A stretch of 64,000 nucleotides of DNA. Source: Thermoplasmata archaeon. Its GTDB lineage: Archaea > Thermoplasmatota > Thermoplasmata > RBG-16-68-12. Positions 1 to 64,000 of the stretch are shown piece by piece. The position numbers and the translations under genes were made by a program. Each line of letters begins with the position of its first letter. Within the stretch, counting starts at the first letter, position 1. Location: contig DASWDU010000012.1 in assembly GCA_036395115.1 (NCBI GenBank), positions 17,281-81,280 on the forward strand, read 5' to 3'. The notes beneath the pieces are model-generated. The model searched no databases and had not been told where the DNA came from. It saw only the letters and a list, made by a program, of their open reading frames with translations.

Positions 1-61
1 TTCCGCCGACCTAGCCGTGCGCCCGTCGTCCGGGACCCGCCCGACGCTTCCCCGACGTCCG

Positions 62-943
62 TCAGATTTTCTTCATCCGGCCGAGGATCGGTTCGTAGAT
101 GAGTCCTTTGTCCAAGAGGGAATTGATCGACTCCTCGAGGGCATCTTTCGTCACGCCCTTCGCGGACGCGGTCGCCAGGATGCCCTCCCAAGGAGCGCCT
201 TTGCCGTCCTTGTCGAGGTCCCCGACGATCGCGAGGACCGCCTCCTCCGCCGCGTCGGGTTCCGGTGCGGGCTCCTCCGCGGGTACGGCCGGCTGCGCGG
301 GCTCCCCGGCCCCGGCCGTCTCGCGGTATTCCGGCAACAGGTACCGCAAGCCTTCCGCGAGCATCGCCGTGTAGCGGGAGAGGTCCACCCTCCCATAGTG
401 GTCCACCGCCCGCACGATCCCGTCGGCGATCGCCTCCTTCACGCCGATCTTCATGAGCCCCTCCTTCGTCAGCGGGTCCATCTTCTGGGCCTCCGCCATC
501 GCATCGAGGCGCTTCCGGAGCGAGCGGCACGCCTCGAGGATCCAGTAGTCCCGGACCCCTCCGTCGACCGCCTTGATCCGTTCCGGGCGGACCGACGTGT
601 ACGTCGTGCCGGCCTCGGGCGAGTAGATGCGGCTCTTCCCGACGATCGCGCCGAACGCCGGCGGCCGGAGCTTCGAGAGGGCGGATGCGGCCTCCGGCTG
701 ATACTGGCCCGCGTAGACGTTGAACGTCCCGGTCGGATCCGAGACGCGCGCACGCCACATCGGCTGCATGTCCGTCCCGACGTTCTCGACGTCCGTGATG
801 ACGCCGACGACGAAGATCCGGTTCACCTTCGCGCCGAGCGGCGTGACGACGTACGACGGCGCGCGGTCCCCGCCGCCTTCCGCCTCGAGGTTCGCGTCGT
901 TGTACTCCGAGGCGAACAGCCGCCAGGCGACCTCCCGTATCAT
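62..943 (-). CDS. RPA-associated protein (COG3390-type), partner of the single-stranded DNA-binding protein
   Basis: 293 residues. The N-terminal half looks like an OB-fold module (runs such as KVNRIFVVGVITDVENVG and WRARVSDPTGTFNVYAGQ). A Pro/Glu/Ala-rich linker follows, then a C-terminal winged-helix-like segment (SINSLLDKGLIYEPILGRMKKI). This is the layout of the archaeal proteins encoded next to RPA that form part of the RPA complex on single-stranded DNA. The ATG at 943 overlaps the stop of the upstream RPA gene by 4 nt (ATGA), so the two should be translationally coupled. Longer upstream frames are unlikely because they would run inside rpa1. The first 61 bases of the window, beyond its stop, show nothing. 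Confidence 0.85.
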   Translation of the reverse strand: MIREVAWRLFASEYNDANLEAEGGGDRAPSYVVTPLGAKVNRIFVVGVITDVENVGTDMQPMWRARVSDPTGTFNVYAGQYQPEAASALSKLRPPAFGAIVGKSRIYSPEAGTTYTSVRPERIKAVDGGVRDYWILEACRSLRKRLDAMAEAQKMDPLTKEGLMKIGVKEAIADGIVRAVDHYGRVDLSRYTAMLAEGLRYLLPEYRETAGAGEPAQPAVPAEEPAPEPDAAEEAVLAIVGDLDKDGKGAPWEGILATASAKGVTKDALEESINSLLDKGLIYEPILGRMKKI

Positions 944-2286
944 GCGGAGCCCTCCAGGCCCTCGAGCATCTCCCGCGCCTCCGTCTGCACGTCGACCTTG
1001 AGGATCTTGGCGGAGTCCACGATCATCATGAGGCCGTAGTCGTCCGAAGTGACGTTCCCGCGGGCCTCGATCGGCTGCGCGACGATGACGTCCGCCAGCT
1101 CGTCCCGCACGACGTCGACGGACATCGCGTCCTTCGCCTGGGCGATGCACGCGTCGAGGGTCTTGTCCAGCAGCGCCTCCGTCAGCTCGCGGTCGAAGAC
1201 CGCCGTCAAGGCGCCGGAGCCGTCGTCGAGGACCGCCTTCACGCGCAAATCCGGCTCGCCTTTCACCTCGCCATGGAGGCGGCACGCGCCTTTCCGCAGC
1301 ACGCGCCGGCACTCGGGGCAACGGTACACGAGGCCGGAGCCCTCGCGGAGGTCGATCAGGATGCCTCGCACCGTGACGTCGGCGGCCCCGCCGCGCTCCG
1401 CGAGATCCTCGATCCACATCCGCGGGCTCAGGTTGAGCTGCGACGCCGGCGGCAGGAGGTCCGCCTTGAGCCGCGTGATCGTCGCGCGTTCGTCGAAGCT
1501 GACTTGGGGGATGCCCCGCCACGACTTCACGTACGCGCCTTCGATCCGCAGCACCTCGTCCTCCTTCAGGTCGAAGTCCTTCCAAGCGCTGAACTGCGCC
1601 TTGCCCGTCTCGTCCGCCAGGACGCCCGAGAAGACGGCTTTCGGGGCCCCGTCCACCTCGACCTCCCGCCTCTCGACGGAAAGGATGCGCGCGGTGGCGG
1701 CGACGTTCGAGGCGCCTTCGCGGAAGTCGACCACGCGGACCGGGGTCGGCTTGCCGGCGTACGGCGCGCCCGCCGCGGGCTTGTACTCGGGCAGCGCGTC
1801 CGGGGCTTCCTTCCCCACGGCGGTCCGCACGCCGAAGTTGACCTGCACCTGTCCGCGGTACTCCTTCGTGTACGCGTTCTGCACGCGGATCACGTCGCCC
1901 TTCGCGAGCGGGATCGGGAGCGGCTCCCACGCCGTGAAGGGCACCGTCGCGGTCGGGTCGCCGAGGATCCCGGACAGGATCCGCTTGGTGTCCTGGCCTT
2001 GCGGGGTGACCTCCTTCTCGTAGACGGCCACGACGCGGACGAGCAGGTTCACGCTCTGTTCGCCCGGCACGAGTTCCCGGATCGTCTTGCTCACGCCGAC
2101 CGCGAGGGTCCCGGGATTCCCGCCGTGCTTTTTGACGATCGACCGCTTCGCCGTGTCCAGCGAAACGCGGTAGACGTTCAGGTAGCTCGACAGCTCCCGC
2201 TCGATCTCTTGCTCACTCACCTTGTCTCCGAGCGCCCGGGTGATGTCATGGACATGGGGCGCCAGTTCCTCCTTCACAGAAGTCAC
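940..2286 (-). CDS. rpa1: Replication factor A (RPA1-type) single-stranded DNA-binding protein
   Basis: About 448 residues with three successive OB-fold-like blocks (roughly residues 70-160, 180-270 and 300-420). The last contains a zinc finger CPEC-x8-CRLH (Cx2C-x8-Cx2H) near residues 321-338. Archaeal RPA coats and protects single-stranded DNA in replication and repair. The N-terminal helical segment (VKEELAPHVHDI...) is typical of euryarchaeal RPA41-like proteins. The start is taken as GTG at 2286, because a TATA-like CTTTATAC at 2337-2344 lies about 55 bp upstream; an ATG further up would lie upstream of that promoter. It is co-transcribed with the RPA-associated gene downstream (ATGA overlap). 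The exact start is uncertain; the function is secure. Confidence 0.88.
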   Translation of the reverse strand: MTSVKEELAPHVHDITRALGDKVSEQEIERELSSYLNVYRVSLDTAKRSIVKKHGGNPGTLAVGVSKTIRELVPGEQSVNLLVRVVAVYEKEVTPQGQDTKRILSGILGDPTATVPFTAWEPLPIPLAKGDVIRVQNAYTKEYRGQVQVNFGVRTAVGKEAPDALPEYKPAAGAPYAGKPTPVRVVDFREGASNVAATARILSVERREVEVDGAPKAVFSGVLADETGKAQFSAWKDFDLKEDEVLRIEGAYVKSWRGIPQVSFDERATITRLKADLLPPASQLNLSPRMWIEDLAERGGAADVTVRGILIDLREGSGLVYRCPECRRVLRKGACRLHGEVKGEPDLRVKAVLDDGSGALTAVFDRELTEALLDKTLDACIAQAKDAMSVDVVRDELADVIVAQPIEARGNVTSDDYGLMMIVDSAKILKVDVQTEAREMLEGLEGSA

Positions 2287-2336
2287 GTTCCCGAGGCGTG
2301 TCTGTTTCTCGCCTCGTCCACGCCGAGGAGGCCGCC

Positions 2337-2344
2337 GTATAAAG
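2337..2344 (-). promoter_or_regulatory. TATA-like box of the rpa operon
   Basis: On the minus strand this reads CTTTATAC, an A/T island in very GC-rich DNA. The expected transcription start about 25 bp downstream falls near 2315, giving a leader of about 30 nt before the GTG at 2286. The plus-strand reading (GTATAAAG) could also serve the GNAT gene at 2422. Confidence 0.5.
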
Positions 2345-2421
2345 GGTTTCGGCGAGGTGCCCGAAAGTATTCCCAGGCGTGCGGCCGCAAGGTTCATTCC
2401 AGCGGCTCCCATGGAGAGGCC

Positions 2422-3207
2422 GTGGACACGGAAGAGATGCTCCGTGCGGTCCTCGAGTTCCTCCGGACCGCAAGGGAACTCGCTCCCAACAAGGTGCGAA
2501 CTTCATGGGGTACGATCTATCGAGACGATCGGTTCCCCTTGATCCACCAGGCGAACCTCGGATGGGTGTCGGTCCCTCCGGACGAGGGTCCGGCCAAGAT
2601 GCTGACGGACCTCGAGGATGCCTTTCGCGGGACGGCAGTCCGCCATCGGGTCCTCCTGTTCGAGGACGCGGAGCGGGCGTTCGAAGTCCAAGAAGAGTTC
2701 GTCCGACTCGGATTCCGCCCGACCGCGGAACTCGCCATGGCCAAGGTCGGGCTCCCGGATTGCATCGTGAATCATGAGGTCGAGATCCGTCCCGCTGCGG
2801 ACGGATCCGGAATCGACGAGTTCCGGTCGATCATGATGGCCACCGAGGCGGCCTTCGGCTATTCGCCCGCGGTCCTCGACCAGTTGTGGGGCCTCCAGCG
2901 AGAACGCTCCCAGGCGGTCGGTATGTACCCCTACGTCGGGTACTTGAATGGCATACCCGCCGGGACGATCAGCGTGTGGCCCCGCGGCACCTTCGCGTGG
3001 ATCGATGACGTGGCGACCCACCCGGACTTTCGGATGCGGGGCGTTGGACGCACGATGATCTTCGAGGCGTGCAAGCGAGCGATCGAGGCGGGATGCGAGT
3101 GGGTCGTCTTGATCTCCGACCTTTTCGATACGCCGCAGGAGATGTACAAGACGCTCGGGTTCCATCCCATCGGAGAAGTCCGCGGCTTCCTCCGCGAAGG
3201 TGAATAG
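2422..3207 (+). CDS. GNAT-family N-acetyltransferase
   Basis: About 261 residues. The C-terminal half has the GNAT core: IDDVATHPDFRMRGVGRTMIFEA is motif A with the R/Q-x-x-G-x-G acetyl-CoA loop (here RMRGVG), followed by the beta-5/alpha-4 region (VVLISDLFDTPQEMYKTLGFH). The N-terminal part (FLRTARELAPNKVRT...) resembles archaeal proteins with a degenerate first GNAT-like half. The substrate cannot be predicted. The start is GTG 2422 or ATG 2437; a purine run GGAGAGG lies at 2413-2419, too close to 2422 for an ideal ribosome binding site, so ATG 2437 remains possible. The gene is divergent from the rpa operon. Confidence 0.75.
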   Translation: MDTEEMLRAVLEFLRTARELAPNKVRTSWGTIYRDDRFPLIHQANLGWVSVPPDEGPAKMLTDLEDAFRGTAVRHRVLLFEDAERAFEVQEEFVRLGFRPTAELAMAKVGLPDCIVNHEVEIRPAADGSGIDEFRSIMMATEAAFGYSPAVLDQLWGLQRERSQAVGMYPYVGYLNGIPAGTISVWPRGTFAWIDDVATHPDFRMRGVGRTMIFEACKRAIEAGCEWVVLISDLFDTPQEMYKTLGFHPIGEVRGFLREGE

Positions 3208-3238
3208 GGCGGTCGGGAGGGAAGCTCGGGTTGCAGGT

Positions 3239-3262
3239 TGTTATAGTCGAATAACTATAACA
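3239..3262. promoter_or_regulatory. Perfect dyad overlapping the TATA region of the SDR gene (operator candidate)
   Basis: Arms TGTTATAGT (3239-3247) and ACTATAACA (3254-3262) are exact reverse complements separated by 6 nt (CGAATA). The AT-rich dyad sits 22-45 bp before the start of the SDR gene, where the archaeal TATA box should be, so a bound regulator would block TBP/TFB. A near-identical element with the same spacing occurs at 53100-53121. Confidence 0.55.
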
Positions 3263-3283
3263 GCCGAATCTTTCTTAGCCGGG

Positions 3284-4093
3284 ATGGGCGGTCGCCCCGG
3301 CGTGGACCTCGGTCTCCAAGGGAAGGTCGCCCTCGTCACCGCGGCGAGCCAGGGAATGGGCCGCGCGACGGCCCTCTCCATCGCGCGGGAAGGGGCAAAG
3401 GTCGCGATCTGCGCTCGAAACCAGGGGCCTCTCGACGCCGCCGCTGAGGAGATCCGGAAGGAGACGAACGCGGAAGTCCTGGCGGTCCGCGCGGACGTGT
3501 CCAAAGCCGCCGACATCCGCGCCTTCGTCGACGCCGCCACCGCGGCGTGGGGCGGCATCGACCGGCTCGTGGTGAACGCGGGCGGGCCGCCGACGGGCCG
3601 CCTCGATGCCTTGACCGAAGAGCAGTGGACGCAGGCCTATGAACTGACGTTCCAGAGCGCCGTCCGGCTGATCCGCCTGTGCGCGCCTTCCATGAAATCG
3701 CGGGGAGGAGGGGCCGTCGTCGCGATCACGTCGATCAGTGTGAAGCAGCCGGTCGAGAACCTCCTGCTATCGAACACGATGCGCGCCGCGGTCGTGGGGC
3801 TCGTGAGGACCGTTTCGCGGGAGCTCGCTTCGGACCGGATCCGCGTGAACGCGGTCGCGCCGGGCTGGATTGCGACGGACCGGCTCATGGACCTCATGCG
3901 GGGCCGTGCGGAGCGGGAGAGTCGAAAGCTCGAGAGCGTCGTGGACGAAAGCCTCCGGGAGGTCCCGCTCGGGCGGTTCGGCGAGCCCGGGGAGGTGGCG
4001 GACCTCATCACATTCCTCCTGTCGGAGCGGGCCGCGTACATCACAGGGAACGTGATCCAGATCGATGGCGGGCTATACCGCGGGTTGCTCTAA
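3284..4093 (+). CDS. Short-chain dehydrogenase/reductase (SDR) with atypical active site
   Basis: 269 residues. It has the SDR Rossmann signature TAASQGMGRA near the N-terminus, the NAG motif (VVNAGGPP), a serine-containing strand (VVAITSISV), and the C-terminal ITGNVIQIDGG. The usual catalytic YxxxK is not visible: the corresponding segment reads NLLLSNTMRAAVVGL. This substitution occurs in a recognisable SDR subfamily, so the reaction is unknown. The start is ATG 3284; GTG 3302, giving VDLGLQGKVALVT, is an equally plausible family-like N-terminus. The gene is preceded by the 3239-3262 dyad. Confidence 0.8.
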   Translation: MGGRPGVDLGLQGKVALVTAASQGMGRATALSIAREGAKVAICARNQGPLDAAAEEIRKETNAEVLAVRADVSKAADIRAFVDAATAAWGGIDRLVVNAGGPPTGRLDALTEEQWTQAYELTFQSAVRLIRLCAPSMKSRGGGAVVAITSISVKQPVENLLLSNTMRAAVVGLVRTVSRELASDRIRVNAVAPGWIATDRLMDLMRGRAERESRKLESVVDESLREVPLGRFGEPGEVADLITFLLSERAAYITGNVIQIDGGLYRGLL

Positions 4094-4122
4094 GCCGGAG
4101 GGTCACGGCCGTGGCAGCGGCT

Positions 4123-4452
4123 TTAGACCTGCCGCTTCGGCTGCTTGCTCGGGATGTTCGAGCACGACCAGCACGACCGGCGGGAGGTGCTGTTCCACGC
4201 CCGGCACTGGCGGCACTGCCAGGTGTCCGAGGCGGGGGCGGCCCCCGGTCGGAGGCTGAGGCGGGTCACGGCGGCCCCGCACGACCAGCAGACGGTCAAC
4301 GCGGCCTCGTTCACGACGCCGCAGTGCGGGCAATCCCACGCGGGGCCGAGGAGCTTCGGGAGCTTCCGCGCGCGGAGGTGCCAATCGACCCACGCGAAGA
4401 CGACGCCGCCGACGAGGAGAACCAAGAGCGCGCCGGACAGGAGGTCGTCCAC
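4123..4452 (-). CDS. Small membrane-anchored double zinc-ribbon protein
   Basis: 109 residues. One N-terminal transmembrane helix (LLSGALLVLLVGGVVFAWV) is followed by two zinc-ribbon units. The first is WDCPHCGVVNEAALTVCWSC; the second has CRQC and CWSC pairs. Both carry a Trp before or inside the cysteine pairs, as in RanBP2/zinc-ribbon modules. The membrane anchor with cytoplasmic zinc ribbons suggests a protein- or nucleic-acid-binding adaptor, but no specific function can be assigned. A TATA-like element at 4478-4486 lies about 30 bp upstream of the ATG, consistent with a leaderless transcript. Confidence 0.7.
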   Translation of the reverse strand: MDDLLSGALLVLLVGGVVFAWVDWHLRARKLPKLLGPAWDCPHCGVVNEAALTVCWSCGAAVTRLSLRPGAAPASDTWQCRQCRAWNSTSRRSCWSCSNIPSKQPKRQV

Positions 4453-4477
4453 GTCGGCGAAAATTCCCGTGCCCGGG

Positions 4478-4486
4478 TAATATAGG
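4478..4486 (-). promoter_or_regulatory. TATA-like box for the zinc-ribbon membrane protein
   Basis: It reads CCTATATTA on the minus strand, centred about 30 bp before the ATG at 4452. This spacing fits a leaderless archaeal mRNA. Confidence 0.5.
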
Positions 4487-4532
4487 CTCTCGGCCGGATA
4501 TCAGCCGCGATACTTGGTCGTCGACGTCCGGA

Positions 4533-5156
4533 TCACTGGTTGAACGTCTCGACTTTCTCGTACGTCTGCTTCAGGTACTTGATCAAGACGTCGCGGTTCC
4601 GCCGCAGGTGGCTCTCGTACCACACCCGGACGAGGTCGGCGAAGATCCGGTGCAGGTCGTCCACGTTCACGCGGTCGAGCGGCTGGTCGTAGAGCGTGTG
4701 GATCGTCCAGATCCGCTTCCACCCGCTGTATTTGTAGTAATGCTCGCCCTCGCAGTACTCGAACGTCACGCGCAGATGGACCTTCCGGTCCGCCTCGACG
4801 TAGTTCACCTTGAGCGCGTCCCCGATCCGCCCCTGGTCCATCGATCGGTCGAGGAGCTGCACCGTCTGCACGGCCGCGAGGTTGAATCCGGGGCGCCAAT
4901 GCCAGTCGCCGTCGGGGAACGTGTCCGGGAACACGCCCCAGTTCGTGTACGACGGCTCCATCGCGAAGTGCACGTTGATCTTGTTGAAGCGCTTCCAGAC
5001 CCTCCAGAAGTCCTCGATCAACGTCTTGTTGAGCTCGAGCCGGGCGACGTTCTGCTCCCCGACGTCCTCGATGATCTCCTTGGTCTTCTTGTCGAGTTCC
5101 GCATCGAGGGAGGAGAACCAGTCATCCCCCTTGGCCTTCTTCGCGGCCATGGCCAA
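4533..5156 (-). CDS. Hypothetical protein, soluble, Trp/Tyr-rich
   Basis: 207 residues (205 if started at the second ATG, 5150). I do not recognise the family. The N-terminus is lysine-rich and helical (KKAKGDDWFSSLDAELDKKTKEIIEDV). The body is rich in aromatic residues (GDWHWRPGFNLAA, YCEGEHYYKYSGWKRIW) and predicted alpha/beta. There is no signal peptide or membrane segment. A TATA-like CCTATATAG at 5191-5199 and a Shine-Dalgarno-like AGAAGGGA just before the start support expression as an independent gene. Confidence 0.65.
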   Translation of the reverse strand: MAMAAKKAKGDDWFSSLDAELDKKTKEIIEDVGEQNVARLELNKTLIEDFWRVWKRFNKINVHFAMEPSYTNWGVFPDTFPDGDWHWRPGFNLAAVQTVQLLDRSMDQGRIGDALKVNYVEADRKVHLRVTFEYCEGEHYYKYSGWKRIWTIHTLYDQPLDRVNVDDLHRIFADLVRVWYESHLRRNRDVLIKYLKQTYEKVETFNQ

Positions 5157-5190
5157 GTCCCTTCTCTCCAGCGCCGAATGAAATGTCTCG

Positions 5191-5199
5191 CTATATAGG
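5191..5199 (-). promoter_or_regulatory. TATA-like box upstream of the 207-residue hypothetical gene
   Basis: Reads CCTATATAG on the minus strand, about 40 bp before ATG 5156. An AGAAGGGA purine run lies between it and the start, so a short leader with a ribosome binding site is expected. Confidence 0.5.
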
Positions 5200-5224
5200 T
5201 ATTTGTCAGCCGCCTCGGGAGGCG

Positions 5225-6049
5225 CTATGACTCGAGGGACGAGATGTTGACGATCGCGTAGAACGTGCGAAACGCCTGTTCGAAGTCCGGCGCATCGAAC
5301 TCGAGGCGGGTGCCGCCGACCCGGCGCACCGCCGGGATCATTGCGGCTAGGTCCGTGTGGTCCGTGCTCTTGAACTCGACGACCATCTCGACCGGCTTCC
5401 TCGCCTGCAACGGAGGGATCGACTTGGCGTCCGTCACGGCCTTGGTCGCCTCCGCGCGGATCAATTCGCGCGCCTTCTTCGGATGGAGGTTCTTCGCCGC
5501 ATTCGCTCCCGTCGCTTCCTTCACGGCGACCGTGTGCACGTTCGGGATCAGGGCCTTCGCCTCCGCGGTGACCGCGGAATCGCCCGTGACGAGGACGACC
5601 GGGACCCCATGGTGGCCCGCGAGGTAGGCGTTGATGCCCGTTTCGCCGACCTCGACGCCGTTTACCTCGACCCGCGCGATCCTGCCCGTGTACGTGTGGT
5701 CGAGGATCGCCCGCGGGGTGCCCGCCCTCGCATGGTAGCCGATGAACACCACCGCGTCGTACGACTCGTCGAGCCCTTGGACCATCGAGAACGTCCGGGG
5801 TGAGCCGCGGACCAACGTCGCGGCTTCGTGGAGCTCCTCAGGCACAAGATTGTCGCAGTTCGCGTGCGAGTCGGCGACCAGGATGTCCGTCGCGCCGGCC
5901 TTCGCGCAGCCTTCGATGGCGGCATTCCCTTCCTGCGTCATGAGCCGTCGATTCGCCTGGTACGCTTCGCCTCCCTTCTCCGGGTCCGTCTCCAGCTCCC
6001 CGACGATCCCGCAGATTCCTTCCATGTCGATCGAGATGAAGACCTTCAC
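5225..6049 (-). CDS. M55-family D-aminopeptidase (DppA-like)
   Basis: 274 residues, the normal family length. It has the hallmark N-terminal metal-binding sequence SIDMEGICG, the DSHANC segment with a ligand His, and IGYHARAG with the second conserved His region. M55 enzymes are self-compartmentalising, zinc-dependent D-aminopeptidases; the physiological substrate in archaea is unknown. The start is GTG 6049 because GAGGGG lies 5 nt upstream and VKVFISIDMEG matches the family N-terminus. The longer frame to 6106 adds an unrelated Arg-rich extension. Confidence 0.88.
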   Translation of the reverse strand: MKVFISIDMEGICGIVGELETDPEKGGEAYQANRRLMTQEGNAAIEGCAKAGATDILVADSHANCDNLVPEELHEAATLVRGSPRTFSMVQGLDESYDAVVFIGYHARAGTPRAILDHTYTGRIARVEVNGVEVGETGINAYLAGHHGVPVVLVTGDSAVTAEAKALIPNVHTVAVKEATGANAAKNLHPKKARELIRAEATKAVTDAKSIPPLQARKPVEMVVEFKSTDHTDLAAMIPAVRRVGGTRLEFDAPDFEQAFRTFYAIVNISSLES

Positions 6050-6205
6050 CGCGTCCCCTCGAGGGGAAGGGATTCGCCACCTTAACGCTTCTCGGCGTTC
6101 CATCACGTTGCGGTTTCGCGGACTACCGGGCGCACGTTTAAGCCGTGATGCGCGAACGATGTCGACATCAACGGGGCCTGCCCCCAGGAGGAGTTAGACC
6201 CCACC

Positions 6206-6253
6206 ATGGCAACGAAGAAACACGCAAAGAAAGCCAAGAAAGGCAAGCGCTGA
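6206..6253 (+). CDS. Candidate 15-residue lysine-rich microprotein
   Basis: The frame encodes MATKKHAKKAKKGKR and a stop. It is preceded by an unusually strong Shine-Dalgarno run, AGGAGGAG (6186-6193), 12 nt before the ATG. A weak TATA-like GTTTAAGC lies near 6132. It sits alone on the plus strand between the start of the M55 gene and the end of gatE, in a stretch that otherwise has no gene. The peptide is 8/15 Lys/Arg, reminiscent of nucleic-acid- or ribosome-binding tails. The function is unknown, and the frame is so short that chance is not excluded. Confidence 0.4.
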   Translation: MATKKHAKKAKKGKR

Positions 6254-6285
6254 TCGTCGACGCGCTTGAGTTCGTTGTGGAGGTT

Positions 6286-8178
6286 TTACTTTTTCCTTTT
6301 CTTTGCCGGCTCCGCCTTCCGGGCGAGGCGAGAGGCGAGCCGCGCGCGCAGGACGTCGCTCACGACCTTCCCGTCCGCGCGGCCGCGTACGCGTTCCATC
6401 ACGCGGCCCATGAGCGCCTTCTCCGAATCGGCGCCGCGCGCCCGGATCGTCTCGTCCGAGGCGGCGAGGACTTCGTCGATAATCCGTTCGAGCTCCTCGC
6501 GGCCCAGCTCCGTCACCCCCAGCACGTCGATGGCGTCGGAGGCCCGTACCTTCCGGCGGCCCATCTCCCGGAGGATGTCGGGCACCGCCTGCTTCGCGAA
6601 TCGGCCCGCCTTCAGGAGCGAGAACAGTTCGCGGATGCGGTCCAACGGGATCGCATCCACGTCGATCGCTTGCCGCCGCAGTTCCGGGAACGTGTACAGG
6701 AGGACGGTCGCGACGAGCTTCGCCTCGCCGAATTCCCGTGCGATCATCTCGAACGGCTCGTCGCTGCCCTCCTGCACGAGCTGTCGGGCTTGCTGTTCGT
6801 GGATTCCGTACTCCCGGGCGAGGCGCCCGGTCGTGATCTCGGGCCGTTCGGGGAGGTGCTCTCGGATCCTCGCGAGCCGTTCCTCCGTGACGCGGATGGG
6901 AGGCACGTCCGTCTCCGGATACATCCGCGCCTTCCCTGGCAGCGGACGGGCGTACGCCGTCGTCCCGTCGGGGCGGGGCTCCCGGGTCTCCGGAGGTACG
7001 CCTTCGATGGCGGCCCCGGCGCGGGGCTGCATTTCCTCGATCGCGCGTCGGGCTTTCGCCTCCTCCTCCGCGACCAGCACGAACGCGTCGTGCGGGTGGC
7101 CGACCTTCAAAGCCTCGCGGACGGCGTCCACCTCGGAGGGCGTGATCCCGTATCCCGGCAACTCGTCCGAGTGAAAGATCCCCGCCACGCCCGCGACGCG
7201 AGCATGGGCGGCGAGTTCCGGACCGAGCTTCCCTTTCAGCAGGCCCGCGAAGCCAGGGAGGACCCATCCGAGCACCGTGCCGCCGCGCTCCAGCGCGGCG
7301 CGGACGACCTTCGATTGCGTCTCCCGCAACGTGGCGGTGACATCCCTGAAGTCTGACGGAACGGCCCGAACGCCTCGACCCTTCAGTTCGACCGCGACCT
7401 CGAGCAGCATCCGTTGCCGCTCGACCTCCTTCTCGACGAACGTGGCGATCATCCGGAGCTCCTGCACGCCTTTGATCTCGATTCGTGCGCCGCCTTCGAT
7501 GGAGACGTTGAGGTCCTCTCGGATCGTCCCGATCCCGCGCATGACCTTCCGGGTCGCGCGGAGCAGCGATCCGAAGGCGAGGGCGACCTCTCGGGCCTCC
7601 TCCGGGGTCTCGATGTTCGGCGTCGTGGCGACCTCCACGAGCGGGATGCCGAGCCGGTCCAATCGGTATGCGACCTCGCCCTCCGTCTCGCCGAGCTTCC
7701 GCGCGGCGTCTTCCTCCAGCAGAATCGTCGGCACACCGATCCGTTTCCCGCCCACGTCGAGGTGACCCTCGAGCGCGACGAGCGCCGATCGCTGAAACCC
7801 GGCGGTGTTCGAGCCGTCGATCACGAGTTTCCGCATGAAGTCGACCTCGCTGACGGGGCTCGCGTCCAGGAGGAGGGCGATCTCCAGCGCGATGTCGAGT
7901 GCCTCGGGATTCGGCGGATGAGGCGGTTCCTCGTCCGCCTCGACGAGGCAGGAGTTCGGGGTGGCCTCGTAGACGAAGGTGAGGTGGCGCTTCGCCTCCT
8001 CGATCGCCGCCGCGTCGACCTCCCCCAACTCGGATTGCGTCGGGCGCAAGCGGCGACGAAACCGGATGCCTCCCGGTTCATCGACGAGCGCCGACGCGTC
8101 CGCGCAGAACAGCTTGTGCGTCGCGAGCTGCTGGTGAAGTTCGAGCCCCACCTTGAGGCCGAGGCCGCGATAGTCCAT
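6286..8178 (-). CDS. gatE: Glutamyl-tRNA(Gln) amidotransferase subunit E
   Basis: 630 residues, typical for GatE. The N-terminus (LGLKVGLELHQQLATHKLFC) and the blocks FRRRLRPTQSELGEVD, DGSNTAGFQRS and GTIREDLNVSIEGGARIEIKGVQ are diagnostic of the GatB/GatE kinase-amidotransferase core. The lysine-rich C-terminus follows a helical YqeY-like tail domain. GatE activates Glu-tRNA(Gln) with ATP and, with GatD, transfers ammonia to form Gln-tRNA(Gln). GatDE is restricted to archaea. gatD lies 1.1 kb upstream on the same strand with two small genes between, so the four may form one transcription unit. Confidence 0.95.
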   Translation of the reverse strand: MDYRGLGLKVGLELHQQLATHKLFCADASALVDEPGGIRFRRRLRPTQSELGEVDAAAIEEAKRHLTFVYEATPNSCLVEADEEPPHPPNPEALDIALEIALLLDASPVSEVDFMRKLVIDGSNTAGFQRSALVALEGHLDVGGKRIGVPTILLEEDAARKLGETEGEVAYRLDRLGIPLVEVATTPNIETPEEAREVALAFGSLLRATRKVMRGIGTIREDLNVSIEGGARIEIKGVQELRMIATFVEKEVERQRMLLEVAVELKGRGVRAVPSDFRDVTATLRETQSKVVRAALERGGTVLGWVLPGFAGLLKGKLGPELAAHARVAGVAGIFHSDELPGYGITPSEVDAVREALKVGHPHDAFVLVAEEEAKARRAIEEMQPRAGAAIEGVPPETREPRPDGTTAYARPLPGKARMYPETDVPPIRVTEERLARIREHLPERPEITTGRLAREYGIHEQQARQLVQEGSDEPFEMIAREFGEAKLVATVLLYTFPELRRQAIDVDAIPLDRIRELFSLLKAGRFAKQAVPDILREMGRRKVRASDAIDVLGVTELGREELERIIDEVLAASDETIRARGADSEKALMGRVMERVRGRADGKVVSDVLRARLASRLARKAEPAKKRKK

Positions 8179-8204
8179 CGGCTCACGAAGCCCGGGCCCG
8201 GGGA

Positions 8205-8657
8205 TTAAGCCTTTCCCGCGATGGCCTCTTCCGGGACGCCCGCCTTCCGGAGCGTGGCCTCGAGATCCGCAATCCGCCCGATCGCCCGTTCCAATTCCCG
8301 CTCGAGTTGCTCAATCCGCGCCGCAGCCTCTTTGAGTTCCGTCCAGAGGATGTGGTACCGCCGGCTCGCGCGGTACTCTCGCAGCGGCTCCGGGTCCGCG
8401 GGCTCCGGCTCGCCGTCCGTCGCCAAGATGTTCTTGACGTAGAAGTCTCGGTCGAGCTCCGGCATCGCTTCCATGCGACGGAGGAGGTGCGGCGGATAGT
8501 CTGGCTTCAGCGTGGACGCCGCGCGCAAGGCCATCATGACGGCGTACTCGCCGCAGCAGTTGAAGTCCCGGACCGGGACGTGGTTCTCCCCGTGGGTCTC
8601 GCGGTGCGTCTGGGCGAGCATGTCCCAGATTCGCCCATACTCGTCTAGGGCCATCAT
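8205..8657 (-). CDS. Hypothetical protein with C-terminal coiled coil
   Basis: 150 residues, not recognised. The N-terminal part (residues 1-70) has FNCCGEYAVMMALRAAST and several His/Cys residues that could bind metal. The C-terminal 45 residues form a clear coiled coil (ELKEAAARIEQLERELERAIGRIADLEATLR). It lies 26 nt before gatE on the same strand, inside the gatD-gatE interval. ATG 8654 is an alternative start. Confidence 0.6.
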   Translation of the reverse strand: MMALDEYGRIWDMLAQTHRETHGENHVPVRDFNCCGEYAVMMALRAASTLKPDYPPHLLRRMEAMPELDRDFYVKNILATDGEPEPADPEPLREYRASRRYHILWTELKEAAARIEQLERELERAIGRIADLEATLRKAGVPEEAIAGKA

Positions 8658-8744
8658 GGTCGATCGGACGAAGGCAAGTCGTCACGGCCGATGTACCTTT
8701 GGCTCGCCTCGTGGGCCGTACGCGAGGCCGCGCCGCACCCGGCG

Positions 8745-9206
8745 CTACCGCTGCGGCTCCCGGTACGGGGACCGCAGGGTGCCCTCCTCCCGCTTCCGGC
8801 GGTGCTCCTTTTCGTTCTTGAGCCATGCGAGGAGGCGGGACGCCGCGCCGAAGGGCCGGAACTCGAAGATGACCTTCCCGTGTTCCGCGTCTTCCGTTTC
8901 GAGCAGGACGCGTCTCCGCTTCGGGACCACGTCGACCGTCTCCTCCAGGGGGATCTCGTGGTACCGCTTCCCCTTCTTGCCGCCCGGGAGATTGAGCCAT
9001 TCCATGTCGAGGAGGAGGAGCCGTCGGCGGGTCTGCCACACCCACCCCTCCCGGGGCTGGACCAAGGTCCTTTTCGCGAGGCCAATGGGCTTGTAGATTT
9101 CGTACTTCAACGCCCGGTAGCCGATGATCTGATCGCCACCGGAAAGCACGGGCTCGTTCGCCTCCGTGAGGACGACGCCCACCTCGCCGACTTGGTCGAT
9201 CTTCAT
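8745..9206 (-). CDS. Hypothetical basic protein between gatD and gatE
   Basis: 153 residues with a high content of Lys/Arg/Glu. The family is unrecognised. It has a predicted beta-rich body (GYRALKYEIYKPIGLAKRTLV, RRRLLLLDMEWLNLPGGKK) and a basic helical C-terminus (WLKNEKEHRRKREEG). No membrane or signal segment is present. Being just downstream of gatD (52 nt gap) suggests co-transcription, not necessarily a shared function. Confidence 0.6.
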   Translation of the reverse strand: MKIDQVGEVGVVLTEANEPVLSGGDQIIGYRALKYEIYKPIGLAKRTLVQPREGWVWQTRRRLLLLDMEWLNLPGGKKGKRYHEIPLEETVDVVPKRRRVLLETEDAEHGKVIFEFRPFGAASRLLAWLKNEKEHRRKREEGTLRSPYREPQR

Positions 9207-9257
9207 TCGGCGACGCTATCCGGGTCCGCGGGATAAGGATGACGAGGGACCGCGGCG

Positions 9258-10562
9258 CTACTCGGCGAACTCGTCGAGCCCGATTCGTGGATTGATTTCC
9301 CCCGCGACGTTCGTGGCCATGGCCCGGGCGACGTCCGCGGGATCGCGTGTGTGCCCGAGGATCCACATCAACTTGACGTACGCCGTCTCCGGACTCATGT
9401 CCTCGCCTCCGATCACGCCCGCTTTGATCAGATCGCGTCCGGTGTCGTACACGTGCATGTCGACGCGACCCTGGAGCGTCTGCGTCGTCATGACGATCGT
9501 GACGCCGTCTTTCGCGAAGCGGTGCACGACCGGGACGAGGTCCTCGGATACGTGGCCGAGGCCCGTGCCCGCGAGGACGGCTCCATGGACGTCCTGGAGA
9601 ATCGCCTCGAGTTCGGCGACCTGCTGGCCCGGGTAGAAGTACGCGAGGGCGACCTTCGTGTCGAGCGCGTCGTCTACCTTCGTCGGGCCTCGGGAGCGAG
9701 GCAATGCGTGCCCGGCGAGTTCGACGCGGCCGTCCGGGAGGACGCGTCCGAGCGGCGCGGCGTTGAGGGACCGGAAAGCGTCCCGCCGGGACGAGTGCAT
9801 CTTGCGGACCTTCGTGCCTCGGTGGATCGCCCCGAAGGAATCACTCGTCTCGCCGTGCATCACGGCGACGATCTCGCCGAGGTCCGCGGTCGCCACGCGG
9901 GCCGCGCTGAGTAGGTTCGTCGCGGCGTCCGACGACGGACGGTCGCTCGACCGCTGCGCCCCGACGACGGCGACGGGACCCGTCAGCTCGCGGAGCATGA
10001 ACGACAGAGCCGCGGTCGTGAAATGCAGCGTGTCCGTCCCGTGCGGGATGATCACGCCGTCCGCGCCCCCGTTGAGTTCCTTGCCCGTCTCCCGGGCGAG
10101 CCGCTGCCAGTTCTCCGGCTTCAGGTTCTCGCTGTAGATGCTGTAGATGACCCGCGCCCGCACGTTGCACACGTCGAGGAGTTCCGGGACGCTGAAGACC
10201 AGCTCCTCCGTCGTGACGGCGGGATGCACGGCCCCCGTGCGATAGTCGACGTACGAGGCGATCGTGCCGCCCGTCCCGAGGAGCGCGACGGTCGGCTTGC
10301 CCTGGGTCGGCGGCGGGAGGTGTCGCTCGACGGACGTCGGTGCGTGCTTCGCCGTCACGTCCACGGACTCGATGTCCGCCACTTCGATGCCGACGTTGTA
10401 TCCGCTCGAGAGCTTGATCGTCAGGATGTCGGGGCCGCTGAATCCGTGGTGCGGCATGACGATTCCCTCGTACCGCTGGCCCTTCGCGCGGACGACGACG
10501 GCGTCTCCTTGACCCGCCCTCGAGCGGTCGAGCAGCGCCCGCACCCGTGGCGGGTACTCCAT
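9258..10562 (-). CDS. gatD: Glutamyl-tRNA(Gln) amidotransferase subunit D
   Basis: 434 residues. The N-terminal small domain (about 1-75) precedes the L-asparaginase-like catalytic domain. That domain has the two Thr active-site motifs GTGGTIAS (residue ~95) and HGTDTLHFT, plus the later GTGLGHVSEDL. GatD releases ammonia from Gln for GatE. The start is ATG 10562 because GAGGG sits a few bases upstream; the four-residue-longer frame from 10574 adds MRGT without support. The gene is divergent from the UPF0248 gene at 10628. Confidence 0.95.
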   Translation of the reverse strand: MEYPPRVRALLDRSRAGQGDAVVVRAKGQRYEGIVMPHHGFSGPDILTIKLSSGYNVGIEVADIESVDVTAKHAPTSVERHLPPPTQGKPTVALLGTGGTIASYVDYRTGAVHPAVTTEELVFSVPELLDVCNVRARVIYSIYSENLKPENWQRLARETGKELNGGADGVIIPHGTDTLHFTTAALSFMLRELTGPVAVVGAQRSSDRPSSDAATNLLSAARVATADLGEIVAVMHGETSDSFGAIHRGTKVRKMHSSRRDAFRSLNAAPLGRVLPDGRVELAGHALPRSRGPTKVDDALDTKVALAYFYPGQQVAELEAILQDVHGAVLAGTGLGHVSEDLVPVVHRFAKDGVTIVMTTQTLQGRVDMHVYDTGRDLIKAGVIGGEDMSPETAYVKLMWILGHTRDPADVARAMATNVAGEINPRIGLDEFAE

Positions 10563-10627
10563 CGTCCCTCGCAACCGGTCGGCCGGATATGGTCTTTGTG
10601 CCGCGAAGGCGAAAAGCCCGCATCACC

Positions 10628-10885
10628 ATGGCAGCGTCCGTGGCCCGCACCGCCCGCGAAGTCCTGAACGAGCTGCGCTGGCGTGAGCCCCGTCGGCTCT
10701 CCGGCGCGGAGCTGTGGTACGCCGACCGGGCTCACCCGGAAGGCTTTCGAGTGATCCGCGGCTCCGAGATTGTCGACCTCGAGCGCCGCTATTTCACCAC
10801 CGCCGGAGCGCGCCTCCCGTACTATAAGATTGTCCGGATCGAGTGTGCCGGGGAGGTGCTTTTCATCCGACGGGCCACTCGCTAA
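10628..10885 (+). CDS. UPF0248 / DUF504 protein
   Basis: 85 residues. The order VLNELRWRE, ELWYADR, RVIRGSEIVDLERRYF, LPYYKIVRIECAGEVLF follows the archaeal DUF504 (UPF0248) family: a compact beta-rich domain with a conserved RGxxI and a final I-R-I-E-x-x-G-E strand. The function is unknown; family members are small, cytoplasmic and widespread in archaea. ATG 10628 gives a family-like length. The gene stands between divergent gatD and convergent 10978. Confidence 0.8.
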   Translation: MAASVARTAREVLNELRWREPRRLSGAELWYADRAHPEGFRVIRGSEIVDLERRYFTTAGARLPYYKIVRIECAGEVLFIRRATR

Positions 10886-10977
10886 AGGGCTTTCCAGATG
10901 GCCGGAGACAGGACGAGAACGAAAGGGGTGGCGGCTTCGCTATCGAGGCGCGGGGGTGCGAAGCCGATCTTGCCGGC

Positions 10978-11373
10978 TCACGTGTGCTTGGACCAGGGGA
11001 GGTACGGGTTCGCCGCTGCCAGGATTGCGCCGAGGAGCCCGATGACGCCGCCGATCGTTCCGGGAAGGCCGCCGAAAGCGAGCAAGACGACGCTTACGAC
11101 GCCCGCCACGATCGCGCTGTTCATCAAGTTCTTGTGGCCGATCTTGGGCGCAATCAACAGCGCAGCCCCAAGGACGACGTCGACCACGAGGACCGTCGTC
11201 GTGCTCGCGAGCTGGTTCGCTGCGATACCGCCCTGAGCCCAGTCGATCGCGTACAAGAGGACGGACAGGAGGATCGCCAGCGCGCCCCCGAGCATCAGCA
11301 GCAATTCATGCGGCTGCTTGTCTGCGAGGTCCGCAATCGCCGTCCTGCCGGCCGATTCGTAGCTTTGGGTCAT
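10978..11373 (-). CDS. Small multi-pass membrane protein
   Basis: 131 residues with four predicted transmembrane helices (LLLMLGGALAILLSVLLYAI; TTTVLVVDVVLGAALLIAP; MNSAIVAGVVSVVLLAFGG; IGGVIGLLGAILAAANPYL). The N-terminus is soluble (MTQSYESAGRTAI...). No transport or enzymatic motif was seen. ATG 11373 is chosen; the frame extends upstream only into poorly coding sequence. Confidence 0.65.
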   Translation of the reverse strand: MTQSYESAGRTAIADLADKQPHELLLMLGGALAILLSVLLYAIDWAQGGIAANQLASTTTVLVVDVVLGAALLIAPKIGHKNLMNSAIVAGVVSVVLLAFGGLPGTIGGVIGLLGAILAAANPYLPWSKHT

Positions 11374-11527
11374 GGTGCCCGGGCCACGGCCTCCCCCCGC
11401 TGATAAGCGTTCCTTTCCCGACCGCGGCCGGTGATAATCAACGGAGTTGAGAATCACATTCAGTAACACCGGACCGAGTCGGCGATGCGGTTTTCCCGGG
11501 GTGTGCCATGCCCCTTCCGGTATCACG

Positions 11528-11809
11528 ATGCCCGGTTTCCCTGAAGAGGTCCTGACGCGAACGAAGAAAGGCGAGACCGAAGTCCGCTCGTTGATTGACC
11601 GCGGTCGGTATGTCCGATACCACTACCTCCACCCGGAGACAGGTCAGCCCATGGAAGGGGGCAAGGTGAAGCTCGTGCTGCTTTCCGACGCGGGCCGCAA
11701 GGAGGAGTTCTTCATCATCCCGACGAAGTCGGAACGCGCCCTCCTCGTCCCCGCCGCGGAGAAGGGTCCCCGGAAAATCTGGGATGGAACGAAGGCCGTC
11801 GAGCTATAG
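11528..11809 (+). CDS. Small hypothetical protein
   Basis: 93 residues. It is a compact, charged, beta-rich sequence (SLIDRGRYVRYHYLHPETGQ, KVKLVLLSDAGRKEEFFIIP) with no cysteines or membrane segments. The family is not recognised. Start ATG 11528 follows a short AT-richer stretch (ATAATCAACGGAGTTGAG near 11434-11450) that could carry the promoter. The next gene, AlaX, is convergent. Confidence 0.55.
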   Translation: MPGFPEEVLTRTKKGETEVRSLIDRGRYVRYHYLHPETGQPMEGGKVKLVLLSDAGRKEEFFIIPTKSERALLVPAAEKGPRKIWDGTKAVEL

Positions 11810-11840
11810 CTCGGACAGCGTAGCGCTGGGTTCGTTCGGT

Positions 11841-12572
11841 TCACGGCGGAACGAGATCGTATACGATTCGGTCCGTCTCGCGCCCTTTCGACCGCTTTTC
11901 CAAGATGCGCACCTGGCCGATCTCGGAGACGCTCTTCAAATGGGTCCCGCCACACGGACAGTAGTCGGCCGATCCGATTTGGATGATGCGTAACCGGCGC
12001 ACGGATTCGGGGATGAGCTCGAGGAGCGCGCGATCCTCGATCTTCCCCTGCACGACGACGCGGTCCTCCTCGAAGATCGAGACGTCCTGAGCCGTTCCGA
12101 TGACTCGATTGCACTCGTCCTCGATTCGTTTCAGGTCGTCCGGTGTGAAGTTCGCGGGTTGGAAGTCCACGCGGCTGTAGTCCGTGTGAATCTGATTGCC
12201 GACCGTCCGGGCGCCGTAGATGCGGAACACGAGACCGGACATGAGATGCTGCGACGTGTGCATCCGCATGTGTTTGTACCGCCGCTCCCAGTCGACGATT
12301 CCATGGACCGAGTCGCTCGACGGCATGCGATCGAGATAGTGCTTGATGACCCCCTTTTCCTTCATCACTCGGAGGACCTTCGATTCGCCGCCGCTCCACC
12401 CGAGGACGCCCGTGTCGTACGGCTGGCCGCCGCCGTCCGCGTAAAACAGCGTCTGGTCTAGGACAACGAAGTCGGGTCCCCGGTCGACGACCGACGCGTC
12501 GAACTCGCGGGCGTAGCACGGGTCCGGATCTTGCCCCCCGCGCTCCGCCATGTAAAGCACCCGCGTCGCCAT
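11841..12572 (-). CDS. AlaX-type alanyl-tRNA editing protein
   Basis: 243 residues. It has the two zinc motifs of the AlaRS editing domain: HTSQH (HxxxH) and CGGTH (CxxxH). The N-terminal LDQTLFYADGGGQPYDTG block is also diagnostic. AlaX proteins hydrolyse Ser-tRNA(Ala) or Gly-tRNA(Ala) in trans. The start ATG 12572 is about 30 bp downstream of the TATA-like element at 12597-12606, so the longer frame beginning at 12599 would start inside the promoter. Confidence 0.92.
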   Translation of the reverse strand: MATRVLYMAERGGQDPDPCYAREFDASVVDRGPDFVVLDQTLFYADGGGQPYDTGVLGWSGGESKVLRVMKEKGVIKHYLDRMPSSDSVHGIVDWERRYKHMRMHTSQHLMSGLVFRIYGARTVGNQIHTDYSRVDFQPANFTPDDLKRIEDECNRVIGTAQDVSIFEEDRVVVQGKIEDRALLELIPESVRRLRIIQIGSADYCPCGGTHLKSVSEIGQVRILEKRSKGRETDRIVYDLVPP

Positions 12573-12596
12573 GCGGCTAGGGAACGTGGCTGCCCG

Positions 12597-12606
12597 CATA
12601 TAGGAT
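12597..12606 (-). promoter_or_regulatory. TATA-like box of the AlaX gene
   Basis: Minus strand AATCCTATATGC around 12597-12607, about 30 bp before ATG 12572. The spacing implies a leaderless transcript and helps fix the start. Confidence 0.55.
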
Positions 12607-12675
12607 TCTCCTCTGAGACGCCGCGATAGGAGTCAGACCACAAGCGATAAATCATCCGAGCATTTCGAGGCTTGC

Positions 12676-12870
12676 GTGGCCGCGAACCGTCCGAAGCCCC
12701 ATTCCCCTTCGATTGAGGTCGTGATCTACTTCGGATTTCTCCTCGCGTTCCTGGGACTCCTCGCGGTCATGTCGGGCGTCCTCGGGGTGATTCCGCTGGA
12801 CATCGTGTTCGTCGGCTTCATCTTCGTGGTGCTCGGCGCCGTCGTCATGATGGACCGCGTCATCGGATAG
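12676..12870 (+). CDS. Small two-helix membrane protein
   Basis: 64 residues with two hydrophobic helices (EVVIYFGFLLAFLGLLAVMSGV and IPLDIVFVGFIFVVLGAVVMM) after a short polar N-terminus. The start is GTG 12676; a TATA-like GCGATAAATC at 12644-12653 lies about 27 bp upstream, consistent with leaderless transcription. The function is unknown. The 215 bp from 12871 to the end of the next gene hold no recognisable gene. Confidence 0.55.
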   Translation: MAANRPKPHSPSIEVVIYFGFLLAFLGLLAVMSGVLGVIPLDIVFVGFIFVVLGAVVMMDRVIG

Positions 12871-13085
12871 CCGGTCGAAACCCGAGTTCGACCGCCCGCT
12901 TGCCCTCACCCGCCGTCGTGCCACCCGCAGCGTCTCCGCCGAGACGTCTCGGCCGGTGACCCGATGCCACGCCGAACGAGCGGCACGCCGAGCGCGAAGG
13001 TCCCGCCCAGGAACATCGAGGACGTCGACGAAAGGGGCCCCGACGGCGGAAGAGCTCGTGAATGAATGGGTAGGCCTGCGACCGT

Positions 13086-14222
13086 TCACTTCCCAAGAAC
13101 CGCACGCGCGATGACGAGCCGCTGGATTTCCGACGTGCCCTCATAGATCTCCGTCACCCGCTGGTCGCGGTACAGCTTCTCGACGACGTAGTCTTTGATG
13201 AAGCCGTACCCGCCGTGGATCTGCACGGCCGAATCGACCGCGCGGTGGGCCGCCTCGGAGGCGAACAGCTTCGCCACGCTCGACTCGTAGGTGTGCCGCC
13301 GCCCGAGGTCCTCCAGGTGGGCGGCCCGGTATGTCAGGAGGCGCGCCGCCTCGATCTCCGTCGCCATGTCCGCGAGCTTCCACTGGATCGCCTGGAACTC
13401 CGCGATTTTCTGTCCGAACGCCTCCCGCTCCCTCGCGTACTTCAGCGACTCCTCGAGCGCGCGCTGAGCGATCCCGAGGGCCTGCGCCGCGATGCCAATC
13501 CGTCCGCCGTCGAGGGTCGCCATCGCGATCGTGAAACCTTTGTTCATCTCGCCGAGCAGGTTGTCTTTCGGGATCCGCATTTCGTCGAATCCGAGGACGA
13601 CCGTGTCGCTCGCGCGGATCCCCATCTTGTCCTCCTTCTTCAGCACGGAGAACCCTTTCGCGTCCGTGGGGACGATGAACGCCGAGATGTCGTGCTTGTT
13701 TCGGCCCGTCCGAGCGTACGCGATGACGATTTGGGCGGCGGAGGCGTTCGTCGCGAACGACTTCGTCCCGTTCAGGACCCACTCGGGTCCGTCGAGCGTC
13801 GCCGTCGTCCGCATCGCCGCCGCGTCGGAACCGCTCCCGGGTTCCGTGAGGGCGTAGGCCCCGATCGACTCGCCGCGGGCCACGGGCCCGAGATACCGGC
13901 GTTTCTGCTCCTTCGTCCCATACCGGAGGAGCGGCTCGCAGACGAGGCCGTTGCACACGGCCGCGATGACCCCCGCGCTCGCGTCGGCGCGGGAGAGTTC
14001 CTCGATCGTGATCGCATAGCACACCGCGTCGAGGCCCGACCCGCCGTACTTCTCCGGGACGAACACCCCCATCAGGCCGAGCTCGCCCATCTTCTTCGCC
14101 CAGGCGGTGGGGAACTGCTGGCTTTCGTCGAACGCACGGGACTGGGGGACGATCTCCTGCTCGGCAAACTCGCGTACCGTCTTGCGGGTGATTTCCTGCG
14201 TCTCCGTGAGCCCGAAGTCCAT
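13086..14222 (-). CDS. Acyl-CoA dehydrogenase
   Basis: 378 residues, full length for the family. It shows the FAD/substrate motifs YALTEPGSGSDA and WVLNGTKSFATNAS and the C-terminal segment QIHGGYGFIKDYVVEKLYRDQRVTEIYEGTSEIQ (quoted in parts: QIHGGYGF, YEGTSEIQR). The last contains the Glu used as catalytic base in short-chain acyl-CoA dehydrogenases. It oxidises acyl-CoA to enoyl-CoA, passing electrons to an electron-transfer flavoprotein. ATG 14222 lies about 30 bp from a shared TATA element (14248-14256) used in the opposite direction by the GNAT gene. Confidence 0.92.
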   Translation of the reverse strand: MDFGLTETQEITRKTVREFAEQEIVPQSRAFDESQQFPTAWAKKMGELGLMGVFVPEKYGGSGLDAVCYAITIEELSRADASAGVIAAVCNGLVCEPLLRYGTKEQKRRYLGPVARGESIGAYALTEPGSGSDAAAMRTTATLDGPEWVLNGTKSFATNASAAQIVIAYARTGRNKHDISAFIVPTDAKGFSVLKKEDKMGIRASDTVVLGFDEMRIPKDNLLGEMNKGFTIAMATLDGGRIGIAAQALGIAQRALEESLKYAREREAFGQKIAEFQAIQWKLADMATEIEAARLLTYRAAHLEDLGRRHTYESSVAKLFASEAAHRAVDSAVQIHGGYGFIKDYVVEKLYRDQRVTEIYEGTSEIQRLVIARAVLGK

Positions 14223-14247
14223 CGCGTCCGTCGAAGGTCCTTCGACC

Positions 14248-14256
14248 GGATAAAAT
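14248..14256. promoter_or_regulatory. Overlapping divergent TATA element
   Basis: GGATAAAAT on the plus strand and ATTTTATCC on the minus strand. The centre is about 25 bp from ATG 14278 (plus) and 31 bp from ATG 14222 (minus). One AT island therefore appears to serve both the GNAT gene and the acyl-CoA dehydrogenase. Confidence 0.5.
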
Positions 14257-14277
14257 CTCCGCGGCGCGCGAAGCTTG

Positions 14278-15183
14278 ATGCGTTGCGACTCCCTCGCCGA
14301 CCGCGTGCCGATGTCGCTCGAACCCCTGCAGACGACGGATGCGCACGCCTACTGGCGGGTCTTCGTGTCCGGCCGGGGGGACCTCCCGACCCAAGACCTG
14401 AAGGTCCATCTCGACCGGTACCTGGCCCTCCCGCCGGAAGAGCAACGGGCCCACTTCGCCTTTCGGATGGACGGCCGAATCGTCGGGGCGATCCGGCTCG
14501 GGCACGGGGAGATCTCCGGATTCTCGATGGACCCCGCCCACGCGTCGGAGACGACCGGGGCCCTCCTGAGGGCGGTCGATTTCCTCCGGGCGGCCGGCGA
14601 AGGCCCGATTACGGCCCACTACGAGGACCGGTACGAGCCGTCGTTCGCGGGGCTCGGGTTCCGGCGAATTTTCGCCCGGATGTGGATGGAGGCCGCGACG
14701 GTGCGTGCCCCCATCCCCGACGGCGTCCGACTCGTGCATCCGGAGGAAGCGGAGATCGCGCGGCTCACGGCGTTCCTCATGGAAGTCTACGAAGGCCATG
14801 TGGAACAGCAGCACGGGCTGCACACGGGCACGGAGGAGGAGTGGCGCGACTACGTCGGAGGACTCCTCAAGGGCGATTCGGGCCGGTTCATGCCCGACGC
14901 GTCGTTCGTGACCCTCGACGGCACGCGAATCGTCGGCGCGATCCTCATCACCCACTGGATGGGCATGCCGCTCGTCGCGGAACTGGGCGTCGCGAAGGAC
15001 CGCCGCGGTCGGGGCCTCGGCCACGCCCTGCTCCAGGCGGCGATGAACCGGCTCGAGGGCCTCGGCGAGCGGCGGCTCGCGCTCTACGTGACGGTCGGAA
15101 ACGATCCGGCGGTGGCGCTGTATCGGTCCGCGGGGTTCGTCCAGGTCGGCGGGCAGTCCGTCACCGCGCGGATCGAGCCGTGA
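14278..15183 (+). CDS. Two-domain GNAT acetyltransferase
   Basis: 301 residues. The C-terminal GNAT domain is clear: VVAELGVAKDRRGRGLGHAL is not a perfect quote of one block, but the visible motif A is AELGVAKDRRGRGLGHALL, with acetyl-CoA loop RRGRGLG, followed by LYVTVGNDPAVALYRSAGF. The first half (residues 1-150) is a degenerate GNAT-like fold without the CoA loop. The substrate is unknown. ATG 14278 is preferred because it lies 25 bp from the divergent TATA element; ATG 14311 is an alternative. Confidence 0.75.
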   Translation: MRCDSLADRVPMSLEPLQTTDAHAYWRVFVSGRGDLPTQDLKVHLDRYLALPPEEQRAHFAFRMDGRIVGAIRLGHGEISGFSMDPAHASETTGALLRAVDFLRAAGEGPITAHYEDRYEPSFAGLGFRRIFARMWMEAATVRAPIPDGVRLVHPEEAEIARLTAFLMEVYEGHVEQQHGLHTGTEEEWRDYVGGLLKGDSGRFMPDASFVTLDGTRIVGAILITHWMGMPLVAELGVAKDRRGRGLGHALLQAAMNRLEGLGERRLALYVTVGNDPAVALYRSAGFVQVGGQSVTARIEP

Positions 15184-15256
15184 TTATTCTCACCCGTGAA
15201 TCCAGCGAGCGTAGACTTAAGGACCGTCGGTCCGCATCGAACGTCCGGTCGGGTCG

Positions 15257-15550
15257 ATGGCGGTCTCCGCGGAGCAGTTCGTGGTCCTCGTGCTCAGCAT
15301 CTCGTGCGGCGTCCTCGGGGCGTTCCTGCTCGCCCACAGAGGCGTGCGGATGATGCGAGGCGGCCTGTTGTACCGACTCAGCGTCGGTCTCGCCGCGGTC
15401 GGGATTGCGTTGAGCCTCAGCGCGGCCGCGCGGATCCTCTTGGCCGACACCCCCGTCCCGGATGCCTTCCTGGTCGTGGCGCTCGTCGTCTTGTTCTACG
15501 TCGGATACAGCGCGTGGCTCAGCGCCCATCAGATGCCGGCCGAAGCGTGA
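15257..15550 (+). CDS. Small three-helix membrane protein
   Basis: 97 residues with three hydrophobic segments (FVVLVLSISCGVLGAFLLA, RLSVGLAAVGIALSLSAAA, AFLVVALVVLFYVGYSAWL). No recognised family. A TATA-like GACTTAAGG sits about 45 bp upstream. The next gene starts 4 nt after its stop, so the pair is probably an operon. Confidence 0.6.
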   Translation: MAVSAEQFVVLVLSISCGVLGAFLLAHRGVRMMRGGLLYRLSVGLAAVGIALSLSAAARILLADTPVPDAFLVVALVVLFYVGYSAWLSAHQMPAEA

Positions 15551-15554
15551 GATC

Positions 15555-15800
15555 GTGGGTGCGGAAGGGGCGTACGAGCGCATCGAGGCCGACATGAGGG
15601 CCATCTGGGGTGACATGGCCCTTGCGATGCTGCGGAAGCGGCTGCGCGACGTACGCGCGGACCGCTCGTCCCTCACGCGGGACGACCTGGTCAAGGTCGT
15701 CGAGCTGCTCCGCGCCCGGACGCTGCCGTCCATCATCGGCGAGGAAGGGGCGGACGTGAAGGCGAGGCAGTATCTCGAGTGGATCGCAGACGGCTCGTGA
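15555..15800 (+). CDS. Small helical hypothetical protein
   Basis: 81 residues starting at GTG 15555, four nt after the stop of the membrane-protein gene. The sequence is all-helical and charged (MALAMLRKRLRDVRADRSSL, DDLVKVVELLRARTLPSI, ADVKARQYLEWI). No family was recognised. Tight spacing suggests translational coupling with its upstream membrane neighbour, perhaps as a cytoplasmic partner. Confidence 0.5.
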   Translation: MGAEGAYERIEADMRAIWGDMALAMLRKRLRDVRADRSSLTRDDLVKVVELLRARTLPSIIGEEGADVKARQYLEWIADGS

Positions 15801-15905
15801 GCCGTGGCGGGATCTTCTCGACATCGTCGCTGCGGTCCAGCTCGCGTGGAGTGCGCGATGCAATCGAAATCCTCCGCGGGCCCTTTCTCGATCGACTCGA
15901 CAGGC

Positions 15906-17480
15906 TCACGCCGCCGGAAAACTCACGGTGTGGCCCTCCGCCTGGCGTTGCGTCTTGGCGGGAGCCCGGATTCGGAACCCTTTGCGGCGGGCGTATCGGT
16001 GCATGATTCCCAGGATGTACCGCCCGCCGATCCGGCCCGTCGCGACGACCATCGCCTTCATCAGCGGAGGGAGCTGCGTCAGGCGCCAGAGATCTTCGTC
16101 GATTTCCATGAGCACGTGCCGCCACGCACGGTACGCGACGTTGAAGCGCGACTCGTCGATCATCTCGTCGAGGTTGTAGAACTCTTCGCCTCGTAGCACG
16201 CCGATCGGCACGAACGTCAGCGGCGCCGTGACGAAGTGCGCCCCCGGAATCTGCTCCATCCGATCGATGAGGTCGACGGTCATCCACGCATCGTCCGGCG
16301 TCTCTCCGGGGAGGCCCAGGATAATCGTGAAAGCGGGGTACCAGTAATTTCGGCACAAGATCTCCGTGCCTTGGACCACGATGTCCGGCCACTCCTCCGC
16401 CGTGAATGGCGCCGCCTTCCGGTGAAGGACGGCGCGCGAGAGGGACGGGCTGCCCGTCTCGATGCCGCTCTGGATTCCGACGAGCTTGTCCGGGCCTGCC
16501 CTCACGATCTCGGAGAGGTCTTCGATCAGCCCCGGGTTCGTCACGGCCGCGCTGACGGTCCCGTGCGTCGGATAGCAGTGCGAGACGCCCGGTTGGCCCA
16601 TGACGAAACGGAAGAGCTCCTTGACGGCGTCTTCGTTCGGCTCCATCGTCCTCCAGTTCTCGAGCTGGTACAGGAAGATGTCGTCCGAGTGCAGTTGGAT
16701 CGACGATTGGCCGATTCGAGCGTTCATTGCCACTTCGTCGGCGATGTAGTCAAGGGGGAAGTACCGCGGACGGCGGAGCGTCACCTCGCAGAACTCGCAG
16801 CCGCGGCCGCACCCGCGCATGACCTCGTTCATCGCGTGCATCGTGGGCCCGAGGATCTTCGGGATCTGCTCGACGGACGGCGCGGTCGCGTTCGTGAATC
16901 GCATCACGGGCGGCGCGTCTCCGTTCGCAATCCGGTCGAAGATCTCGGGGACGAGGTGGTCGACCTCCCCATGGACGATGTGATCAATCCCCAGGGATGC
17001 CTGCATCTCGGTGCGATAGTCGAAATGCCATGCGCCCGGTCCGCCCAGGACGACCTTGTATTTCCGCCCGGGACGCTGCACGTGCCCGACCAGTTCGAGG
17101 AACTTCGCCTTCGTGTAAGGGGTCAAGATGCCGCCCATCGTGAAGGACATGCTCACAGGCCCGAGGCCGAGCGGATCCATCGAGTGCAGCCCCACGATTT
17201 CCGTGTCGTCCGTGATGTAACGGTCGATGTCATCGGGCGGGGCGATGACGACCTCCTCGCGCCCGTGCGCACGGGCCAGCGACGCCTCGACCTTTCGAAG
17301 GCCGTAGGGGACCCGGACGGGCCGGCCGTCCCCGTCGAGCTTCGGCGGGTCCGCGAGAATCCGGAAGACGAGCCGCGAGTGCCAGAAGTCGGTGGGGATG
17401 CAACTGAAGAACGTCGCCAAGGGAACGTTCCGGTAGTCCGTCATCAGTGTATAGTCGGCCGCGAGCACGTATCTTGCCAT
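15906..17480 (-). CDS. B12-binding-type radical SAM protein
   Basis: 524 residues. The N-terminal half resembles a cobalamin-binding Rossmann module (EIVGLHSMDPLGLGPVS, KYKVVLGGPGAWHF). The radical SAM core carries the 4Fe-4S motif CGRGCEFC (Cx3Cx2C, about residues 222-229). Downstream motifs are GIQSGIETGSP and FTIILGLPGETPDDAW, typical of the BchE/MiaB-like branch. Likely reactions are methylations or ring/bridge formation on unactivated carbons; archaeal relatives include lipid-modifying enzymes such as Grs and Tes, but I cannot place this one specifically. The start is ATG 17480. Confidence 0.8.
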   Translation of the reverse strand: MARYVLAADYTLMTDYRNVPLATFFSCIPTDFWHSRLVFRILADPPKLDGDGRPVRVPYGLRKVEASLARAHGREEVVIAPPDDIDRYITDDTEIVGLHSMDPLGLGPVSMSFTMGGILTPYTKAKFLELVGHVQRPGRKYKVVLGGPGAWHFDYRTEMQASLGIDHIVHGEVDHLVPEIFDRIANGDAPPVMRFTNATAPSVEQIPKILGPTMHAMNEVMRGCGRGCEFCEVTLRRPRYFPLDYIADEVAMNARIGQSSIQLHSDDIFLYQLENWRTMEPNEDAVKELFRFVMGQPGVSHCYPTHGTVSAAVTNPGLIEDLSEIVRAGPDKLVGIQSGIETGSPSLSRAVLHRKAAPFTAEEWPDIVVQGTEILCRNYWYPAFTIILGLPGETPDDAWMTVDLIDRMEQIPGAHFVTAPLTFVPIGVLRGEEFYNLDEMIDESRFNVAYRAWRHVLMEIDEDLWRLTQLPPLMKAMVVATGRIGGRYILGIMHRYARRKGFRIRAPAKTQRQAEGHTVSFPAA

Positions 17481-17695
17481 CGCCCCCCCACCGCTAGACG
17501 GACGAGCGTCCAGACGGAGTTCGATGAGCGTCAGGTCCCGTAGACCCCCGGATTGGCCCGTGCCGTTAGATATAGATTGCGTTTCCGTGGGACGGACTGG
17601 TTCCCGAGCCTCATCGGCGGTTCGTCTCCGGACTCCTTCGAGAGACCGAAGGGTTCATCGCCGACGTCCGGTTCGCCGCGCGCGAGGCGGTGCCA

Positions 17696-18172
17696 ATGGT
17701 GGACGTCGGCGAGAAGGCGCCCGATTTCACGCTCCTGAGTGACGAGGCGAAGCCGGTGACGCTCTCGAAGGAACTCGGCCACGGTCCCGTCGTCCTTTCG
17801 TTCTACGTGTTCGACTTCACGAACGTGTGTCGAGGCCAGCTCTGCGCGATGCGTGACTCGCTCGGCGCGATCGAGTCGCACGGTGCGAAGGTGTACGGAA
17901 TCAGTACGGACAGCCACCACAGCCACCGCGTGTTCAAGCAAGAGAATCGAATCAACTATCCGTTGCTGAGCGACTGGAACCGGAGCGTGAGCAAGGCGTA
18001 CGGAGTGCAGTACGACCGCTTCGGAGACTTCGGCTTGCAAGGCGTCGCGAAGCGGTCCGTCTTCATCCTCGACAAAGACGGCATCGTGCGGTACAAGTGG
18101 GTCACGGAAGACCCGAAAGTCCCCCCGGACCACGCGCGGGTCCTCAAGGAGCTCAAGGCGCTCTCGACGTGA
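17696..18172 (+). CDS. Peroxiredoxin (AhpC/Bcp-like) with altered active-site motif
   Basis: 158 residues with a thioredoxin-fold peroxiredoxin layout: GEKAPDFTLL, then the peroxidatic loop FYVFDFTNVCRGQLC, then GISTDSHHSHRVF and RSVFILDKDGIVRY. The canonical PxxxTxxC motif has Val in place of Pro, while Thr and the peroxidatic Cys are kept; a second Cys lies five residues later. Expected role: thiol-dependent peroxide reduction in the cytoplasm. ATG 17696 has a purine-rich GCGAGGCGG upstream. The gene overlaps the convergent threonine-synthase-like gene by 20 nt. Confidence 0.85.
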   Translation: MVDVGEKAPDFTLLSDEAKPVTLSKELGHGPVVLSFYVFDFTNVCRGQLCAMRDSLGAIESHGAKVYGISTDSHHSHRVFKQENRINYPLLSDWNRSVSKAYGVQYDRFGDFGLQGVAKRSVFILDKDGIVRYKWVTEDPKVPPDHARVLKELKALST

Positions 18173-19370
18173 GCCCGAGGTACGCCCGGATTTGCTCGGC
18201 GCTCCGGACGGCCGGCACTCGGGGGAGCGGCGCCTCGAAATCGCGCGGGGCGCCCGTGTTCACGAGGACCACCCGATCGTCCTGTGTAATCGTCCCTTCG
18301 TCGTAGAAGCGGCGGAGTCCCGCCAGGGTCGCGGCCCCTTCCCGGCATGCGCCGACGCCCTCGAGGGCCGCGAATGTCCGGGCCGCGACGGCGATCGCCT
18401 CGTCGGATACCGAGACCGCGGCGCCCCGCGTCTCCCGGAGCGCCCGGAGGACGATGCGGTCCCCCACGGTCGAGGGGACGCGCAGCCCGGCCGCGCTCGT
18501 CTTCGGGTTCGGCCACGGCTCGGCCGACTCCCGACGTTCCTGCCACGCGCGCACGAGGGGCGCGCACCCGGCGGCCTGGACGAGTCCGATCCGGGGCCAC
18601 GGCCCTTCGAACCAGCCGAGTTCCCGGAGCTCCCGAAGGGCCTTCCACATGCCAGCGATTCCGGTCCCTCCCCCCGTCGGGAAGAGGATCCAATCCGGCA
18701 TCGTCCCGAGGGCTTCCCAGATCTCCAGCAGCATCGTCTTCTTTCCTTCGACGCGATACGGCTCCCGTAGCGTCGCGACGCTGAACGTCGGCGTGGTCTG
18801 CGCGAGATCCTGGACGATTCGGCCCGCGTCCGCGATGTCCTCATCGACCTGGAGGAGGTGGGCGCCGTAGGCGAGGGTTTCCGACGCCGCGGCGATCGGT
18901 CCATCTTTGGCCATGACGACGATCGCCCGCACCCCGTACGTGGCGGCGTACAAGGCCAGCGCGGCGCCCGCGTTCCCCGCGGTCGGCACCGCGAGGGTCG
19001 ACGCGCCGAGGGCCTGGCCCATCGGCACCGCCACCGCCATGCCGCGCGCCTTGAACGTGCCTGTCGGATTGAGTCCCTCGTCCTTGACGTGCAACGCGGC
19101 CAGCTTGAGCCGCGCGACCCGTCCGCCGCTCCCGATCCGGTCTAGCTTGTAAAGCGGCGTGCCACCCTCGCCGCGGGAACGGATCTCGGTCTCGTTCAGC
19201 GGGAGTAACGGGGCGTATCGCCACAGATCCTTTCGCGCCGGGAGATCCTCCCGCCGGAGATCGCCCCATTCGTATCGCGCGAACAGCGGAGCGCCGCAAT
19301 CGCAGACGTTCCGCAGCCGGACCTCGTGCTTCTTCGAACAACCGGTGCACTCGAGGAACGCGGGACGCAC
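18153..19370 (-). CDS. thrC: Threonine synthase-like PLP enzyme
   Basis: 405 residues. An N-terminal zinc-ribbon-like segment (CTGC...CDCG) is followed by the PLP fold-type II domain with the lysine in NPTGTFKARG, the phosphate loop PTGGGTG and the substrate region PTAGNAGAALALYAAT. Archaeal threonine synthases convert O-phosphohomoserine to threonine; some paralogues act on other substrates. The start is GTG 19370, about 49 bp from the TATA element at 19414-19423; frames starting earlier pass through that promoter. Confidence 0.85.
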   Translation of the reverse strand: MRPAFLECTGCSKKHEVRLRNVCDCGAPLFARYEWGDLRREDLPARKDLWRYAPLLPLNETEIRSRGEGGTPLYKLDRIGSGGRVARLKLAALHVKDEGLNPTGTFKARGMAVAVPMGQALGASTLAVPTAGNAGAALALYAATYGVRAIVVMAKDGPIAAASETLAYGAHLLQVDEDIADAGRIVQDLAQTTPTFSVATLREPYRVEGKKTMLLEIWEALGTMPDWILFPTGGGTGIAGMWKALRELRELGWFEGPWPRIGLVQAAGCAPLVRAWQERRESAEPWPNPKTSAAGLRVPSTVGDRIVLRALRETRGAAVSVSDEAIAVAARTFAALEGVGACREGAATLAGLRRFYDEGTITQDDRVVLVNTGAPRDFEAPLPRVPAVRSAEQIRAYLGLTSRAP

Positions 19371-19413
19371 GGTTCGGGCATGTCGACGATGCGCATACAG
19401 TTTGTTCCACGAT

Positions 19414-19423
19414 GTCTTTATCC
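19414..19423. promoter_or_regulatory. Overlapping divergent TATA element
   Basis: GTCTTTATCC (plus) / GGATAAAGAC (minus) lies 25 bp from ATG 19444 of the LarE-like gene and about 49 bp from GTG 19370 of the threonine-synthase-like gene. It is a second example in this window of one AT island serving two divergent genes. Confidence 0.5.
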
Positions 19424-19443
19424 ACGCAGGCGCATTCGATGCG

Positions 19444-20250
19444 ATGATGGCGGCTACGACCCCCGCGCTGAAACTCGGCCCCGCGTACGAGGGGATGGTC
19501 ACTGCGATGCGGGCCCGTGGCCGAATCTTGGTCGCGTACTCCGGAGGCGTGGACAGCGGCCTGGTGGCTCGGGTCGCTCGTGACGCGGTCGGCGGGGACG
19601 CGCTCGCCGTGATCGCGGACGCGGAGTCCCTGGCTCGACGTGAGCTCGATGAGGCGCTCGCCGAGGCCGCGGAGATTGGGATCGCGGTAAAGGTAATCCG
19701 CGTGTCGGAGTTGGCGAACGATCGGTACGTCGCGAATCCCACGAACCGTTGCTATTTCTGCCGACAGGAACTCGGTGGGGCGTTGCGGCCGATCGCGGCG
19801 GAACTCGGTTACCAAGTCATCGCCGACGGCGTGAACCTGTCCGACCTCGGCGACCATCGACCTGGAATTCAAGCGATGAACGAGGCCGGTTTCTGGCATC
19901 CCCTCGTCGAGTTCGGCCTCGCGAAGCAGGACGTCCGGGCGCTCGCGGAGGCTCTCGGTCTGACCTTCTACGACAAGCCGAGCAACGCGTGCCTTTCCTC
20001 CCGCATCCCGCACCAGACGCGCATCACCGTCACGCTGTTGCAACAAGTCGAGGCCGCCGAGGCCTATCTGCGAAGCCGCGGGTTCCGCCAAGTCCGCGTC
20101 CGTCATCACGGTGAAATCGCCCGAATCGAAGTGGTCCCTGAAGACATTCCTCGCCTCCGCTCGATCGAGGAGGAGGTCGCGATGACGCTTCGATCCATCG
20201 GATACCAACGGACCCTGATTGACCCGAACGGCTACCGTTCCCTTGGCTGA
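19444..20250 (+). CDS. larE: LarE-like PP-loop sulfurtransferase
   Basis: 268 residues. It has the PP-loop SGGVDSGL near residue 35, the NRCYFCRQELG segment with the cysteine region used by LarE, and the family block DKPSNACLSSRIP. LarE transfers sulfur from its own cysteine (or a bound cluster) to the nicotinic-acid-derived precursor of the nickel-pincer cofactor of lactate racemase. Archaeal homologues may serve other sulfur insertions. No larA, larB or larC lies nearby. The start ATG is 25 bp from a TATA element, implying a leaderless mRNA. Confidence 0.85.
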   Translation: MMAATTPALKLGPAYEGMVTAMRARGRILVAYSGGVDSGLVARVARDAVGGDALAVIADAESLARRELDEALAEAAEIGIAVKVIRVSELANDRYVANPTNRCYFCRQELGGALRPIAAELGYQVIADGVNLSDLGDHRPGIQAMNEAGFWHPLVEFGLAKQDVRALAEALGLTFYDKPSNACLSSRIPHQTRITVTLLQQVEAAEAYLRSRGFRQVRVRHHGEIARIEVVPEDIPRLRSIEEEVAMTLRSIGYQRTLIDPNGYRSLG

Positions 20251-20273
20251 ATTGGCGCGTCACTGCCCGGGCT

Positions 20274-21047
20274 CTACGGCACGAGCAGGCCCGTGAAGTA
20301 CATGAAAAGAATGCCGGCCAGGATGCTCACGAACCCGCTGCGCATCCGATCGGGCGCATACGAGGCCTTCACCAACTCCACGATGACGTAGAGGAGCGCG
20401 CCCGCCGCCGCGGCGAAGAATAGAGTCCCAAGTGCGCCGGAGTCCGACAAGGAGCCGATCATGCTGCCGATGATCGTTGGGAAGCCCGCCACGAAGCCCA
20501 GGAGCAGGAACTCGCCTCTCCCCGTGGGCTCCGCTGCGATCGGAGCGGAGACGCCGAGCCCTTCCGTGGAGTTGTGGATGAAGAACCCGATGACGAGCAG
20601 CGTCGTGAGGCCGATGGTCCCCGCGGCATAGGACGCGCCAATTGCGAGGCCCTCGCCGAGGTTGTGCAGGCCGATCCCGAGAGCGATCGTGAAGGCGGTG
20701 AACAACCTCGGGGTTCCCATGAACTTCCAGGGGGTCGGGCGTGCTGTCCCCGGGGCAGCGGTCCCGACTCGCCCTCTTCGGCCGGCCACGAGGACCGGTC
20801 CCAGGAGGCCGACGACCAAGCCGAGAGCCAAGAGCGAGGGACTGCTCCCCGGTGCTTCCGCCAACTCGACGCCCTCGTGGGTCACGTCGACGAAGAGAAA
20901 GAGGAGAATGCCGACGGAGAAACTAAGAAGCACGGCCCTCCAGGCACTCGAGAGTCTTTTGAAAGCCCACAGAGGCATCAGGCCGAGGTATACAGGCACG
21001 AATCCCGCGATTAGTCCGAGGAAAGCCGCGTAGAGAAGGTCCGCCAT
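20274..21047 (-). CDS. ZIP-family metal transporter
   Basis: 257 residues with about eight transmembrane helices and the ZIP metal-binding motifs: GIGLHNLGEGLAIG in helix IV and IGFFIHNSTEGLG in helix V. A variable loop between helices III and IV is basic (VAGRRGRVGTAAPG). It is expected to import zinc, iron or manganese across the cytoplasmic membrane. ATG 21047 overlaps by one base the stop of a short upstream frame (TGATG), suggesting translational coupling; GTG 21050 is an alternative. Confidence 0.88.
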   Translation of the reverse strand: MADLLYAAFLGLIAGFVPVYLGLMPLWAFKRLSSAWRAVLLSFSVGILLFLFVDVTHEGVELAEAPGSSPSLLALGLVVGLLGPVLVAGRRGRVGTAAPGTARPTPWKFMGTPRLFTAFTIALGIGLHNLGEGLAIGASYAAGTIGLTTLLVIGFFIHNSTEGLGVSAPIAAEPTGRGEFLLLGFVAGFPTIIGSMIGSLSDSGALGTLFFAAAAGALLYVIVELVKASYAPDRMRSGFVSILAGILFMYFTGLLVP

Positions 21048-21145
21048 CACGACACACCGGTTCGCACGCGCGGGGCGACGGCCGCGGCCACACCCCGAGT
21101 GACGGTCGCCAGCGATCTCGTCATCGTCTCCCTTCGTCGTGTCAT
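21047..21145 (-). CDS. Candidate 32-residue leader peptide upstream of the ZIP transporter
   Basis: Frame starting ATG 21145 (MTRRRETMTRSLATVTRG...) with AAGGG before it. It ends in a TGA that overlaps the transporter ATG as TGATG. It lies between a palindromic TATA-like CCTTATAAGG (21199-21208) and the transporter, in what would otherwise be a leader of about 130 nt. The peptide is basic and Thr/Arg-rich, with no known family. It may be a translated leader that couples or attenuates transporter expression; that role is inference. Confidence 0.35.
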   Translation of the reverse strand: MTRRRETMTRSLATVTRGVAAAVAPRVRTGVS

Positions 21146-21198
21146 GGCGACCCTTTCGGAAGGTCGTGCGCTATGGGCAGTGTGCCAAAAGATAACGG

Positions 21199-21208
21199 CC
21201 TTATAAGG
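21199..21208 (-). promoter_or_regulatory. Palindromic TATA-like element upstream of the ZIP transporter operon
   Basis: CCTTATAAGG is a perfect 10-bp palindrome embedded in AT-rich sequence, the only good promoter candidate upstream of the transporter. It would give a start site near 21178 and a leader that contains the 32-residue frame. Confidence 0.45.
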
Positions 21209-21373
21209 ATTCGCCGCGAGCCCGGAGATCGCCCGCTGGAGACCGCAGCGCAAGCCTCTGGAATCCATGGCGCCGCGACGACCCGGGGCGGGAAGCAGGA
21301 CGGAAGGCCGAGCGCAGCCGCCCCATGCCGGCGGCTCATCCGCAATCGTCGAACGAAGCGGGGCGTCAGCGGT

Positions 21374-21799
21374 CTATGGACTAATCTTGATGACTTTCGT
21401 CGGGCACGCCGTCTCGCACGCCATGCAGTCGATGCAGTCCGACTCCCGGATCATGTCGGACTTGTCGCACCGGTACTTGTCCCATTCCTCGCCGCCCTTC
21501 TCGACGATCTTGTCGTTGCCCGTTCCCTTCTTGCCCGGGGCGAGGAGCCACTCGAATACGTCGACGGGACAGACGTCCATGCACACGCCGTCCGCGACGC
21601 ATCCGTCGAAGTCGACGGCGACGTGGGTGCCGTGGATCCCGAGCTTCGTGGGGTACGCCTTGCCGTCTGCGTCGGGCCGTTCCGTGCCCTCCGCGAAGAC
21701 CTTGTGGTCGAAATGGGTCCCCGTCTCCGGATACTCGTCGGGCTTGTTCATGAAGTCCGGATCGATCGGTTTTGCGTTGAAGTCCACTTCCCGCGACAT
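21374..21799 (-). CDS. Zinc-containing ferredoxin (archaeal Zfx type)
   Basis: 141 residues. The C-terminal ferredoxin core has two cluster motifs: CVADGVCMDVCPVD and CIDCMACETACP. The long N-terminal extension carries His residues (THFDHK, IHGTHV) matching the isolated zinc site of Sulfolobus and Thermoplasma zinc ferredoxins. It is a low-potential cytoplasmic electron carrier for 2-oxoacid oxidoreductases. ATG 21799 has GGGAGG 7 nt upstream, and a TATA-like TGTATACA lies at 21857-21864. The longer frame from 21865 would start inside that box. Confidence 0.9.
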   Translation of the reverse strand: MSREVDFNAKPIDPDFMNKPDEYPETGTHFDHKVFAEGTERPDADGKAYPTKLGIHGTHVAVDFDGCVADGVCMDVCPVDVFEWLLAPGKKGTGNDKIVEKGGEEWDKYRCDKSDMIRESDCIDCMACETACPTKVIKISP

Positions 21800-21969
21800 G
21801 CGGTCGCCTCCCTGGGCGATGCTCGCCCGACCCGGTAACCGGGCCGAGCAATGGCTTGTATACACCCCCCCTTTTTGACCTTTCCGGTTTCACGGAGAGG
21901 CCGCGGGTTCCGGAGGCTCCTGATAATCTCGGCCGCCTGAGTTCGAAATCTATTTCGCATACTCTCGCC

Positions 21970-23178
21970 GTGGCCGGGATCGTGGCGAGACGACCCGGCC
22001 CGCGGACCCGCGCCATCCACGGGCGGCGACGAAAGGGCCACGGGCCGCTCGTGACGCCGACCTACGCGAGCTCCACGTGGGCCCTCGACTCGGCGCGTCA
22101 GGGTGCGGAGTTCGCGGTCGAATCCGGGCCTGAAGCATATTACACGCGATGGGGCAACCCAACCCTCCGAGACCTCGAAGAGGCGCTCGCCGACCTCGAG
22201 GGCGGTGCGCGCGGCCTCGTGACCGGATCCGGGATGGGTGCAATCGCCTCCGCCATCCTGTCGTGCGTGGACGCGGGCGATCATGTCGTCTCGGGCTCGA
22301 GCCTGTACACCGCGACTACGGAAATCTTCACACGTCTCCTGCCTCGGTTCGGCGTGAAGACGACCTTCGTGGATCCGCGTCGTCCGCGCGCCTGGATCGA
22401 GGCGGTGCGACGGAACACGCGACTCGTGTACGTCGAGACCCCTGCGAACCCGACCATGATGATCACGGACATCCGCGAGGCCGTGCGGGCCGCGCGTTCC
22501 GTTGGAGCTCGGACCCTCGCCGACAACACGTTCGCGACGCCGATTAACCAGCGTCCGATCCTGTTGGGCGTCGATGCGGTCCTGCACAGCGCGACGAAGT
22601 ACATCGGGGGCCACAGCGACGTCGTGGCGGGCGCGGTCGTCGCCGCAAAAGCCGAGCTGTTCGACCGGATCTGGTTCACCTACAAGATGCTCGGCCCGAC
22701 GCTCGGTCCCTTCGAGGCGTTCCTCGTGCGCCGCGGACTGAAGACGCTCCCGTTACGGATGCGCGTCCACGAGTCGAACGCACAGGCTCTCGCCGAATTC
22801 CTGGAGGCGCATCGTGCCGTGCGCGTCGTGCACTATCCCGGATTGCCGTCGTTCCCGCAACACGCCCTCGCCGGGAAGCAGATGTCCGGGTACGGCGGGA
22901 TGTTGAGCTTCGAGCTGAGCGGAGGATACCGCTCGGCGAAGGCGTTCGTGGAATCCGTGCGTGTCGCAACGCTGGCGGTGAGCCTCGGCGGTGCGGAGAC
23001 GCTGGTCCAGCACCCCGCTTCGATGACGCACGGCCCCTTGACGGACGCGGAGCGTCGGGTGAGCGGGGTCACCGAAGGACTCGTTCGCGTGAGCGTCGGC
23101 CTCGAGGACGCGGACGACTTGACTGACGATTTTGATGCATCCATTCGAAAGGCGTCCCGATCGCGTCGCTCCGGGTAG
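21970..23178 (+). CDS. Cys/Met-metabolism PLP enzyme (cystathionine gamma-synthase/lyase family)
   Basis: 402 residues. The PLP lysine lies in HSATKYIGGHSDVVAG. Other family blocks are YTRWGNPTLRDLEEALADLEGG in part (YTRWGNPT), TGSGMGAIASAIL, YVETPANPTM, and LGGAETLVQHPASMTH. Members perform gamma-elimination or replacement on homoserine esters, or cystathionine/methionine cleavage; the exact reaction cannot be assigned here. GTG 21970 gives a family-like N-terminus (TRAIHGRR); GTG 21982 is possible. The gene is divergent from the ferredoxin. Confidence 0.88.
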   Translation: MAGIVARRPGPRTRAIHGRRRKGHGPLVTPTYASSTWALDSARQGAEFAVESGPEAYYTRWGNPTLRDLEEALADLEGGARGLVTGSGMGAIASAILSCVDAGDHVVSGSSLYTATTEIFTRLLPRFGVKTTFVDPRRPRAWIEAVRRNTRLVYVETPANPTMMITDIREAVRAARSVGARTLADNTFATPINQRPILLGVDAVLHSATKYIGGHSDVVAGAVVAAKAELFDRIWFTYKMLGPTLGPFEAFLVRRGLKTLPLRMRVHESNAQALAEFLEAHRAVRVVHYPGLPSFPQHALAGKQMSGYGGMLSFELSGGYRSAKAFVESVRVATLAVSLGGAETLVQHPASMTHGPLTDAERRVSGVTEGLVRVSVGLEDADDLTDDFDASIRKASRSRRSG

Positions 23179-23196
23179 CGCGGCGGATGTCTGCGA

Positions 23197-26100
23197 TCAG
23201 AACTCCACGCCGAGTTGGTGGGCGAGGGCTCGGAGTTCCTCTTCTTTCTTACGCATCTTCTCTTCGCGGTCGAGGAGTTCCATCGCCTTCTTCTGGATAA
23301 TCTTCACACGGCTCTCGACATCTCTCCTCCAGTCTTCCAACGCGCTGCCGCTCGGGCCGCCCATCTTCTCCATCTCGGCGAGCTTCGCCCGCAGGCGCTC
23401 CACCTCGGCCGTGAGCTTTGACGTCTTCGCGTCGAGTTCCTGGCGATCCGACTGGACGACGCCCTCTTTGCCCTCCAAGATTTCCATCCGCGTATCGAGG
23501 CCTCGTTCGCGCTCCACAATCTTCCCTTCGCGGGCGCGCATTTTCTCCTCTTGGTCCAGCACTTCGAGGGCCTTCTTCTGAAGGAACCGGAGGTTCTTCG
23601 TGACCTCGGCCTGCATTCCGTCCGCTTGGGCGCGGAGCCGCTCCGCCTCTCGCTTGAGCGTCTCTGCCTCGTCTCGCGCGGCGAAGCTGACGCGGCCGTC
23701 CTCCTCGATCTGAGCGCGTTGCGACTCCAGCTCGCCCCGCGTTCGTTCGAGGGACCGCATCGCCTCTCCCAGCTCGGCATCCTTCGCCGAGAGGCTGACC
23801 GTTCGTTTCGAAAGTTCCGCCTCCGCCGCCCGGCCCGCATCCTCTCTCGCCCGGATTTCCCGCTCCTTCTTCGCAAGGTCTTCCATGAGATTGTCGGCCC
23901 GCTGCAGCTCCATGGTGAGAGTCTGCTCCTTCGTCGATAGCTGCGCACCTCTCGCGTCCAAGGCGCTCGCACGCGAGTCGATTTCCCTTTGCCGGGCTGC
24001 GAGCCGGTCCGATAGGCTGGTGACTTGAGCCGATTCCTGATCGAGCGCCGTCTTCCGCACTCGGATCTCCGCGGAGGCCGAGGCCAAATCGTGCTCCGCG
24101 ATCGTCATCTTCGTCTGCCTCGCCTCGAGTTCTTTGACGGCAGCATTGGTTTCCAGTTCCTTCGTTGCGAATTTTTGCGAGGCTTCGTTGACTTGGGCGA
24201 TCCGCGCCTGCAGGTCCCGTTCCGCCTTCTCCGCATCCGCGCGGCGCTTTTCGAGGATGTCTTGCTGCGCGACGAGCTCGTCGGCTTGCCGCTTCGCCGC
24301 CTTCTCGGCCTCCTGAGCGACGAAGATCCGGCGCTGAGCCTCGGCGACGAGCCGCTCCGCTTGCTGGGTCTGTTGGCCCGCTGCGTCCCGAGTCGCCTCG
24401 AGCTGTTTCAGTTCCTCGGCACGCTTGGCGGACCACACGGACCTCTCCGACTCGAAGGTCTGTCGGGCTCGGAGCAGATCGTCCTCACCCGCCCTCAGCT
24501 CCGCGATCCGAGCCTCCGACCGTTGCCAGGCCGCATCCGCCTCGCTCGCTTTCGACGCGGCGGTCTTCGCTTGCGACTCGAGTTTCGATCGCTCGAGATC
24601 GAGCTGGGCCATCGCGGCCCGCGCCGAGCGCTCGCGGCCGTCGATCTCTTCCATCCGCTTCGCCAATTCGGCCGCTCGCGCCTCAGCCGTCGCGTTCATC
24701 TGGCCCTGCTGCATCCTCAGGTCTCTTTGGAGCGTTTCCGATTCCCGCCGCTTCTCCGCGCCCTCCGATTCGAACCGCTTCACCATCTCGTCAAATTGGG
24801 AGGCGCGCTCGTTAATGTCCTGCTCCCGACGACTGGACAAACTCGCTCGTGCGGAGAGTTCGGTCGCCATCGTCTCGGCCTGGCGCTCCTTCGTGTCCAA
24901 GTCCCGGAGGCGGGCTTCCAAGTCCTGCTCCTCCGCTCGTAGGTCCACCTCCCGCGCGGAGAGGGCCCTCTCCCGAGCCGCCATTTCTTTCGCCTTCGCA
25001 CCGAGGGTTTCCTGGAGCATGCTCGAGTCCCGCTCGATCCGCTCGCGCTCGGCCTTGAGATCGGCTTCCTTCGCCGCGAGCGCGTGGCGGGTCGCTTCCG
25101 CCTCGGACCGGACCCGCGCGGCTTCGGCGTCGTAGCGGTCTTTCATATGCATCAGCTCGAGCTGGCGGGCCTCCAGCTGCTGGGTCTCCACCTGGACGTC
25201 GCCCCTCTCTCGCTGAAGTCGCTGCTCCACCTCGCGGAGCGTTTCCTCCGTGGACGCAATCCGAGTGTCCCGCTCGAGGAGGTCGCGGGCTTTCAGCTCC
25301 GCGGCGAGCGCGTTCTTCTGGATCTCGTTTTCCATCTGTTGCAGCCGCTGCGTTCGCGTCGTTTGCTCCTGTTCGAAGTCGGAGCGCCGCAGGCTCAACT
25401 CCCTCTCGAGGGTGTCCAAGGCCTCCGTCCGATCCGTGAGCTCGACCGCGTGGCGGGCCGTTTCTTCGCGCGCCGTGCGCTCGCGAGAGTCGAGTTCGAG
25501 GGTCCGCTGCTCAATTTCACGGAGGACCCCGTCGGCCTTGGCCTGTAGTTCCGAGGCTTGGCGAGTCGCCTCCGCGGTCGCCGTCTCACGACGACTCAGC
25601 TCCTCGTCCGTCTTCGTGGCCCGTTCGGTGGCCGTCCGGACCTTCTCCTCCAGGTCCTTGACGGTATCTTCTCGCTCCTCGACGCGCCGGACCCGATCCG
25701 CCCATGAGGATCGAAGGTCCGACATCTCCTTCTCGAACGTGTCCCCCTGCTCCTTCAGGAGCGCCTGTTGCGACTCGAGCGTCTTCTGCCACGTCCGGAG
25801 CTCCTCCGCGCGCCGGGCTTCTTCGTCCCGCAGGTGCGCGGCTTTCTCATCGAGCTCTCGGGTGAGCGTCGCGAGCTCGGCCTTCCGGACTTCCAGGTCG
25901 GCGCGCGACTTGTCGGTCCTCTCTTCCTCGATTTCAAGGGTTTCCTCCCGGGACGCGAGTTCGGACAGACGCCGGCCGCTCTCCTCCGCCTGGGAACGGA
26001 TCGCTTCCTCCTTCTCCCGGGTCGACTGCTCCCGCGATTCGAGCTCAATCTCCTTGGAGAGAATCGCCTGGTTCCTCTCGATGCGGCTCGTATCGAACGT

Positions 26101-29100
26101 CTCCTTGTCGTGGGCCAGCCGGAGTTGGGCTTCCCCGACGTCCTTCGCCTGGGCGTCGAGATCCACGCGCCTGCGTCGAAGTTCGTCCTCGTACTGAGCG
26201 GTCCGTTGCTGGAAGTCCTTTCGCTCGACGTCGAAGGCGCCGCGCGCCTCCTCGAGGACGACGCGATTCTCCGACAACGCCGTCTCGCGATCTTCGACGG
26301 ATTTCGCCCGCTCCGCGAGTTCCCGGGAGGCCGCATCGGTGATTGCCTTCAGGCTTTGGAGTTCCGACTCCTTCTCCGACACCGCGGCCTCGCGAGCCTC
26401 GAGTTGCGCCTCGACCGGCTGGATCCGCTCTTCTCGGCGGGCGAGGTCGTCCGCCTTCGCGGCCGCTTCCCTCTTGGCCGTCTCGACCTCGACGACTCGT
26501 TCGTCGAGGGTCCGTCGGAGCTCCAGGAGGTCTTTCTGGTCCGCTTCGAACCGCTGGCGGTCCTGCGTGAGTCCCGCCACGTCTCGGACGACGGCCGATT
26601 CCCGACGATCAAGGTCTTGGCGCGATGTCTCGAGGTTTGCCGACATTGCGCTCAATCGAACGGACTCCGCCTTCAACCGGGCATCCTCTTCCCCGACCGC
26701 CGCCTCCTTCTCTCGGAGGGTCGTCTCGGTCTTCGCGGCGCCGTCCTCCCGCGCCGACACGGCGTCGGACCTCGTGGCGACCGCGGCGGCCTGTGCCTGC
26801 GTCTCCGCGGAACGTCGATCCAGGGAGGTGCGCAGCTCTTCGGTCTGCCGCGACAGCTCGTCGACCGCCGTTCGTCCCTCCGCGAGCGTCTGTTCCCGTC
26901 GGATCAGATCTTGTTCTTTCGCCGCCAACGCGCCGGTGTCCGCGTCGATTTTCGTCTGGGCCAGTTGCACTTGGCGGAGCGTCGATTCGATCTCGACCGC
27001 CCGCGCTTCGCTGGCGCTTTGCCGTTCGTCGAGCGTCTGAGCGCGTGACGCGAGTTCCGCGTCCCGGGCCCGCGCTTCCTCGAGGCGCTGCTTCACGGCA
27101 TCCTCGAATTTGTCTTGGATTTGGACGAGCATCTCCCGAGCGAACTCGACCTGTTCCGAGGTCACGGGTCCGTACGCGAGCAGCACGACCGCGAGGGCGT
27201 CCCCGCGGACGGTCTGCCCGTGGTATTTCGTGACTTTGATCGGCTTCTCGACCGCGTCGAGCACGCCGGCCTGAACCGCCTGGTCGTACGTGACCTGGCA
27301 GCCGGGGTCCAGGGTGAATTCCCTGATCATTCGCCCTTTCTCGTCCACGAGGAAGGCCTTGGCGGGCTTCCAGCGCGCGCGCTGCGCAAACATTGCTACC
27401 ACCACGAAGACGCCGATCGGAGGCAGGGCGAGGATGTACGGCGCCTGCCACCATGCGGGGGTGATGTGGAAGGCTACCGACACCTCGCGATTCGCCGCCG
27501 ATGTCCCATCGGAAATTGTGACATTGAACCGCGCGCTCGTCCGGTCGGACGGGAACGCGAGCGTCAGGCGATGCCCGCTCACAGTGACGTACGGGCTGTC
27601 CGTGGTCACGGCAATCGAGGCGAGCGGCGTGTCGACGTCCGCGATATATGGATCGAGATCGAGGACGTAGGTGGTCCCCGCTTCGACGGAGAGTGCCGGG
27701 ACGGCGGCGAGGATCGGTGGGTCGTCCACGGAGCGCACGGCCACGGCGAAGGCGACTTCCGCGAAGCCGCCCGATGGGTCCGTCCCGCGGAGCCGCACCG
27801 CTTCCGATCCGAACCAGTTGGGGTCGGCCCAGAAGTCGAGGGTGCTGTTCGGGTTGACTCGGAAGTGCACGGATCGGTTTCCGAGGACGGTGAAGACGAG
27901 TGGGTCACCGTCGGGATCGTCGATGAACGCGGTCGCGATCGCCCCGAGGCCGTTCGGGGCGGTCGTGTCCTCGTCAAACTGCACTGACGGCGGCGTTGCG
28001 ACGACGCGGGGGGGATACGTGCCCGCCGCCACGATTGTGAGGAGCGTCCACGCCGTATCGATCCCATCGGAGACCCAGAGGGTCACGACGTACGTGCTCG
28101 CCGTCGCGTACGTGATCGTGAGGGACGGGTACGGACCGCCGAGCGCGCTGACGTTCGCGCTGTCGGCATCGGAGACCGTGAGACCGGAGAAAGGCGTGTC
28201 GAGGTCCGTCACGTAGAACGTCAGGTTGAGGCCGTACGGCGTCCCCGTGCGGACGTGAATTGTGGGGATGCCGGCGATCGTCGGAGGATTCGTCCCGATT
28301 CTGCGGCTTCCGACGCCGACCTTTTCAGCGGACCCCTGGAGATTCACGTCGTCAAAGGCCGTCGCGTGGATGGTGACCCCATTGATCGGGCTGCTCGGGG
28401 TCCAGACGTAGGAACCGTCGACCGTCAGGTCGGTCCCAATCACGCGCGAGGTCCCATCGAAATACGTGAAGTCGACGCGGACGACATCCGAGGAAGTCGC
28501 GTAGGTGAGCGTGAGTGTGCCGCTCGTCGCCTGGTTGTCCGTCACGGCGCCGAGCGTGATCGTCGGCGGCGTGTTGTCGACCTCGATCGGGGCGACGACC
28601 GTCGTATTCGAAATCGTCCGGTTGTTGGTTGCGACCGCGCGCAAGCTCCCTCCGACGAAGTTGAGCGGCGTCGTGTCCCACGGGAACGTTCCGTTCGGTG
28701 GCGCGGCCGTCCCGAGTGTCGTCCAGCCGCTCCCGCCGTTGTACTCGAATCGCACCGAGGCGGCGTCCGCGCTGAACGTGTAGGTGATGAGCACGGCGCC
28801 GGTGAGGTGGACCCCGTTCGTCGGCGAGGCGACGGCGACCCACGGGAGGACTCCGCTGACGACGTGGATCTGGGCGACGCCGGTCACCGCGCCCACGGAT
28901 GCGACGACCGTGCCGTTCGCCGGGGGCGGGCTTGCCGTGAAATTGACGTTCGGTCCCGTCGTCACGTTCAGCGAACCGACGCCGCCCGTCACGGCCCACG
29001 AGTATGCCAAGGCTGCGATTGGGTTGTCCCACGCATCGTACCCTTGGGCGGAGAGGTCTCGGCCGTCGAAGGGCAGGATCGTCACATCGTTTGGCGTCAC

Positions 29101-31464
29101 CGAGAGGTGGTCGAGGGGTCCGGGGGAGACGGCGACGAGCCCGCTCAGTCCGGAGGCGCTCCCGAAGCTCGCCCGGATTCGGATCGTCTCCGCCTTCGTG
29201 TACGTCTCGGTGCTGAGGGTCGTGGACCCGCCGGCGGTGATCGCGATCGTCGTGGTTCCCAGGGTGCCGCCGCCAGGGGTGACGCCGTCGGGCAGCCGCG
29301 CGTCGATCGCTACGGTGCCCGTCCACCAGGTCATCGTCGCGTTCCCGGCGTCCTTGGCCGTGATCGTGACCGTGAACGACGCGCCCGCCGTCGCGGTCGA
29401 CGAGGCCGTTACGAAGAAGCGGTCGAGCAGGTGGCGGTATCCGAGCCGCATCTCACTGATCGTCGGCGTGATCGTGGCGTTCGACGTCGACAGCGTCGCG
29501 CGGAAGCGGATCTTTCCGGTGGCGGTCGAGACGGACAGGAGGGACGCCGGTGGGGAGACGCTCGTCCAGCTGCCGCCCGAGTCCGTTGAATAGTCGTACG
29601 CGATCGTCTGGCCGTTCAGCGTGTGGACCACGGCGAAGGAGTCCCACTGGCTCAGGTCGGGCGGGGCGAAATCCTGCGTCGTGAGCGTGCCCGACGCGGG
29701 ATACAGGGACCAGGAGAGGTTGACGTCCCCGATGTTCGGCGTGTGGTCCGGGTACGTCACGGCGAAGGAGAGCCGGAATTCCGCGTACCGAGAGACGCCG
29801 GTCATCGCGGAGCCCGAGGGCGTCGCGTAGGGCGAGGACCAGCCGGTCCAGGTGCCATCGACCGGGCTCGTATTCCCGAGGCGCGTCGAGACCGCCGCGG
29901 TCGCATCGTTGGAAATCTGTACGCGGATGTAGTCGATGTCGATCGTGTGAGCGGTGCCGGAGAGGCCGTCGGCGACGAATAGCGCGAGCCGGACCTCGAG
30001 CGGGTACTCCATCCCCGGGGTGTACGTGTCCAGGGCCGTCCATGTGGACCCGTCCGAACTCGTGGATGCGGCGAAGCTCACCCCGGATCGGACGATCCGG
30101 AACCACGCCGGGATCGGGTTGCCACTCGCGACGTTCGCGCGGATCCCAGACACGGAGTCGGTGGTCGCCTTCGCCTGCCAGTTCACGGTCCCGGCGACGT
30201 TCACCTTCTGGGCCGCATACCAGTTTCGGTTGTTCAGCAGGACCATGAGGCCCGCTTTCTGGCCGCTCACGGTCGGATTGCCGCTGATCTTCGCGATGGC
30301 GGTGAAGTCGCCGACGACCTCATTCGCGAGGACGTTGCCCGTGAACGTCCCCGCGTCCAGGTCGACGCCCGTGCTGGAGACGATGTGCAGGCTCCCCGGC
30401 GTCGTCGTGCCCTCGTCGTACGCGGCGGGCGGGTTGGTCCAGGTCCATTTCGGATTGAGGCTCCCACCGTTGAATTCGTCCGACACGTACGAGCGTTCGG
30501 TGGCGTTCCACGAAATCGACTGCCAAGCGACGAGGGACCCCGGGCCGCCTACCTTCGAGATGTATTCTCCGGTCGCGCCGAGCACCCGGTAACGGATGTC
30601 GAGCTTCGGGCGAAGGGTCGGATCGGCCGCATAGTCAGAGGACCAGAACGTCTTGTCGAGATTTGTTCCGCCGGCCGAACCCAGGAGGATCATGCCGTTG
30701 TTCGGGACGCGGTTGCGGTACCACAGGTCCACGATTTGTGTGACGTTCCAGGTCTTCCATCCGAGGACCGCGTTGAGGCTCTGGACATCGATCGCGCGCG
30801 CGTCGTAGTCCCCGCCGGCGGTGGTCCAAGGCGTCCCTGTGAGCCGGTCGTTCCACGTCGCCTGGCCTTCGTTCCACGTCGGGGTGACGGCGTGGATTTC
30901 GGCCGAAGAAGGATTCGCCGCGGCGGCGGACATGTAGAGGACGAGCTTCGCGTCATCGATGACCGCGCCCGCTGGAATCGAAGCCATGCTGAACTGGAGG
31001 ATCGGCCGGCGGCTCGTAGAACCGCGGGCGTCGTAGACGAGGGTCGTGTCGCCGCCGTGGTTGAGGTTCACGGAGCCTCGGTCCAGGTAGGCGTCGAGGC
31101 CCGCCGCCGGGTCCGGCTGGATTGTGAGGAGCGTGGACGTCCCCGAAGTCGACGAGAGGACGATGTCGCCAGGGTACGTCGTGAAGTCGACATTCGTTGC
31201 ACCGTCGGGGCCAGCGAAATCGGCCGCGGTCGTGCTGTTCCACCACGAGACTTGCGGACGCAAGGTGGCCAGCCCACCGGCTACGCGGACGTTCGATGTC
31301 GTGTAGTCGGCCGGCGTCGAGAAGTTCCACACGACGTCCGATGTGCCGTCGAGATTGTCGGTTGACGTGGGATCGGCGGCCGCCGGGTGGACCGGAAGCA
31401 GCGTGATAGCGAGAGCGCTGACGACGAGGACCAAGGCTATCGTGACCGCGAACGGTCGGCGCAT
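23197..31464 (-). CDS. Giant 2,755-residue single-pass surface protein with a cytoplasmic coiled coil of about 1,300 residues
   Basis: A signal peptide (residues ~1-30) is followed by a DNRLRE-like domain (~115-290; TWNEGQATWNDRL, DLWYRNRVPNNGMILLGS), a DUF1349/concanavalin-like domain (~320-510), and several Ig-like and cadherin-like repeats (FDEDTTAPNG, SVDDPPIL). A transmembrane helix (~1343-1362) follows, then a ~90-residue globular head (FLVDEKGRMIREF...), and then an almost uninterrupted, highly charged heptad coiled coil to the C-terminus. Two copies of a motif (FLQKKALEVLDQEEKMR and IIQKKAMELLDREEKMR) close the tail. The topology is extracellular N, cytoplasmic C. It could tether the S-layer to a cytoplasmic scaffold. 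ATG 31464 has GGAGGG 9 nt upstream and a TATA element at 31529-31538. The function is inferred from architecture only. Confidence 0.85.
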   Translation of the reverse strand: MRRPFAVTIALVLVVSALAITLLPVHPAAADPTSTDNLDGTSDVVWNFSTPADYTTSNVRVAGGLATLRPQVSWWNSTTAADFAGPDGATNVDFTTYPGDIVLSSTSGTSTLLTIQPDPAAGLDAYLDRGSVNLNHGGDTTLVYDARGSTSRRPILQFSMASIPAGAVIDDAKLVLYMSAAAANPSSAEIHAVTPTWNEGQATWNDRLTGTPWTTAGGDYDARAIDVQSLNAVLGWKTWNVTQIVDLWYRNRVPNNGMILLGSAGGTNLDKTFWSSDYAADPTLRPKLDIRYRVLGATGEYISKVGGPGSLVAWQSISWNATERSYVSDEFNGGSLNPKWTWTNPPAAYDEGTTTPGSLHIVSSTGVDLDAGTFTGNVLANEVVGDFTAIAKISGNPTVSGQKAGLMVLLNNRNWYAAQKVNVAGTVNWQAKATTDSVSGIRANVASGNPIPAWFRIVRSGVSFAASTSSDGSTWTALDTYTPGMEYPLEVRLALFVADGLSGTAHTIDIDYIRVQISNDATAAVSTRLGNTSPVDGTWTGWSSPYATPSGSAMTGVSRYAEFRLSFAVTYPDHTPNIGDVNLSWSLYPASGTLTTQDFAPPDLSQWDSFAVVHTLNGQTIAYDYSTDSGGSWTSVSPPASLLSVSTATGKIRFRATLSTSNATITPTISEMRLGYRHLLDRFFVTASSTATAGASFTVTITAKDAGNATMTWWTGTVAIDARLPDGVTPGGGTLGTTTIAITAGGSTTLSTETYTKAETIRIRASFGSASGLSGLVAVSPGPLDHLSVTPNDVTILPFDGRDLSAQGYDAWDNPIAALAYSWAVTGGVGSLNVTTGPNVNFTASPPPANGTVVASVGAVTGVAQIHVVSGVLPWVAVASPTNGVHLTGAVLITYTFSADAASVRFEYNGGSGWTTLGTAAPPNGTFPWDTTPLNFVGGSLRAVATNNRTISNTTVVAPIEVDNTPPTITLGAVTDNQATSGTLTLTYATSSDVVRVDFTYFDGTSRVIGTDLTVDGSYVWTPSSPINGVTIHATAFDDVNLQGSAEKVGVGSRRIGTNPPTIAGIPTIHVRTGTPYGLNLTFYVTDLDTPFSGLTVSDADSANVSALGGPYPSLTITYATASTYVVTLWVSDGIDTAWTLLTIVAAGTYPPRVVATPPSVQFDEDTTAPNGLGAIATAFIDDPDGDPLVFTVLGNRSVHFRVNPNSTLDFWADPNWFGSEAVRLRGTDPSGGFAEVAFAVAVRSVDDPPILAAVPALSVEAGTTYVLDLDPYIADVDTPLASIAVTTDSPYVTVSGHRLTLAFPSDRTSARFNVTISDGTSAANREVSVAFHITPAWWQAPYILALPPIGVFVVVAMFAQRARWKPAKAFLVDEKGRMIREFTLDPGCQVTYDQAVQAGVLDAVEKPIKVTKYHGQTVRGDALAVVLLAYGPVTSEQVEFAREMLVQIQDKFEDAVKQRLEEARARDAELASRAQTLDERQSASEARAVEIESTLRQVQLAQTKIDADTGALAAKEQDLIRREQTLAEGRTAVDELSRQTEELRTSLDRRSAETQAQAAAVATRSDAVSAREDGAAKTETTLREKEAAVGEEDARLKAESVRLSAMSANLETSRQDLDRRESAVVRDVAGLTQDRQRFEADQKDLLELRRTLDERVVEVETAKREAAAKADDLARREERIQPVEAQLEAREAAVSEKESELQSLKAITDAASRELAERAKSVEDRETALSENRVVLEEARGAFDVERKDFQQRTAQYEDELRRRRVDLDAQAKDVGEAQLRLAHDKETFDTSRIERNQAILSKEIELESREQSTREKEEAIRSQAEESGRRLSELASREETLEIEEERTDKSRADLEVRKAELATLTRELDEKAAHLRDEEARRAEELRTWQKTLESQQALLKEQGDTFEKEMSDLRSSWADRVRRVEEREDTVKDLEEKVRTATERATKTDEELSRRETATAEATRQASELQAKADGVLREIEQRTLELDSRERTAREETARHAVELTDRTEALDTLERELSLRRSDFEQEQTTRTQRLQQMENEIQKNALAAELKARDLLERDTRIASTEETLREVEQRLQRERGDVQVETQQLEARQLELMHMKDRYDAEAARVRSEAEATRHALAAKEADLKAERERIERDSSMLQETLGAKAKEMAARERALSAREVDLRAEEQDLEARLRDLDTKERQAETMATELSARASLSSRREQDINERASQFDEMVKRFESEGAEKRRESETLQRDLRMQQGQMNATAEARAAELAKRMEEIDGRERSARAAMAQLDLERSKLESQAKTAASKASEADAAWQRSEARIAELRAGEDDLLRARQTFESERSVWSAKRAEELKQLEATRDAAGQQTQQAERLVAEAQRRIFVAQEAEKAAKRQADELVAQQDILEKRRADAEKAERDLQARIAQVNEASQKFATKELETNAAVKELEARQTKMTIAEHDLASASAEIRVRKTALDQESAQVTSLSDRLAARQREIDSRASALDARGAQLSTKEQTLTMELQRADNLMEDLAKKEREIRAREDAGRAAEAELSKRTVSLSAKDAELGEAMRSLERTRGELESQRAQIEEDGRVSFAARDEAETLKREAERLRAQADGMQAEVTKNLRFLQKKALEVLDQEEKMRAREGKIVERERGLDTRMEILEGKEGVVQSDRQELDAKTSKLTAEVERLRAKLAEMEKMGGPSGSALEDWRRDVESRVKIIQKKAMELLDREEKMRKKEEELRALAHQLGVEF

Positions 31465-31528
31465 TGCGGATACCCTCCGGTGAAGGCGAGGCCCTCCACC
31501 GAAAAACAGGATTCCAGGCCCGGGTGAC

Positions 31529-31538
31529 CTATATAAGA
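31529..31538 (-). promoter_or_regulatory. TATA-like box of the giant surface/coiled-coil gene
   Basis: Reads TCTTATATAG on the minus strand, about 68 bp before ATG 31464. It leaves a leader of about 40 nt that contains the GGAGGG ribosome binding site. Confidence 0.55.
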
Positions 31539-31581
31539 GCCGTTCGGTGGTTATCCGACCTGATTACATGGAGGGGAAGAG

Positions 31582-32982
31582 CTACTTCGCCGGCACGTGC
31601 TCGGAGATTCGAGACTCCGCCGCCTCGAGGTCGGCGGCCCGCTTCCGGAGCTTCGCTTCGCGGTCGAGCAGCTCGAGCGCTTTCTGTTGGATGATCTTCA
31701 CTCGCCGTTCGATGTCCTTCCTAACCTCGTCCGCATCCGCACGGACCTCGGCGGGCTGAGGCCCTGCCTGGGCGAGGAGCGCCTTCGATCGCTCGAGATC
31801 CTGCTCGAGGGCAGCGAGGCTTTCCCCGCGGCGGTCGAGGTCCTGCTCGCGTTCGTCGACACGACCTTCGCGATCCCGGACGCGCTCTTCACGGTCGAGC
31901 AACTCGATCGCCCTCCGCTGGAGGAACTTCCTCTCCCGAGCGAGTTCCGCCGCATCCCCGTTGACCGCCTTCCGCGCATCGTCGGAAGGTTCTCCGGGGG
32001 GTCGGTGCGAAGCGACGATGCGCTCTTTCGCCATCGCCGCAAACCGCTGGCTCAGCTCGGCGACCCGTGTCTCGATCTCCCGCCGCGTTTTCTCTTCTTC
32101 CGCGGCGTGTGCGGCGGCTTCGCCCCGCTCCCTCCCGAGCGTCGCGATGGCTTCCTGGACTTCCTTCCCGAGCCTCTCGTTTTCGGCGATCGCGTCGCGG
32201 TACTTCGTCTCGAGGTCGGCCTTCGCCGACTGCAACGCGTTCCGCTCCTCCTCGAGTCGTGCGTCGTCCGTGGCACTCGACTGGGCCTTCGCAGAGGCGG
32301 CCCGATTCGCCGCCGCGATCGTCTCGGCCGTCTCGAGCGTCTTCAACGCCCGCGAGACGCCTTTCGTGACGCCGTCCTGCATCCCGGCGGAATAGTCGGC
32401 GACCGCGGCGAGTCGCGCCTTCTGCCGGTTCAGTTCCTCTTGGCGTCCCCGGAGGTTCGCCGCTTCGGCCTTCAGCTTGACTTCGAGTTCCGCGAGCAGT
32501 CGTTCGCGTCCGGCGAGTCGGGACTCGCGTTCGCCGAGCGCCTTGTCCGCTTCCGGTCGCGCCTCCGCGGCCCTCGGGGCGACCGTCCGGGCCGCGCGTT
32601 GCGAGAGGTGGGAGTCGGCGGCCGTTAGCAGAAGCCCGGTCCAGTCGAAGTCTTCCGGCCCAAGATGGCCGCGGGACAGGAGGACAAACACGAACTTGCC
32701 GCTTTGGAAGGCGGTGAACACGTACTCCCCGACGAACAGCGAGTCGCGATCTCCGATCCCTTCGTTCGGAAGGACTTTCAGGAAATCGTTGAAGTCTACG
32801 GGACAATCCGCGTCCAGCACGTACTCGCCCGCCATCTCTCCGCGCTCGTCGAGGACGTAGATTTTCTTCAACTGCGCCCGGGCCACTTTCTTCATTGGCG
32901 CGGCCATCAGGACGGAGAGAAGCGCCGGGCTGAGTCCTCGTGTCAGGATGCCGGAGAGCACGGTTTCAATCGCCCCGAGCAT
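31582..32982 (-). CDS. Coiled-coil protein sharing head and tail motifs with the giant protein
   Basis: 466 residues. A hydrophobic N-terminus (~1-28) may be a membrane anchor. The head domain (IYVLDERGEMAGEYVLDADC..., ~40-130) aligns with the cytoplasmic head of the 2,755-residue neighbour. A heptad coiled coil follows from ~135. The tail carries the same repeated motif twice: FLQRRAIELLDREERVR and IIQQKALELLDREAKLR. The shared ends suggest co-assembly or competition for the same partner. Its leader contains a perfect 10-bp hairpin (32999-33022). It is transcribed toward the giant gene, with 117 bp between them holding the giant's promoter. Confidence 0.8.
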   Translation of the reverse strand: MLGAIETVLSGILTRGLSPALLSVLMAAPMKKVARAQLKKIYVLDERGEMAGEYVLDADCPVDFNDFLKVLPNEGIGDRDSLFVGEYVFTAFQSGKFVFVLLSRGHLGPEDFDWTGLLLTAADSHLSQRAARTVAPRAAEARPEADKALGERESRLAGRERLLAELEVKLKAEAANLRGRQEELNRQKARLAAVADYSAGMQDGVTKGVSRALKTLETAETIAAANRAASAKAQSSATDDARLEEERNALQSAKADLETKYRDAIAENERLGKEVQEAIATLGRERGEAAAHAAEEEKTRREIETRVAELSQRFAAMAKERIVASHRPPGEPSDDARKAVNGDAAELARERKFLQRRAIELLDREERVRDREGRVDEREQDLDRRGESLAALEQDLERSKALLAQAGPQPAEVRADADEVRKDIERRVKIIQQKALELLDREAKLRKRAADLEAAESRISEHVPAK

Positions 32983-32998
32983 TCGTGGGCCGCCCCGT

Positions 32999-33022
32999 AT
33001 CGCGAGGGCGTTCCCTCGCGAT
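32999..33022 (-). promoter_or_regulatory. Perfect hairpin in the 5' leader of the 466-residue coiled-coil gene
   Basis: Arms ATCGCGAGGG (32999-33008) and CCCTCGCGAT (33013-33022) pair over all 10 bp around a 4-nt loop. The element lies 16 nt upstream of the ATG and downstream of a TATA-like element near 33052-33060, so it should be in the mRNA leader. It could modulate ribosome access or mRNA stability. Confidence 0.5.
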
Positions 33023-33098
33023 CCACCGATGAAGAAATCGAGCAGGGCTGAATCCTATTAAGGGAAGGGATTTGGTTATCGGGAGTGAGAAGCTGCAA

Positions 33099-33788
33099 TC
33101 ATCGAGGCGGCGCGTCCACATCGGGCGCGGGTGGGTTCTCCTCGGTTGCATCGGAAACGTCCGCCTTCCCCTTCGACGTTCGGAAGGTCTGCTGCAAGGC
33201 GACCGCATATTCTCGCACGGCGTTGACTCGCTCTTCCCGGTCGAGGACGCTCGCCTCGAGTTCTCGGACTTTGGCCGTGGTCCCTTCCAGGTTCGCCTCC
33301 GCGTCCGCCACGCGGGCTTCCCGCGCCGCGACGGTGGATTCGCGCCGATCGAGGTCTCGTTCCCGCTCCCGCAGCGCGGTCTCCTTCTCCGTCAGCGCGA
33401 GCAGCCGGCTCTGCGTGAGGTGCGCTTGCATCGCGGCGAGGAGGGTGCCGATCGCCCCGCGTTCCTCGATGCGGGGCACTCCATGCGTGAGGACGACAAA
33501 CCACAGCCCTTCGACGCGGAACGGGGTGAAGGCGTATTCCCCTTGGTAGAACGAAACCAGGTGTCGCAGCCCACTTAGCGGGATCGACCGTTGAAGGTCC
33601 TCGTGCTCGAGCGGGCAATCGTCCCGCAGGGCGTACTCCCCGAGCAGCTTCCCCTCTTCATCGAGGACGAAGATGCGCTCGTATTCGACCCGGGAGGCCG
33701 TCCCGGGGCCGCGCATCGTGAAATGCGTCGGGACCTGGCCGAGGCCGCCCCGGGGGGGCGTCTCGTTTCGGGACATCTCCTTCGGCAC
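33099..33788 (-). CDS. Third head-domain/coiled-coil protein of the cluster
   Basis: 229 residues. A Pro/Gly-rich N-terminal leader (1-35) precedes the head domain (RIFVLDEEGKLLGEYALRDDC..., ~38-130), clearly related to the heads of the two neighbouring coiled-coil proteins. A short coiled coil of ~75 residues and an acidic Pro-rich tail follow. No membrane segment. GTG 33788 is chosen because GGAGGAG lies just upstream; at ATG 33776 the purine run would abut the codon. It is likely the soluble member of the trio. Confidence 0.75.
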   Translation of the reverse strand: MPKEMSRNETPPRGGLGQVPTHFTMRGPGTASRVEYERIFVLDEEGKLLGEYALRDDCPLEHEDLQRSIPLSGLRHLVSFYQGEYAFTPFRVEGLWFVVLTHGVPRIEERGAIGTLLAAMQAHLTQSRLLALTEKETALRERERDLDRRESTVAAREARVADAEANLEGTTAKVRELEASVLDREERVNAVREYAVALQQTFRTSKGKADVSDATEENPPAPDVDAPPR

Positions 33789-33913
33789 GCTTTCTCCTCC
33801 GATGCCCGTAGGCCTTCATGATAGGCACACGTTCGCACTTGAGCGTTTCGATTGGCGGCGGGCGTTCTCGTTACCGGACGCGAGAATGAGACCCGAAACC
33901 GCGGACGGATCCC

Positions 33914-34288
33914 TCACACGAGAGAGCGCGCTTTCTCAAGATTGTCCACGCCGAGTGCCACCTGCGCGTGTCCGCCTACGGTGCCGAGGTGGATCAGGCT
34001 CACGATGTCGACCCCCGCGTCCCCGAGACGGCGCGCGAGGGCGGCAAGAGCACCCGGTCGGTCGTCTAGGCGGACGACCAAGACCGTGCGGCTTGTGCAC
34101 GCGTAGCCGCTCTTCATTAGCGCCTCCCGTGCCTGCATCGGCTGGTCCACCACGATGCTCATGTAGGAACGTCCGCCGACGGACTCCGCGCTGATGGCGT
34201 CGATGTTGATCCCCGCTCCCCCGAGGATGGTCGAGAGGTTCGCAAGCTCCCCCGGACGGTCGGGAACATCCACATCGATCTGGATCAT
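33914..34288 (-). CDS. Tandem ACT-domain protein
   Basis: 124 residues made of two ACT domains: IQIDVDVPDRPGELANLSTIL and VLVVRLDDRPGALAALARRL, each with the beta-alpha-beta ligand-binding start (DRPG). ACT domains bind small ligands, usually amino acids, and regulate enzymes. With no catalytic domain attached, this is a stand-alone sensor whose partner is unknown. ATG 34288 is the start; the gene is divergent from the glyoxalase-like gene. Confidence 0.85.
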   Translation of the reverse strand: MIQIDVDVPDRPGELANLSTILGGAGINIDAISAESVGGRSYMSIVVDQPMQAREALMKSGYACTSRTVLVVRLDDRPGALAALARRLGDAGVDIVSLIHLGTVGGHAQVALGVDNLEKARSLV

Positions 34289-34396
34289 GAGGTCCGCCCC
34301 GTGGGCCGCATGGCCGTTCCACGTTACAAGGGTTCCGTGCCGTCGCTCGGCGGTGGAGCGCTTATCGCGGGCGGCCCGCTTGACCGGGCGATTCGC

Positions 34397-34803
34397 ATGC
34401 GGTACCGGATGGCGTACGTCGGGATTCAGGTGCAGGACATGGACCGATCGATCCGTTTCTACACGTCCGCGCTGGGGATGCGGTTAGGCCGCCGACAGGC
34501 GGTCCCGGAGACGGGAGGCGAGTGGGCGGACCTTCGGAGCGTGGGATCGGAGCAGGTCCTGGAACTGAACTGGTACCCGGAACGATCCGCGTTCTTCAAG
34601 GGGCCGTACCGCAACGGCGATGAACTCGATCACCTCGCATTCGAATGCGAGGACGTCGACGCGGCGTATCGCGAACTCCTCGGGTCCGGGCGCGTTCCGG
34701 CCACCCGCCTTTCAAAGAGGGCCGGTCAACCCTCGCCTACGTCGTCGACCCCGACGGCATCTGGATCGAGCTCTTCGCTCCCTCCAACGGGTCCGGTGGA
34801 TGA
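34397..34803 (+). pseudogene. Glyoxalase/VOC-family gene with an internal frameshift
   Basis: The first ~95 residues are a good VOC (glyoxalase I-like) domain: MAYVGIQVQDMDRSIRFYTS and ELDHLAFECEDVDAAYRELL. The frame then loses similarity at about 34690-34705. The expected ending (PFKEGRSTLAYVVDPDGIWIELFAP) continues in another frame to the TGA at 34801-34803. A single small indel would join them. Either the gene is recently broken, the sequence has an error here, or a programmed shift is used. The 3' end overlaps the convergent acyl-CoA synthetase by 67 nt. ATG 34409 is an alternative start. Confidence 0.75.
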
Positions 34804-36920
34804 GGACGCTTCCCGTTCGAGCCCAGGACGATCCGGGCGTCGACGGCGCGGTATCCGTCTCCTTTCCGAAGCGCGACGACCGGATTGAGGTCGATCTCCT
34901 GGATCGAGTCGAAATCGAGGACGAGTTGGCTGAGCCGGAGGACGGCGTCGACGAGCGCGTCGACATCGCTGGGCGGCTCGCCCCGAACGCCTTCCAGGAG
35001 CGGATACGTCCGGATTGACTGGATCATCCGCCGCGCGTCGCGATCCGTGAGCGGCGGCAGCCCGAACGCGACGTCCTTCAGATACTCCACGTAGATGCCG
35101 CCGAGGCCGAAGACCAGGAACGGGCCGTAGACCTTGTCGCGGGTCATCCCGAGGATGACTTCCTTACCGCCCCGCACGAGCTCCTGCACGACGTAGCCGT
35201 CGAACGCCGTCCCAGCCCCGCGCAGCCGGTCCCGGATCTGGGTCGCGCCGTCGAGCAAGTCTCTCTCCGTGCGGACGTCCAAGAGGACGGCCCCAAGGTC
35301 GGACTTGTGGACCAACCCCGGTCCCGAGGCTTTGAGGACGACCGGATATCCGATGCCCTTCGCGGCGGCCGGCAGCGACGCGATGTCGCCGACGAGGCGG
35401 CTCCGCGCGATTCGGATGCCGTACGCGTCGAGGACGTCGAGGGCCTCGAGATCGGGGAGCCTCGTGCGGCCTTCCTCCTCTGCCCGCCGTAGGATCTCGG
35501 CGGCCCGCCCCCGGTCGACCGGGAACGTCCGCGTTTCTCCCTCTTCGCGTCCGCGGTAGTTCGCGTACCGGTACATCGCCCCGAGGGCGCGGGCCGCACT
35601 CTCCGGGAAGAGATACGAGGGCACGCCGTGCGTCACGAGTTCGACGAAACCCGGGCTTGCTTCGGTGCGTCCGAGGAAGTTGCAGAGGATCGGCTTGCCT
35701 CGCTGTCCCGCCGTCTGCCAGATGGCCCTCGCGACCTCGGCTTCGTCCACTCGAACCGGAGGCACGTAGATTGCTATCGCGGCGTCGACGGAGGCGTCCC
35801 GCAGGACCGCGTCCAGCGCCCGCCGATATTCGTCGAGGCTCGCCTGGGGCGTCAAGTCGATTGGATTCCGAAGCGAAGCCTCCGGGGGTGCCCACGTGCG
35901 CATGTACTCGACGGTTTCACCGCCGAGATCCGAGAGCCGGAGGCCTTGTGAGACGAGTTCATCAACGCACATGATCGCGGGCCCCCCCGCGTCCGAGACG
36001 ACGGCGACGCGATTTCCGCGCGGGAGCGGCTGGAGGGAGAAAGCCATCGCGTCGTCGAACAGTTCCTCGATGGAGTTCGCGCGGAGGACGCCCGTCTGGT
36101 TAAACACCGCTTCTGCCGCCAAATCCGACCCGCCGAGGGAGCCCGTGTGGGAGACGGCCGCGCGGCTCCCCGCCTCCGAGCGTCCCGACTTCACCGCGAT
36201 GATTGGCTTTTGTTTCGTGACATCCCGCGCGATCCGCACGAAGTTGACCGGGTTCCCGAAGTTCTCGATGTACGCCAAGATCGTCTTCGTCTCCGGATCG
36301 CGATGCCACATCGCGAGGAGGTCGTTGAGGCTGACCTGGGCCTTGTTGCCAAGCGAACAGAATTTCGCGAAGCCGATGCCGAGCGACTTCGCGTGATCCA
36401 GGATTGCGATGCCGAGCGCCCCGCTCTGCGTGACGAGAGAGATGTCTCCTCGGAGAGGTGGCGTGGGGGCGAACGTCGCATCCATGCAGACCTCAGGGTC
36501 CATGTTGATGACGCCCATGCAGTTCGGGCCGATCATCGTCATCTGATATTCACGGCAGAGCGCAAGCAGCCGTTCCTCGCGTTCGACGCCCGTCCCTCCG
36601 ACTTCCCGGAAGCCCGCCGTGATCACGACGAGCCCCGGGACTCCTTTCCTCCCGCATTCTTCGACGGCCGCAAGGGCACCCTCCGCGGGCACCGCGATGA
36701 TCGCGAGATCGACGGGGTCCGGAATCGCAAGGACGCTGGGGTAGGCACGGATCCCGTGGATGCTCGCGGCTTTCGGGTTCACTGGATAGAGCGTCCCTTG
36801 GTACTCGTTCACGATCAGGTTGTGGAGGATCGCGTATCCGATCTTCTCCCGGTGGCGGGATGCGCCGATGACCGCAATCGACGTCGGGGAGAAGATCGCG
36901 TCGAGGCCTGCACGACTCAC
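34737..36920 (-). CDS. acd: ADP-forming acyl-CoA synthetase (acetate-CoA ligase, alpha-beta fusion)
   Basis: 727 residues. The N-terminal CoA-binding Rossmann domain (IAVIGASRHREKIGYAILHNL) and succinyl-CoA-synthetase-like domains come first, with the phospho-histidine in AVSHTGSLGG. A C-terminal ATP-grasp domain (~490-690; YPVVLKASGPGLVHKSDLGAV) follows. The enzyme makes ATP from ADP and an acyl-CoA, giving energy and acid excretion or the reverse. GTG 36920 has GGGGAG upstream. The last ~30 residues beyond VDARIVLG are an extension not typical of the family, and this extension is what overlaps the glyoxalase gene. Confidence 0.9.
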   Translation of the reverse strand: MSRAGLDAIFSPTSIAVIGASRHREKIGYAILHNLIVNEYQGTLYPVNPKAASIHGIRAYPSVLAIPDPVDLAIIAVPAEGALAAVEECGRKGVPGLVVITAGFREVGGTGVEREERLLALCREYQMTMIGPNCMGVINMDPEVCMDATFAPTPPLRGDISLVTQSGALGIAILDHAKSLGIGFAKFCSLGNKAQVSLNDLLAMWHRDPETKTILAYIENFGNPVNFVRIARDVTKQKPIIAVKSGRSEAGSRAAVSHTGSLGGSDLAAEAVFNQTGVLRANSIEELFDDAMAFSLQPLPRGNRVAVVSDAGGPAIMCVDELVSQGLRLSDLGGETVEYMRTWAPPEASLRNPIDLTPQASLDEYRRALDAVLRDASVDAAIAIYVPPVRVDEAEVARAIWQTAGQRGKPILCNFLGRTEASPGFVELVTHGVPSYLFPESAARALGAMYRYANYRGREEGETRTFPVDRGRAAEILRRAEEEGRTRLPDLEALDVLDAYGIRIARSRLVGDIASLPAAAKGIGYPVVLKASGPGLVHKSDLGAVLLDVRTERDLLDGATQIRDRLRGAGTAFDGYVVQELVRGGKEVILGMTRDKVYGPFLVFGLGGIYVEYLKDVAFGLPPLTDRDARRMIQSIRTYPLLEGVRGEPPSDVDALVDAVLRLSQLVLDFDSIQEIDLNPVVALRKGDGYRAVDARIVLGSNGKRPHPPDPLEGAKSSIQMPSGSTT

Positions 36921-36998
36921 GGCGGCGCGAAGCTCCCCGGCCGTAATGAAGATTGGCGCACCGCAACGGCGGGGCAGCCCGTCCCATTCCGAGGTAAG

Positions 36999-37016
36999 TT
37001 ATCGCACACGATAACG
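36999..37016. promoter_or_regulatory. Perfect dyad between the acyl-CoA synthetase and beta-helix protein genes
   Basis: Arms GTTATCG (36999-37005) and CGATAAC (37010-37016) are exact reverse complements with a 4-nt spacer. It lies about 12 bp upstream of the TATA-like ATAATATATC (37028-37037) that serves the plus-strand surface-protein gene. It resembles, with different spacing, the GTTATAGT dyads at 3239 and 53100. Confidence 0.4.
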
Positions 37017-37027
37017 GCGGCACGTGC

Positions 37028-37037
37028 ATAATATATC
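37028..37037 (+). promoter_or_regulatory. TATA-like box of the beta-helix surface protein gene
   Basis: ATAATATATC in GC-rich surroundings, about 56 bp before ATG 37089, leaving a leader of about 30 nt that ends in GGGAGCC just before the start. Confidence 0.5.
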
Positions 37038-37088
37038 GTCGAGGGAAAAACGGAGGCGTTCCGTCGGGGCCCTTTCGGCCCGGGAGCC

Positions 37089-40000
37089 ATGGCCCACATG
37101 CGCCCCCACAGTCCCCCCTCGACCCTGCGAAGCATCGCCCTCGTCGTCCTGCTTCTCGGGGCGGCATGGGGCGTCCTCATTGTCACCGCCCCGTCGGTCG
37201 CCGCGACGCACTACGTCCGCGGGCTCATCACGACGGATACCGTGTGGGGCGACGATGCCAACGACACGACGTACGTCGTGATGCGGGACGTGACGGTCCG
37301 GGCGCCCGCCACGCTGACGATCCGCCCGGGGACGACGGTCAAGTTCGACCCGGGCACCCATCTCTTCGTCGAGGGCTCTCTCGTCGCCGACGGGACGTCC
37401 GGAAAGCTGATCACTTTCGGCCCAAACAACACGGCGTCGGTGTTTCCCTGGGGAGGCGTCCAGTTCAACGCGAGTTCGTCGGGATCCGTCTCCTGGTCGA
37501 CGTTCGACCGAGCCGATCGAGCCGTCACGGCCATCTCCAGTTCCCCGGCGTTGCGAGACATCACGGTCGTCCAAGCTGCGATCGGCTTCGCGATCGTGTC
37601 CTCCGACAGCGAGGTGTCGAACAACGTGATTTTGCGCGCGTCCATCTTTGGCGTGTACCTGAACACATCGAGCGGCCGAGTCGAGGGGAACGTGATCAAC
37701 GGGACGTCCATCGCGATCCACGTGGAGCAGCCTGGGACGCCGGTGATCTCCGGCAACACGATCACAAACGTCAGCGGCGGCTTCGCGATCGGGATTGCGG
37801 TCTCCTCCGCGACGGCGGACATCTCCGGGAACACGATCACGGGGATCCAAGGCGCCCGCGGAGCGAACGGCGTCGCCCCGGGGGCCGACGGGCGGGATGG
37901 GGGCATCGCCCTCGGGATCTACGTGACGGGCGCACCCACCGCGTCGATCACGCGGAACACGATCAGCATGCTCTTCGGTGGCCGCGGCGGGGATGGTGCC
38001 GCGAACACGGCCGGCGCGGGCGGCCGGGGCGGGAACGGGGGCACCGCGGCGGGCATCATCGTTGCGTCCACTCCCGACGCCCTCGTCGAGGAGAACTCGG
38101 TGAGCGGCCTGAACGGGGGTCGGGGCGGCGCGGGCGGCGGCAGCGGGTTCACGAACAACGGAGGTCGCGGCGGCGACGCGGGAGCGACGATTGGGATCGA
38201 GGTCGCCTTCGCAACCACCGGGGGAGGAGCAAACCGGAACCAGATTACGGATCTGGTCGGAGGCATCGGAGGCTCCGGCGGTCCTGGCGCGACGACGGAC
38301 GGGGACGGCGGCGTCGGCGGGGACGCCTACGGCGTCTTCATGACCACGGTCGCCCAGTCCGGCGCGAGCCGGAACACGATTCAAAACCTCCGCGGGGGCC
38401 TCGGTGGCAATACGAGTGCGAACGGGGCGGGCAGGGGAAACGGCGCCCGAGGCGGCAGCGCCTCGGGCGTGGAGGTGCTGTCGGTCGTCCAAACCGCGAC
38501 TTCGGATTCGAACACGATCAAAACGCTCACGGGCGGCGACGGCGGCCGCGGGGTCCGCGGCGGTTACGGTGGCAACGCGACCGGGGTGATCGTCCTCGGG
38601 AGCAACGACGGCGCGTTCAACGCCACCTCAATCACGCTGAACGACGTCCAGGCCGTCACCGGCGGCGAAGGGGGAATTGGAGCGAAGTTCGGCGGCAACG
38701 GTGGGAGCGCCGCAGGACTCGCGTCGATCCTCGCGACGCCAACGCTTGCCTCGAACGCAATCGCGGCGCTCCAGGGCGGTCGGGGCGGAGACGCGGTGGA
38801 CGGCAACGACGGCGGACGCGGCGGCGATGCGTTCGGCATCATCGGAGGGCTCGTCGCGAACGGATGGTCCTCGGGCGACTCGATTTCCGGCGTCACGAAA
38901 GGCGGCGCGGGTGCGGGTCCGCCGGCCCAAGGTTCGTACGCGGACGGCGTATACGTCCTCGGAAACGCGTCGTTCACCTCGCGCCTGACGATCGAGAACG
39001 GGACGTTTTCGTCCGTCGGCAGCTACGATTTCTATGTCGACAACTACACGGAGGCCGTCGCCCTGAGCACGCCGTTTGCGACCCACGCGGTCCAAGCGGC
39101 GGGGAACCTGACGGTCCGAACCTTCCTCGAGGTCGACGTCCTCTGGCCGAACGGGCTGACGCCCGTCGCGGAAGCCCACATCTTGGTCGACGACAACGGC
39201 TCGCCGATCTGGGATCGTTCGACGGCGACCGGAATCCAGTCTTGGATCGTCGTGACGGACCGGCGGTACATCGACTCGAACACAGCGACGGACAACCGCA
39301 CGACGGTCAAGGTCACCTACGGCTCCTACGCCTTCCAAAGCAATCCGCGCGATGTGGACATGGCGACCAGCCATCCCGAGGCGTTCGTCATGATCGACCA
39401 GGACGCCCCGACGTCCACGGCGGGCACCCTCCCGGCGTACGAGAACACACGGACGTTCTCCGTCGGATATGCGGCGAGCGACGGGAACGGGACCGGCGTG
39501 GCGAGCGTCACTCTCTGGTACCGTACGGGCGGCAGCGCGACGTGGACGTCGTACGCGACTCAGTCGGGAAACATCGGCCAATTCAGCTTCACCGCCGCGG
39601 GCGACGGGACGTACGAGTTTGCCACGACCGCGACCGACGTCGCGGGCAATGCGGAGGCGGTCCCCCCAGCGAACGACACTTGGACGATCGTCGACACGAT
39701 CCGGCCCGGCTCCCACGTGGATGCCCAGCCGCCGTACGAGACCTCGAATTCTTTCGTCGTGTCGTGGTCCCCGGACGCGGGCGTCACGGACATCGCCACC
39801 TACACCATCCAGTATTCCACCGGGGGCGGCTGGGTGAACTGGCTCGTCGACACCCCGTCCACCTCGGGTACGTTCAACGCGGGCGCGCAAGGGGTGTACG
39901 CATTCCGTTCGATCGCAACGGATGCGGCGGGCAACGTCGAGGTGGCGCCCGCCGGCAACGACACCTGGACGATCGTCGACACGATCCGACCGTTCTCGCA

Positions 40001-41411
40001 CACGCGGCCCTTGCCCGCCTATGAGATGTCCACGAGCTTCGCGGTTGCATGGGAGCCGCAGCTCGACACCACGGACATCGCGAGCTACGAGATCGACGTG
40101 CGGGACAACGGAGGCGGGTGGACGATTTGGATTCCGACGACGATCGCGGTGTCGGCGACCTTCGTCTCGGGCGTGGACGGGCACACCTTCGAATTCCGGT
40201 CCATCGCGACGGACCGCGCGGGGAACCGCGAACTCCCGCTGTCCGGTAACGACTCGTGGACGGTTGTCGACCTGACGCCCCCGGATTCGTCGATGATCGC
40301 CCTCCCGGCGTACGAGAACGCGCTTCAGTTCACGATCTCCTGGGGGCCCGTCGCAGGGACGTCGGATATCGCCGCGTATCGCGTGCAATCGAAGGACGGG
40401 GCGGCCGCATGGATGGATCTCTCGGGATACACGGACACGGCGGCGACGAGCGCGTCCTTCGTGGGCGTGGACACCCACGTCTATGCGTTCCGTACGATCG
40501 CGCGCGACCGCGCAGGGAACGTGGAGCCGACGCCTCCCGGCAACGACACGTGGACCATCGTTGACGTTGGGCGCCCCTATGTGACCGCGACGGAGCCGAT
40601 CGGCGCGAACACCAACACGACGCCCTTGATTCGGATCACGTTCAACGAGCCAATGGATCAGAACTCGGTGGAACAGGCGTTCTCGATCACGCCCGCGATC
40701 AACGGCGTGTTCGCATGGAGCACCAACGGTCGAGTGGTGACCTTCACGCCCGCTCGCGAACTCCAAGCGGGGACCCTGTATTTCGTGGTCATCGACACCG
40801 GCGCCAAGGATCTGGCGGGGAACTCGATCCCCCAGTCCAAGAGTTTCGGCTTCACCACCGCGTCCGCCGGGGTGACGTTCTCCGACTTCTGGTGGATTCT
40901 CCTCGCCGTGGGGGCGGTGGCGGGTGGGACCCTCTTCCTCGTGATGCGGCGCCGGGCGGCATCCGCCTCGAAGCACGCGCGGGCCGCGTCCGCCACGAAA
41001 GCGAGCGAGGCGATCCTCGAAGACGTTTTCCTGCTCTACCACCGGGACGGTTTGCTGATCAAGCACGAGACACGCCGCCTCCGTCCCGACATCGATACAG
41101 ACATCCTGAGCGGCATGCTCACCGCGGTCCAGGCGTTCGTCAAGGACGCCCTGAGGGGCGACGACTCCGGGGACCTGAACGAGATGACCGTGGGCCACAT
41201 GCACATCCTGATCGGCCGCGGGAAGTGGCTCGTCTTGGCCGCGCGGATCGAGGGCGACGGCTCGGAGTCGTGGACGGACCAGATTCAGCGGTGCATCCAG
41301 GACATGGAAGACCACCACTGGGACCAGCTCGAGGACTGGGAAGGCGACATGGCCCTGGCGGGGATCCTGGCCCCGTACGTCAAGAAGTTGATTCGCGGCG
41401 AGTACGCGTAG
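37089..41411 (+). CDS. 1,440-residue glycine-rich beta-helix surface protein with cytoplasmic longin/roadblock-like tail
   Basis: A signal peptide (LALVV-type hydrophobic stretch, ~15-40) precedes a right-handed beta-helix/pectate-lyase-like region (~45-640). Repeated N-x-I-x-x-L/I rungs alternate with glycine-rich loops (GGRGGDGAANTAGAGGRGG). Then come four Ig-like repeats of ~90 residues, each ending in NDTWTIVD (~790-1160), a Big-type domain (RITFNEPMDQ), a transmembrane helix (FWWILLAVGAVAGGTLFLVM), and a ~140-residue cytoplasmic domain (VFLLYHRDGLLIKHETRRL...). Many N-x-S/T sequons suggest glycosylation. It is probably a cell-surface protein that senses or signals inward; no catalytic residues were identified. 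Confidence 0.8.
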   Translation: MAHMRPHSPPSTLRSIALVVLLLGAAWGVLIVTAPSVAATHYVRGLITTDTVWGDDANDTTYVVMRDVTVRAPATLTIRPGTTVKFDPGTHLFVEGSLVADGTSGKLITFGPNNTASVFPWGGVQFNASSSGSVSWSTFDRADRAVTAISSSPALRDITVVQAAIGFAIVSSDSEVSNNVILRASIFGVYLNTSSGRVEGNVINGTSIAIHVEQPGTPVISGNTITNVSGGFAIGIAVSSATADISGNTITGIQGARGANGVAPGADGRDGGIALGIYVTGAPTASITRNTISMLFGGRGGDGAANTAGAGGRGGNGGTAAGIIVASTPDALVEENSVSGLNGGRGGAGGGSGFTNNGGRGGDAGATIGIEVAFATTGGGANRNQITDLVGGIGGSGGPGATTDGDGGVGGDAYGVFMTTVAQSGASRNTIQNLRGGLGGNTSANGAGRGNGARGGSASGVEVLSVVQTATSDSNTIKTLTGGDGGRGVRGGYGGNATGVIVLGSNDGAFNATSITLNDVQAVTGGEGGIGAKFGGNGGSAAGLASILATPTLASNAIAALQGGRGGDAVDGNDGGRGGDAFGIIGGLVANGWSSGDSISGVTKGGAGAGPPAQGSYADGVYVLGNASFTSRLTIENGTFSSVGSYDFYVDNYTEAVALSTPFATHAVQAAGNLTVRTFLEVDVLWPNGLTPVAEAHILVDDNGSPIWDRSTATGIQSWIVVTDRRYIDSNTATDNRTTVKVTYGSYAFQSNPRDVDMATSHPEAFVMIDQDAPTSTAGTLPAYENTRTFSVGYAASDGNGTGVASVTLWYRTGGSATWTSYATQSGNIGQFSFTAAGDGTYEFATTATDVAGNAEAVPPANDTWTIVDTIRPGSHVDAQPPYETSNSFVVSWSPDAGVTDIATYTIQYSTGGGWVNWLVDTPSTSGTFNAGAQGVYAFRSIATDAAGNVEVAPAGNDTWTIVDTIRPFSHTRPLPAYEMSTSFAVAWEPQLDTTDIASYEIDVRDNGGGWTIWIPTTIAVSATFVSGVDGHTFEFRSIATDRAGNRELPLSGNDSWTVVDLTPPDSSMIALPAYENALQFTISWGPVAGTSDIAAYRVQSKDGAAAWMDLSGYTDTAATSASFVGVDTHVYAFRTIARDRAGNVEPTPPGNDTWTIVDVGRPYVTATEPIGANTNTTPLIRITFNEPMDQNSVEQAFSITPAINGVFAWSTNGRVVTFTPARELQAGTLYFVVIDTGAKDLAGNSIPQSKSFGFTTASAGVTFSDFWWILLAVGAVAGGTLFLVMRRRAASASKHARAASATKASEAILEDVFLLYHRDGLLIKHETRRLRPDIDTDILSGMLTAVQAFVKDALRGDDSGDLNEMTVGHMHILIGRGKWLVLAARIEGDGSESWTDQIQRCIQDMEDHHWDQLEDWEGDMALAGILAPYVKKLIRGEYA

Positions 41412-41423
41412 TCGGATCGAGGC

Positions 41424-42032
41424 TCAGGCGGGCAGCAAGGTCAGGAGCGCCATGACCTCGTCGCCGGGCGATGTCTGCGCCCGGGTCTTCGCCTCGAGGC
41501 GCTCGAGCTTCCGCCGCGCCTCCTCGAAAATCTCCTGGACTTGCTGGACGGAATCGCGACGCCACGGGACATGGTAGAAGTATACCCGTCCGACTTCGAA
41601 GTCGACCGAGCCGCGTTCCTGGATCCGTTTGATCGACTCGTTGATCAGGCCTTTCAGCATCCCGAGGACCGCGAGCCGGTAGTTCACCTTGTCCGCATCG
41701 GTCAGCCGGTCCCAGATCTGACTCGAATCGATGCCCGTCGCTGGGATGCGGTAGAACTTCTCCACGAGGTTGCCGCGGACCTCAGCCTTCGTCGGGATGA
41801 TGAGGTTCGCGTCCAAGAGCTGCGCGATGTGGTGGTGGACCGTCGCGGGGGACAGGGCCAGGGCTCTTGCGATGTCGGAGATCGACATATCCCGCTCCAT
41901 CAGCAAGGTGAGGATCCGAAGGCGGGACGGCTCGCTCAGGACCTTCAACTGGTCGACCGAGACGGCGACGTCGCGGGCGGGGGACGGGTCGGACGGTTCC
42001 GGCAAGGGGACCCCCCTATTCGACTTTATCAA
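41424..42032 (-). CDS. ArsR-like winged-helix transcriptional regulator
   Basis: 202 residues. The N-terminal winged helix (LKVLSEPSRLRILTLLMERD, ISDIARALALSPATVHHHIAQL) is an ArsR-family DNA-binding domain. The C-terminal ~110 residues are helical with no cysteine pair for metal sensing, suggesting another ligand or a dimerisation role. The start is TTG 42032: a TATA-like CTTAAG centred at 42056 lies about 25 bp upstream, so the TTG would be at or near the mRNA 5' end. It is convergent with the beta-helix protein gene. Confidence 0.8.
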   Translation of the reverse strand: MIKSNRGVPLPEPSDPSPARDVAVSVDQLKVLSEPSRLRILTLLMERDMSISDIARALALSPATVHHHIAQLLDANLIIPTKAEVRGNLVEKFYRIPATGIDSSQIWDRLTDADKVNYRLAVLGMLKGLINESIKRIQERGSVDFEVGRVYFYHVPWRRDSVQQVQEIFEEARRKLERLEAKTRAQTSPGDEVMALLTLLPA

Positions 42033-42407
42033 AACGTGTTACTGTCGTCAACATACTTAAGTGCGGACCTGTGCACGGCGTGTTCCGATAACAACCGGCT
42101 CGGCGTGCGTGCGAGGTGAGCAACGATGAAGATCGTCAAGGAATCGCGGCGGATCGTGCGAAAGGACGTGACAGCGGTCATGCTTTGGTTCGACATCGCG
42201 TCGCGGCCGGTCCTGATTCGCTGATGCGTCGCCCCGCCAGCCTGCGCGCCTCCGACAACCCGATCATCGCCGGCGCGCCGTCCGGGGTTGCGCGTATCGC
42301 TGCCCGGAGCGTCTATCGTGACGACGGCGTCTGGGCTCGTGAGCTCCCCTGGCGGAAATTCTCGCCACCTTCGCGGAGGCCCGCCGCGGTGGGGCCGCCG
42401 TCGAGCG
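42033..42407. other. Intergenic region without a recognisable intact gene
   Basis: Besides the ArsR-like gene promoter near 42050-42060, I see no supported gene. Open frames here are short and overlap on both strands. The part next to 42408 may include unrecognisable N-terminal remains of the SDR pseudogene. Confidence 0.5.
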
Positions 42408-42687
42408 GCGACGTTCCTGTGTTCCAGGTACGCGGTGCCGCACATGCGTCGGCCGCGCGTGGGGTCGCATCGTGAATCTCGGCGCCGCGGGCGCGTACCG
42501 CGCGCACGGTTCCGCCCGGATGTCCGCGTTCTATGCGGCGAAGGCGGGGATCGTCCGTTCTCGAAGACGTTCGCGCGGGAGGTCGGCCGGTGCGGACGTC
42601 GCCAACGCGGTCCTCTTCTTGGTGTCCGAAGAAGCCGAGTTCGCGACGGGCGACGTGCTCGGAGTCGCGGGAGGCTGGCTTCTCTGA
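42408..42687 (+). pseudogene. Degraded short-chain dehydrogenase (SDR) remnant
   Basis: Pieces of one SDR appear in order but in different frames. ATFLCSRYAVPHMRR comes first; then WGRIVNLGAAGAYRAHGS and SAFYAAKAGIV (the YxxxK site); then SKTFAREVGR; then ADVANAVLFLVSEEAEFATG and GVAGGWLL, ending at TGA 42685-42687. At least two frameshifts and a deletion between the active site and the C-terminus separate them. The N-terminal Rossmann motif is not recognisable. This is a dead gene beside the pup-like operon. Confidence 0.7.
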
Positions 42688-43001
42688 GCGGACTTTTCCG
42701 CGCCCCGCCGCCGATTCGCATCCGTGCGAGCGGTCCCTTGTCGGCTCGTGCGGCGCGAGCGTTCGATTTCCCCTTCGGACAACGTTCGTCCCGTCGAGCG
42801 ACGCGCGAAGTTCGTCGACGATTTTGCGAAAACGTCTCTTTGTCGCATCTCCAGTAGCGATAACAAAAGCTTTAATTTCGGACGCTCCTCTCTAACAAGG
42901 GATGGGACGAGGCGGTCTCTTGTTCCTTAGGCGCGTGTCGAGAGAGCGGGTGCTGTCGAGTCCGGGTGGGCTCGCGGGCGCCTGCGAAGGGAGATCAACG
43001 A
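42688..43001 (+). promoter_or_regulatory. Upstream region and leader of the pup-like operon
   Basis: About 310 bp without a gene. The best core promoter is an AT-rich patch, AAAGCTTTAATTTC (about 42865-42878), preceded by CGATAAC. It would start transcription near 42900 and leave a leader of about 100 nt before the ATPase gene. Just before its ATG lies GGAGATC (ribosome binding site). No other structure was recognised. Confidence 0.4.
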
Positions 43002-44561
43002 ATGGCGAGTGATGAGGGCGACGGGAAGGTGTCAAAGTCCGCGGACGATGTGCGGGACGAGTTCGAGGAGAAGATGGACCGCCTCCGTCGGCAGTACGAG
43101 CGGGACCTCCACTCCTTCCGTTACGAGATTGAGGAGCGGGAGTACCGGCTCAAGGCGTACGAGGACAAATTCAACAAGATCAAGCAACCGCCCCTCCTGT
43201 ACGCGTACGTCGTCCGCAAGGAGGGCCCGGATCTCGACGGCAACCAAGTCGTCGTCGCGCGGGCGACGGAACTCCTGAAGGTCTCGACCGGTCTGGTGGA
43301 CAAGGCGCAGCTCGGCGTCGGCCAATACGTCTGGGTGCATCCGCAGACGTACGCGATCGTCGAGGGCAGCGACGTTCACAACGAGGGCGTGATCGCGAAG
43401 GTCGCTGACATGATGGACGGCAAGCTCGTCATCTCGGTCGAGGGCGACATGGAGAAGCGGCTTATCGACTGTGACAAGGGCGTCTACAAGAAGCTGAAGC
43501 CCGGATTCCAGATCAGCGTGCTGCCTCCGACGATGGAGGTCCTCGATGTCCTCCCGAACCTGGAGGTCAAGTCGCTCCTGCTCGGCGAGAAGCCGAACGT
43601 CCAGTACACCGCGATCGGCGGATTGATGGAGGCGATCGAGCGGATCAAGGACGTCGTCGTCCTCCCGTACCAGGAGGCGAAGCTGTTCGCCCAAATCTCC
43701 CTGGAAGCGCCCCGCGGCATCCTGCTGTACGGTCCGCCGGGCTGCGGCAAGACCCTCCTCGTGAAGGCGATCGCGACGGAGAACGACATGACGTTCTTCA
43801 ACGTGAGCATCGCCGACGTCCTCTCGAAGTGGGTCGGAGAGAGCGAGCGGATCATCAAGGAGATCTTCCGGCAGGCGCACGAGAAGAAGCCGAGCATTGT
43901 CTTCTTCGACGAGATCGAGGCCCTCTTCACCGTGCGGGGCATGATGGATACGTCCGGCGTGCACAAGAACATCATCGCCCAGATCCTCAGCGAGATGGAC
44001 GGGCTCGTCGAGCTACACGACGTCTTCGTGATCGGCGCGACGAACCGCGCGGACCTGGTCGACCCAGCGCTCCTCCGGCCCGGCCGGTTCGACGAGATCA
44101 TCGAGATCCCGCGGCCCGACCGGAAGGCGGCCGAGGAGGTCCTCCAGATCTACCTGAACGAGGGCCTCCCCGTCGCCTCCTCGCTCGAGGAGCAGGCCGG
44201 CGGCCACAAAGAGGCGATCGAGGCGCTCCGCCGGTACGTCCTCGACGAGCTGTACGGCGAAAACAAATGGGTCAAGGTCAAACTCGACACCGAGGCGAAA
44301 GAGGCGATCAAGACCGTGAAGCGGAAAGACATCATCTCCGGCGCGATCATCGAGGCGATCGTGACGACCGCCAAGAAGAACTTCGTCAAGCGGATCATCT
44401 CACTCAAGAAGACGGACCGGAAGAAGGAGGGCCTCAGCCAGAAAGACTTCGAGATGGCGATCGACGAGGAGTGCAAGGAGCACGCGATCACGGAGATGTA
44501 CGTCTACGAGAAGCGCCAGCGGGAGGTCTTCCGGACCGGTGCGGACCCGATGGTCGGGTGA
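43002..44561 (+). CDS. arc: ARC/Mpa-type proteasomal AAA+ ATPase
   Basis: 519 residues. An N-terminal coiled coil (~12-60) is followed by two OB-like interdomains (~65-200) and one AAA+ module with Walker A GPPGCGKT (244-251), Walker B IVFFDE (299-304) and GATNRADLVDPALLRPGRFD (arginine-finger region). The tail segments YLNEGLPV, ISGAIIEAIVTTAKKNFVK resemble ARC/Mpa, not PAN; cysteine in Walker A is also ARC-like. ARC/Mpa rings recognise Pup through the coiled coil and feed substrates into the 20S proteasome. The C-terminus (ADPMVG) lacks both the HbYX motif of PAN and the GQYL of Mpa. ATG 43002 has GGAGATC 5-8 nt upstream, so the longer frame from 42966 is rejected. Confidence 0.88.
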   Translation: MASDEGDGKVSKSADDVRDEFEEKMDRLRRQYERDLHSFRYEIEEREYRLKAYEDKFNKIKQPPLLYAYVVRKEGPDLDGNQVVVARATELLKVSTGLVDKAQLGVGQYVWVHPQTYAIVEGSDVHNEGVIAKVADMMDGKLVISVEGDMEKRLIDCDKGVYKKLKPGFQISVLPPTMEVLDVLPNLEVKSLLLGEKPNVQYTAIGGLMEAIERIKDVVVLPYQEAKLFAQISLEAPRGILLYGPPGCGKTLLVKAIATENDMTFFNVSIADVLSKWVGESERIIKEIFRQAHEKKPSIVFFDEIEALFTVRGMMDTSGVHKNIIAQILSEMDGLVELHDVFVIGATNRADLVDPALLRPGRFDEIIEIPRPDRKAAEEVLQIYLNEGLPVASSLEEQAGGHKEAIEALRRYVLDELYGENKWVKVKLDTEAKEAIKTVKRKDIISGAIIEAIVTTAKKNFVKRIISLKKTDRKKEGLSQKDFEMAIDEECKEHAITEMYVYEKRQREVFRTGADPMVG

Positions 44562-44564
44562 CGC

Positions 44565-45860
44565 ATGAAGAAGATGGTCCAGGGGACCGAGCACGAGTAC
44601 ACGCTGTACTGCCGGAAGATGGGCACGATGGGGTTCGACCCCCACATGATGGCCCTCGACCTCCTGCGCGACTCGGACCTGCACCTCGCAGGCGAGTTCA
44701 TCACGAACGGATCGCGCGTCTACTACGACGTCGGCCACTTCGAGGTCAGCACGGCGGAGACGACGAACTTCCACGACGTGGTGACGTGGGAGAAGGCGGG
44801 CGAGAAGATCCTCGACTGGCTGCGTCGGATCATGGAGGAGAAGTACACCGGCGAGACGAAAATCCACGCGTTCAAGAACAACACCTCGCCCGACGGCACG
44901 TCGTACGGGTCGCACGAGAACTACTGCGTCTCGCGGGACGTCGCGTTCCCGGGGGCGTTCATTCGCGAGCTGGTGCCGCACCTCTCGACGCGGATCATCT
45001 ACACGGGCGCGGGAGACATCGTCCGAGGGAAGTACGTCCTCTCGCCGATGGCGTTCCTGACGTCCCAGGTGATCAGCGGGGAGACGATGCACGACACGGG
45101 CATCCTCAACACGAGGGACGAGCCCCACGCGGACGGCCGGCTGTGGCGCCGCCTGCACGTGATCGTGGGGGACGCCCTGATGAACGAAAGCGCGATCATG
45201 CTGCGGCACTTCACGACGTCGGCCGTGCTGCAGCTGATGGAGGCTCAGCGGCTCGACGACGTGCCCCGCATGAAAGATCCGATCCGGGACCTGTGGCACA
45301 ACGTCGAGATCCGGAACCCGGAGCAGTGGACCGTCGAGCTCGAGGACGGCAAGGTCGTGTCGCCGATCGACATCCAGCGGTACTACCTCGAAAAGATCGA
45401 GACGATTGTCGAGGACGACTGGGAGCACCGCGCCCTACGCATGTTCGAGGAGGTCCTCGACGACCTCGCGAACCGGCGGTCGAAAGATGCCGCGCGCCAC
45501 GTCGAATGGCTCGACCGCTACTACGCGATTCAGGAAGCCGCCGACAAGAAAGGTGGTCCCGACGTCGAGATGATGGCGTGCAAACAGTACTCCGAGATCG
45601 CCGCAGAACGCTCACTTTTCTACAAACGGCAGCGCGCGGGCCTCGTGGATCGCATCACGGACGACGAGGCCATCAAGCGGGCGATTTATGAACCGCCCGA
45701 AGACAGTCGTGCTCACTTGCGCCGAGAGCTGTGCGACACATTCAATATCGAGCTAATCGATTGGTCCATGCTGATCGTGAACGACGGAACGAGGCGGCGC
45801 ATCGATTTGCTCGATCCCTATGCCACCAAATTGGAGACACCGTATGCAACAGCAAGCTGA
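44565..45860 (+). CDS. PafA/Dop-family Pup ligase or depupylase homologue
   Basis: 431 residues, 3 nt after the ATPase gene. It has the carboxylate-amine ligase-like N-terminal motif GTEHEY (7-12), the catalytic-Asp region NGSRVYYDVGHFE (Asp55 aligning with the Asp of PafA LDVGSHPE), FKNNTSPDGTSYGSHENY (103-120), NTRDEPHADGRLWRRLHVIVGD in part (NTRDEPHAD, RRLHVIVGD) and the C-terminal EPPEDSRAHLRRE. PafA ligates Pup/UBact C-terminal Glu to lysines using ATP; Dop deamidates Pup or removes it. The long N-terminal Dop loop is absent (PafA-like), but GTExEY and SYGSHENY resemble Dop. Only one paralogue is present here, so its direction is undecided. Confidence 0.9.
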   Translation: MKKMVQGTEHEYTLYCRKMGTMGFDPHMMALDLLRDSDLHLAGEFITNGSRVYYDVGHFEVSTAETTNFHDVVTWEKAGEKILDWLRRIMEEKYTGETKIHAFKNNTSPDGTSYGSHENYCVSRDVAFPGAFIRELVPHLSTRIIYTGAGDIVRGKYVLSPMAFLTSQVISGETMHDTGILNTRDEPHADGRLWRRLHVIVGDALMNESAIMLRHFTTSAVLQLMEAQRLDDVPRMKDPIRDLWHNVEIRNPEQWTVELEDGKVVSPIDIQRYYLEKIETIVEDDWEHRALRMFEEVLDDLANRRSKDAARHVEWLDRYYAIQEAADKKGGPDVEMMACKQYSEIAAERSLFYKRQRAGLVDRITDDEAIKRAIYEPPEDSRAHLRRELCDTFNIELIDWSMLIVNDGTRRRIDLLDPYATKLETPYATAS

Positions 45861-46020
45861 GGACAGGCCGAAAAAGCGCAAGAAGCAGGAAAAGAAGCTA
45901 GAGTTTGAGGCTGGCAAGGTCTTCACTCCCGGCGAAGTGAAGGAAGAGGACTTCGAGCTCGATCTAGAATCGGCGAAATTCAGAGCTCAAAAAGGCCAAG
46001 GCGGAGATCGCCGAGCCTGA
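45844..46020 (+). CDS. Candidate Pup/UBact-like protein tag
   Basis: 58 residues overlapping the end of the ligase gene by 17 nt, as expected for a coupled operon. It is a small, highly charged, probably disordered protein (MQQQAEDRPKKRKKQEKKLE at the N-terminus). Its end, SAKFRAQKGQ, resembles Pup (VRAYVQKGGQ) and UBact (ARRYRQRSGE), which end exactly at Gly-Gln or Gly-Glu. Here six more residues (GGDRRA) follow before the stop. Either a protease trims it, or the 3' end was changed by the homing endonuclease insertion 57 nt downstream. There is no domain beyond this; identification rests on position, size, charge and the tail. Confidence 0.65.
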   Translation: MQQQAEDRPKKRKKQEKKLEFEAGKVFTPGEVKEEDFELDLESAKFRAQKGQGGDRRA

Positions 46021-46077
46021 ATAGTTTCACCGACCTCTGGCCTAAATCTTCTCTAGTAGCTGCAACATGCTCATCCG

Positions 46078-47010
46078 GTGCTTTCAGCAGAATACCTCGC
46101 CGGACTACTGGACGGCGAAGGATCTCTTTCCTTGGCCAGACGATACCGTCGGGATCGGTCGACTGAGTATTCTGTGCGAGTCGCCGTCTATAATTGTGAC
46201 AGACTTGTTTTGGAAGCAGTCCAAAAAAGCTGGGGCGGACATCTCGCTTCTGTCGGGCCGAGGCATCCTGAGTGGCGAGCGGCGCATTCTCTGATTTGGA
46301 CGAACTCTGCCGCGGCAGGAGTGCTACGTGCGCTGGTGCCCCATTTGCGCGTCAAGGCGAGGCACGCTGCAGCGCTATTACGATTCCAAGCGCACGTCAA
46401 TGAGTCCGCGCGTTCTCGCGATTCGGCAGGCCGGTTACTGCCAATCACGCGACGTGAACAGAGGATTCGAGCTCGGCTTCATGCCCAACTCAAATCAATG
46501 AATCGCCGAGGAAGCCTGGTGCGATCCCGGGGGAAATCCCGGGCGAACTCGTCGGTCCATGAGGCCAGAATCTCAGGCGAGTATCTCGCCGGATTTGTCG
46601 ACGCCGAAGGGTCACTGATGATCGCGAAGTTCAGAGCCACAAGCCCTGGGAAGTGGTACTACAGGGCGAGAGCGTCCCTCGATAACGTGGACGGCCAAGT
46701 ACTTAGGGAAATTCAAAGGACCTACGGAGGAATTCTTTTCAGGCCACGCCGTAGAAAGTCAGGTTGGCGCGTGGTGTACAAGTTGGTCTGGACAGGGGAT
46801 CGGACGGAGCGGCTCCTGCGTCCGATTTTGCCTCACCTTCGCGTCAAGAGGAAACAGGGGGAACTTCTTCTTCGTTTTATTCAACACAGAAGCCAGACGA
46901 GCCCGCGCCGAATTGGAACTCGGGCTAGTCCCCTTCCGGATCGGGTTATCGCGGTGAGAGAGGGGTTCCATGCGAGAATGCGTGAATTGAACGCCAAAGG
47001 ACCACGGTAA
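46078..47010 (+). CDS. Tandem LAGLIDADG homing endonuclease
   Basis: About 310 residues starting GTG 46078, with two LAGLIDADG motifs: EYLAGLLDGEGSL at the N-terminus and EYLAGFVDAEGSL near residue 170. Each is followed by a matching half-domain (LRALVPHLRVKARH and LRPILPHLRVKRKQ). Such monomeric enzymes cut a long asymmetric site and spread their own gene. It is not inside a recognisable intein, and I could not identify intron boundaries. Base composition is more AT-rich than the flanks, consistent with recent arrival. It separates the tag gene from the M16 peptidase genes. Confidence 0.85.
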   Translation: MLSAEYLAGLLDGEGSLSLARRYRRDRSTEYSVRVAVYNCDRLVLEAVQKSWGGHLASVGPRHPEWRAAHSLIWTNSAAAGVLRALVPHLRVKARHAAALLRFQAHVNESARSRDSAGRLLPITRREQRIRARLHAQLKSMNRRGSLVRSRGKSRANSSVHEARISGEYLAGFVDAEGSLMIAKFRATSPGKWYYRARASLDNVDGQVLREIQRTYGGILFRPRRRKSGWRVVYKLVWTGDRTERLLRPILPHLRVKRKQGELLLRFIQHRSQTSPRRIGTRASPLPDRVIAVREGFHARMRELNAKGPR

Positions 47011-47090
47011 GGAGTCTGGTCGAAAACCTGGCAGGGCTCCCGACGGGCTCGGGCAACTTGATATCGCCCGCCCGCCTTGTCGCAATCCGG

Positions 47091-48371
47091 ATGGCCACCC
47101 ACGTCGAGTCTCTCGACAACGGGCTGAAAGTCATCCTGCGGCCCATCCCGGACACGAAGGCCCTGTCGACGTGGGTCGTCTACCACATCGGCTCGCGGAA
47201 CGAGGTCCCGGGCATGACCGGCTCGACGCACTGGGTCGAGCACATGCTCTTCAAGGGCGGCGGCAAGCTCGGGAAGGGCGACATCGACAAGCTCATCTCG
47301 CGCCTCGGCGGCAAGATGAACGCCTTCACCGACACGGACTACACGATGTACTTCGAGACGATCCCCGCGTCCGCGATGGACACCGCCCTGATGATCGAGT
47401 CGGAGCGGATGCGGAACGCCGCGTTCGATCCGAAGGAGGTCGAGGCCGAACGGACCGTCGTCATCAGCGAGCGGGAGGGCGCGGAGAACCAGCCTGAGTT
47501 CGCGGTCGAGGAGGAGCTGTGGGGCCTCGCGTTCCACGTGCATCCGTACCACTGGACGGCGATCGGCTACAAACAGGATCTCGCGACGCTCGATCGGGAG
47601 CCCCTGTACCGCCACTACCTCCGCTTCTACGCGCCGAACAACGCCTCCGTCATCCTCGTCGGCGGCTTCGATCCCGCGGTCGCGATGCAGCACGTCCGCG
47701 AGGCGTTCGCGCCGCTCCGCCCGGAGGCCCCGCCGGACCCGATGCGTCTCGTCGAGCCGGAACAGAGGGGCGAGCGGCGCAGCGACATCGTGCGGCCGGG
47801 CCCCGCCGACCTTCTGTCCGCCGGGTGGCACATTCCGGCGGCGGGCCACGAGGACACCCCCGCGTTGATCGTCCTCTCGACGGTCCTCGGCGGCTGGCGG
47901 GGGCTCGTGCCCTTTGCCGCGGGGGACTGGCGGCCGCGCTCGAATCGGCTCTATCGGGCGCTCGTCGATTCGAAGCTCGCGACGGACGTCGGGGTGAGGC
48001 AGGAGATCAAGGTCGATCCGTCGCTCGTCATCGTGAACGTCACCCTCGCGGACGGCGCATCGCTCGACCACGTCGAGGAGGTTCTCGACCGGGAAGTCGA
48101 ACGGCTCAAGAAGGGGATCCCGGCGAAGTCGGAGCTGGACCGCGCGAAGCAACAGGTCCGGGCGTGGGCGCGGTACGAGCAGGACGGCGTCACCTTCCAG
48201 GGGATCCTGCTGAGCGTCTCGGAGGGGCTCGGCGCGTGGGACTTCGGCGAGTCGCTGCTCGCGAAGGCGGAGCGCGTCCGGGGGGAACAGGTCCGCGACG
48301 TCGCGAGGCGCTACCTCGTCGACGCGCATCGGACCCTCGTGCGGTTCCATGCGCAGGAGGCCGCCGCGTGA
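47091..48371 (+). CDS. M16-family zinc peptidase (catalytic subunit)
   Basis: 426 residues with the inverted zinc motif HWVEH (HxxEH, residues 47-51) and the distal Glu in ISEREGAEN. It has the usual two halves of an M16B protein. The pair with the next gene parallels the active/inactive heterodimers of bacterial M16B and mitochondrial processing peptidases, which degrade unfolded peptides. ATG 47091 is about 29 bp after a TATA-like TTGATATC near 47058-47065, indicating its own promoter separate from the pup-like operon. Confidence 0.9.
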   Translation: MATHVESLDNGLKVILRPIPDTKALSTWVVYHIGSRNEVPGMTGSTHWVEHMLFKGGGKLGKGDIDKLISRLGGKMNAFTDTDYTMYFETIPASAMDTALMIESERMRNAAFDPKEVEAERTVVISEREGAENQPEFAVEEELWGLAFHVHPYHWTAIGYKQDLATLDREPLYRHYLRFYAPNNASVILVGGFDPAVAMQHVREAFAPLRPEAPPDPMRLVEPEQRGERRSDIVRPGPADLLSAGWHIPAAGHEDTPALIVLSTVLGGWRGLVPFAAGDWRPRSNRLYRALVDSKLATDVGVRQEIKVDPSLVIVNVTLADGASLDHVEEVLDREVERLKKGIPAKSELDRAKQQVRAWARYEQDGVTFQGILLSVSEGLGAWDFGESLLAKAERVRGEQVRDVARRYLVDAHRTLVRFHAQEAAA

Positions 48372-49627
48372 ACCTCCCGGACCGGACGGTCCTCGGGAAC
48401 GGGGCGGTGCTCGTCTCGAGCGCCTTGCCTTCGAACCCGTTCGTCGCGTTCCGGGGGAGCGTGCCCGCCGGCGTGGCGGCGGAGGGCGACGACCACGGTG
48501 TGGCGGAGTTCACGGCGCGGCTCCTGTTGAGTGGCACGCGCCGCATGAGCGCGGCGAAGCTCTCGGACCGGCTCGAAGGGATCGGCGCGACGCTCGAGTT
48601 CCGGAACGGGGAGGAGCTCCTCTCCTTCCAGGGGCGCTGCACGCGGGACACGACGGCCGAAACGATCCGGATCCTCGTCGAGTGCCTCGCGCGGCCCGCG
48701 TTCCCGGCCCGGGAGATCGACCGCGTGCGGAAGGAGCTCGAGAACGATGTTCGCATCGAGGCGGACGACACACGCAGCCGGGCGATGCGGGAGCTCGCTC
48801 GCAGCGTCTTCCCGAAGGACCATCCGTACGGCCGCGACCCGAAAGGGAATGCGGAGCGCATCCGCCGCATCCGTCGTTCCGACATCGTCGCGTTCCACGC
48901 GTCCCACGTCGGGCCGGAGGGGCTCATCCTCGCGGTGACCGGGGACGTCGACCGCACGCTGATCGACGAGGCGATCGCCGCCCCCCTGTCCCGTCTCGAG
49001 GGGGACAACGTCGGCGCGCCGCGGATCCCGCCGCCCCCCGCCCACAAGCCGCGGAACGTGCCGATCCCGATGCCCCACAAGACCCAGGTCGACGTCGCAA
49101 TCGGCGCGCCCGCCGTGCCTCGATCCCACGACGACTATGATGCGCTCAACCTGGCGAACCTGCTCTTCGGACGGATCGGGTTGTACGGCCGCCTCGGCCG
49201 GAACCTCCGGGACGAGCAGGGCCTCGCGTACTACGCGTTCACGAGCCTCGACGCGCGGACGGCGGGAGGGATGTGGTCGATTTCCGCGGGCGTCAACCCC
49301 GCGAACCTGACAAAGGCCGTCGCCTCGATCCGGGCGGAGATGGAACGGTTGCGGCAGGAGCCCTTCACCCCGGACGAGGTTCGGGACGGGCGGGACAACG
49401 AGGTCGGCTCGCTCATCGTCTCGCTGGAGCGGAACGCGGAGGTCGCGGGGGAGCTCCACCGGATGGAGTACTTCGGCCTCGGGATGGATTACCTCGAGCG
49501 GTTCCCGGACATCGTGCAAGGCCTGTCGGACGGACGCGTCCGGGAGGTGGCCCAGAAGTACTTCGTGCCGTCCGCGAGCTCGATCGCCGTGGCGGGGCCA
49601 ATCGCCCGCGCCCGCGTCTCCCTGTGA
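48368..49627 (+). CDS. M16-family peptidase homologue lacking zinc ligands (partner subunit)
   Basis: 419 residues starting at GTG 48368, overlapping the previous stop (GTGA). It has an M16 fold (LSGTRRMSAAKLSDRLEGIGA; FGRIGLYGRLGRNLRDEQGLAY), including the R/Y substrate-binding segment near the C-terminus. The zinc motif is degenerate (DDHGVAEFTARLL, no HxxEH), so it should be a non-catalytic partner that completes the cavity of the upstream active subunit. Confidence 0.9.
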   Translation: MNLPDRTVLGNGAVLVSSALPSNPFVAFRGSVPAGVAAEGDDHGVAEFTARLLLSGTRRMSAAKLSDRLEGIGATLEFRNGEELLSFQGRCTRDTTAETIRILVECLARPAFPAREIDRVRKELENDVRIEADDTRSRAMRELARSVFPKDHPYGRDPKGNAERIRRIRRSDIVAFHASHVGPEGLILAVTGDVDRTLIDEAIAAPLSRLEGDNVGAPRIPPPPAHKPRNVPIPMPHKTQVDVAIGAPAVPRSHDDYDALNLANLLFGRIGLYGRLGRNLRDEQGLAYYAFTSLDARTAGGMWSISAGVNPANLTKAVASIRAEMERLRQEPFTPDEVRDGRDNEVGSLIVSLERNAEVAGELHRMEYFGLGMDYLERFPDIVQGLSDGRVREVAQKYFVPSASSIAVAGPIARARVSL

Positions 49628-49636
49628 GGCGCGGCG

Positions 49637-50632
49637 TCAGCCGACGGGGTCGTCGACGAGGCGGGCTGGTCCGCCGACCGTGCACACGATCGTCCGGATG
49701 CCGAGGTCCTCGATGCGCCGCCGGACGACGTCCGCCTGGTCTGGGAACGTGTTCACGTAGACCGTCGCGCCCGTGTCGATCGAGAAGAACGCCGGGACGC
49801 CCTCCTCGCGCATCCGGCGCACGGCGAGGATCACCCGGACCGTGTCCGGTTGCCAGAGGACCATTTCGCCGGTCCCCGTCATCGTGATGCCGTGGAGCAT
49901 GAGGGTGTCCCGCTCCGCGAGGGCGCAGATCGCGCCGACGTCCCGTTTCCGGATCGCGAGCTCCATCTCCGCGATGAGGCGCGGCATCTCCGCGAGGCGG
50001 GCGTGGAAGAACGGGGACGTCAGCGCCTCGCGGTGCGCGTCGTCCGTCTGCTTGAATGCGGGCACGAGGGCGACGATGATCCCGATGTCTAGGTCCGGGC
50101 CGGCGAGCTGCACCGCATACGAGTCCTCGTCCGCCACGCCCATCTTCCACTTGCTGAATCCCCCGGTGACGGACCGCGTCGCGGAGCCGGCCCCGCGGCG
50201 GGCGTACCGGGAGAGGTCCTCGAGGCTCAGCCGCAGCCCCGCCGCATGTGCGGCGGCCATCGCCAACGCCGCGAAGCCGGAGGCGCTCGCGCCGAGGCCG
50301 ATGTTCGACGGGAAGTCGTTCGCGGACGCCATGCGGAACCGTTTGTCGAGGGAGGCGCGGGCCCGGATCGGGTCGACGACGGCGAGGATCCGCTCCATGT
50401 CCCGCGCGGTCACGTCGCGACCGTCGATCGTCGCCTGGTCACGCGCGTACGCGCCGAACTCGATCGTCGTTCGCGTGCTCAGAGGCGCGGTGCAGACGCT
50501 GATCGAGTCGTGGAACGGGAGGCGGAGGACGGGATCGGCGAGGCCGTGGTACTTGATGAGCCCTTGGATCGGATGCGCCACCGCGGTCGCCTTCACCGCC
50601 ACGCCTCCCAGATCCACGGGGGGTCGCGGCAT
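49637..50632 (-). CDS. Mevalonate-pathway decarboxylase (diphosphomevalonate decarboxylase family)
   Basis: 331 residues, GHMP-kinase fold. The ATP-loop segment is PSNIGLGASASGFAALA; SATRSVTGGFSKWKMG is the family signature after it. Visible blocks include IKYHG near the N-terminus and SIDTGATVYVNTFPDQ near the C-terminus. In Thermoplasma-type pathways a relative decarboxylates mevalonate 3,5-bisphosphate; in haloarchaea, phosphomevalonate. Either makes isopentenyl phosphate for the IPK encoded 5 kb away. A true diphosphomevalonate decarboxylase is less likely because IPK is present. Which substrate is used cannot be decided from sequence alone. Confidence 0.85.
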   Translation of the reverse strand: MPRPPVDLGGVAVKATAVAHPIQGLIKYHGLADPVLRLPFHDSISVCTAPLSTRTTIEFGAYARDQATIDGRDVTARDMERILAVVDPIRARASLDKRFRMASANDFPSNIGLGASASGFAALAMAAAHAAGLRLSLEDLSRYARRGAGSATRSVTGGFSKWKMGVADEDSYAVQLAGPDLDIGIIVALVPAFKQTDDAHREALTSPFFHARLAEMPRLIAEMELAIRKRDVGAICALAERDTLMLHGITMTGTGEMVLWQPDTVRVILAVRRMREEGVPAFFSIDTGATVYVNTFPDQADVVRRRIEDLGIRTIVCTVGGPARLVDDPVG

Positions 50633-50707
50633 GCGCGGAGCGCGTCGTCGCGGCCGGCCCCGTTCGTGTGCCAGCCGTCGAACGTCGTACGCCTGATCAT
50701 AGCCGCC

Positions 50708-51112
50708 TCAAATGTCGAAGATCACCTGCGCGACGCCCGCCTTCGGGTCGACGAGGAGGCCGTGACGCGTGACGGCTTTGATCGCGAGCTTCGGCTCGTG
50801 GCGGGACTTGTCGATCCGCTCGCCGGCGGCCGTGCCGCGGAGGGACATCCCGTCCAGCTCGACATGGAATTTGCAGAACAGGTACTGTTGCGTCTCGTGC
50901 ACGAACAGCAGTTCCGAGAGCCATCGCAGAAGGAGCGTCGGCACGTCATCCGCCTCGACTCGGACCTCGACCTCGCCGACCGGCTTCACGCGTCCCAGGT
51001 CCGCGATGAGCGCGGACATCCCCTCCGCGGCGTTTTCGAACAGTTCGTTGAGCGACGAGCCGTATGCGCGGATGCCGACGTCCGCCGTGTGCTCGATTTC
51101 CTCGTACCGCAC
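50708..51112 (-). CDS. Archease
   Basis: 134 residues. YEEIEHTADVGIRAYGSSL is the archease N-terminus with the conserved Asp. The C-terminal DPKAGVAQVIFDI closes the metal-binding site. Archease helps RtcB ligase turn over by promoting its guanylation during tRNA splicing. The start is GTG 51112 (VRYEEIEHTADVG), matching the family; the 46-residue extension in the longer frame (to 51250) is Arg/Ser-rich and not conserved-looking. Confidence 0.92.
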   Translation of the reverse strand: MRYEEIEHTADVGIRAYGSSLNELFENAAEGMSALIADLGRVKPVGEVEVRVEADDVPTLLLRWLSELLFVHETQQYLFCKFHVELDGMSLRGTAAGERIDKSRHEPKLAIKAVTRHGLLVDPKAGVAQVIFDI

Positions 51113-51225
51113 GCGAAGGCAATGGCGGGCAGAAGATGAAGGTTGTTTTGAACGTCGCTCGTCCGAAGGGAAAAGGCGGGGTCTCGACCCGGGGTCGAGG
51201 TCCCGCATGGCCATCGGCTTCGCGA

Positions 51226-51447
51226 CTAGCCGGATCCGCCGGTCGCACACCCGCTGTCCCCGACGATGGGGACGTGATCGTGGCCCGGCACCGCGATGCC
51301 GGAGCCCGTATCGGCGGGGATGCTCGAATGGGCCATCTCGGTCCCCGCGTTGCAGGCGGCGTCCGGAAGGCTGATCGTGGCGGCCACGCCCACCGCCGCG
51401 ACCGCGACGAGGGCGATGGCGAGTCCGACCGCTGCCATCCTGGTCAT
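51226..51447 (-). CDS. Small secreted protein with two cysteines and a His-rich centre
   Basis: 73 residues. A signal peptide or membrane anchor (MTRMAAVGLAIALVAVAAVG) is followed by ~50 residues with two Cys (AACNAG, SGCATG) and a HDH motif (PGHDHVPIVG). It might bind metal or form one disulfide outside the membrane. No family was recognised. A TATA-like TACAATAACC lies near 51510. It is between archease and queE, both on the same strand. Confidence 0.5.
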   Translation of the reverse strand: MTRMAAVGLAIALVAVAAVGVAATISLPDAACNAGTEMAHSSIPADTGSGIAVPGHDHVPIVGDSGCATGGSG

Positions 51448-51544
51448 GTTTCTACCGTCCTGCCGCCCTGACGGCGGCTCAATGGGGACGCGTCGCGCCG
51501 CTATTGAAGGGTTATTGTACGGGCGTCGAAATCGCACGCGAAAA

Positions 51545-52297
51545 TCAGATGCCCCGTTCCTTTCCGGGCCAGATGAACTTGTGGACCTGGAGCTGAAGTC
51601 GCGCGAGCAGGTGGTCCTCCAGGATCCATGTGGCGAGCTTCGCGGGGTCGAGTCCCTTCGCGACCGTGTGCGCCGGCGTCACGGGAGAGAAGAGGATCGT
51701 CCCCGCGTTCGTCGGATGCTTCGCCAGCACGGCCTTCGCGAAGTCGTAGTCCTCGCGGTCCACGACGACGAACTTGACCTCGTCGTGCGCGCGCAGGAGG
51801 GCGAGGTTCGCGAACGCCTTGTCGGCCTTCATGCCGGACCCGGGGCACTTGACGTCCATGACGTACCGCACGCGTCCTGCGGCCCGTTCCCGCGGCAGGC
51901 GCACATCGAACGTCCGCAGGTCGATCTCGCCATCCGTCTCGAAGGAGTGCACGAACGTTTTCGGGAGCGCGCGGATCGCGCGGGCGATCGGCTCGCCCTG
52001 GAGGAGCGGCTCGCCTCCGGTCCAACAGACGTGCCGGATCCCTCCGGCCGGCGATTCCGGCGAATCGGCGAGCGCCCGGATGCGCGTCACGACCTCGGCC
52101 ACCGATGCGCGGCTGAATTCGCCCCCTTCGACGGCGTGCATCGAGTCACACCAGCGGCAGCGGAGGTTGCACGAATAGAGGCGGACGAAGATTGTCGGGA
52201 AACCGACGAGGGAGCTCTCGCCTTGGATCGTCGCGTACAGCTCGCTGAGTAGGAACCCTTCCGCCTTCCGTGAGGCGACGGTCGCCGCGACCTCCAT
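51545..52297 (-). CDS. queE: 7-carboxy-7-deazaguanine synthase
   Basis: 250 residues. It has the radical SAM motif CNLRCRWC (Cx3Cx2C), preceded by the QueE-specific ATIQGESSLVGFPTIFVRLY in part (IQGESSLVG), then WTGGEPLLQ. QueE makes CDG from CPH4, the step before QueC in 7-deazaguanine (archaeosine) synthesis. ATG 52297 has GGAAGG upstream and follows the queC stop by 26 nt, so the two genes form an operon. The larger frame overlapping queC is rejected. Confidence 0.92.
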   Translation of the reverse strand: MEVAATVASRKAEGFLLSELYATIQGESSLVGFPTIFVRLYSCNLRCRWCDSMHAVEGGEFSRASVAEVVTRIRALADSPESPAGGIRHVCWTGGEPLLQGEPIARAIRALPKTFVHSFETDGEIDLRTFDVRLPRERAAGRVRYVMDVKCPGSGMKADKAFANLALLRAHDEVKFVVVDREDYDFAKAVLAKHPTNAGTILFSPVTPAHTVAKGLDPAKLATWILEDHLLARLQLQVHKFIWPGKERGI

Positions 52298-52323
52298 CGC
52301 CTTCCGATGCGCGCCGAACTCTA

Positions 52324-53031
52324 TTAAGCGTTCGTCTTCCGGCCGCGGCCGCGCTCGTACGGAATCGGATCGCGCACGCCCGCCTCCCGGAACCCTTTCA
52401 GCCGGAGCTGGCACGAGTCGCAGACGCCGCACGCCTTCGGACGGCCTTGGTAGCACGACCAGGTGAGCTCCCACGGCACGCCGAGCTCCTCGCCTTTCCG
52501 CACGATGTCCGCCTTCGTCATGCGGATGAGCGGCGTCCGGATCTCGATCACGTCTCCCTCGACACCGCGCTTCGTGCCGAGGCGAGCGACGCTGGCAAAG
52601 GCCTCGTAGTACTCCGGCCGGCAGTCCGGGTATCCCGCGTAATCGTACGAGTTCGCCGCGATGTAGATCGCTCTCGCCTCCGTGGCCTCCGCCAGCGCGA
52701 GGGCGTAGCTCAGGAAGATCGTGTTCCGCGCGGGCACGTAGGTCGGGGGGATGCCGGTGCCGATCTCTTCCGGGCGGCGCTGCTCGGGAACTGGGACGCG
52801 TCGGTCCGTCAGCGCAGAGGCGCCGATCGGCGTCAGGTCCAAGTGGACGATCCGGTGTTCCCTGACGCCGAGGTACTTGGCGAGGGATTTCGCCGCATCG
52901 ACTTCCTTGCGGTGCCGTTGCCCGTAGTCGAACGTGAGCGCGAGCACGTCGAAGCCTTCCGCTTTGGCGATGGCGAGGGCCGTGGCGGAGTCCATCCCGC
53001 CGCTCAGCAGGACGACCGCGGAGGAGACCAT
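52324..53031 (-). CDS. queC: 7-cyano-7-deazaguanine synthase
   Basis: 235 residues. It has the PP-loop LSGGMDSATAL at the N-terminus, the ARNTIFLSYAL substrate region, and the C-terminal zinc cysteines C-x9-CGVCDSC. QueC converts CDG to preQ0 with ATP and ammonia, the base inserted by archaeal TGT for archaeosine. ATG 53031 is the start; its promoter may share the AT-rich dyad region at 53100-53121. The first gene of a queC-queE operon. Confidence 0.95.
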   Translation of the reverse strand: MVSSAVVLLSGGMDSATALAIAKAEGFDVLALTFDYGQRHRKEVDAAKSLAKYLGVREHRIVHLDLTPIGASALTDRRVPVPEQRRPEEIGTGIPPTYVPARNTIFLSYALALAEATEARAIYIAANSYDYAGYPDCRPEYYEAFASVARLGTKRGVEGDVIEIRTPLIRMTKADIVRKGEELGVPWELTWSCYQGRPKACGVCDSCQLRLKGFREAGVRDPIPYERGRGRKTNA

Positions 53032-53099
53032 GGGGAGGGAACGCAGCCAGCCGCTTAGGGCTTTGCGAAGCCACTTGGGGCAGGTTCGGGCATCCGGTA

Positions 53100-53121
53100 G
53101 TTATAGTTAAATAACCATAAC
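53100..53121. promoter_or_regulatory. Second copy of the GTTATAGT-N6-AC(T/C)ATAAC dyad (operator candidate)
   Basis: GTTATAGT (53100-53107), spacer TAAATA, ACCATAAC (53114-53121): one mismatch from perfect symmetry, same arm sequence and spacing as 3240-3261. It covers the TATA region of the GTG-started small gene at 53135 (24 bp) and lies 70-90 bp before queC on the other strand. Confidence 0.55.
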
Positions 53122-53134
53122 TCAATGAGGGTCT

Positions 53135-53374
53135 GTGCAGATCGGCTGTGGCGTCTACGAACACACCGTGCGCGGGCGGCCCTACCTATACTTCTGGCAC
53201 TACGAGGCTCGAGGAGGACGAAGGGTCCAAATCAAGGAGTACGTCGGAGCCGCGCGATTGGACCGGACGCGGACCGAGGCCGCACGGCGTTGCGAAGCGT
53301 ACTACCGCCGGGCGGCAGACACGCTCGTGCGGATGCGTGACGCCGCCTTGGCCTCCCTCGCGGCGAGCGGCTAG
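53135..53374 (+). CDS. Small basic protein of unknown function
   Basis: 79 residues starting at GTG 53135, about 24 bp downstream of the AT-rich dyad centre, so probably leaderless. The beta-hairpin-like start (VRGRPYLYFWHYEARGGRRVQIKEYVG) resembles the short R-G-x-x-Y-x-Y...K-x-Y-L/V-G domain seen in many archaeal small proteins and some transposase-associated proteins. A helical Arg-rich C-terminus follows. Function unknown; the regulated-looking promoter is the most informative feature. Confidence 0.55.
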   Translation: MQIGCGVYEHTVRGRPYLYFWHYEARGGRRVQIKEYVGAARLDRTRTEAARRCEAYYRRAADTLVRMRDAALASLAASG

Positions 53375-53385
53375 CCCGTGGACCA

Positions 53386-54360
53386 TCAGTAAGCGCGGAT
53401 CTCGTCGAAGGCGTAGTCCTCCCACGCGCGCTCGCCCACGACGATCTCAAACTCCTGCGGCGTGAGGATCGGCTGCTTGTACTGGAGGACGTCCTCGATC
53501 GCGATCCTCGGGCATGCGGTGTTCACCCACGCCTCCACGCGATATCCTTCGAGGAAGTCCGGGGAGACGAGGTCCATGAGGAAGATGTTCGCTTGGCGGC
53601 CGTGCTTCTCCGCGAGGCCTTTCAGATCCCTCGCAAGCTCCATCCGCGTCTGGCCGATCTTCCGCGAGACGATGATCCCGAAGATGTGCGCGTCCCTCGC
53701 CCTCGCGATCGCCGCGTGTCGTTGCCGGAGGATGCGGTCCTTGACGTCCGCGAGGTCCCGAGCGGTTCCCTGCTCCGGATCCGCCACGAGGATCGGCTTG
53801 TCGACGAGGATCGCGACGCCGAGCGGATGGAAGTCCCCCGTGCCGACGTACAGATATCCGTCCACGTCCCCCTCGATGACGGTCGCGGTGTGATAGTCGC
53901 ATCCGAGGAGCTGGCCCGCGTAGGCGACGCGGCGGTCCGGGTCGCCGATCTTCACCTCGTGGCCCCGTTCCTCGAGGTGCTGCTTGATCGGAGCGAGCCA
54001 GTGCCGGTACTGCGTCGTCGTGAGGAGACCCACTCGTTTCGGCAGGTGGGGCTCGGCCGCGTCGACGAAGGCGAGCGACGTCAGCGGCGGTCCCGGGAGG
54101 TCGTAGAAGAACACGCGGTCGTACCGGAGGTGGGGCATCGGCGCATGGCCCAGGTGGACGATCAGGTCCACGGGCATCTCGGAGACGTCGCACGCGCCGA
54201 ACGACGGGTCGGCGGAGACGAGGCACGTAACCCCGGCCTTCGCCTCGAGTTCCTGCGCGAGTTCCACGGCCTTCGTCCGCAGGCCGACCGGGAACTGCAG
54301 GCCGACCGTCTTCGTGTTCCGACCGCGGATGACGTCCAAGAGACGATCGGTATCGCCCAT
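53386..54360 (-). CDS. dph2: Diphthamide biosynthesis protein Dph2
   Basis: 324 residues. The three cysteines that hold the 4Fe-4S cluster are in FGACDVSE, LGCDYHTA and NTACPRIAIED. Archaeal Dph2 is a homodimeric, non-canonical radical SAM enzyme that transfers the 3-amino-3-carboxypropyl group of SAM to a histidine of elongation factor 2. ATG 54360 is the start. It is downstream of, and on the same strand as, the L10e gene (49 nt gap), a translation-related pair. Confidence 0.95.
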   Translation of the reverse strand: MGDTDRLLDVIRGRNTKTVGLQFPVGLRTKAVELAQELEAKAGVTCLVSADPSFGACDVSEMPVDLIVHLGHAPMPHLRYDRVFFYDLPGPPLTSLAFVDAAEPHLPKRVGLLTTTQYRHWLAPIKQHLEERGHEVKIGDPDRRVAYAGQLLGCDYHTATVIEGDVDGYLYVGTGDFHPLGVAILVDKPILVADPEQGTARDLADVKDRILRQRHAAIARARDAHIFGIIVSRKIGQTRMELARDLKGLAEKHGRQANIFLMDLVSPDFLEGYRVEAWVNTACPRIAIEDVLQYKQPILTPQEFEIVVGERAWEDYAFDEIRAY

Positions 54361-54409
54361 GCGCGGGGTGGCAGGCGCGCGGCCCGAGAAAAAGCTGTGC
54401 CCCTCGCGG

Positions 54410-54922
54410 TCAGCCTTTCCGCTTCCCGCGCTCGATCACGAGATACCAGGGCGTCGGCAGTTTCACGCCGCCTTTCCGGAGCGCCTCTTTTGCGTCCTCA
54501 ACGTGGTCCTCCGTCGTCGAGATCGTGAAGATCTTCATGCCCGGCTTGACGCGGGCCGCCGTGCCGACCGCCGCGCCGAACGCCGCGCGCATGCCCTCGG
54601 AGATGCGGTCCGCCCCCGCGCCGGTCGCGATCTTGTTCTCCCGCAACACGTTGTGCGGATAGAGCCGGAGCTTCAGATGGTACGCCGTCCCGGCCTTCTT
54701 CGCGATGTACCGGTTCGCGGAGATTCGCGCGGATTCGAGGGCGATGTGCCGGACTTGGCACGCCTCCCGGGCGACCAGGTGGATCTTCACCGGGAACGTC
54801 GCCCGGAGGTCGCCGATGTCGAACTGGCTGATCCGGATGCCGGGCACGCCGCCCATGTACTCTTTCCGGGTATAGGCCTGCCCTCGGATCTCTCGGTACA
54901 TGCTCCCGGGTTTGCGCGTCAT
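54410..54922 (-). CDS. rpl10e: 50S ribosomal protein L10e (uL16)
   Basis: 170 residues. YREIRGQAYTRKEYMGGVPG, IRISQFDIGD and the RLYPHNVLRENK loop are characteristic of archaeal/eukaryotic L10e. It binds 23S rRNA near the tRNA channel. ATG 54922 is about 31 bp from a strong TATA element (54951-54958), so the transcript is nearly leaderless. Confidence 0.97.
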   Translation of the reverse strand: MTRKPGSMYREIRGQAYTRKEYMGGVPGIRISQFDIGDLRATFPVKIHLVAREACQVRHIALESARISANRYIAKKAGTAYHLKLRLYPHNVLRENKIATGAGADRISEGMRAAFGAAVGTAARVKPGMKIFTISTTEDHVEDAKEALRKGGVKLPTPWYLVIERGKRKG

Positions 54923-54950
54923 AACGGGCCGGCGTCGAAGAGCCGGGCCG

Positions 54951-54958
54951 TATATAAT
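54951..54958 (-). promoter_or_regulatory. TATA box of the L10e gene
   Basis: ATTATATA on the minus strand, one of the best TATA matches in the window, 31 bp before ATG 54922. The strength suits a ribosomal protein gene. Confidence 0.65.
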
Positions 54959-55068
54959 GGTTCGCGGCTCGGGACCGGGACTCCGATTGCAGGTTCTTCG
55001 ACGGATGGGATCCGACGCGGTTGCCGGAAAACGTTAAGGGTGGCCGGGCGTGTGGCCCGCGCGGGCCC

Positions 55069-55848
55069 ATGCTCCTGGTGAAGCTCGGTGGGAGCGTCCT
55101 CACGGACAAGGCGCGCCTGCGGACGCCTCGTCGCGCCGCGATCCGCCGGCTCGCTCAGGAGCTGGCGGCCGTCCGGAAACCGGTGCTCGTCGTGCACGGC
55201 GCGGGCTCGTACGGCCACATCCTCGCGCGGAAGCACCGGCTGAACGAGGGCGGCGCCACGATGGCGAAACGTTCCGCCGCGGCCCGCGTCCAGGCGGACG
55301 TGAAGGCGCTCGATGCGCTCGTGATCGACGCGATGATCGACGCCGGCCTGGCCGCGGTCCCGATCCCGCCATCGGCGGTCCTGAGCCTCGACGACGGCCG
55401 CGTGTCGTCGATCGACCTCACCCCGTTCCTCGAGTTCTCGTCGATGGCCTTCACCCCCGTGACGTTCGGCGACGTCGTGCGCGACGTCCACCGCGGCTTC
55501 TCCGTCTGCTCGGGCGATCTCATGATGCTCGAACTTGCGCGCGCGTTCCGCCCGGAGCGGGCGGTGTTCGTCGCGGACGTCGACGGCCTCTTCACCGCGG
55601 ATCCGAAGCGACGGCCCCGCGCGAGGTTCCTCGAGACCGTAGGCCCCGCAGAGTTCGGGCGGATCGAGTTCACGTCGTCCTCTCGGACCGACGTCACGGG
55701 CGGCATCGAAGGGAAGGTGCGTCGGATGGTCGAGATCGCGGCCCACGCCGGCGAATGCATCCTCGTCAACGGTAACGTAAAGAACCGAGTCCGGGATGTC
55801 TTGCGGGGCCGGCACGTCGTCGGCACCCGGGTGACGCGAGGTCCGTAG
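55069..55848 (+). CDS. ipk: Isopentenyl phosphate kinase
   Basis: 259 residues, amino-acid-kinase fold. LLVKLGGSVLTDK is the N-terminal ATP loop; VVHGAGSYGH contains the catalytic His of IPKs; TDVTGGIEGKVRRM is the ATP-binding C-terminal motif. IPK phosphorylates isopentenyl phosphate to IPP, the archaeal ending of the mevalonate pathway. Start ATG 55069 is at the beginning of the conserved strand; the frame upstream is Gly/Arg-rich. The next gene starts directly after its stop. Confidence 0.93.
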   Translation: MLLVKLGGSVLTDKARLRTPRRAAIRRLAQELAAVRKPVLVVHGAGSYGHILARKHRLNEGGATMAKRSAAARVQADVKALDALVIDAMIDAGLAAVPIPPSAVLSLDDGRVSSIDLTPFLEFSSMAFTPVTFGDVVRDVHRGFSVCSGDLMMLELARAFRPERAVFVADVDGLFTADPKRRPRARFLETVGPAEFGRIEFTSSSRTDVTGGIEGKVRRMVEIAAHAGECILVNGNVKNRVRDVLRGRHVVGTRVTRGP

Positions 55849-56919
55849 ATGGCGGAGCCGTCGAAGACGGAGCAGCGCAAGGCGGAGCACGTGAACATCA
55901 TCTTGAACGAGAACGTCTCCGCGGAGTACAACTACTGGAACGACGTGCGCCTCGTCCACCGCGCCCTCCCGGAGATCGACCTCGATGACGTCGACGTCGG
56001 GGTGAAGTTCCTCGGGAAGAAGCTCGAGGCGCCGCTCATCATCTCCTCGATGACGGGGGGCTTCGGCATGGGGAAGGAGATCAACGCGAACCTCGCGAAG
56101 GGAGCGGCCGAGGTCGGCGTCGCGATGGGCGTCGGCTCGCAGCGTGCCGCGCTCGAGAAGCCGGATCTCGCCCCGACGTACGCCGTCGTGAAGGACTACG
56201 GCATCCCGCTCGTGTTCGCGAACCTCGGCGCGCCGCAGCTCGTGCCGCAGGAAGGCAAGCGCGCGTACGGCGTCGCAGACGCGAAGAAGGCCGTCGAGAT
56301 GATCGACGCGGACGCGCTGATCGTCCACCTGAATTTCCTCCAGGAGGTCGTCCAGCCGGAGGGCGACCGGAGGGCGAAGGGCTGCCTCGCCGCGATCAAG
56401 GCGCTCGCCTCCCGATTCCCGCTCATGGCGAAGGAGACGGGCGCCGGGATCTCGCGGGACACGGCGCAGCGGCTGAAGGCCGCAGGCGCGAAGGCGATCG
56501 ACGTCGGCGGGCTCGGCGGTACCTCGTTTTCGGCGGTCGAGCACTATCGCGCGCGCAAGGAAGCGGCCTCGCTGAAGGAACGCCTCGGGGCCACGTTCTG
56601 GAACTGGGGGATCCCGACGCCCGCGTCGATCCTCCTCGCGGACGTCGGCCTGCCGCTCGTCGCCACGGGCGGGGTGCGGACCGGCCTCGACGCGGCGAAA
56701 GGGATCGCCCTCGGCGCCACGATGGCGGGGATGGCGAAGCCCATGCTGGAGGCCGCCAAGGTCTCCGCCGACGCCGTCGTCCAAGAGCTGCGCGCGGTGA
56801 TCGAGGAGCTGAAGGCGGCGATGTTCCTGACCGGCTCGACGTCGATTGAGGAATTGCAGGACCGCCCGGTGATCGTGAGCAACCCGACGGCGAGTTGGCT
56901 CGAGGCGGGCGATGCGTGA
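55849..56919 (+). CDS. fni: Isopentenyl-diphosphate delta-isomerase, type 2
   Basis: 356 residues. It has the FMN-dependent TIM barrel of IDI-2: RKAEHVNIILNE at the N-terminus, ISSMTGGFG, GVGSQRAALE, ANLGAPQL, and the phosphate-binding VATGGVRTGLDAAKGIALGA in part (GGVRTGLDAAK). It interconverts IPP and DMAPP. The ATG directly follows the IPK stop, and its end overlaps the prenyl synthase by 8 nt, so the three genes are one operon. Confidence 0.95.
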   Translation: MAEPSKTEQRKAEHVNIILNENVSAEYNYWNDVRLVHRALPEIDLDDVDVGVKFLGKKLEAPLIISSMTGGFGMGKEINANLAKGAAEVGVAMGVGSQRAALEKPDLAPTYAVVKDYGIPLVFANLGAPQLVPQEGKRAYGVADAKKAVEMIDADALIVHLNFLQEVVQPEGDRRAKGCLAAIKALASRFPLMAKETGAGISRDTAQRLKAAGAKAIDVGGLGGTSFSAVEHYRARKEAASLKERLGATFWNWGIPTPASILLADVGLPLVATGGVRTGLDAAKGIALGATMAGMAKPMLEAAKVSADAVVQELRAVIEELKAAMFLTGSTSIEELQDRPVIVSNPTASWLEAGDA

Positions 56920-58045
56920 GCCCGCGACGCGCCGGTCCGTCGAGGACTCGGAGGGACGACTCGAGTCCCTCCTGAAACCGTACCGGGATCTGTCGAACGC
57001 GCAGATCGTGGCGGTCTGGGAGGAATACGCGGCGGAGCACCCCGCAACCCCCTTCCCATCCACGAGTACGATGCGCGAGAACGCGCGCCTGTTCACCGCC
57101 GGAAAGAGGTACCGGTACGCGCTCGCCCTCGCCGGCTACCGCATCCTGACGGGCGAGCGGCCGTCCCGCGGACTCGAGCGCGCCGCGACGTGGGTCGAGT
57201 GGTACCATCTGTACACCCTCTTCCTCGACGACATCATGGACGAGGATGTGCGGCGCCGGACGGTCCCGAGCGCCTGGGCGACGAACGCGAAACTGTACCG
57301 CGGCGCCGATGGGAATCGTCCGGCCGTCGTCTTCCGGACCCGCCGACATCGGTACGGTGCGTCGCAGGCGATCCTGGATGCCCTGCGCCTCCGCTCGCTC
57401 GGGGAGCGCGCGATTGAGGGAGCGGTCGATCTGCCTCCCGCCGTCCGCCTCGAACTCCTCTCCGAGTTGACGTCGGTCGACCTCGTGCTCAGCGATGGCC
57501 AGGGTCTCGACATCGACTTCGAACGGATCGGCCGGATCCCCGAGGCCGACTACGTCCGGATGAGCGAAGCGAAGACGGCGCGGCTCTACCTCGGGGCGGC
57601 GGCCACCGCGGCGGTCGCGGCCCGCGCGTCCTCGGAGGACCGCGCGGCGCTCGAATCGTTCGCGCGGCACTTCGCGGTCGCCTTCCAAGACAGGGACGAC
57701 CTCCTCGGCGCGGGCGTCGTGGCCTCGAGGATCGGTGGATCGTCGGAGGGAGACATCCGTCAAGGGAAACGGACCCGCCTGTACGTGCTCGCGATGCAGA
57801 TGCTCCGACCGGTGGATCGGGCGGCCTTCTCGCGGGCGTACGGGCGCGGTCCTCGGACGACCCGCCGGGACGTGGCGACGGTCCGTGCGTTCCTCCGCGC
57901 TGACGTCCTCGAGGAGGCAGAGGAGCGAATCGCGGAGCACATCGCGGCGGCGAAGCGCGATCTGGACCGGCTGCCCTCGAAGGATCCCGAGGCCCGCGCG
58001 CTCTTGCAGGCGCTCTTGGAGGCGCAACGCAGCCGCGTCCGTTAG
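56912..58045 (+). CDS. Polyprenyl diphosphate synthase
   Basis: 377 residues, isoprenyl diphosphate synthase fold. The first Asp-rich motif is DDIMDED followed by RRR; a KTARLYLG segment follows. The second Asp-rich region reads FQDRDDLLG, so the final Asp of DDxxD is Gly. It condenses IPP with allylic primers, probably to geranylgeranyl or longer chains for archaeal lipids. The N-terminal ~30 residues are variable. It is the last gene of the ipk-fni operon; the stop overlaps convergent radB by 4 nt. Confidence 0.88.
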   Translation: MREPATRRSVEDSEGRLESLLKPYRDLSNAQIVAVWEEYAAEHPATPFPSTSTMRENARLFTAGKRYRYALALAGYRILTGERPSRGLERAATWVEWYHLYTLFLDDIMDEDVRRRTVPSAWATNAKLYRGADGNRPAVVFRTRRHRYGASQAILDALRLRSLGERAIEGAVDLPPAVRLELLSELTSVDLVLSDGQGLDIDFERIGRIPEADYVRMSEAKTARLYLGAAATAAVAARASSEDRAALESFARHFAVAFQDRDDLLGAGVVASRIGGSSEGDIRQGKRTRLYVLAMQMLRPVDRAAFSRAYGRGPRTTRRDVATVRAFLRADVLEEAEERIAEHIAAAKRDLDRLPSKDPEARALLQALLEAQRSRVR

Positions 58046-58713
58046 TCCTCGAGGCCGTGCGCCGTAATCCGGAAGCTCGCGCGGCTGGCTTCCTCCTTGT
58101 GCCGGTGCTTCTCGAGGACGGCCGTCCGGGTGCTGGTCCCCGTCCGCTCGAAGCGCACGATCGTCTTCGCGTTGTGGCTGAGCATGTGGCCGCCCAGCGG
58201 CATGTACCGGCCCGTGTCGATGTCCGTGTACACCTGCGACGTCACGACGACGGGAATGCTACGCTGGCGCGACACCCGCAGGAGCCGCGCGATCTGCCGC
58301 GTGAGGCCGTACCGCTCCTCGCGACGGGTCTCGTCGCGCATCGTCAGACGATAGTGCATCGTGATGCTGTCGATCACGATTAGCCCGACCTCGGGGTTGC
58401 CCTCGGTCATCTTGACGGCCTTCTCGATCAGCTTCTCCTGCTCCTCGAAGCTGTACGGTTCGGAGAAGAGGATGTTCTTCAGGACGACGTCGAAGTCGTC
58501 TCCGCAGATCTGCCGAAGCCGCTCGAGCGAGACGCCCTCGGTGTCGATGTAGATCGCCTTGCGTCCGGCGCGCACGACGTTCCGCGCGAGCTGCAGGCAG
58601 AAGTTCGTCTTCCCGCTCCCCGCCTCCCCGTGCAGGAGCGTGATGCAGCCGTCCTCGACCCCCCCGCCCAAGAGGTCGTCCAGGGCGCGGCAGCCCAGGG
58701 CCACCACCTTCAT
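58042..58713 (-). CDS. radB: DNA repair and recombination protein RadB
   Basis: 223 residues, the size of RadB (shorter than RadA, without its N-terminal HhH domain). Walker A is HGEAGSGKTN, Walker B LIVIDSITM, followed by the recombinase loop (VVVTSQVYTDID, GGHMLSHNAKTIVRFER in part). RadB is a euryarchaeal RadA paralogue that assists loading of the recombinase. The start is ATG 58713, about 26 bp after a TATA-like TTAAAGC (58736-58742); the longer frame to 58809 lies within nmd3. Confidence 0.93.
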   Translation of the reverse strand: MKVVALGCRALDDLLGGGVEDGCITLLHGEAGSGKTNFCLQLARNVVRAGRKAIYIDTEGVSLERLRQICGDDFDVVLKNILFSEPYSFEEQEKLIEKAVKMTEGNPEVGLIVIDSITMHYRLTMRDETRREERYGLTRQIARLLRVSRQRSIPVVVTSQVYTDIDTGRYMPLGGHMLSHNAKTIVRFERTGTSTRTAVLEKHRHKEEASRASFRITAHGLED

Positions 58714-58738
58714 TGCGAGGACAACCTCGTGACGCGCT

Positions 58739-59764
58739 TTAATTCTTCGAGGCGTCCGGCGGCAAGGCGGAGAGGAACGTGCCGTCCGAGGTCCAGACGA
58801 CGACCGCACGCGCGATCCGGTCCGGGGGTGGCGGGGTCACGGGACGCCCCTGCCCGCTCTCCGGATGGATCGCGATCGCCTCGCCGGGCGCCGGCCGCTC
58901 GATGCGCGCTTCGAATCGCTCCGCGTCGAGCCGCCGCGCACCCCGCACCTCCTTCGCCTTGAACCGGCGTTCCTCGCCGGATGCGAGATCGCGCAACACG
59001 ACGAACGGCCGCACGGCCACCACCTCCGCGAGGCGCGCCTTGTGCCGGACCACGTCGCCGACCTGGAACGGAGGGAGGCGGACGAGGGACGTGACCCGAT
59101 AGACCTCTCGACCTTGCCGTTGCCCGAACAGCTTCGGGGAGGAGGTCACCGAGCCGCCGAACGCCTCCGCGATGTCGCGCGCGAGGTTCTTCCCGAGGGC
59201 GTTCGCGCTCACATAGAAATCGAGCCCGCCGTCGAGCTCTTCAATCCGCGAGACGAACGCGCCCTCCTCGGCGCCCCGATCCACGCGGGCGGCGACGAAC
59301 GTGCGCATCGCCCGCACCTCCGCCGGCGTGAGTTCGCGGCCCTCGCCTCGGACCTGCAGGATCCCTTCGTAGTACCGGCCCCTCTGCTTCTGGCACGTGT
59401 CGCACAGCGACGGCTTGATGCGGAGGCGCGTGCGGAACCCTTGGACGGACTCGAGGTCCTGAAAGCGGCCGAGGGCCTTGACGGTCAAAGAGAGATTATT
59501 CGCGTCCTCCTCGCGCGCGACGAAGGTGAAGCTGACCCGCTCGAACGGTCGCTCGGCAGGGATGCGTTCGCGGAGCAATCGCATGGTCGCGAGGTCCCGA
59601 TCGAGCTTCGACCAGCCGGACCGGAATCGCAAGGAACCGCAGGAACTGCATCGGTCGACGTCGAGGACGTCCGGCGGCCACACGACCGGATGCTTGCGGG
59701 TGAAGTCCTTCGCGCAGAGGCCCTCGTAGGTCGGGCCTTCGGCGCCGCATTCGACGCAGAACAT
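58739..59764 (-). CDS. nmd3: NMD3-related ribosome biogenesis protein
   Basis: 341 residues. Three Cys pairs define the NMD3 zinc region: FCVECGAEG, RCSSCGS and LCDTCQKQ. The segment KLFGQRQGREVYRVTSLVRLP in part (GREVYRVTSLVR) is also family-typical. Eukaryotic Nmd3 binds and exports 60S subunits; archaeal forms probably act in late 50S assembly. ATG 59764 lies about 30 bp from a TATA-like CTTAAGTAG. RadB follows by 25 nt on the same strand. Confidence 0.92.
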   Translation of the reverse strand: MFCVECGAEGPTYEGLCAKDFTRKHPVVWPPDVLDVDRCSSCGSLRFRSGWSKLDRDLATMRLLRERIPAERPFERVSFTFVAREEDANNLSLTVKALGRFQDLESVQGFRTRLRIKPSLCDTCQKQRGRYYEGILQVRGEGRELTPAEVRAMRTFVAARVDRGAEEGAFVSRIEELDGGLDFYVSANALGKNLARDIAEAFGGSVTSSPKLFGQRQGREVYRVTSLVRLPPFQVGDVVRHKARLAEVVAVRPFVVLRDLASGEERRFKAKEVRGARRLDAERFEARIERPAPGEAIAIHPESGQGRPVTPPPPDRIARAVVVWTSDGTFLSALPPDASKN

Positions 59765-59868
59765 GTCGCGGTCGGTTCGTACGGTGCCGCGCTACTTAAG
59801 GGCTGGCGTGGCGGAGCGACCCCGATACCCGAGGGGAAGGCCATAAGTATGCGGCGAGAGGTCGCTCC

Positions 59869-60447
59869 ATGTCCATGGCACAGGCGCGCTCCTGGTGGCG
59901 GATGCGGCAGATCCGGCACCGGGATGCCGTCGTCCTGTCCGTGCTCTCTGCGTCGTTCCTGCTCGAGGGAGAGATTAACGAAATACGGACCGCCTACGAC
60001 ACGTACATCGCCCCGTACGCGGGCCAGCCTCAGGTCGTGCTGAACGTTGTCCTCACGGTCCTCGGATTCACGACGTCCTTCGGCGGGGTCTTCGTCCTGC
60101 TCGGCGGGCTGCATTTCTCCTGGGGACGTGTATCCCGGGGGCGGTTCCTCGTCGGCCTCGGCTTGGGGGTGAGTCTGCTCGGGCTCATCAGCCGGCTCGC
60201 CCGGGCGACCCTTGCAGTTGGCACGCCAATTACGGAACTCGAGCGGTTCACGGCGGGCTTCACGGGCCTCGGCGTCCTCATCGGAATCGGGAGCCACGCG
60301 CTCATGGGCCAATACGCCTTGATGATCAAGAAGCACGCGAGGCGGGTGTGGCGCCGCTGGCGGAAGCCTGAGCGCCCGGGCCGCCGGCCAACGGGTTCCG
60401 AAGAGCGCGTCACATCAGGACGAACTGGGCGTGCGGCACGCCGTTGA
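59869..60447 (+). CDS. Membrane protein with basic C-terminal tail
   Basis: 192 residues. Four hydrophobic segments (VVLSVLSASFLL; VVLNVVLTVLGFTTSFGGVFVLLGG in two parts; FLVGLGLGVSLLGLI; GFTGLGVLIGIGSHAL) are followed by a strongly basic cytoplasmic tail (KKHARRVWRRWRKPERPG). No family was recognised. A TATA-like CCATAAGTAT at 59841-59850 sits 24 bp before ATG 59869, so the gene is probably leaderless. The end overlaps the convergent DUF424 gene by 38 nt. Confidence 0.65.
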   Translation: MSMAQARSWWRMRQIRHRDAVVLSVLSASFLLEGEINEIRTAYDTYIAPYAGQPQVVLNVVLTVLGFTTSFGGVFVLLGGLHFSWGRVSRGRFLVGLGLGVSLLGLISRLARATLAVGTPITELERFTAGFTGLGVLIGIGSHALMGQYALMIKKHARRVWRRWRKPERPGRRPTGSEERVTSGRTGRAARR

Positions 60448-60721
60448 TCCTCAGGATCCCGTCCTCCGAGACGAACCCCGCGCGCTGCGCCGCCTCGACC
60501 GTCTCGCGCCCGACGAAGTTCCCGATTGTCGCGAGCCGAAGGTTGGAGACGAACAAATCCTCGCTGACGACGTCTCCTTCGTAGAACCTCCCGATCTCGA
60601 TCTTGAACTTCCCTTCTCGGAACGTCTTCCCGACGAGGTCCGCATCTGCCGCGGCGACGAGGGTCTCCTTTCCTCGGTGGTACACCTTCATGCGGATCGG
60701 CATCGACCGGACCGCGGTCAC
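60410..60721 (-). CDS. DUF424 protein
   Basis: 103 residues. VAAADADLVGKTFREGKFKIEIGRFYEG and the ending INGVPHAQFVLM (GVPHAQ) match the archaeal DUF424 family, a small domain resembling proteins tied to translation initiation or RNA binding. GTG 60721 overlaps the mcm stop (GTGA), indicating translational coupling. ATG 60703 or 60691 would give a more usual family N-terminus. Confidence 0.85.
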   Translation of the reverse strand: MTAVRSMPIRMKVYHRGKETLVAAADADLVGKTFREGKFKIEIGRFYEGDVVSEDLFVSNLRLATIGNFVGRETVEAAQRAGFVSEDGILRINGVPHAQFVLM

Positions 60722-63700
60722 AACCTCTCGACGAGCTTATACTTGTTTTTCGCGGGGCTGTAGATCTCGCCTTCCTGCGCCCATCGCTTCAGCCACGCGT
60801 CGACCTTCGCCGGCGGTATCCCGCGCTCCTGCGCGATCCTCACGATGTCCTCGTAGTCTGCTACGCCTTCCGGCCCGGCGAGCTCGCTGATGATGTCGCG
60901 GATCGAGATGATCTGCTCCCGCTGGGACTGGCTTATGCCGGTCTGGATGATGTCGATGTCGAAGCGGCCTTCCTCGCCCGCGACCTTGCCCATCCAGTAC
61001 TCGACGATGTGGACGGCCCGGTCTGCATCGTCCGCCGTGACGGCCTCTCCGAGGCGCAGGCGTGCACCCGCTTCCGCGAGTCGGATGATCGCCTCGAGCT
61101 GGCGGGGAGTGATTGGTACGCTCGACCCCGCCGCTTCTCCGGTCTTCCGAATCTCGAGGTACTTCTTCTCGATGATCGCCATCGCCTCATCTGTCATGAC
61201 CGGGTAGATGCGCTTGGCAAGAGCCACGTATTTCCGGAGGAAGTCCGGGCTGAAGTGAGGCGTGTAGGGTTCTTCGAGGTCCCGCGTTTCCTCGGTCGGC
61301 GCGCCTGTTTCTCGCCGTCTCGCAATTTCGCCGACGCGATGACCCTTCAGAATGTGCTCCGCGAGTTCGCGATCCCGATCGGCTTGAGGACGATCGATCA
61401 TGGAGAAGATGATATCGAATCGACTGAGTAAAGCTGGCGGCAGATCGATTTGTTCCGAGATGTACTTGTGCTCATCGAACCGGCCGAACTTCGGATTCGC
61501 GGCCGCAAGTACTGCACATCGGGACTGCAGGACCGCTGTGATTCCCGCCTTCGCCACGCTGATTCGCTGCTGCTCCATGGCTTCATGAATCGCGGATCGG
61601 TCCTGCGGATTCATCTTCTCCAATTCGTCGATGCACGCGAGTCCGAGATCAGCCAGGACGAGCGCTCCTGCCTCAAGCGTCCAGCGACCCTCCCCGAATT
61701 CGTCGCGTACTGCCGCCGCGGTATTGTGGACCAAGATCCCGTTGGCCACGAACGCATGGGCATCCTTCACTGTAAGGTCGAAGACCGTCTCTCTTGGGAA
61801 CGACGATCGGACAGAGACCTCCTTGACGGGTTCCCATCGGATGTCGCCGGACGCGAGCAAGCGGAGGAATTCGATTCGGCGAGGGATCTTCTCGATGCGG
61901 CGCAGGAACGGTGCGATCTCTGCTTCGAGATCCGGAGCGACTTCTCCTTCGTGTTGCCCGAGAAGCTTCGCGAGGCGTTCCAACACGCGGACCGGGATGC
62001 GCGGTGGGCGCCGACTCCGACGGTAGAAAGCATCGTGGACTCGGTGAGGTGGCAGGCCTAGCGCGTTCGCCACGCCGACGCCCGTAATCCCTGAGGCACG
62101 GATTGCCTTCGGAATCCTACGTCGCAGGTCGGACCGCAACCGAATCCGGACGCCATCGTAGGCTCCCCCGCGATACGCGGCCTCGAGCCCGCTAGCATGA
62201 CTGAGAAGGGATTCCCGCGTTGCGGCCATTTCGCCGTACTCCAGGGCGAGACCTCCTCCCTGATGTGCTCCGTACGCCTGCGATGGGGAGATCGCCATCA
62301 GCATCCTGACTTCCCGGAGATGGGGACCTGCCCCAGAAATCAGGTCGAGGTTCGAGTGGGGCCTACGTGCATCGATCTTCTCGAGGGTCGCGTGTTTTTG
62401 AGGATGATTCATGCCGATGTCCTCGCGGAATCGGACGATGGACGCCCAATCGCGGATGTCCAGAACGAACTGGTCGTGTCGCGTCACGATGGACTTTCCG
62501 TCGGCGCGCGTCGATGTTCGCCCCGCGACGCGCCGGACCCGAAGAGATGCATGAATTCCAAAACGAAGCAAGGCAAACTTCACCCCACTCGCGAGGGCCT
62601 CGCTTGCCGTCGTCAGCGAGACACATGTGTCGCCTCCCTGCCGGACGTGAATCGTGCCATCCGTATCGTAGAGGCCGCGGAGATAGGCGGCCAAATTGGA
62701 GGTTGGTCCATTGAGCAAGAATCCGGGGAGCTGCAGGCGGTCGGATTTGGGCGAGCACGGTACACCGAGTTCCGCGAGGAGGGACGCCACGAGGCGGCTA
62801 TGGAAGCGGACCGTCGCCGCGCGCAAAGACGACTGGGGAGTGAAGTCCGTCCTAGCGCCGAACAAGCTCCGGACAAGCTCCGTGTAGATCCGAATGAGCA
62901 CCGGATTGGAATTGCTGAAGCGGATCGAGACGCCTTTCCAGGTCCCCCGCTCGACGCTACCATCCCCCGCAATCAATCCTGCGAAGTAGGCCAAGTCCTC
63001 GTTGATCCGCTCCGGTAGCGAAATCCGATGTCCACCCGCTTGAGAAAACCTGCGAATCGAGTGCACTACGACTTCATCAGACACACCGGCGGCGCGAGCG
63101 GCCGCAAGGAAAAGCGTGAGAGGAATGGCGTGGCGGCCTTCCCTCCATCCGTGGTACACCGAGTCCTCCGAAAGCATGAGTCGGACGGCGGCCTCGCGGA
63201 GCGTCCCGTATCGAGCCTTGAGCCCACTTAGGATTGAATCAATCACGGTCGGCTCGACATCGACCACGATGCGAGTGGTGATGCGAGTCAGGAGAGACAA
63301 GATAAGAGGCGCAGGTGCGTCCGAGAACGTAAGTCGATTCGAGGTCGCGACACGTAGGCCTGGACGGACGAACCGCGCTTGAATCCATGATTGTCCCATC
63401 GCGTGATCAACGAGGACTTTCGTCGCGGGCGTGACGGTCAGCGAAAGTCCGGACGCGGTCGTAATCCGCAGCATGGCGGCGGGAGGCTTCAGGCGCCAGA
63501 CCGCCTCGAGTGAGCCCATCGTCGAACGGTGGCGCTCGTCGAAGGTGACAACCCCTCCAGCGGCGACAGCGGTCTCGATGGGCCGTTCGAGTTCCGCGGT
63601 CCCGAAGTACGGTCTCGCGATATCTTCGATCGATTGGATTCCGCGCTCCGTTGGGATGAGACTATCCGACGCGATGCACAATCCGGCGGCGGTGGCTGCT

Positions 63701-64000
63701 TTCCCGGTGGCATAGATTCCGCGGGGCGACAGGCGACTCATGTACGAGAGCAACTCGCTTTTTCCGACTCCGGGATCTCCGACCATTAACACGTGCAGGT
63801 CCCCCCGGATCCTCCGTCCGTCCGGCATCACCTTCGGCACGCCGCTGAACAGTTGGAGTGCGAGGGCCTCTTTCTCCACGTGCATCCCATACATGGACGG
63901 AGCAATCGAGGCGGTAATCATCCGAAGGATGTCGGGACTCGACCCCGCCTCGCGGATGAGTCGTGCGTCCTCTTCCGTCACCTCGATCTCTTCGAATTCG
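60718..64000 (-). CDS. mcm: MCM replicative helicase, intein-containing, cut by the window edge
   Basis: The frame is open from 64000 to the stop at 60718. The visible part covers the AAA+ helicase and C-terminal winged helix; the N-terminal OB/zinc domain lies outside the window. Walker A is GDPGVGKS; the extein continues GKAATAAGL|TAAAVRDEFG around the intein. Walker B/sensor segments include CIDELEKMNPQDRSAIHEAMEQ in part (CIDELEKM), AANPKFGRFD and LSRFDIIF (arginine finger). MCM unwinds the replication fork as a hexamer. After splicing, the extein is a normal archaeal MCM. Confidence 0.95.
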   Translation of the reverse strand, partial: EFEEIEVTEEDARLIREAGSSPDILRMITASIAPSMYGMHVEKEALALQLFSGVPKVMPDGRRIRGDLHVLMVGDPGVGKSELLSYMSRLSPRGIYATGKAATAAGLCIASDSLIPTERGIQSIEDIARPYFGTAELERPIETAVAAGGVVTFDERHRSTMGSLEAVWRLKPPAAMLRITTASGLSLTVTPATKVLVDHAMGQSWIQARFVRPGLRVATSNRLTFSDAPAPLILSLLTRITTRIVVDVEPTVIDSILSGLKARYGTLREAAVRLMLSEDSVYHGWREGRHAIPLTLFLAAARAAGVSDEVVVHSIRRFSQAGGHRISLPERINEDLAYFAGLIAGDGSVERGTWKGVSIRFSNSNPVLIRIYTELVRSLFGARTDFTPQSSLRAATVRFHSRLVASLLAELGVPCSPKSDRLQLPGFLLNGPTSNLAAYLRGLYDTDGTIHVRQGGDTCVSLTTASEALASGVKFALLRFGIHASLRVRRVAGRTSTRADGKSIVTRHDQFVLDIRDWASIVRFREDIGMNHPQKHATLEKIDARRPHSNLDLISGAGPHLREVRMLMAISPSQAYGAHQGGGLALEYGEMAATRESLLSHASGLEAAYRGGAYDGVRIRLRSDLRRRIPKAIRASGITGVGVANALGLPPHRVHDAFYRRSRRPPRIPVRVLERLAKLLGQHEGEVAPDLEAEIAPFLRRIEKIPRRIEFLRLLASGDIRWEPVKEVSVRSSFPRETVFDLTVKDAHAFVANGILVHNTAAAVRDEFGEGRWTLEAGALVLADLGLACIDELEKMNPQDRSAIHEAMEQQRISVAKAGITAVLQSRCAVLAAANPKFGRFDEHKYISEQIDLPPALLSRFDIIFSMIDRPQADRDRELAEHILKGHRVGEIARRRETGAPTEETRDLEEPYTPHFSPDFLRKYVALAKRIYPVMTDEAMAIIEKKYLEIRKTGEAAGSSVPITPRQLEAIIRLAEAGARLRLGEAVTADDADRAVHIVEYWMGKVAGEEGRFDIDIIQTGISQSQREQIISIRDIISELAGPEGVADYEDIVRIAQERGIPPAKVDAWLKRWAQEGEIYSPAKNKYKLVERL
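61723..63678 (-). mobile_element. Intein within MCM, with LAGLIDADG homing endonuclease
   Basis: 652 residues inserted after GKAATAAGL. It begins with Cys (CIASDSLIP), contains the block-B-like TVTPATKVLV, and ends DAHAFVANGILVHN followed by Thr as the +1 nucleophile. The endonuclease has two LAGLIDADG-like motifs (FAGLIAGDGSV and LRGLYDTDGTI). The insertion point in the Walker-A helix region of MCM is a known hot spot for archaeal inteins. An extra DNA-binding-like stretch (SGITGVGVANALGLPPHRVHDAFYRRSRR in part: VANALGLPPHRVHDAF) lies between the endonuclease and the splicing end. Coordinates are exact at both junctions. Confidence 0.93.

Follow-up and report, generated by a model that had tools for sequence, protein, structure and literature searches.

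A conserved three-gene locus in archaea likely encodes a single-enzyme, pupylation-like protein-tagging system

The actinobacterial Pup-proteasome system is made up of the small modifier Pup, the enzymes PafA and Dop, and the ring ATPase ARC/Mpa. ARC also acts without a proteasome, in actinobacteria that have lost the latter and for C. glutamicum ARC as well, and in the UBact systems of Nitrospirae and others a Pup-like tag occurs with a PafA-family enzyme outside the actinobacteria. Archaea have SAMP/Urm1-type modifiers that operate with PAN and the 20S proteasome. The Pups described in PMC2588565 end in G[EQ], with the reactive residue at the C terminus. The full pupylation pathway has been placed as originating in Actinobacteria, and PafA and Dop have been argued to share a single ancestor, for which a ligase with promiscuous Dop-like activity is the more likely form (PMC7947786). 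Single-copy PafA/Dop homologues are described from Planctomycetes (PMC7947786; Rhodopirellula and Plesiocystis in PMC2588565), and the ligases of that type contain four inserted transmembrane segments (PMC2588565). Literature searches covering open-licence papers found no published case of pupylation in an archaeon.

We analyzed a window of 64,000 nucleotides from a Thermoplasmata archaeon (contig DASWDU010000012.1), in which a preliminary description had recognized three closely packed genes; all positions given here are on the plus strand. They encode an ARC-family AAA+ ATPase of 519 aa (43002..44561; ORF in the window, profile match and tree), a Pup_ligase-family (PafA/Dop) enzyme of 431 aa, present in a single copy (44565..45860; ORF and PF03136 match), and a 58-aa tag candidate read from the ATG at 45844 (45844..46020; ORF, homologues and pN/pS). 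The window sequence confirmed the positions of the genes, the 3-nt gap between the first two and the 17-nt overlap by which a tag gene within the range of 50 to 90 residues adjoins that of the enzyme. The proposed archaeal combination was supported as well: an ATPase of the ARC type, an enzyme of the PafA/Dop family and a small protein resembling a tag. This three-gene set is conserved in some archaea and likely serves to tag proteins, by a kind of system for which the literature searches turned up descriptions from bacteria alone.

The order ATPase-enzyme-tag proved to be shared with related archaeal genomes. Besides the window, 14 of the 20 relatives fetched showed it by a first text pattern (with the tag cut by the contig end in one of them), and a 15th relative was recognized by eye; in the remaining five, the contig stops before the ATPase or the tag. 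Of 18 genus genomes, 16 contain the enzyme gene, as do 3/3 other genomes of the family and 3/15 others of the order, in some cases as a fragment; the gene also occurs in 22 loci of named archaeal metagenome-assembled genomes (MAGs), including a short fragment at one locus. One rule placed the tag beside the enzyme in 19 of the 21 named loci (L051 to L071) and another did so in L070, and the contig of L065 ends within the tag gene. Outside the class, seven of eight module genomes have a tag, which lies approximately 1.8 kb from the enzyme in G111 and approximately 129 kb away in G137; a search of the eighth, G140 (75% complete), found none. Linkage of tag and enzyme is thus not universal among module genomes. 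Recurrence in 16/18 genus genomes and 22 MAG loci makes a misjoin with bacterial DNA, which the preliminary description had considered, very unlikely, and the archaeal enzymes form one side of a branch in the enzyme tree; bacterial contamination was rejected on the same grounds.

The enzyme matched PF03136 (Pup_ligase) with 297.6 bits (E = 2.3e-88, cut-off 25), dispelling the doubt raised beforehand that a PafA/Dop profile match might fall below significance. Among solved chains it matched Dop (E = 1.8e-53) and PafA (E = 3.2e-42), and it scored below the cut-offs of both NCBIfam equivalogs (252.1 of 551.3 for PafA and 249.3 of 492.3 for Dop). Residues were counted in 143 archaeal rows, representing 130 distinct sequences, and in a 59-row alignment composed of the window enzyme and 58 of 120 listed enzymes; the fused protein P0221 was excluded from both. 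Of the motif residues and those for metal and ATP, Gly7, Glu9, His58, Glu60 and Arg195 are kept in 143/143 archaeal rows, and Glu11, His117 and His198 are invariant in 59/59 rows. The catalytic Asp55 (codon 44727..44729), corresponding to D64 of CgPafA and D94 of AcelDop, is Asp in 142/143 archaeal rows and Glu in one. The GhExE motif is present, the letter ahead of its first Glu being Thr or Ser rather than a hydrophobic residue.

The enzyme tree split three ways, with support of 100/100 for the archaea, 99/99 for Dop and 98/96 for PafA, and its bacterial side consisted of seven rows (three PafA and four Dop) that are actinobacterial or come from one phage-labelled record. The archaeal enzymes were excluded from both the PafA and the Dop rows and, by this tree, are a third lineage beside the sequences compared. 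The midpoint root served for drawing only, and the program flagged long branches meeting and, for both rows from the phage-labelled record, an unusual residue composition. In a tree that also contains planctomycete, Nitrospirae and UBact-type enzymes, the archaeal branch may prove to sit beside one of these.

Near the active site, the archaeal enzymes combine features of both families. The length of the D..E motif, Ser62 (137/143) and Glu173 (111/143) are Dop-like, and the alpha-loop that discriminates PafA from Dop resembles neither; with residues 170-177 predicted at pLDDT under 50 in the enzyme model, ligase and hydrolase cannot be told apart from the sequence. These observations would suit an enzyme that acts solely as a Dop-like amidohydrolase or deamidase, with the small protein as its regulator or as an adaptor of the ATPase and no conjugation taking place. 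However, Val56, Gly57, Ser171 and Asp399 are PafA-like in 143/143 archaeal rows, and the Dop-loop insertion is absent from all 141 rows in which it could be measured (two of the 143 could not), their spacing being 44, compared with 46-47 in three PafA and 127 in one Dop. A lone hydrolase would, moreover, have no ligase to counter, and we regard this explanation as unlikely.

The ATPase scored 351.5 bits with TIGR03689 (Pup-system ATPase), below the curated NCBIfam equivalog cut-off (pup_AAA, 504.75), and 269.7 bits with the best PAN model. Judged by their scores under such cut-offs, neither the ATPase nor the enzyme is a textbook member. In the ATPase tree, for which the program warned of long branches meeting, the module ATPases grouped with the only two ARC reference rows, both bacterial (100/99). 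PAN and Cdc48 fell outside, so that a place for the ATPase within either, which the preliminary description had also considered, was rejected. The best solved structures by raw E-value were nevertheless Cdc48/VCP, which we put down to the summing of their two AAA modules, since Mpa chains matched over a longer stretch; no Mpa chain was recovered when the search was limited to the N-terminal 199 residues. The PAN profile search gave two successive coiled-coil/OB matches (43095..44156), a weak one of 18.8 bits (profile 3-90 at 43095-43364) and a second covering profile 37-298 (43389-44156), and the ATPases of G100, G119 and G026 showed the same double PAN-OB match. These are predicted to be tandem OB domains, the ARC/Mpa layout, with OB1 and OB2 assigned from profile matches only. 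In an AlphaFold model of low confidence (mean pLDDT 56.6, 16 rows), too poor to be used for anything but the N-terminal helix, residues 14-59 form that helix, likely a coiled coil. The predicted layout is therefore an N-terminal helix, a tandem OB region and one AAA module, whose Walker A sequence GPPGCGKT (residues 244-251, 43731..43754) is invariant in 16/16 rows of the ATPase alignment.

The small ORF is a real gene, as it has homologues, occupies the same place in relatives and shows low pN/pS. A clade-1 profile found 337 homologues at E ≤ 1e-3, the best 120 of which underlie the clade-1 statistics, and a clade-2 profile found 101, all of which were used. The tag is evidently under purifying selection (median pN/pS 0.107, range 0 to 0.43, in 91 pairs of 14 equal-length tags). 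No Pfam family matched the small protein convincingly. The Pup profile PF05639 did not match the tags themselves and did not exceed its cut-off in any of nine module genomes, five of which gave weak matches, all away from the tag; 4 of 14 control genomes, including Corynebacterium glutamicum, gave a match, one of them over the cut-off. Descent of the tag from Pup thus lacks profile support, and with so few letters in common (QKG and Q/E), homology cannot be proved.

The predicted reactive residue is Gln52 (codon 45997..45999), in a KG[Q/E] motif found in the tag alignments. Within the best 120 of 337 clade-1 homologues, 119 matched the pattern and have Q in 62, E in 56 and V in 1 at this site, with near-invariant neighbors, and the one row outside the pattern has TGE for KGE. 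All 95 pattern-matched clade-2 rows have Q, and the six others, read by eye, all contain KGQAG[TS]R. Over 20 paired loci (of 22 possible rows, the window and L051 to L071, with L065 and L070 left unpaired by the rule used), the residue switched between Q and E at least eight times, five of the switches being forced by well-supported branches; the labels were no more clustered than random, as 500/500 shuffles were as low. The window and L051 have enzymes that are 97% identical, yet one tag carries Q and the other E. Part of the switching reflects mutational ease, since one base change turns Q into E. The pattern is as predicted for a Pup-type reactive residue.

The preliminary description had called the end of the tag Pup/UBact-like. 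It is Pup-like up to KGQ, but six more residues follow (GGDRRA, 46000..46017), the G[EQ] end is missing and PF05639 does not match. None of the 120 clade-1 tags (best of 337) or the 101 clade-2 tags ends in G[EQ], all of them continuing past the site. The clade-1 tail reads GGDRR[AST], with GGDRR in 118 and a length of exactly six residues in 114 of the 119 matched among the best 120 of 337. The clade-2 tail starts with AGTR and is 6-37 residues long, its later part being variable. Conservation reaches only four or five residues into the tail.

Taken together, the locus probably encodes a pupylation-type system that joins the KG[Q/E] side chain of the tag to lysines of target proteins. The enzyme would activate the side chain of Gln or Glu, Gln being deamidated to Glu beforehand by the same enzyme or by some other partner; with ATP, a gamma-glutamyl phosphate would form and then be attacked by the target lysine. 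In the variant that we prefer, the tag would keep its conserved tail, with the side chain reacting from its internal position. This variant fits the loss of the arginine that binds the C terminus: Arg201 of CgPafA forms a salt bridge with the C terminus of Pup (PMC8599861), and its place is taken by Thr178 (codon 45096..45098) in the window enzyme, by Thr in 143/143 archaeal rows (130/130 distinct sequences), and by Arg in 7/7 bacterial rows.

Alternatively, the tail may be a propeptide, with an unlinked peptidase cutting after KG[Q/E] to expose a C-terminal G[Q/E] and the enzyme working as in bacteria. Such a cut would restore the G[EQ] terminus that PMC2588565 describes for Pups, and a conserved start of the tail followed by a variable remainder in clade 2 is reminiscent of a cleavage site. 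In 13 of 14 rows from the genus, the tag is followed downstream by an ORF with the M16 peptidase motif (the contig of the 14th ends early), but this linkage does not extend beyond the genus, the motif being found in 0/14 other rows (some with short flanks, and including two same-genome pairs), making M16 a weak candidate for the processing peptidase. Replacement of Arg201, the contact of the free C terminus in PafA, also argues against a propeptide, which we consider possible but doubtful. Far less probable is a cut after Gly-Gly (or Ala-Gly) and conjugation by an E1-like enzyme, as for SAMP/Urm1-type modifiers. Clade 1 does have KG[Q/E]GG ahead of its last four residues, and the genome contains two ThiF/E1-like and three JAB-like genes; however, the tag shares its operon with a Pup_ligase enzyme, E1 chemistry has no use for an alternation of Q and E, clade 2 carries Ala-Gly, and no beta-grasp family was matched by the tag.

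Once tagged, the target protein would be seized by the coiled coil of the ARC ring, which would then unfold it. The ATPase ends in GADPMVG (44538..44558), without HbYX or GQYL. Such docking ends were found in 0/8 module ATPases, whereas both bacterial ARC controls end in GQYL and 8/8 PAN controls in Hb-[YF]-X (with Tyr in the PAN of this genome and Phe in the other seven). A ring lacking a 20S docking end may work alone, as in the actinobacteria without a proteasome, or dock in a manner not described so far. We infer conjugation, deamidation, internal attack and recognition of the tag by the ATPase. The reading in full, namely one-enzyme pupylation via an internal Gln/Glu with the tail attached, a third PafA/Dop branch that deamidates, ligates and perhaps unligates, and an ARC ring that operates without 20S docking, is put forward tentatively, as plausible.

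With the actinobacterial system, the archaeal module has in common the family and fold of the enzyme, the family of the ATPase, and a small charged tag, mostly encoded beside the enzyme, with Q/E alternation at a Gly-preceded residue. In contrast, it has one enzyme of a third lineage lacking Arg201 instead of PafA plus Dop, a Q/E residue with a conserved tail behind it in a tag below PF05639 detection, an ATPase without GQYL and an operon without 20S genes, and the initial label of a complete pupylation module was dropped. Like the Planctomycetes homologues, it has a single enzyme at a locus unlinked to 20S genes but, compared by description only, it lacks their transmembrane insert in an enzyme of 431 aa and the G[EQ] end of the tag. 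SAMP/Urm1 with PAN-20S is also archaeal, and E1-like, JAB-like, PAN and 20S genes occur in the same genome as the module, but enzyme family and tag differ and the module ATPase is not PAN.

The module is most likely a single-enzyme, pupylation-like system that uses a new kind of tag. An archaeal one-enzyme version bears on the origin of pupylation, otherwise described as bacterial, and a natural third lineage in which PafA-like and Dop-like residues are mixed offers a means of testing the ancestral-ligase idea at the bench. If true, a tag reacting from an internal residue would widen the chemistry of protein modifiers by a new linkage geometry, and archaea would have a second tag-and-unfold route beside SAMP, PAN and 20S.

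The preliminary description had suggested looking for 20S proteasome genes elsewhere in the genome, and both 20S (PF00227) and PAN genes were found outside the operon. The PF00227 set comprises four genes in 3/3 genus genomes examined (this one, G008 and G012), which in the window's genome we read from their sequences as two alpha-type and two beta-type. A tie between the extra 20S pair and the module was rejected, as four other module genomes (G024, G026, G100 and G119) have two PF00227 genes and G111 has three.

The preliminary description placed three genes at 43002-46020 of the window; they lie on the plus strand, and re-reading of the sequence gave exactly the same coordinates and spacings. 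First in this array, which has operon spacing, is the gene for an AAA+ ATPase of 519 aa, followed after 3 nt by that for a Pup_ligase-family enzyme of 431 aa, the end of which overlaps a putative tag gene of 58 codons by 17 nt. Immediately 3′ of the latter lies a LAGLIDADG-type ORF (46078-47010; PF00961, E 1.4e-7). Among the named-genome loci, the same pattern was found behind the tag in L051-L054, L056, L057, L059, L063, and L064 and not in L055, L058, L060-L062, or L071; thus, this ORF comes and goes at this spot. Beyond this homing-endonuclease-like gene are an M16 peptidase gene (47058-48371; PF00675, PF05193) and an ORF of similar look ending at 49627. Of the 14 genus rows, 13 have an HxxEH motif downstream of the tag; of 14 other rows, none does.

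A search for the order ATPase-enzyme-tag in related archaeal genomes, as had been proposed, showed that the three genes stay together across clade 1, which comprises the taxonomic order of the window and, as a distant member, nzgw66 (genome G122). Clade 2 consists of five genomes (G100, G111, G119, G127, G132) and the split gene of a sixth, G137, all outside the class; its named records include Thermoplasmatales archaeon SW_10_69_26. There, the tag lies at most about 0.2 kb from the enzyme gene in four genomes, ~1.8 kb away in G111, and ~129 kb away in G137 (contig C15:129867-130046), which indicates that the module can be split. In G100, G111, G119, and G137, ~1 to 5 kb separate the ATPase gene from that of the enzyme; no ATPase gene was seen in the 16 kb surrounding the G127 enzyme gene. 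In genome G140 of this clade, the enzyme is represented by a fragment where a contig stops, and no tag was found. At two loci of one genome (L048 and L067, G020), the last residues of the enzyme diverge from those of its relatives, as after a frame change.

The source genome of the window is spread over 50 contigs that total 2.40 Mb, with 98.45% completeness and 2.89% contamination. In a scan of this genome and 99 relatives, PF03136 was present in 23 of 100. These are the source genome itself, 16 of the 18 others in its genus (some with gene fragments only), all 3 additional members of the family, and 3 of 15 from the rest of the order; the rest of the class gave 0 of 63. Across the phylum, the enzyme was detected in 9 of 389 genomes, the own included, the remaining 8 being outside the class. 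A scan of named genomes yielded 22 loci, one a fragment, every one titled as an archaeal MAG (isolates EA_*, RBG_16_67_27, RBG_19FT_COMBO_69_17, nzgw66, and others, with one Halobacteriales). Public Thermoplasmata MAG records annotate the enzyme as "proteasome accessory factor PafA2 family protein," so that it is already known to annotation pipelines, and the tag as a hypothetical protein. Our search of open-licence papers found none on an archaeal Pup-type system.

The ATPase scored 351.5 bits against TIGR03689 versus 269.7 bits against PAN. Placement within PAN/Cdc48, against which the preliminary description had cautioned, was not recovered: the ATPase formed one branch with two bacterial ARCs (100/99) that excluded the 8 PANs and 12 Cdc48 domains of the tree, for which the program issued a warning of long branches meeting. 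The PAN profile gave two tandem matches in its N-terminal half, the first weak, as expected for two putative OB domains. Module ATPases of the tree end in DPMVG (5/8) or VEVM (3/8); the controls end in GQYL (2/2 bacterial ARCs), described as the docking motif in PMC8223512, or in Hb-[YF]-X (8/8 PANs, with Tyr solely in the own PAN). Judged by sequence, the ATPase passes as an ARC save for docking. Actinobacteria with PPS loci and without proteasome subunit genes are mentioned in the same paper. The 20S-type genes that were to be sought elsewhere in the genome were found, four in number, two alpha and two beta by reading of their sequences, together with a PAN ending in MYA, 2 ThiF-type genes, and 3 JAB-type genes; the module therefore comes on top of the standard archaeal set. 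Genes of the 20S type also occur in each of the 7 further module genomes tested. In the own genome, the second pair (L004 and L005, contig C44) consists of adjacent genes and comes in addition to the main ones; in G008 and G012, PF00227 likewise matches four genes, two of them adjacent, and in other module genomes two or three.

The tag had been likened to Pup, but it neither ends in G[EQ] nor matches PF05639 and is not filed as Pup. UBact is another system for comparison with the archaeal module. The tag terminus is KG[Q/E]GGDRR[A/S/T] in clade 1 and KKGQAGTR followed by a variable end in clade 2. In clade 1, the Q/E site is Q in 62, E in 56, and V in 1 of the 119 tags matched among the best 120 of 337 homologues; in clade 2, it is Q in 95 of 95 matched of 101, the other 6 reading KGQ by eye. 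Scored on the enzyme tree for 20 paired loci, all of clade 1 with nzgw66 included (12 E, 8 Q), the state changed at least 8 times, with 5 changes forced by well-supported branches, and clustered no more than shuffled labels (500/500 as low). The median pN/pS of the tag gene is 0.107. The near-exclusive Q or E, the free flips among close relatives, and the invariant neighbours are what a reactive Gln/Glu tolerant of deamidation would predict. That one base separates Q from E weakens this argument somewhat; other residues are nearly absent from the site. This alternation is also seen in Pup: every Pup is reported to have a G[EQ] end, fit for conjugation as Glu or once Gln is deamidated (PMC2588565), and many species encode PupGlu (PMC12288473). 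Unlike in Pup, a conserved tail follows the residue in the archaeal tag.

At the position of Arg201, which in CgPafA salt-bridges the C-terminus of Pup (PMC8599861), all 7 bacterial rows have R and all 143 archaeal rows (130/130 distinct) have T; the residue behind it is Gly in archaeal and Pro or Gly in bacterial rows. Gain of the tail and loss of the arginine would fit each other, because an internal reactive residue would leave no free C-terminus to bind. The enzyme is a Pup_ligase family member that falls in neither subfamily, PafA or Dop, as sampled. A lone enzyme is not unheard of, since single-copy relatives are known in Planctomycetes (PMC7947786, PMC2588565).

Most likely, and in our view probably, the module performs pupylation-type tagging, in which the single enzyme would act on the side chain of the Q/E residue and the ARC ring would serve as receptor for the tagged protein and then as unfoldase. 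Within this reading, we favour, tentatively, attack from the internal position with the tail kept; the alternative that a peptidase would first remove the tail, the rest of the mechanism being shared, is only slightly less probable. Observed are the operon and its conservation, the fold and residues, the trees, the switching between Q and E, and the lack of certain motifs; the proposed working resembles that of pupylation. As far as our searches go, new are the archaeal home of such a probable system, an enzyme lineage that is a third one next to the PafA and Dop sequences compared, a Q/E that is not terminal and has a conserved tail behind it, and the matching loss of Arg201.

Two further observations were made. 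In a human faecal record that bears the label Bacteriophage sp. (L093; MT835496.1 35724-53058), there are two genes of the Pup_ligase family, a Pup-like ORF with the terminus KGGQ, and an ARC-like gene whose similarity stops part of the way along; the record seems to be a bacterial contig with the wrong label. In the window, a minus-strand open frame of ~2788 codons spans 23200-31563.
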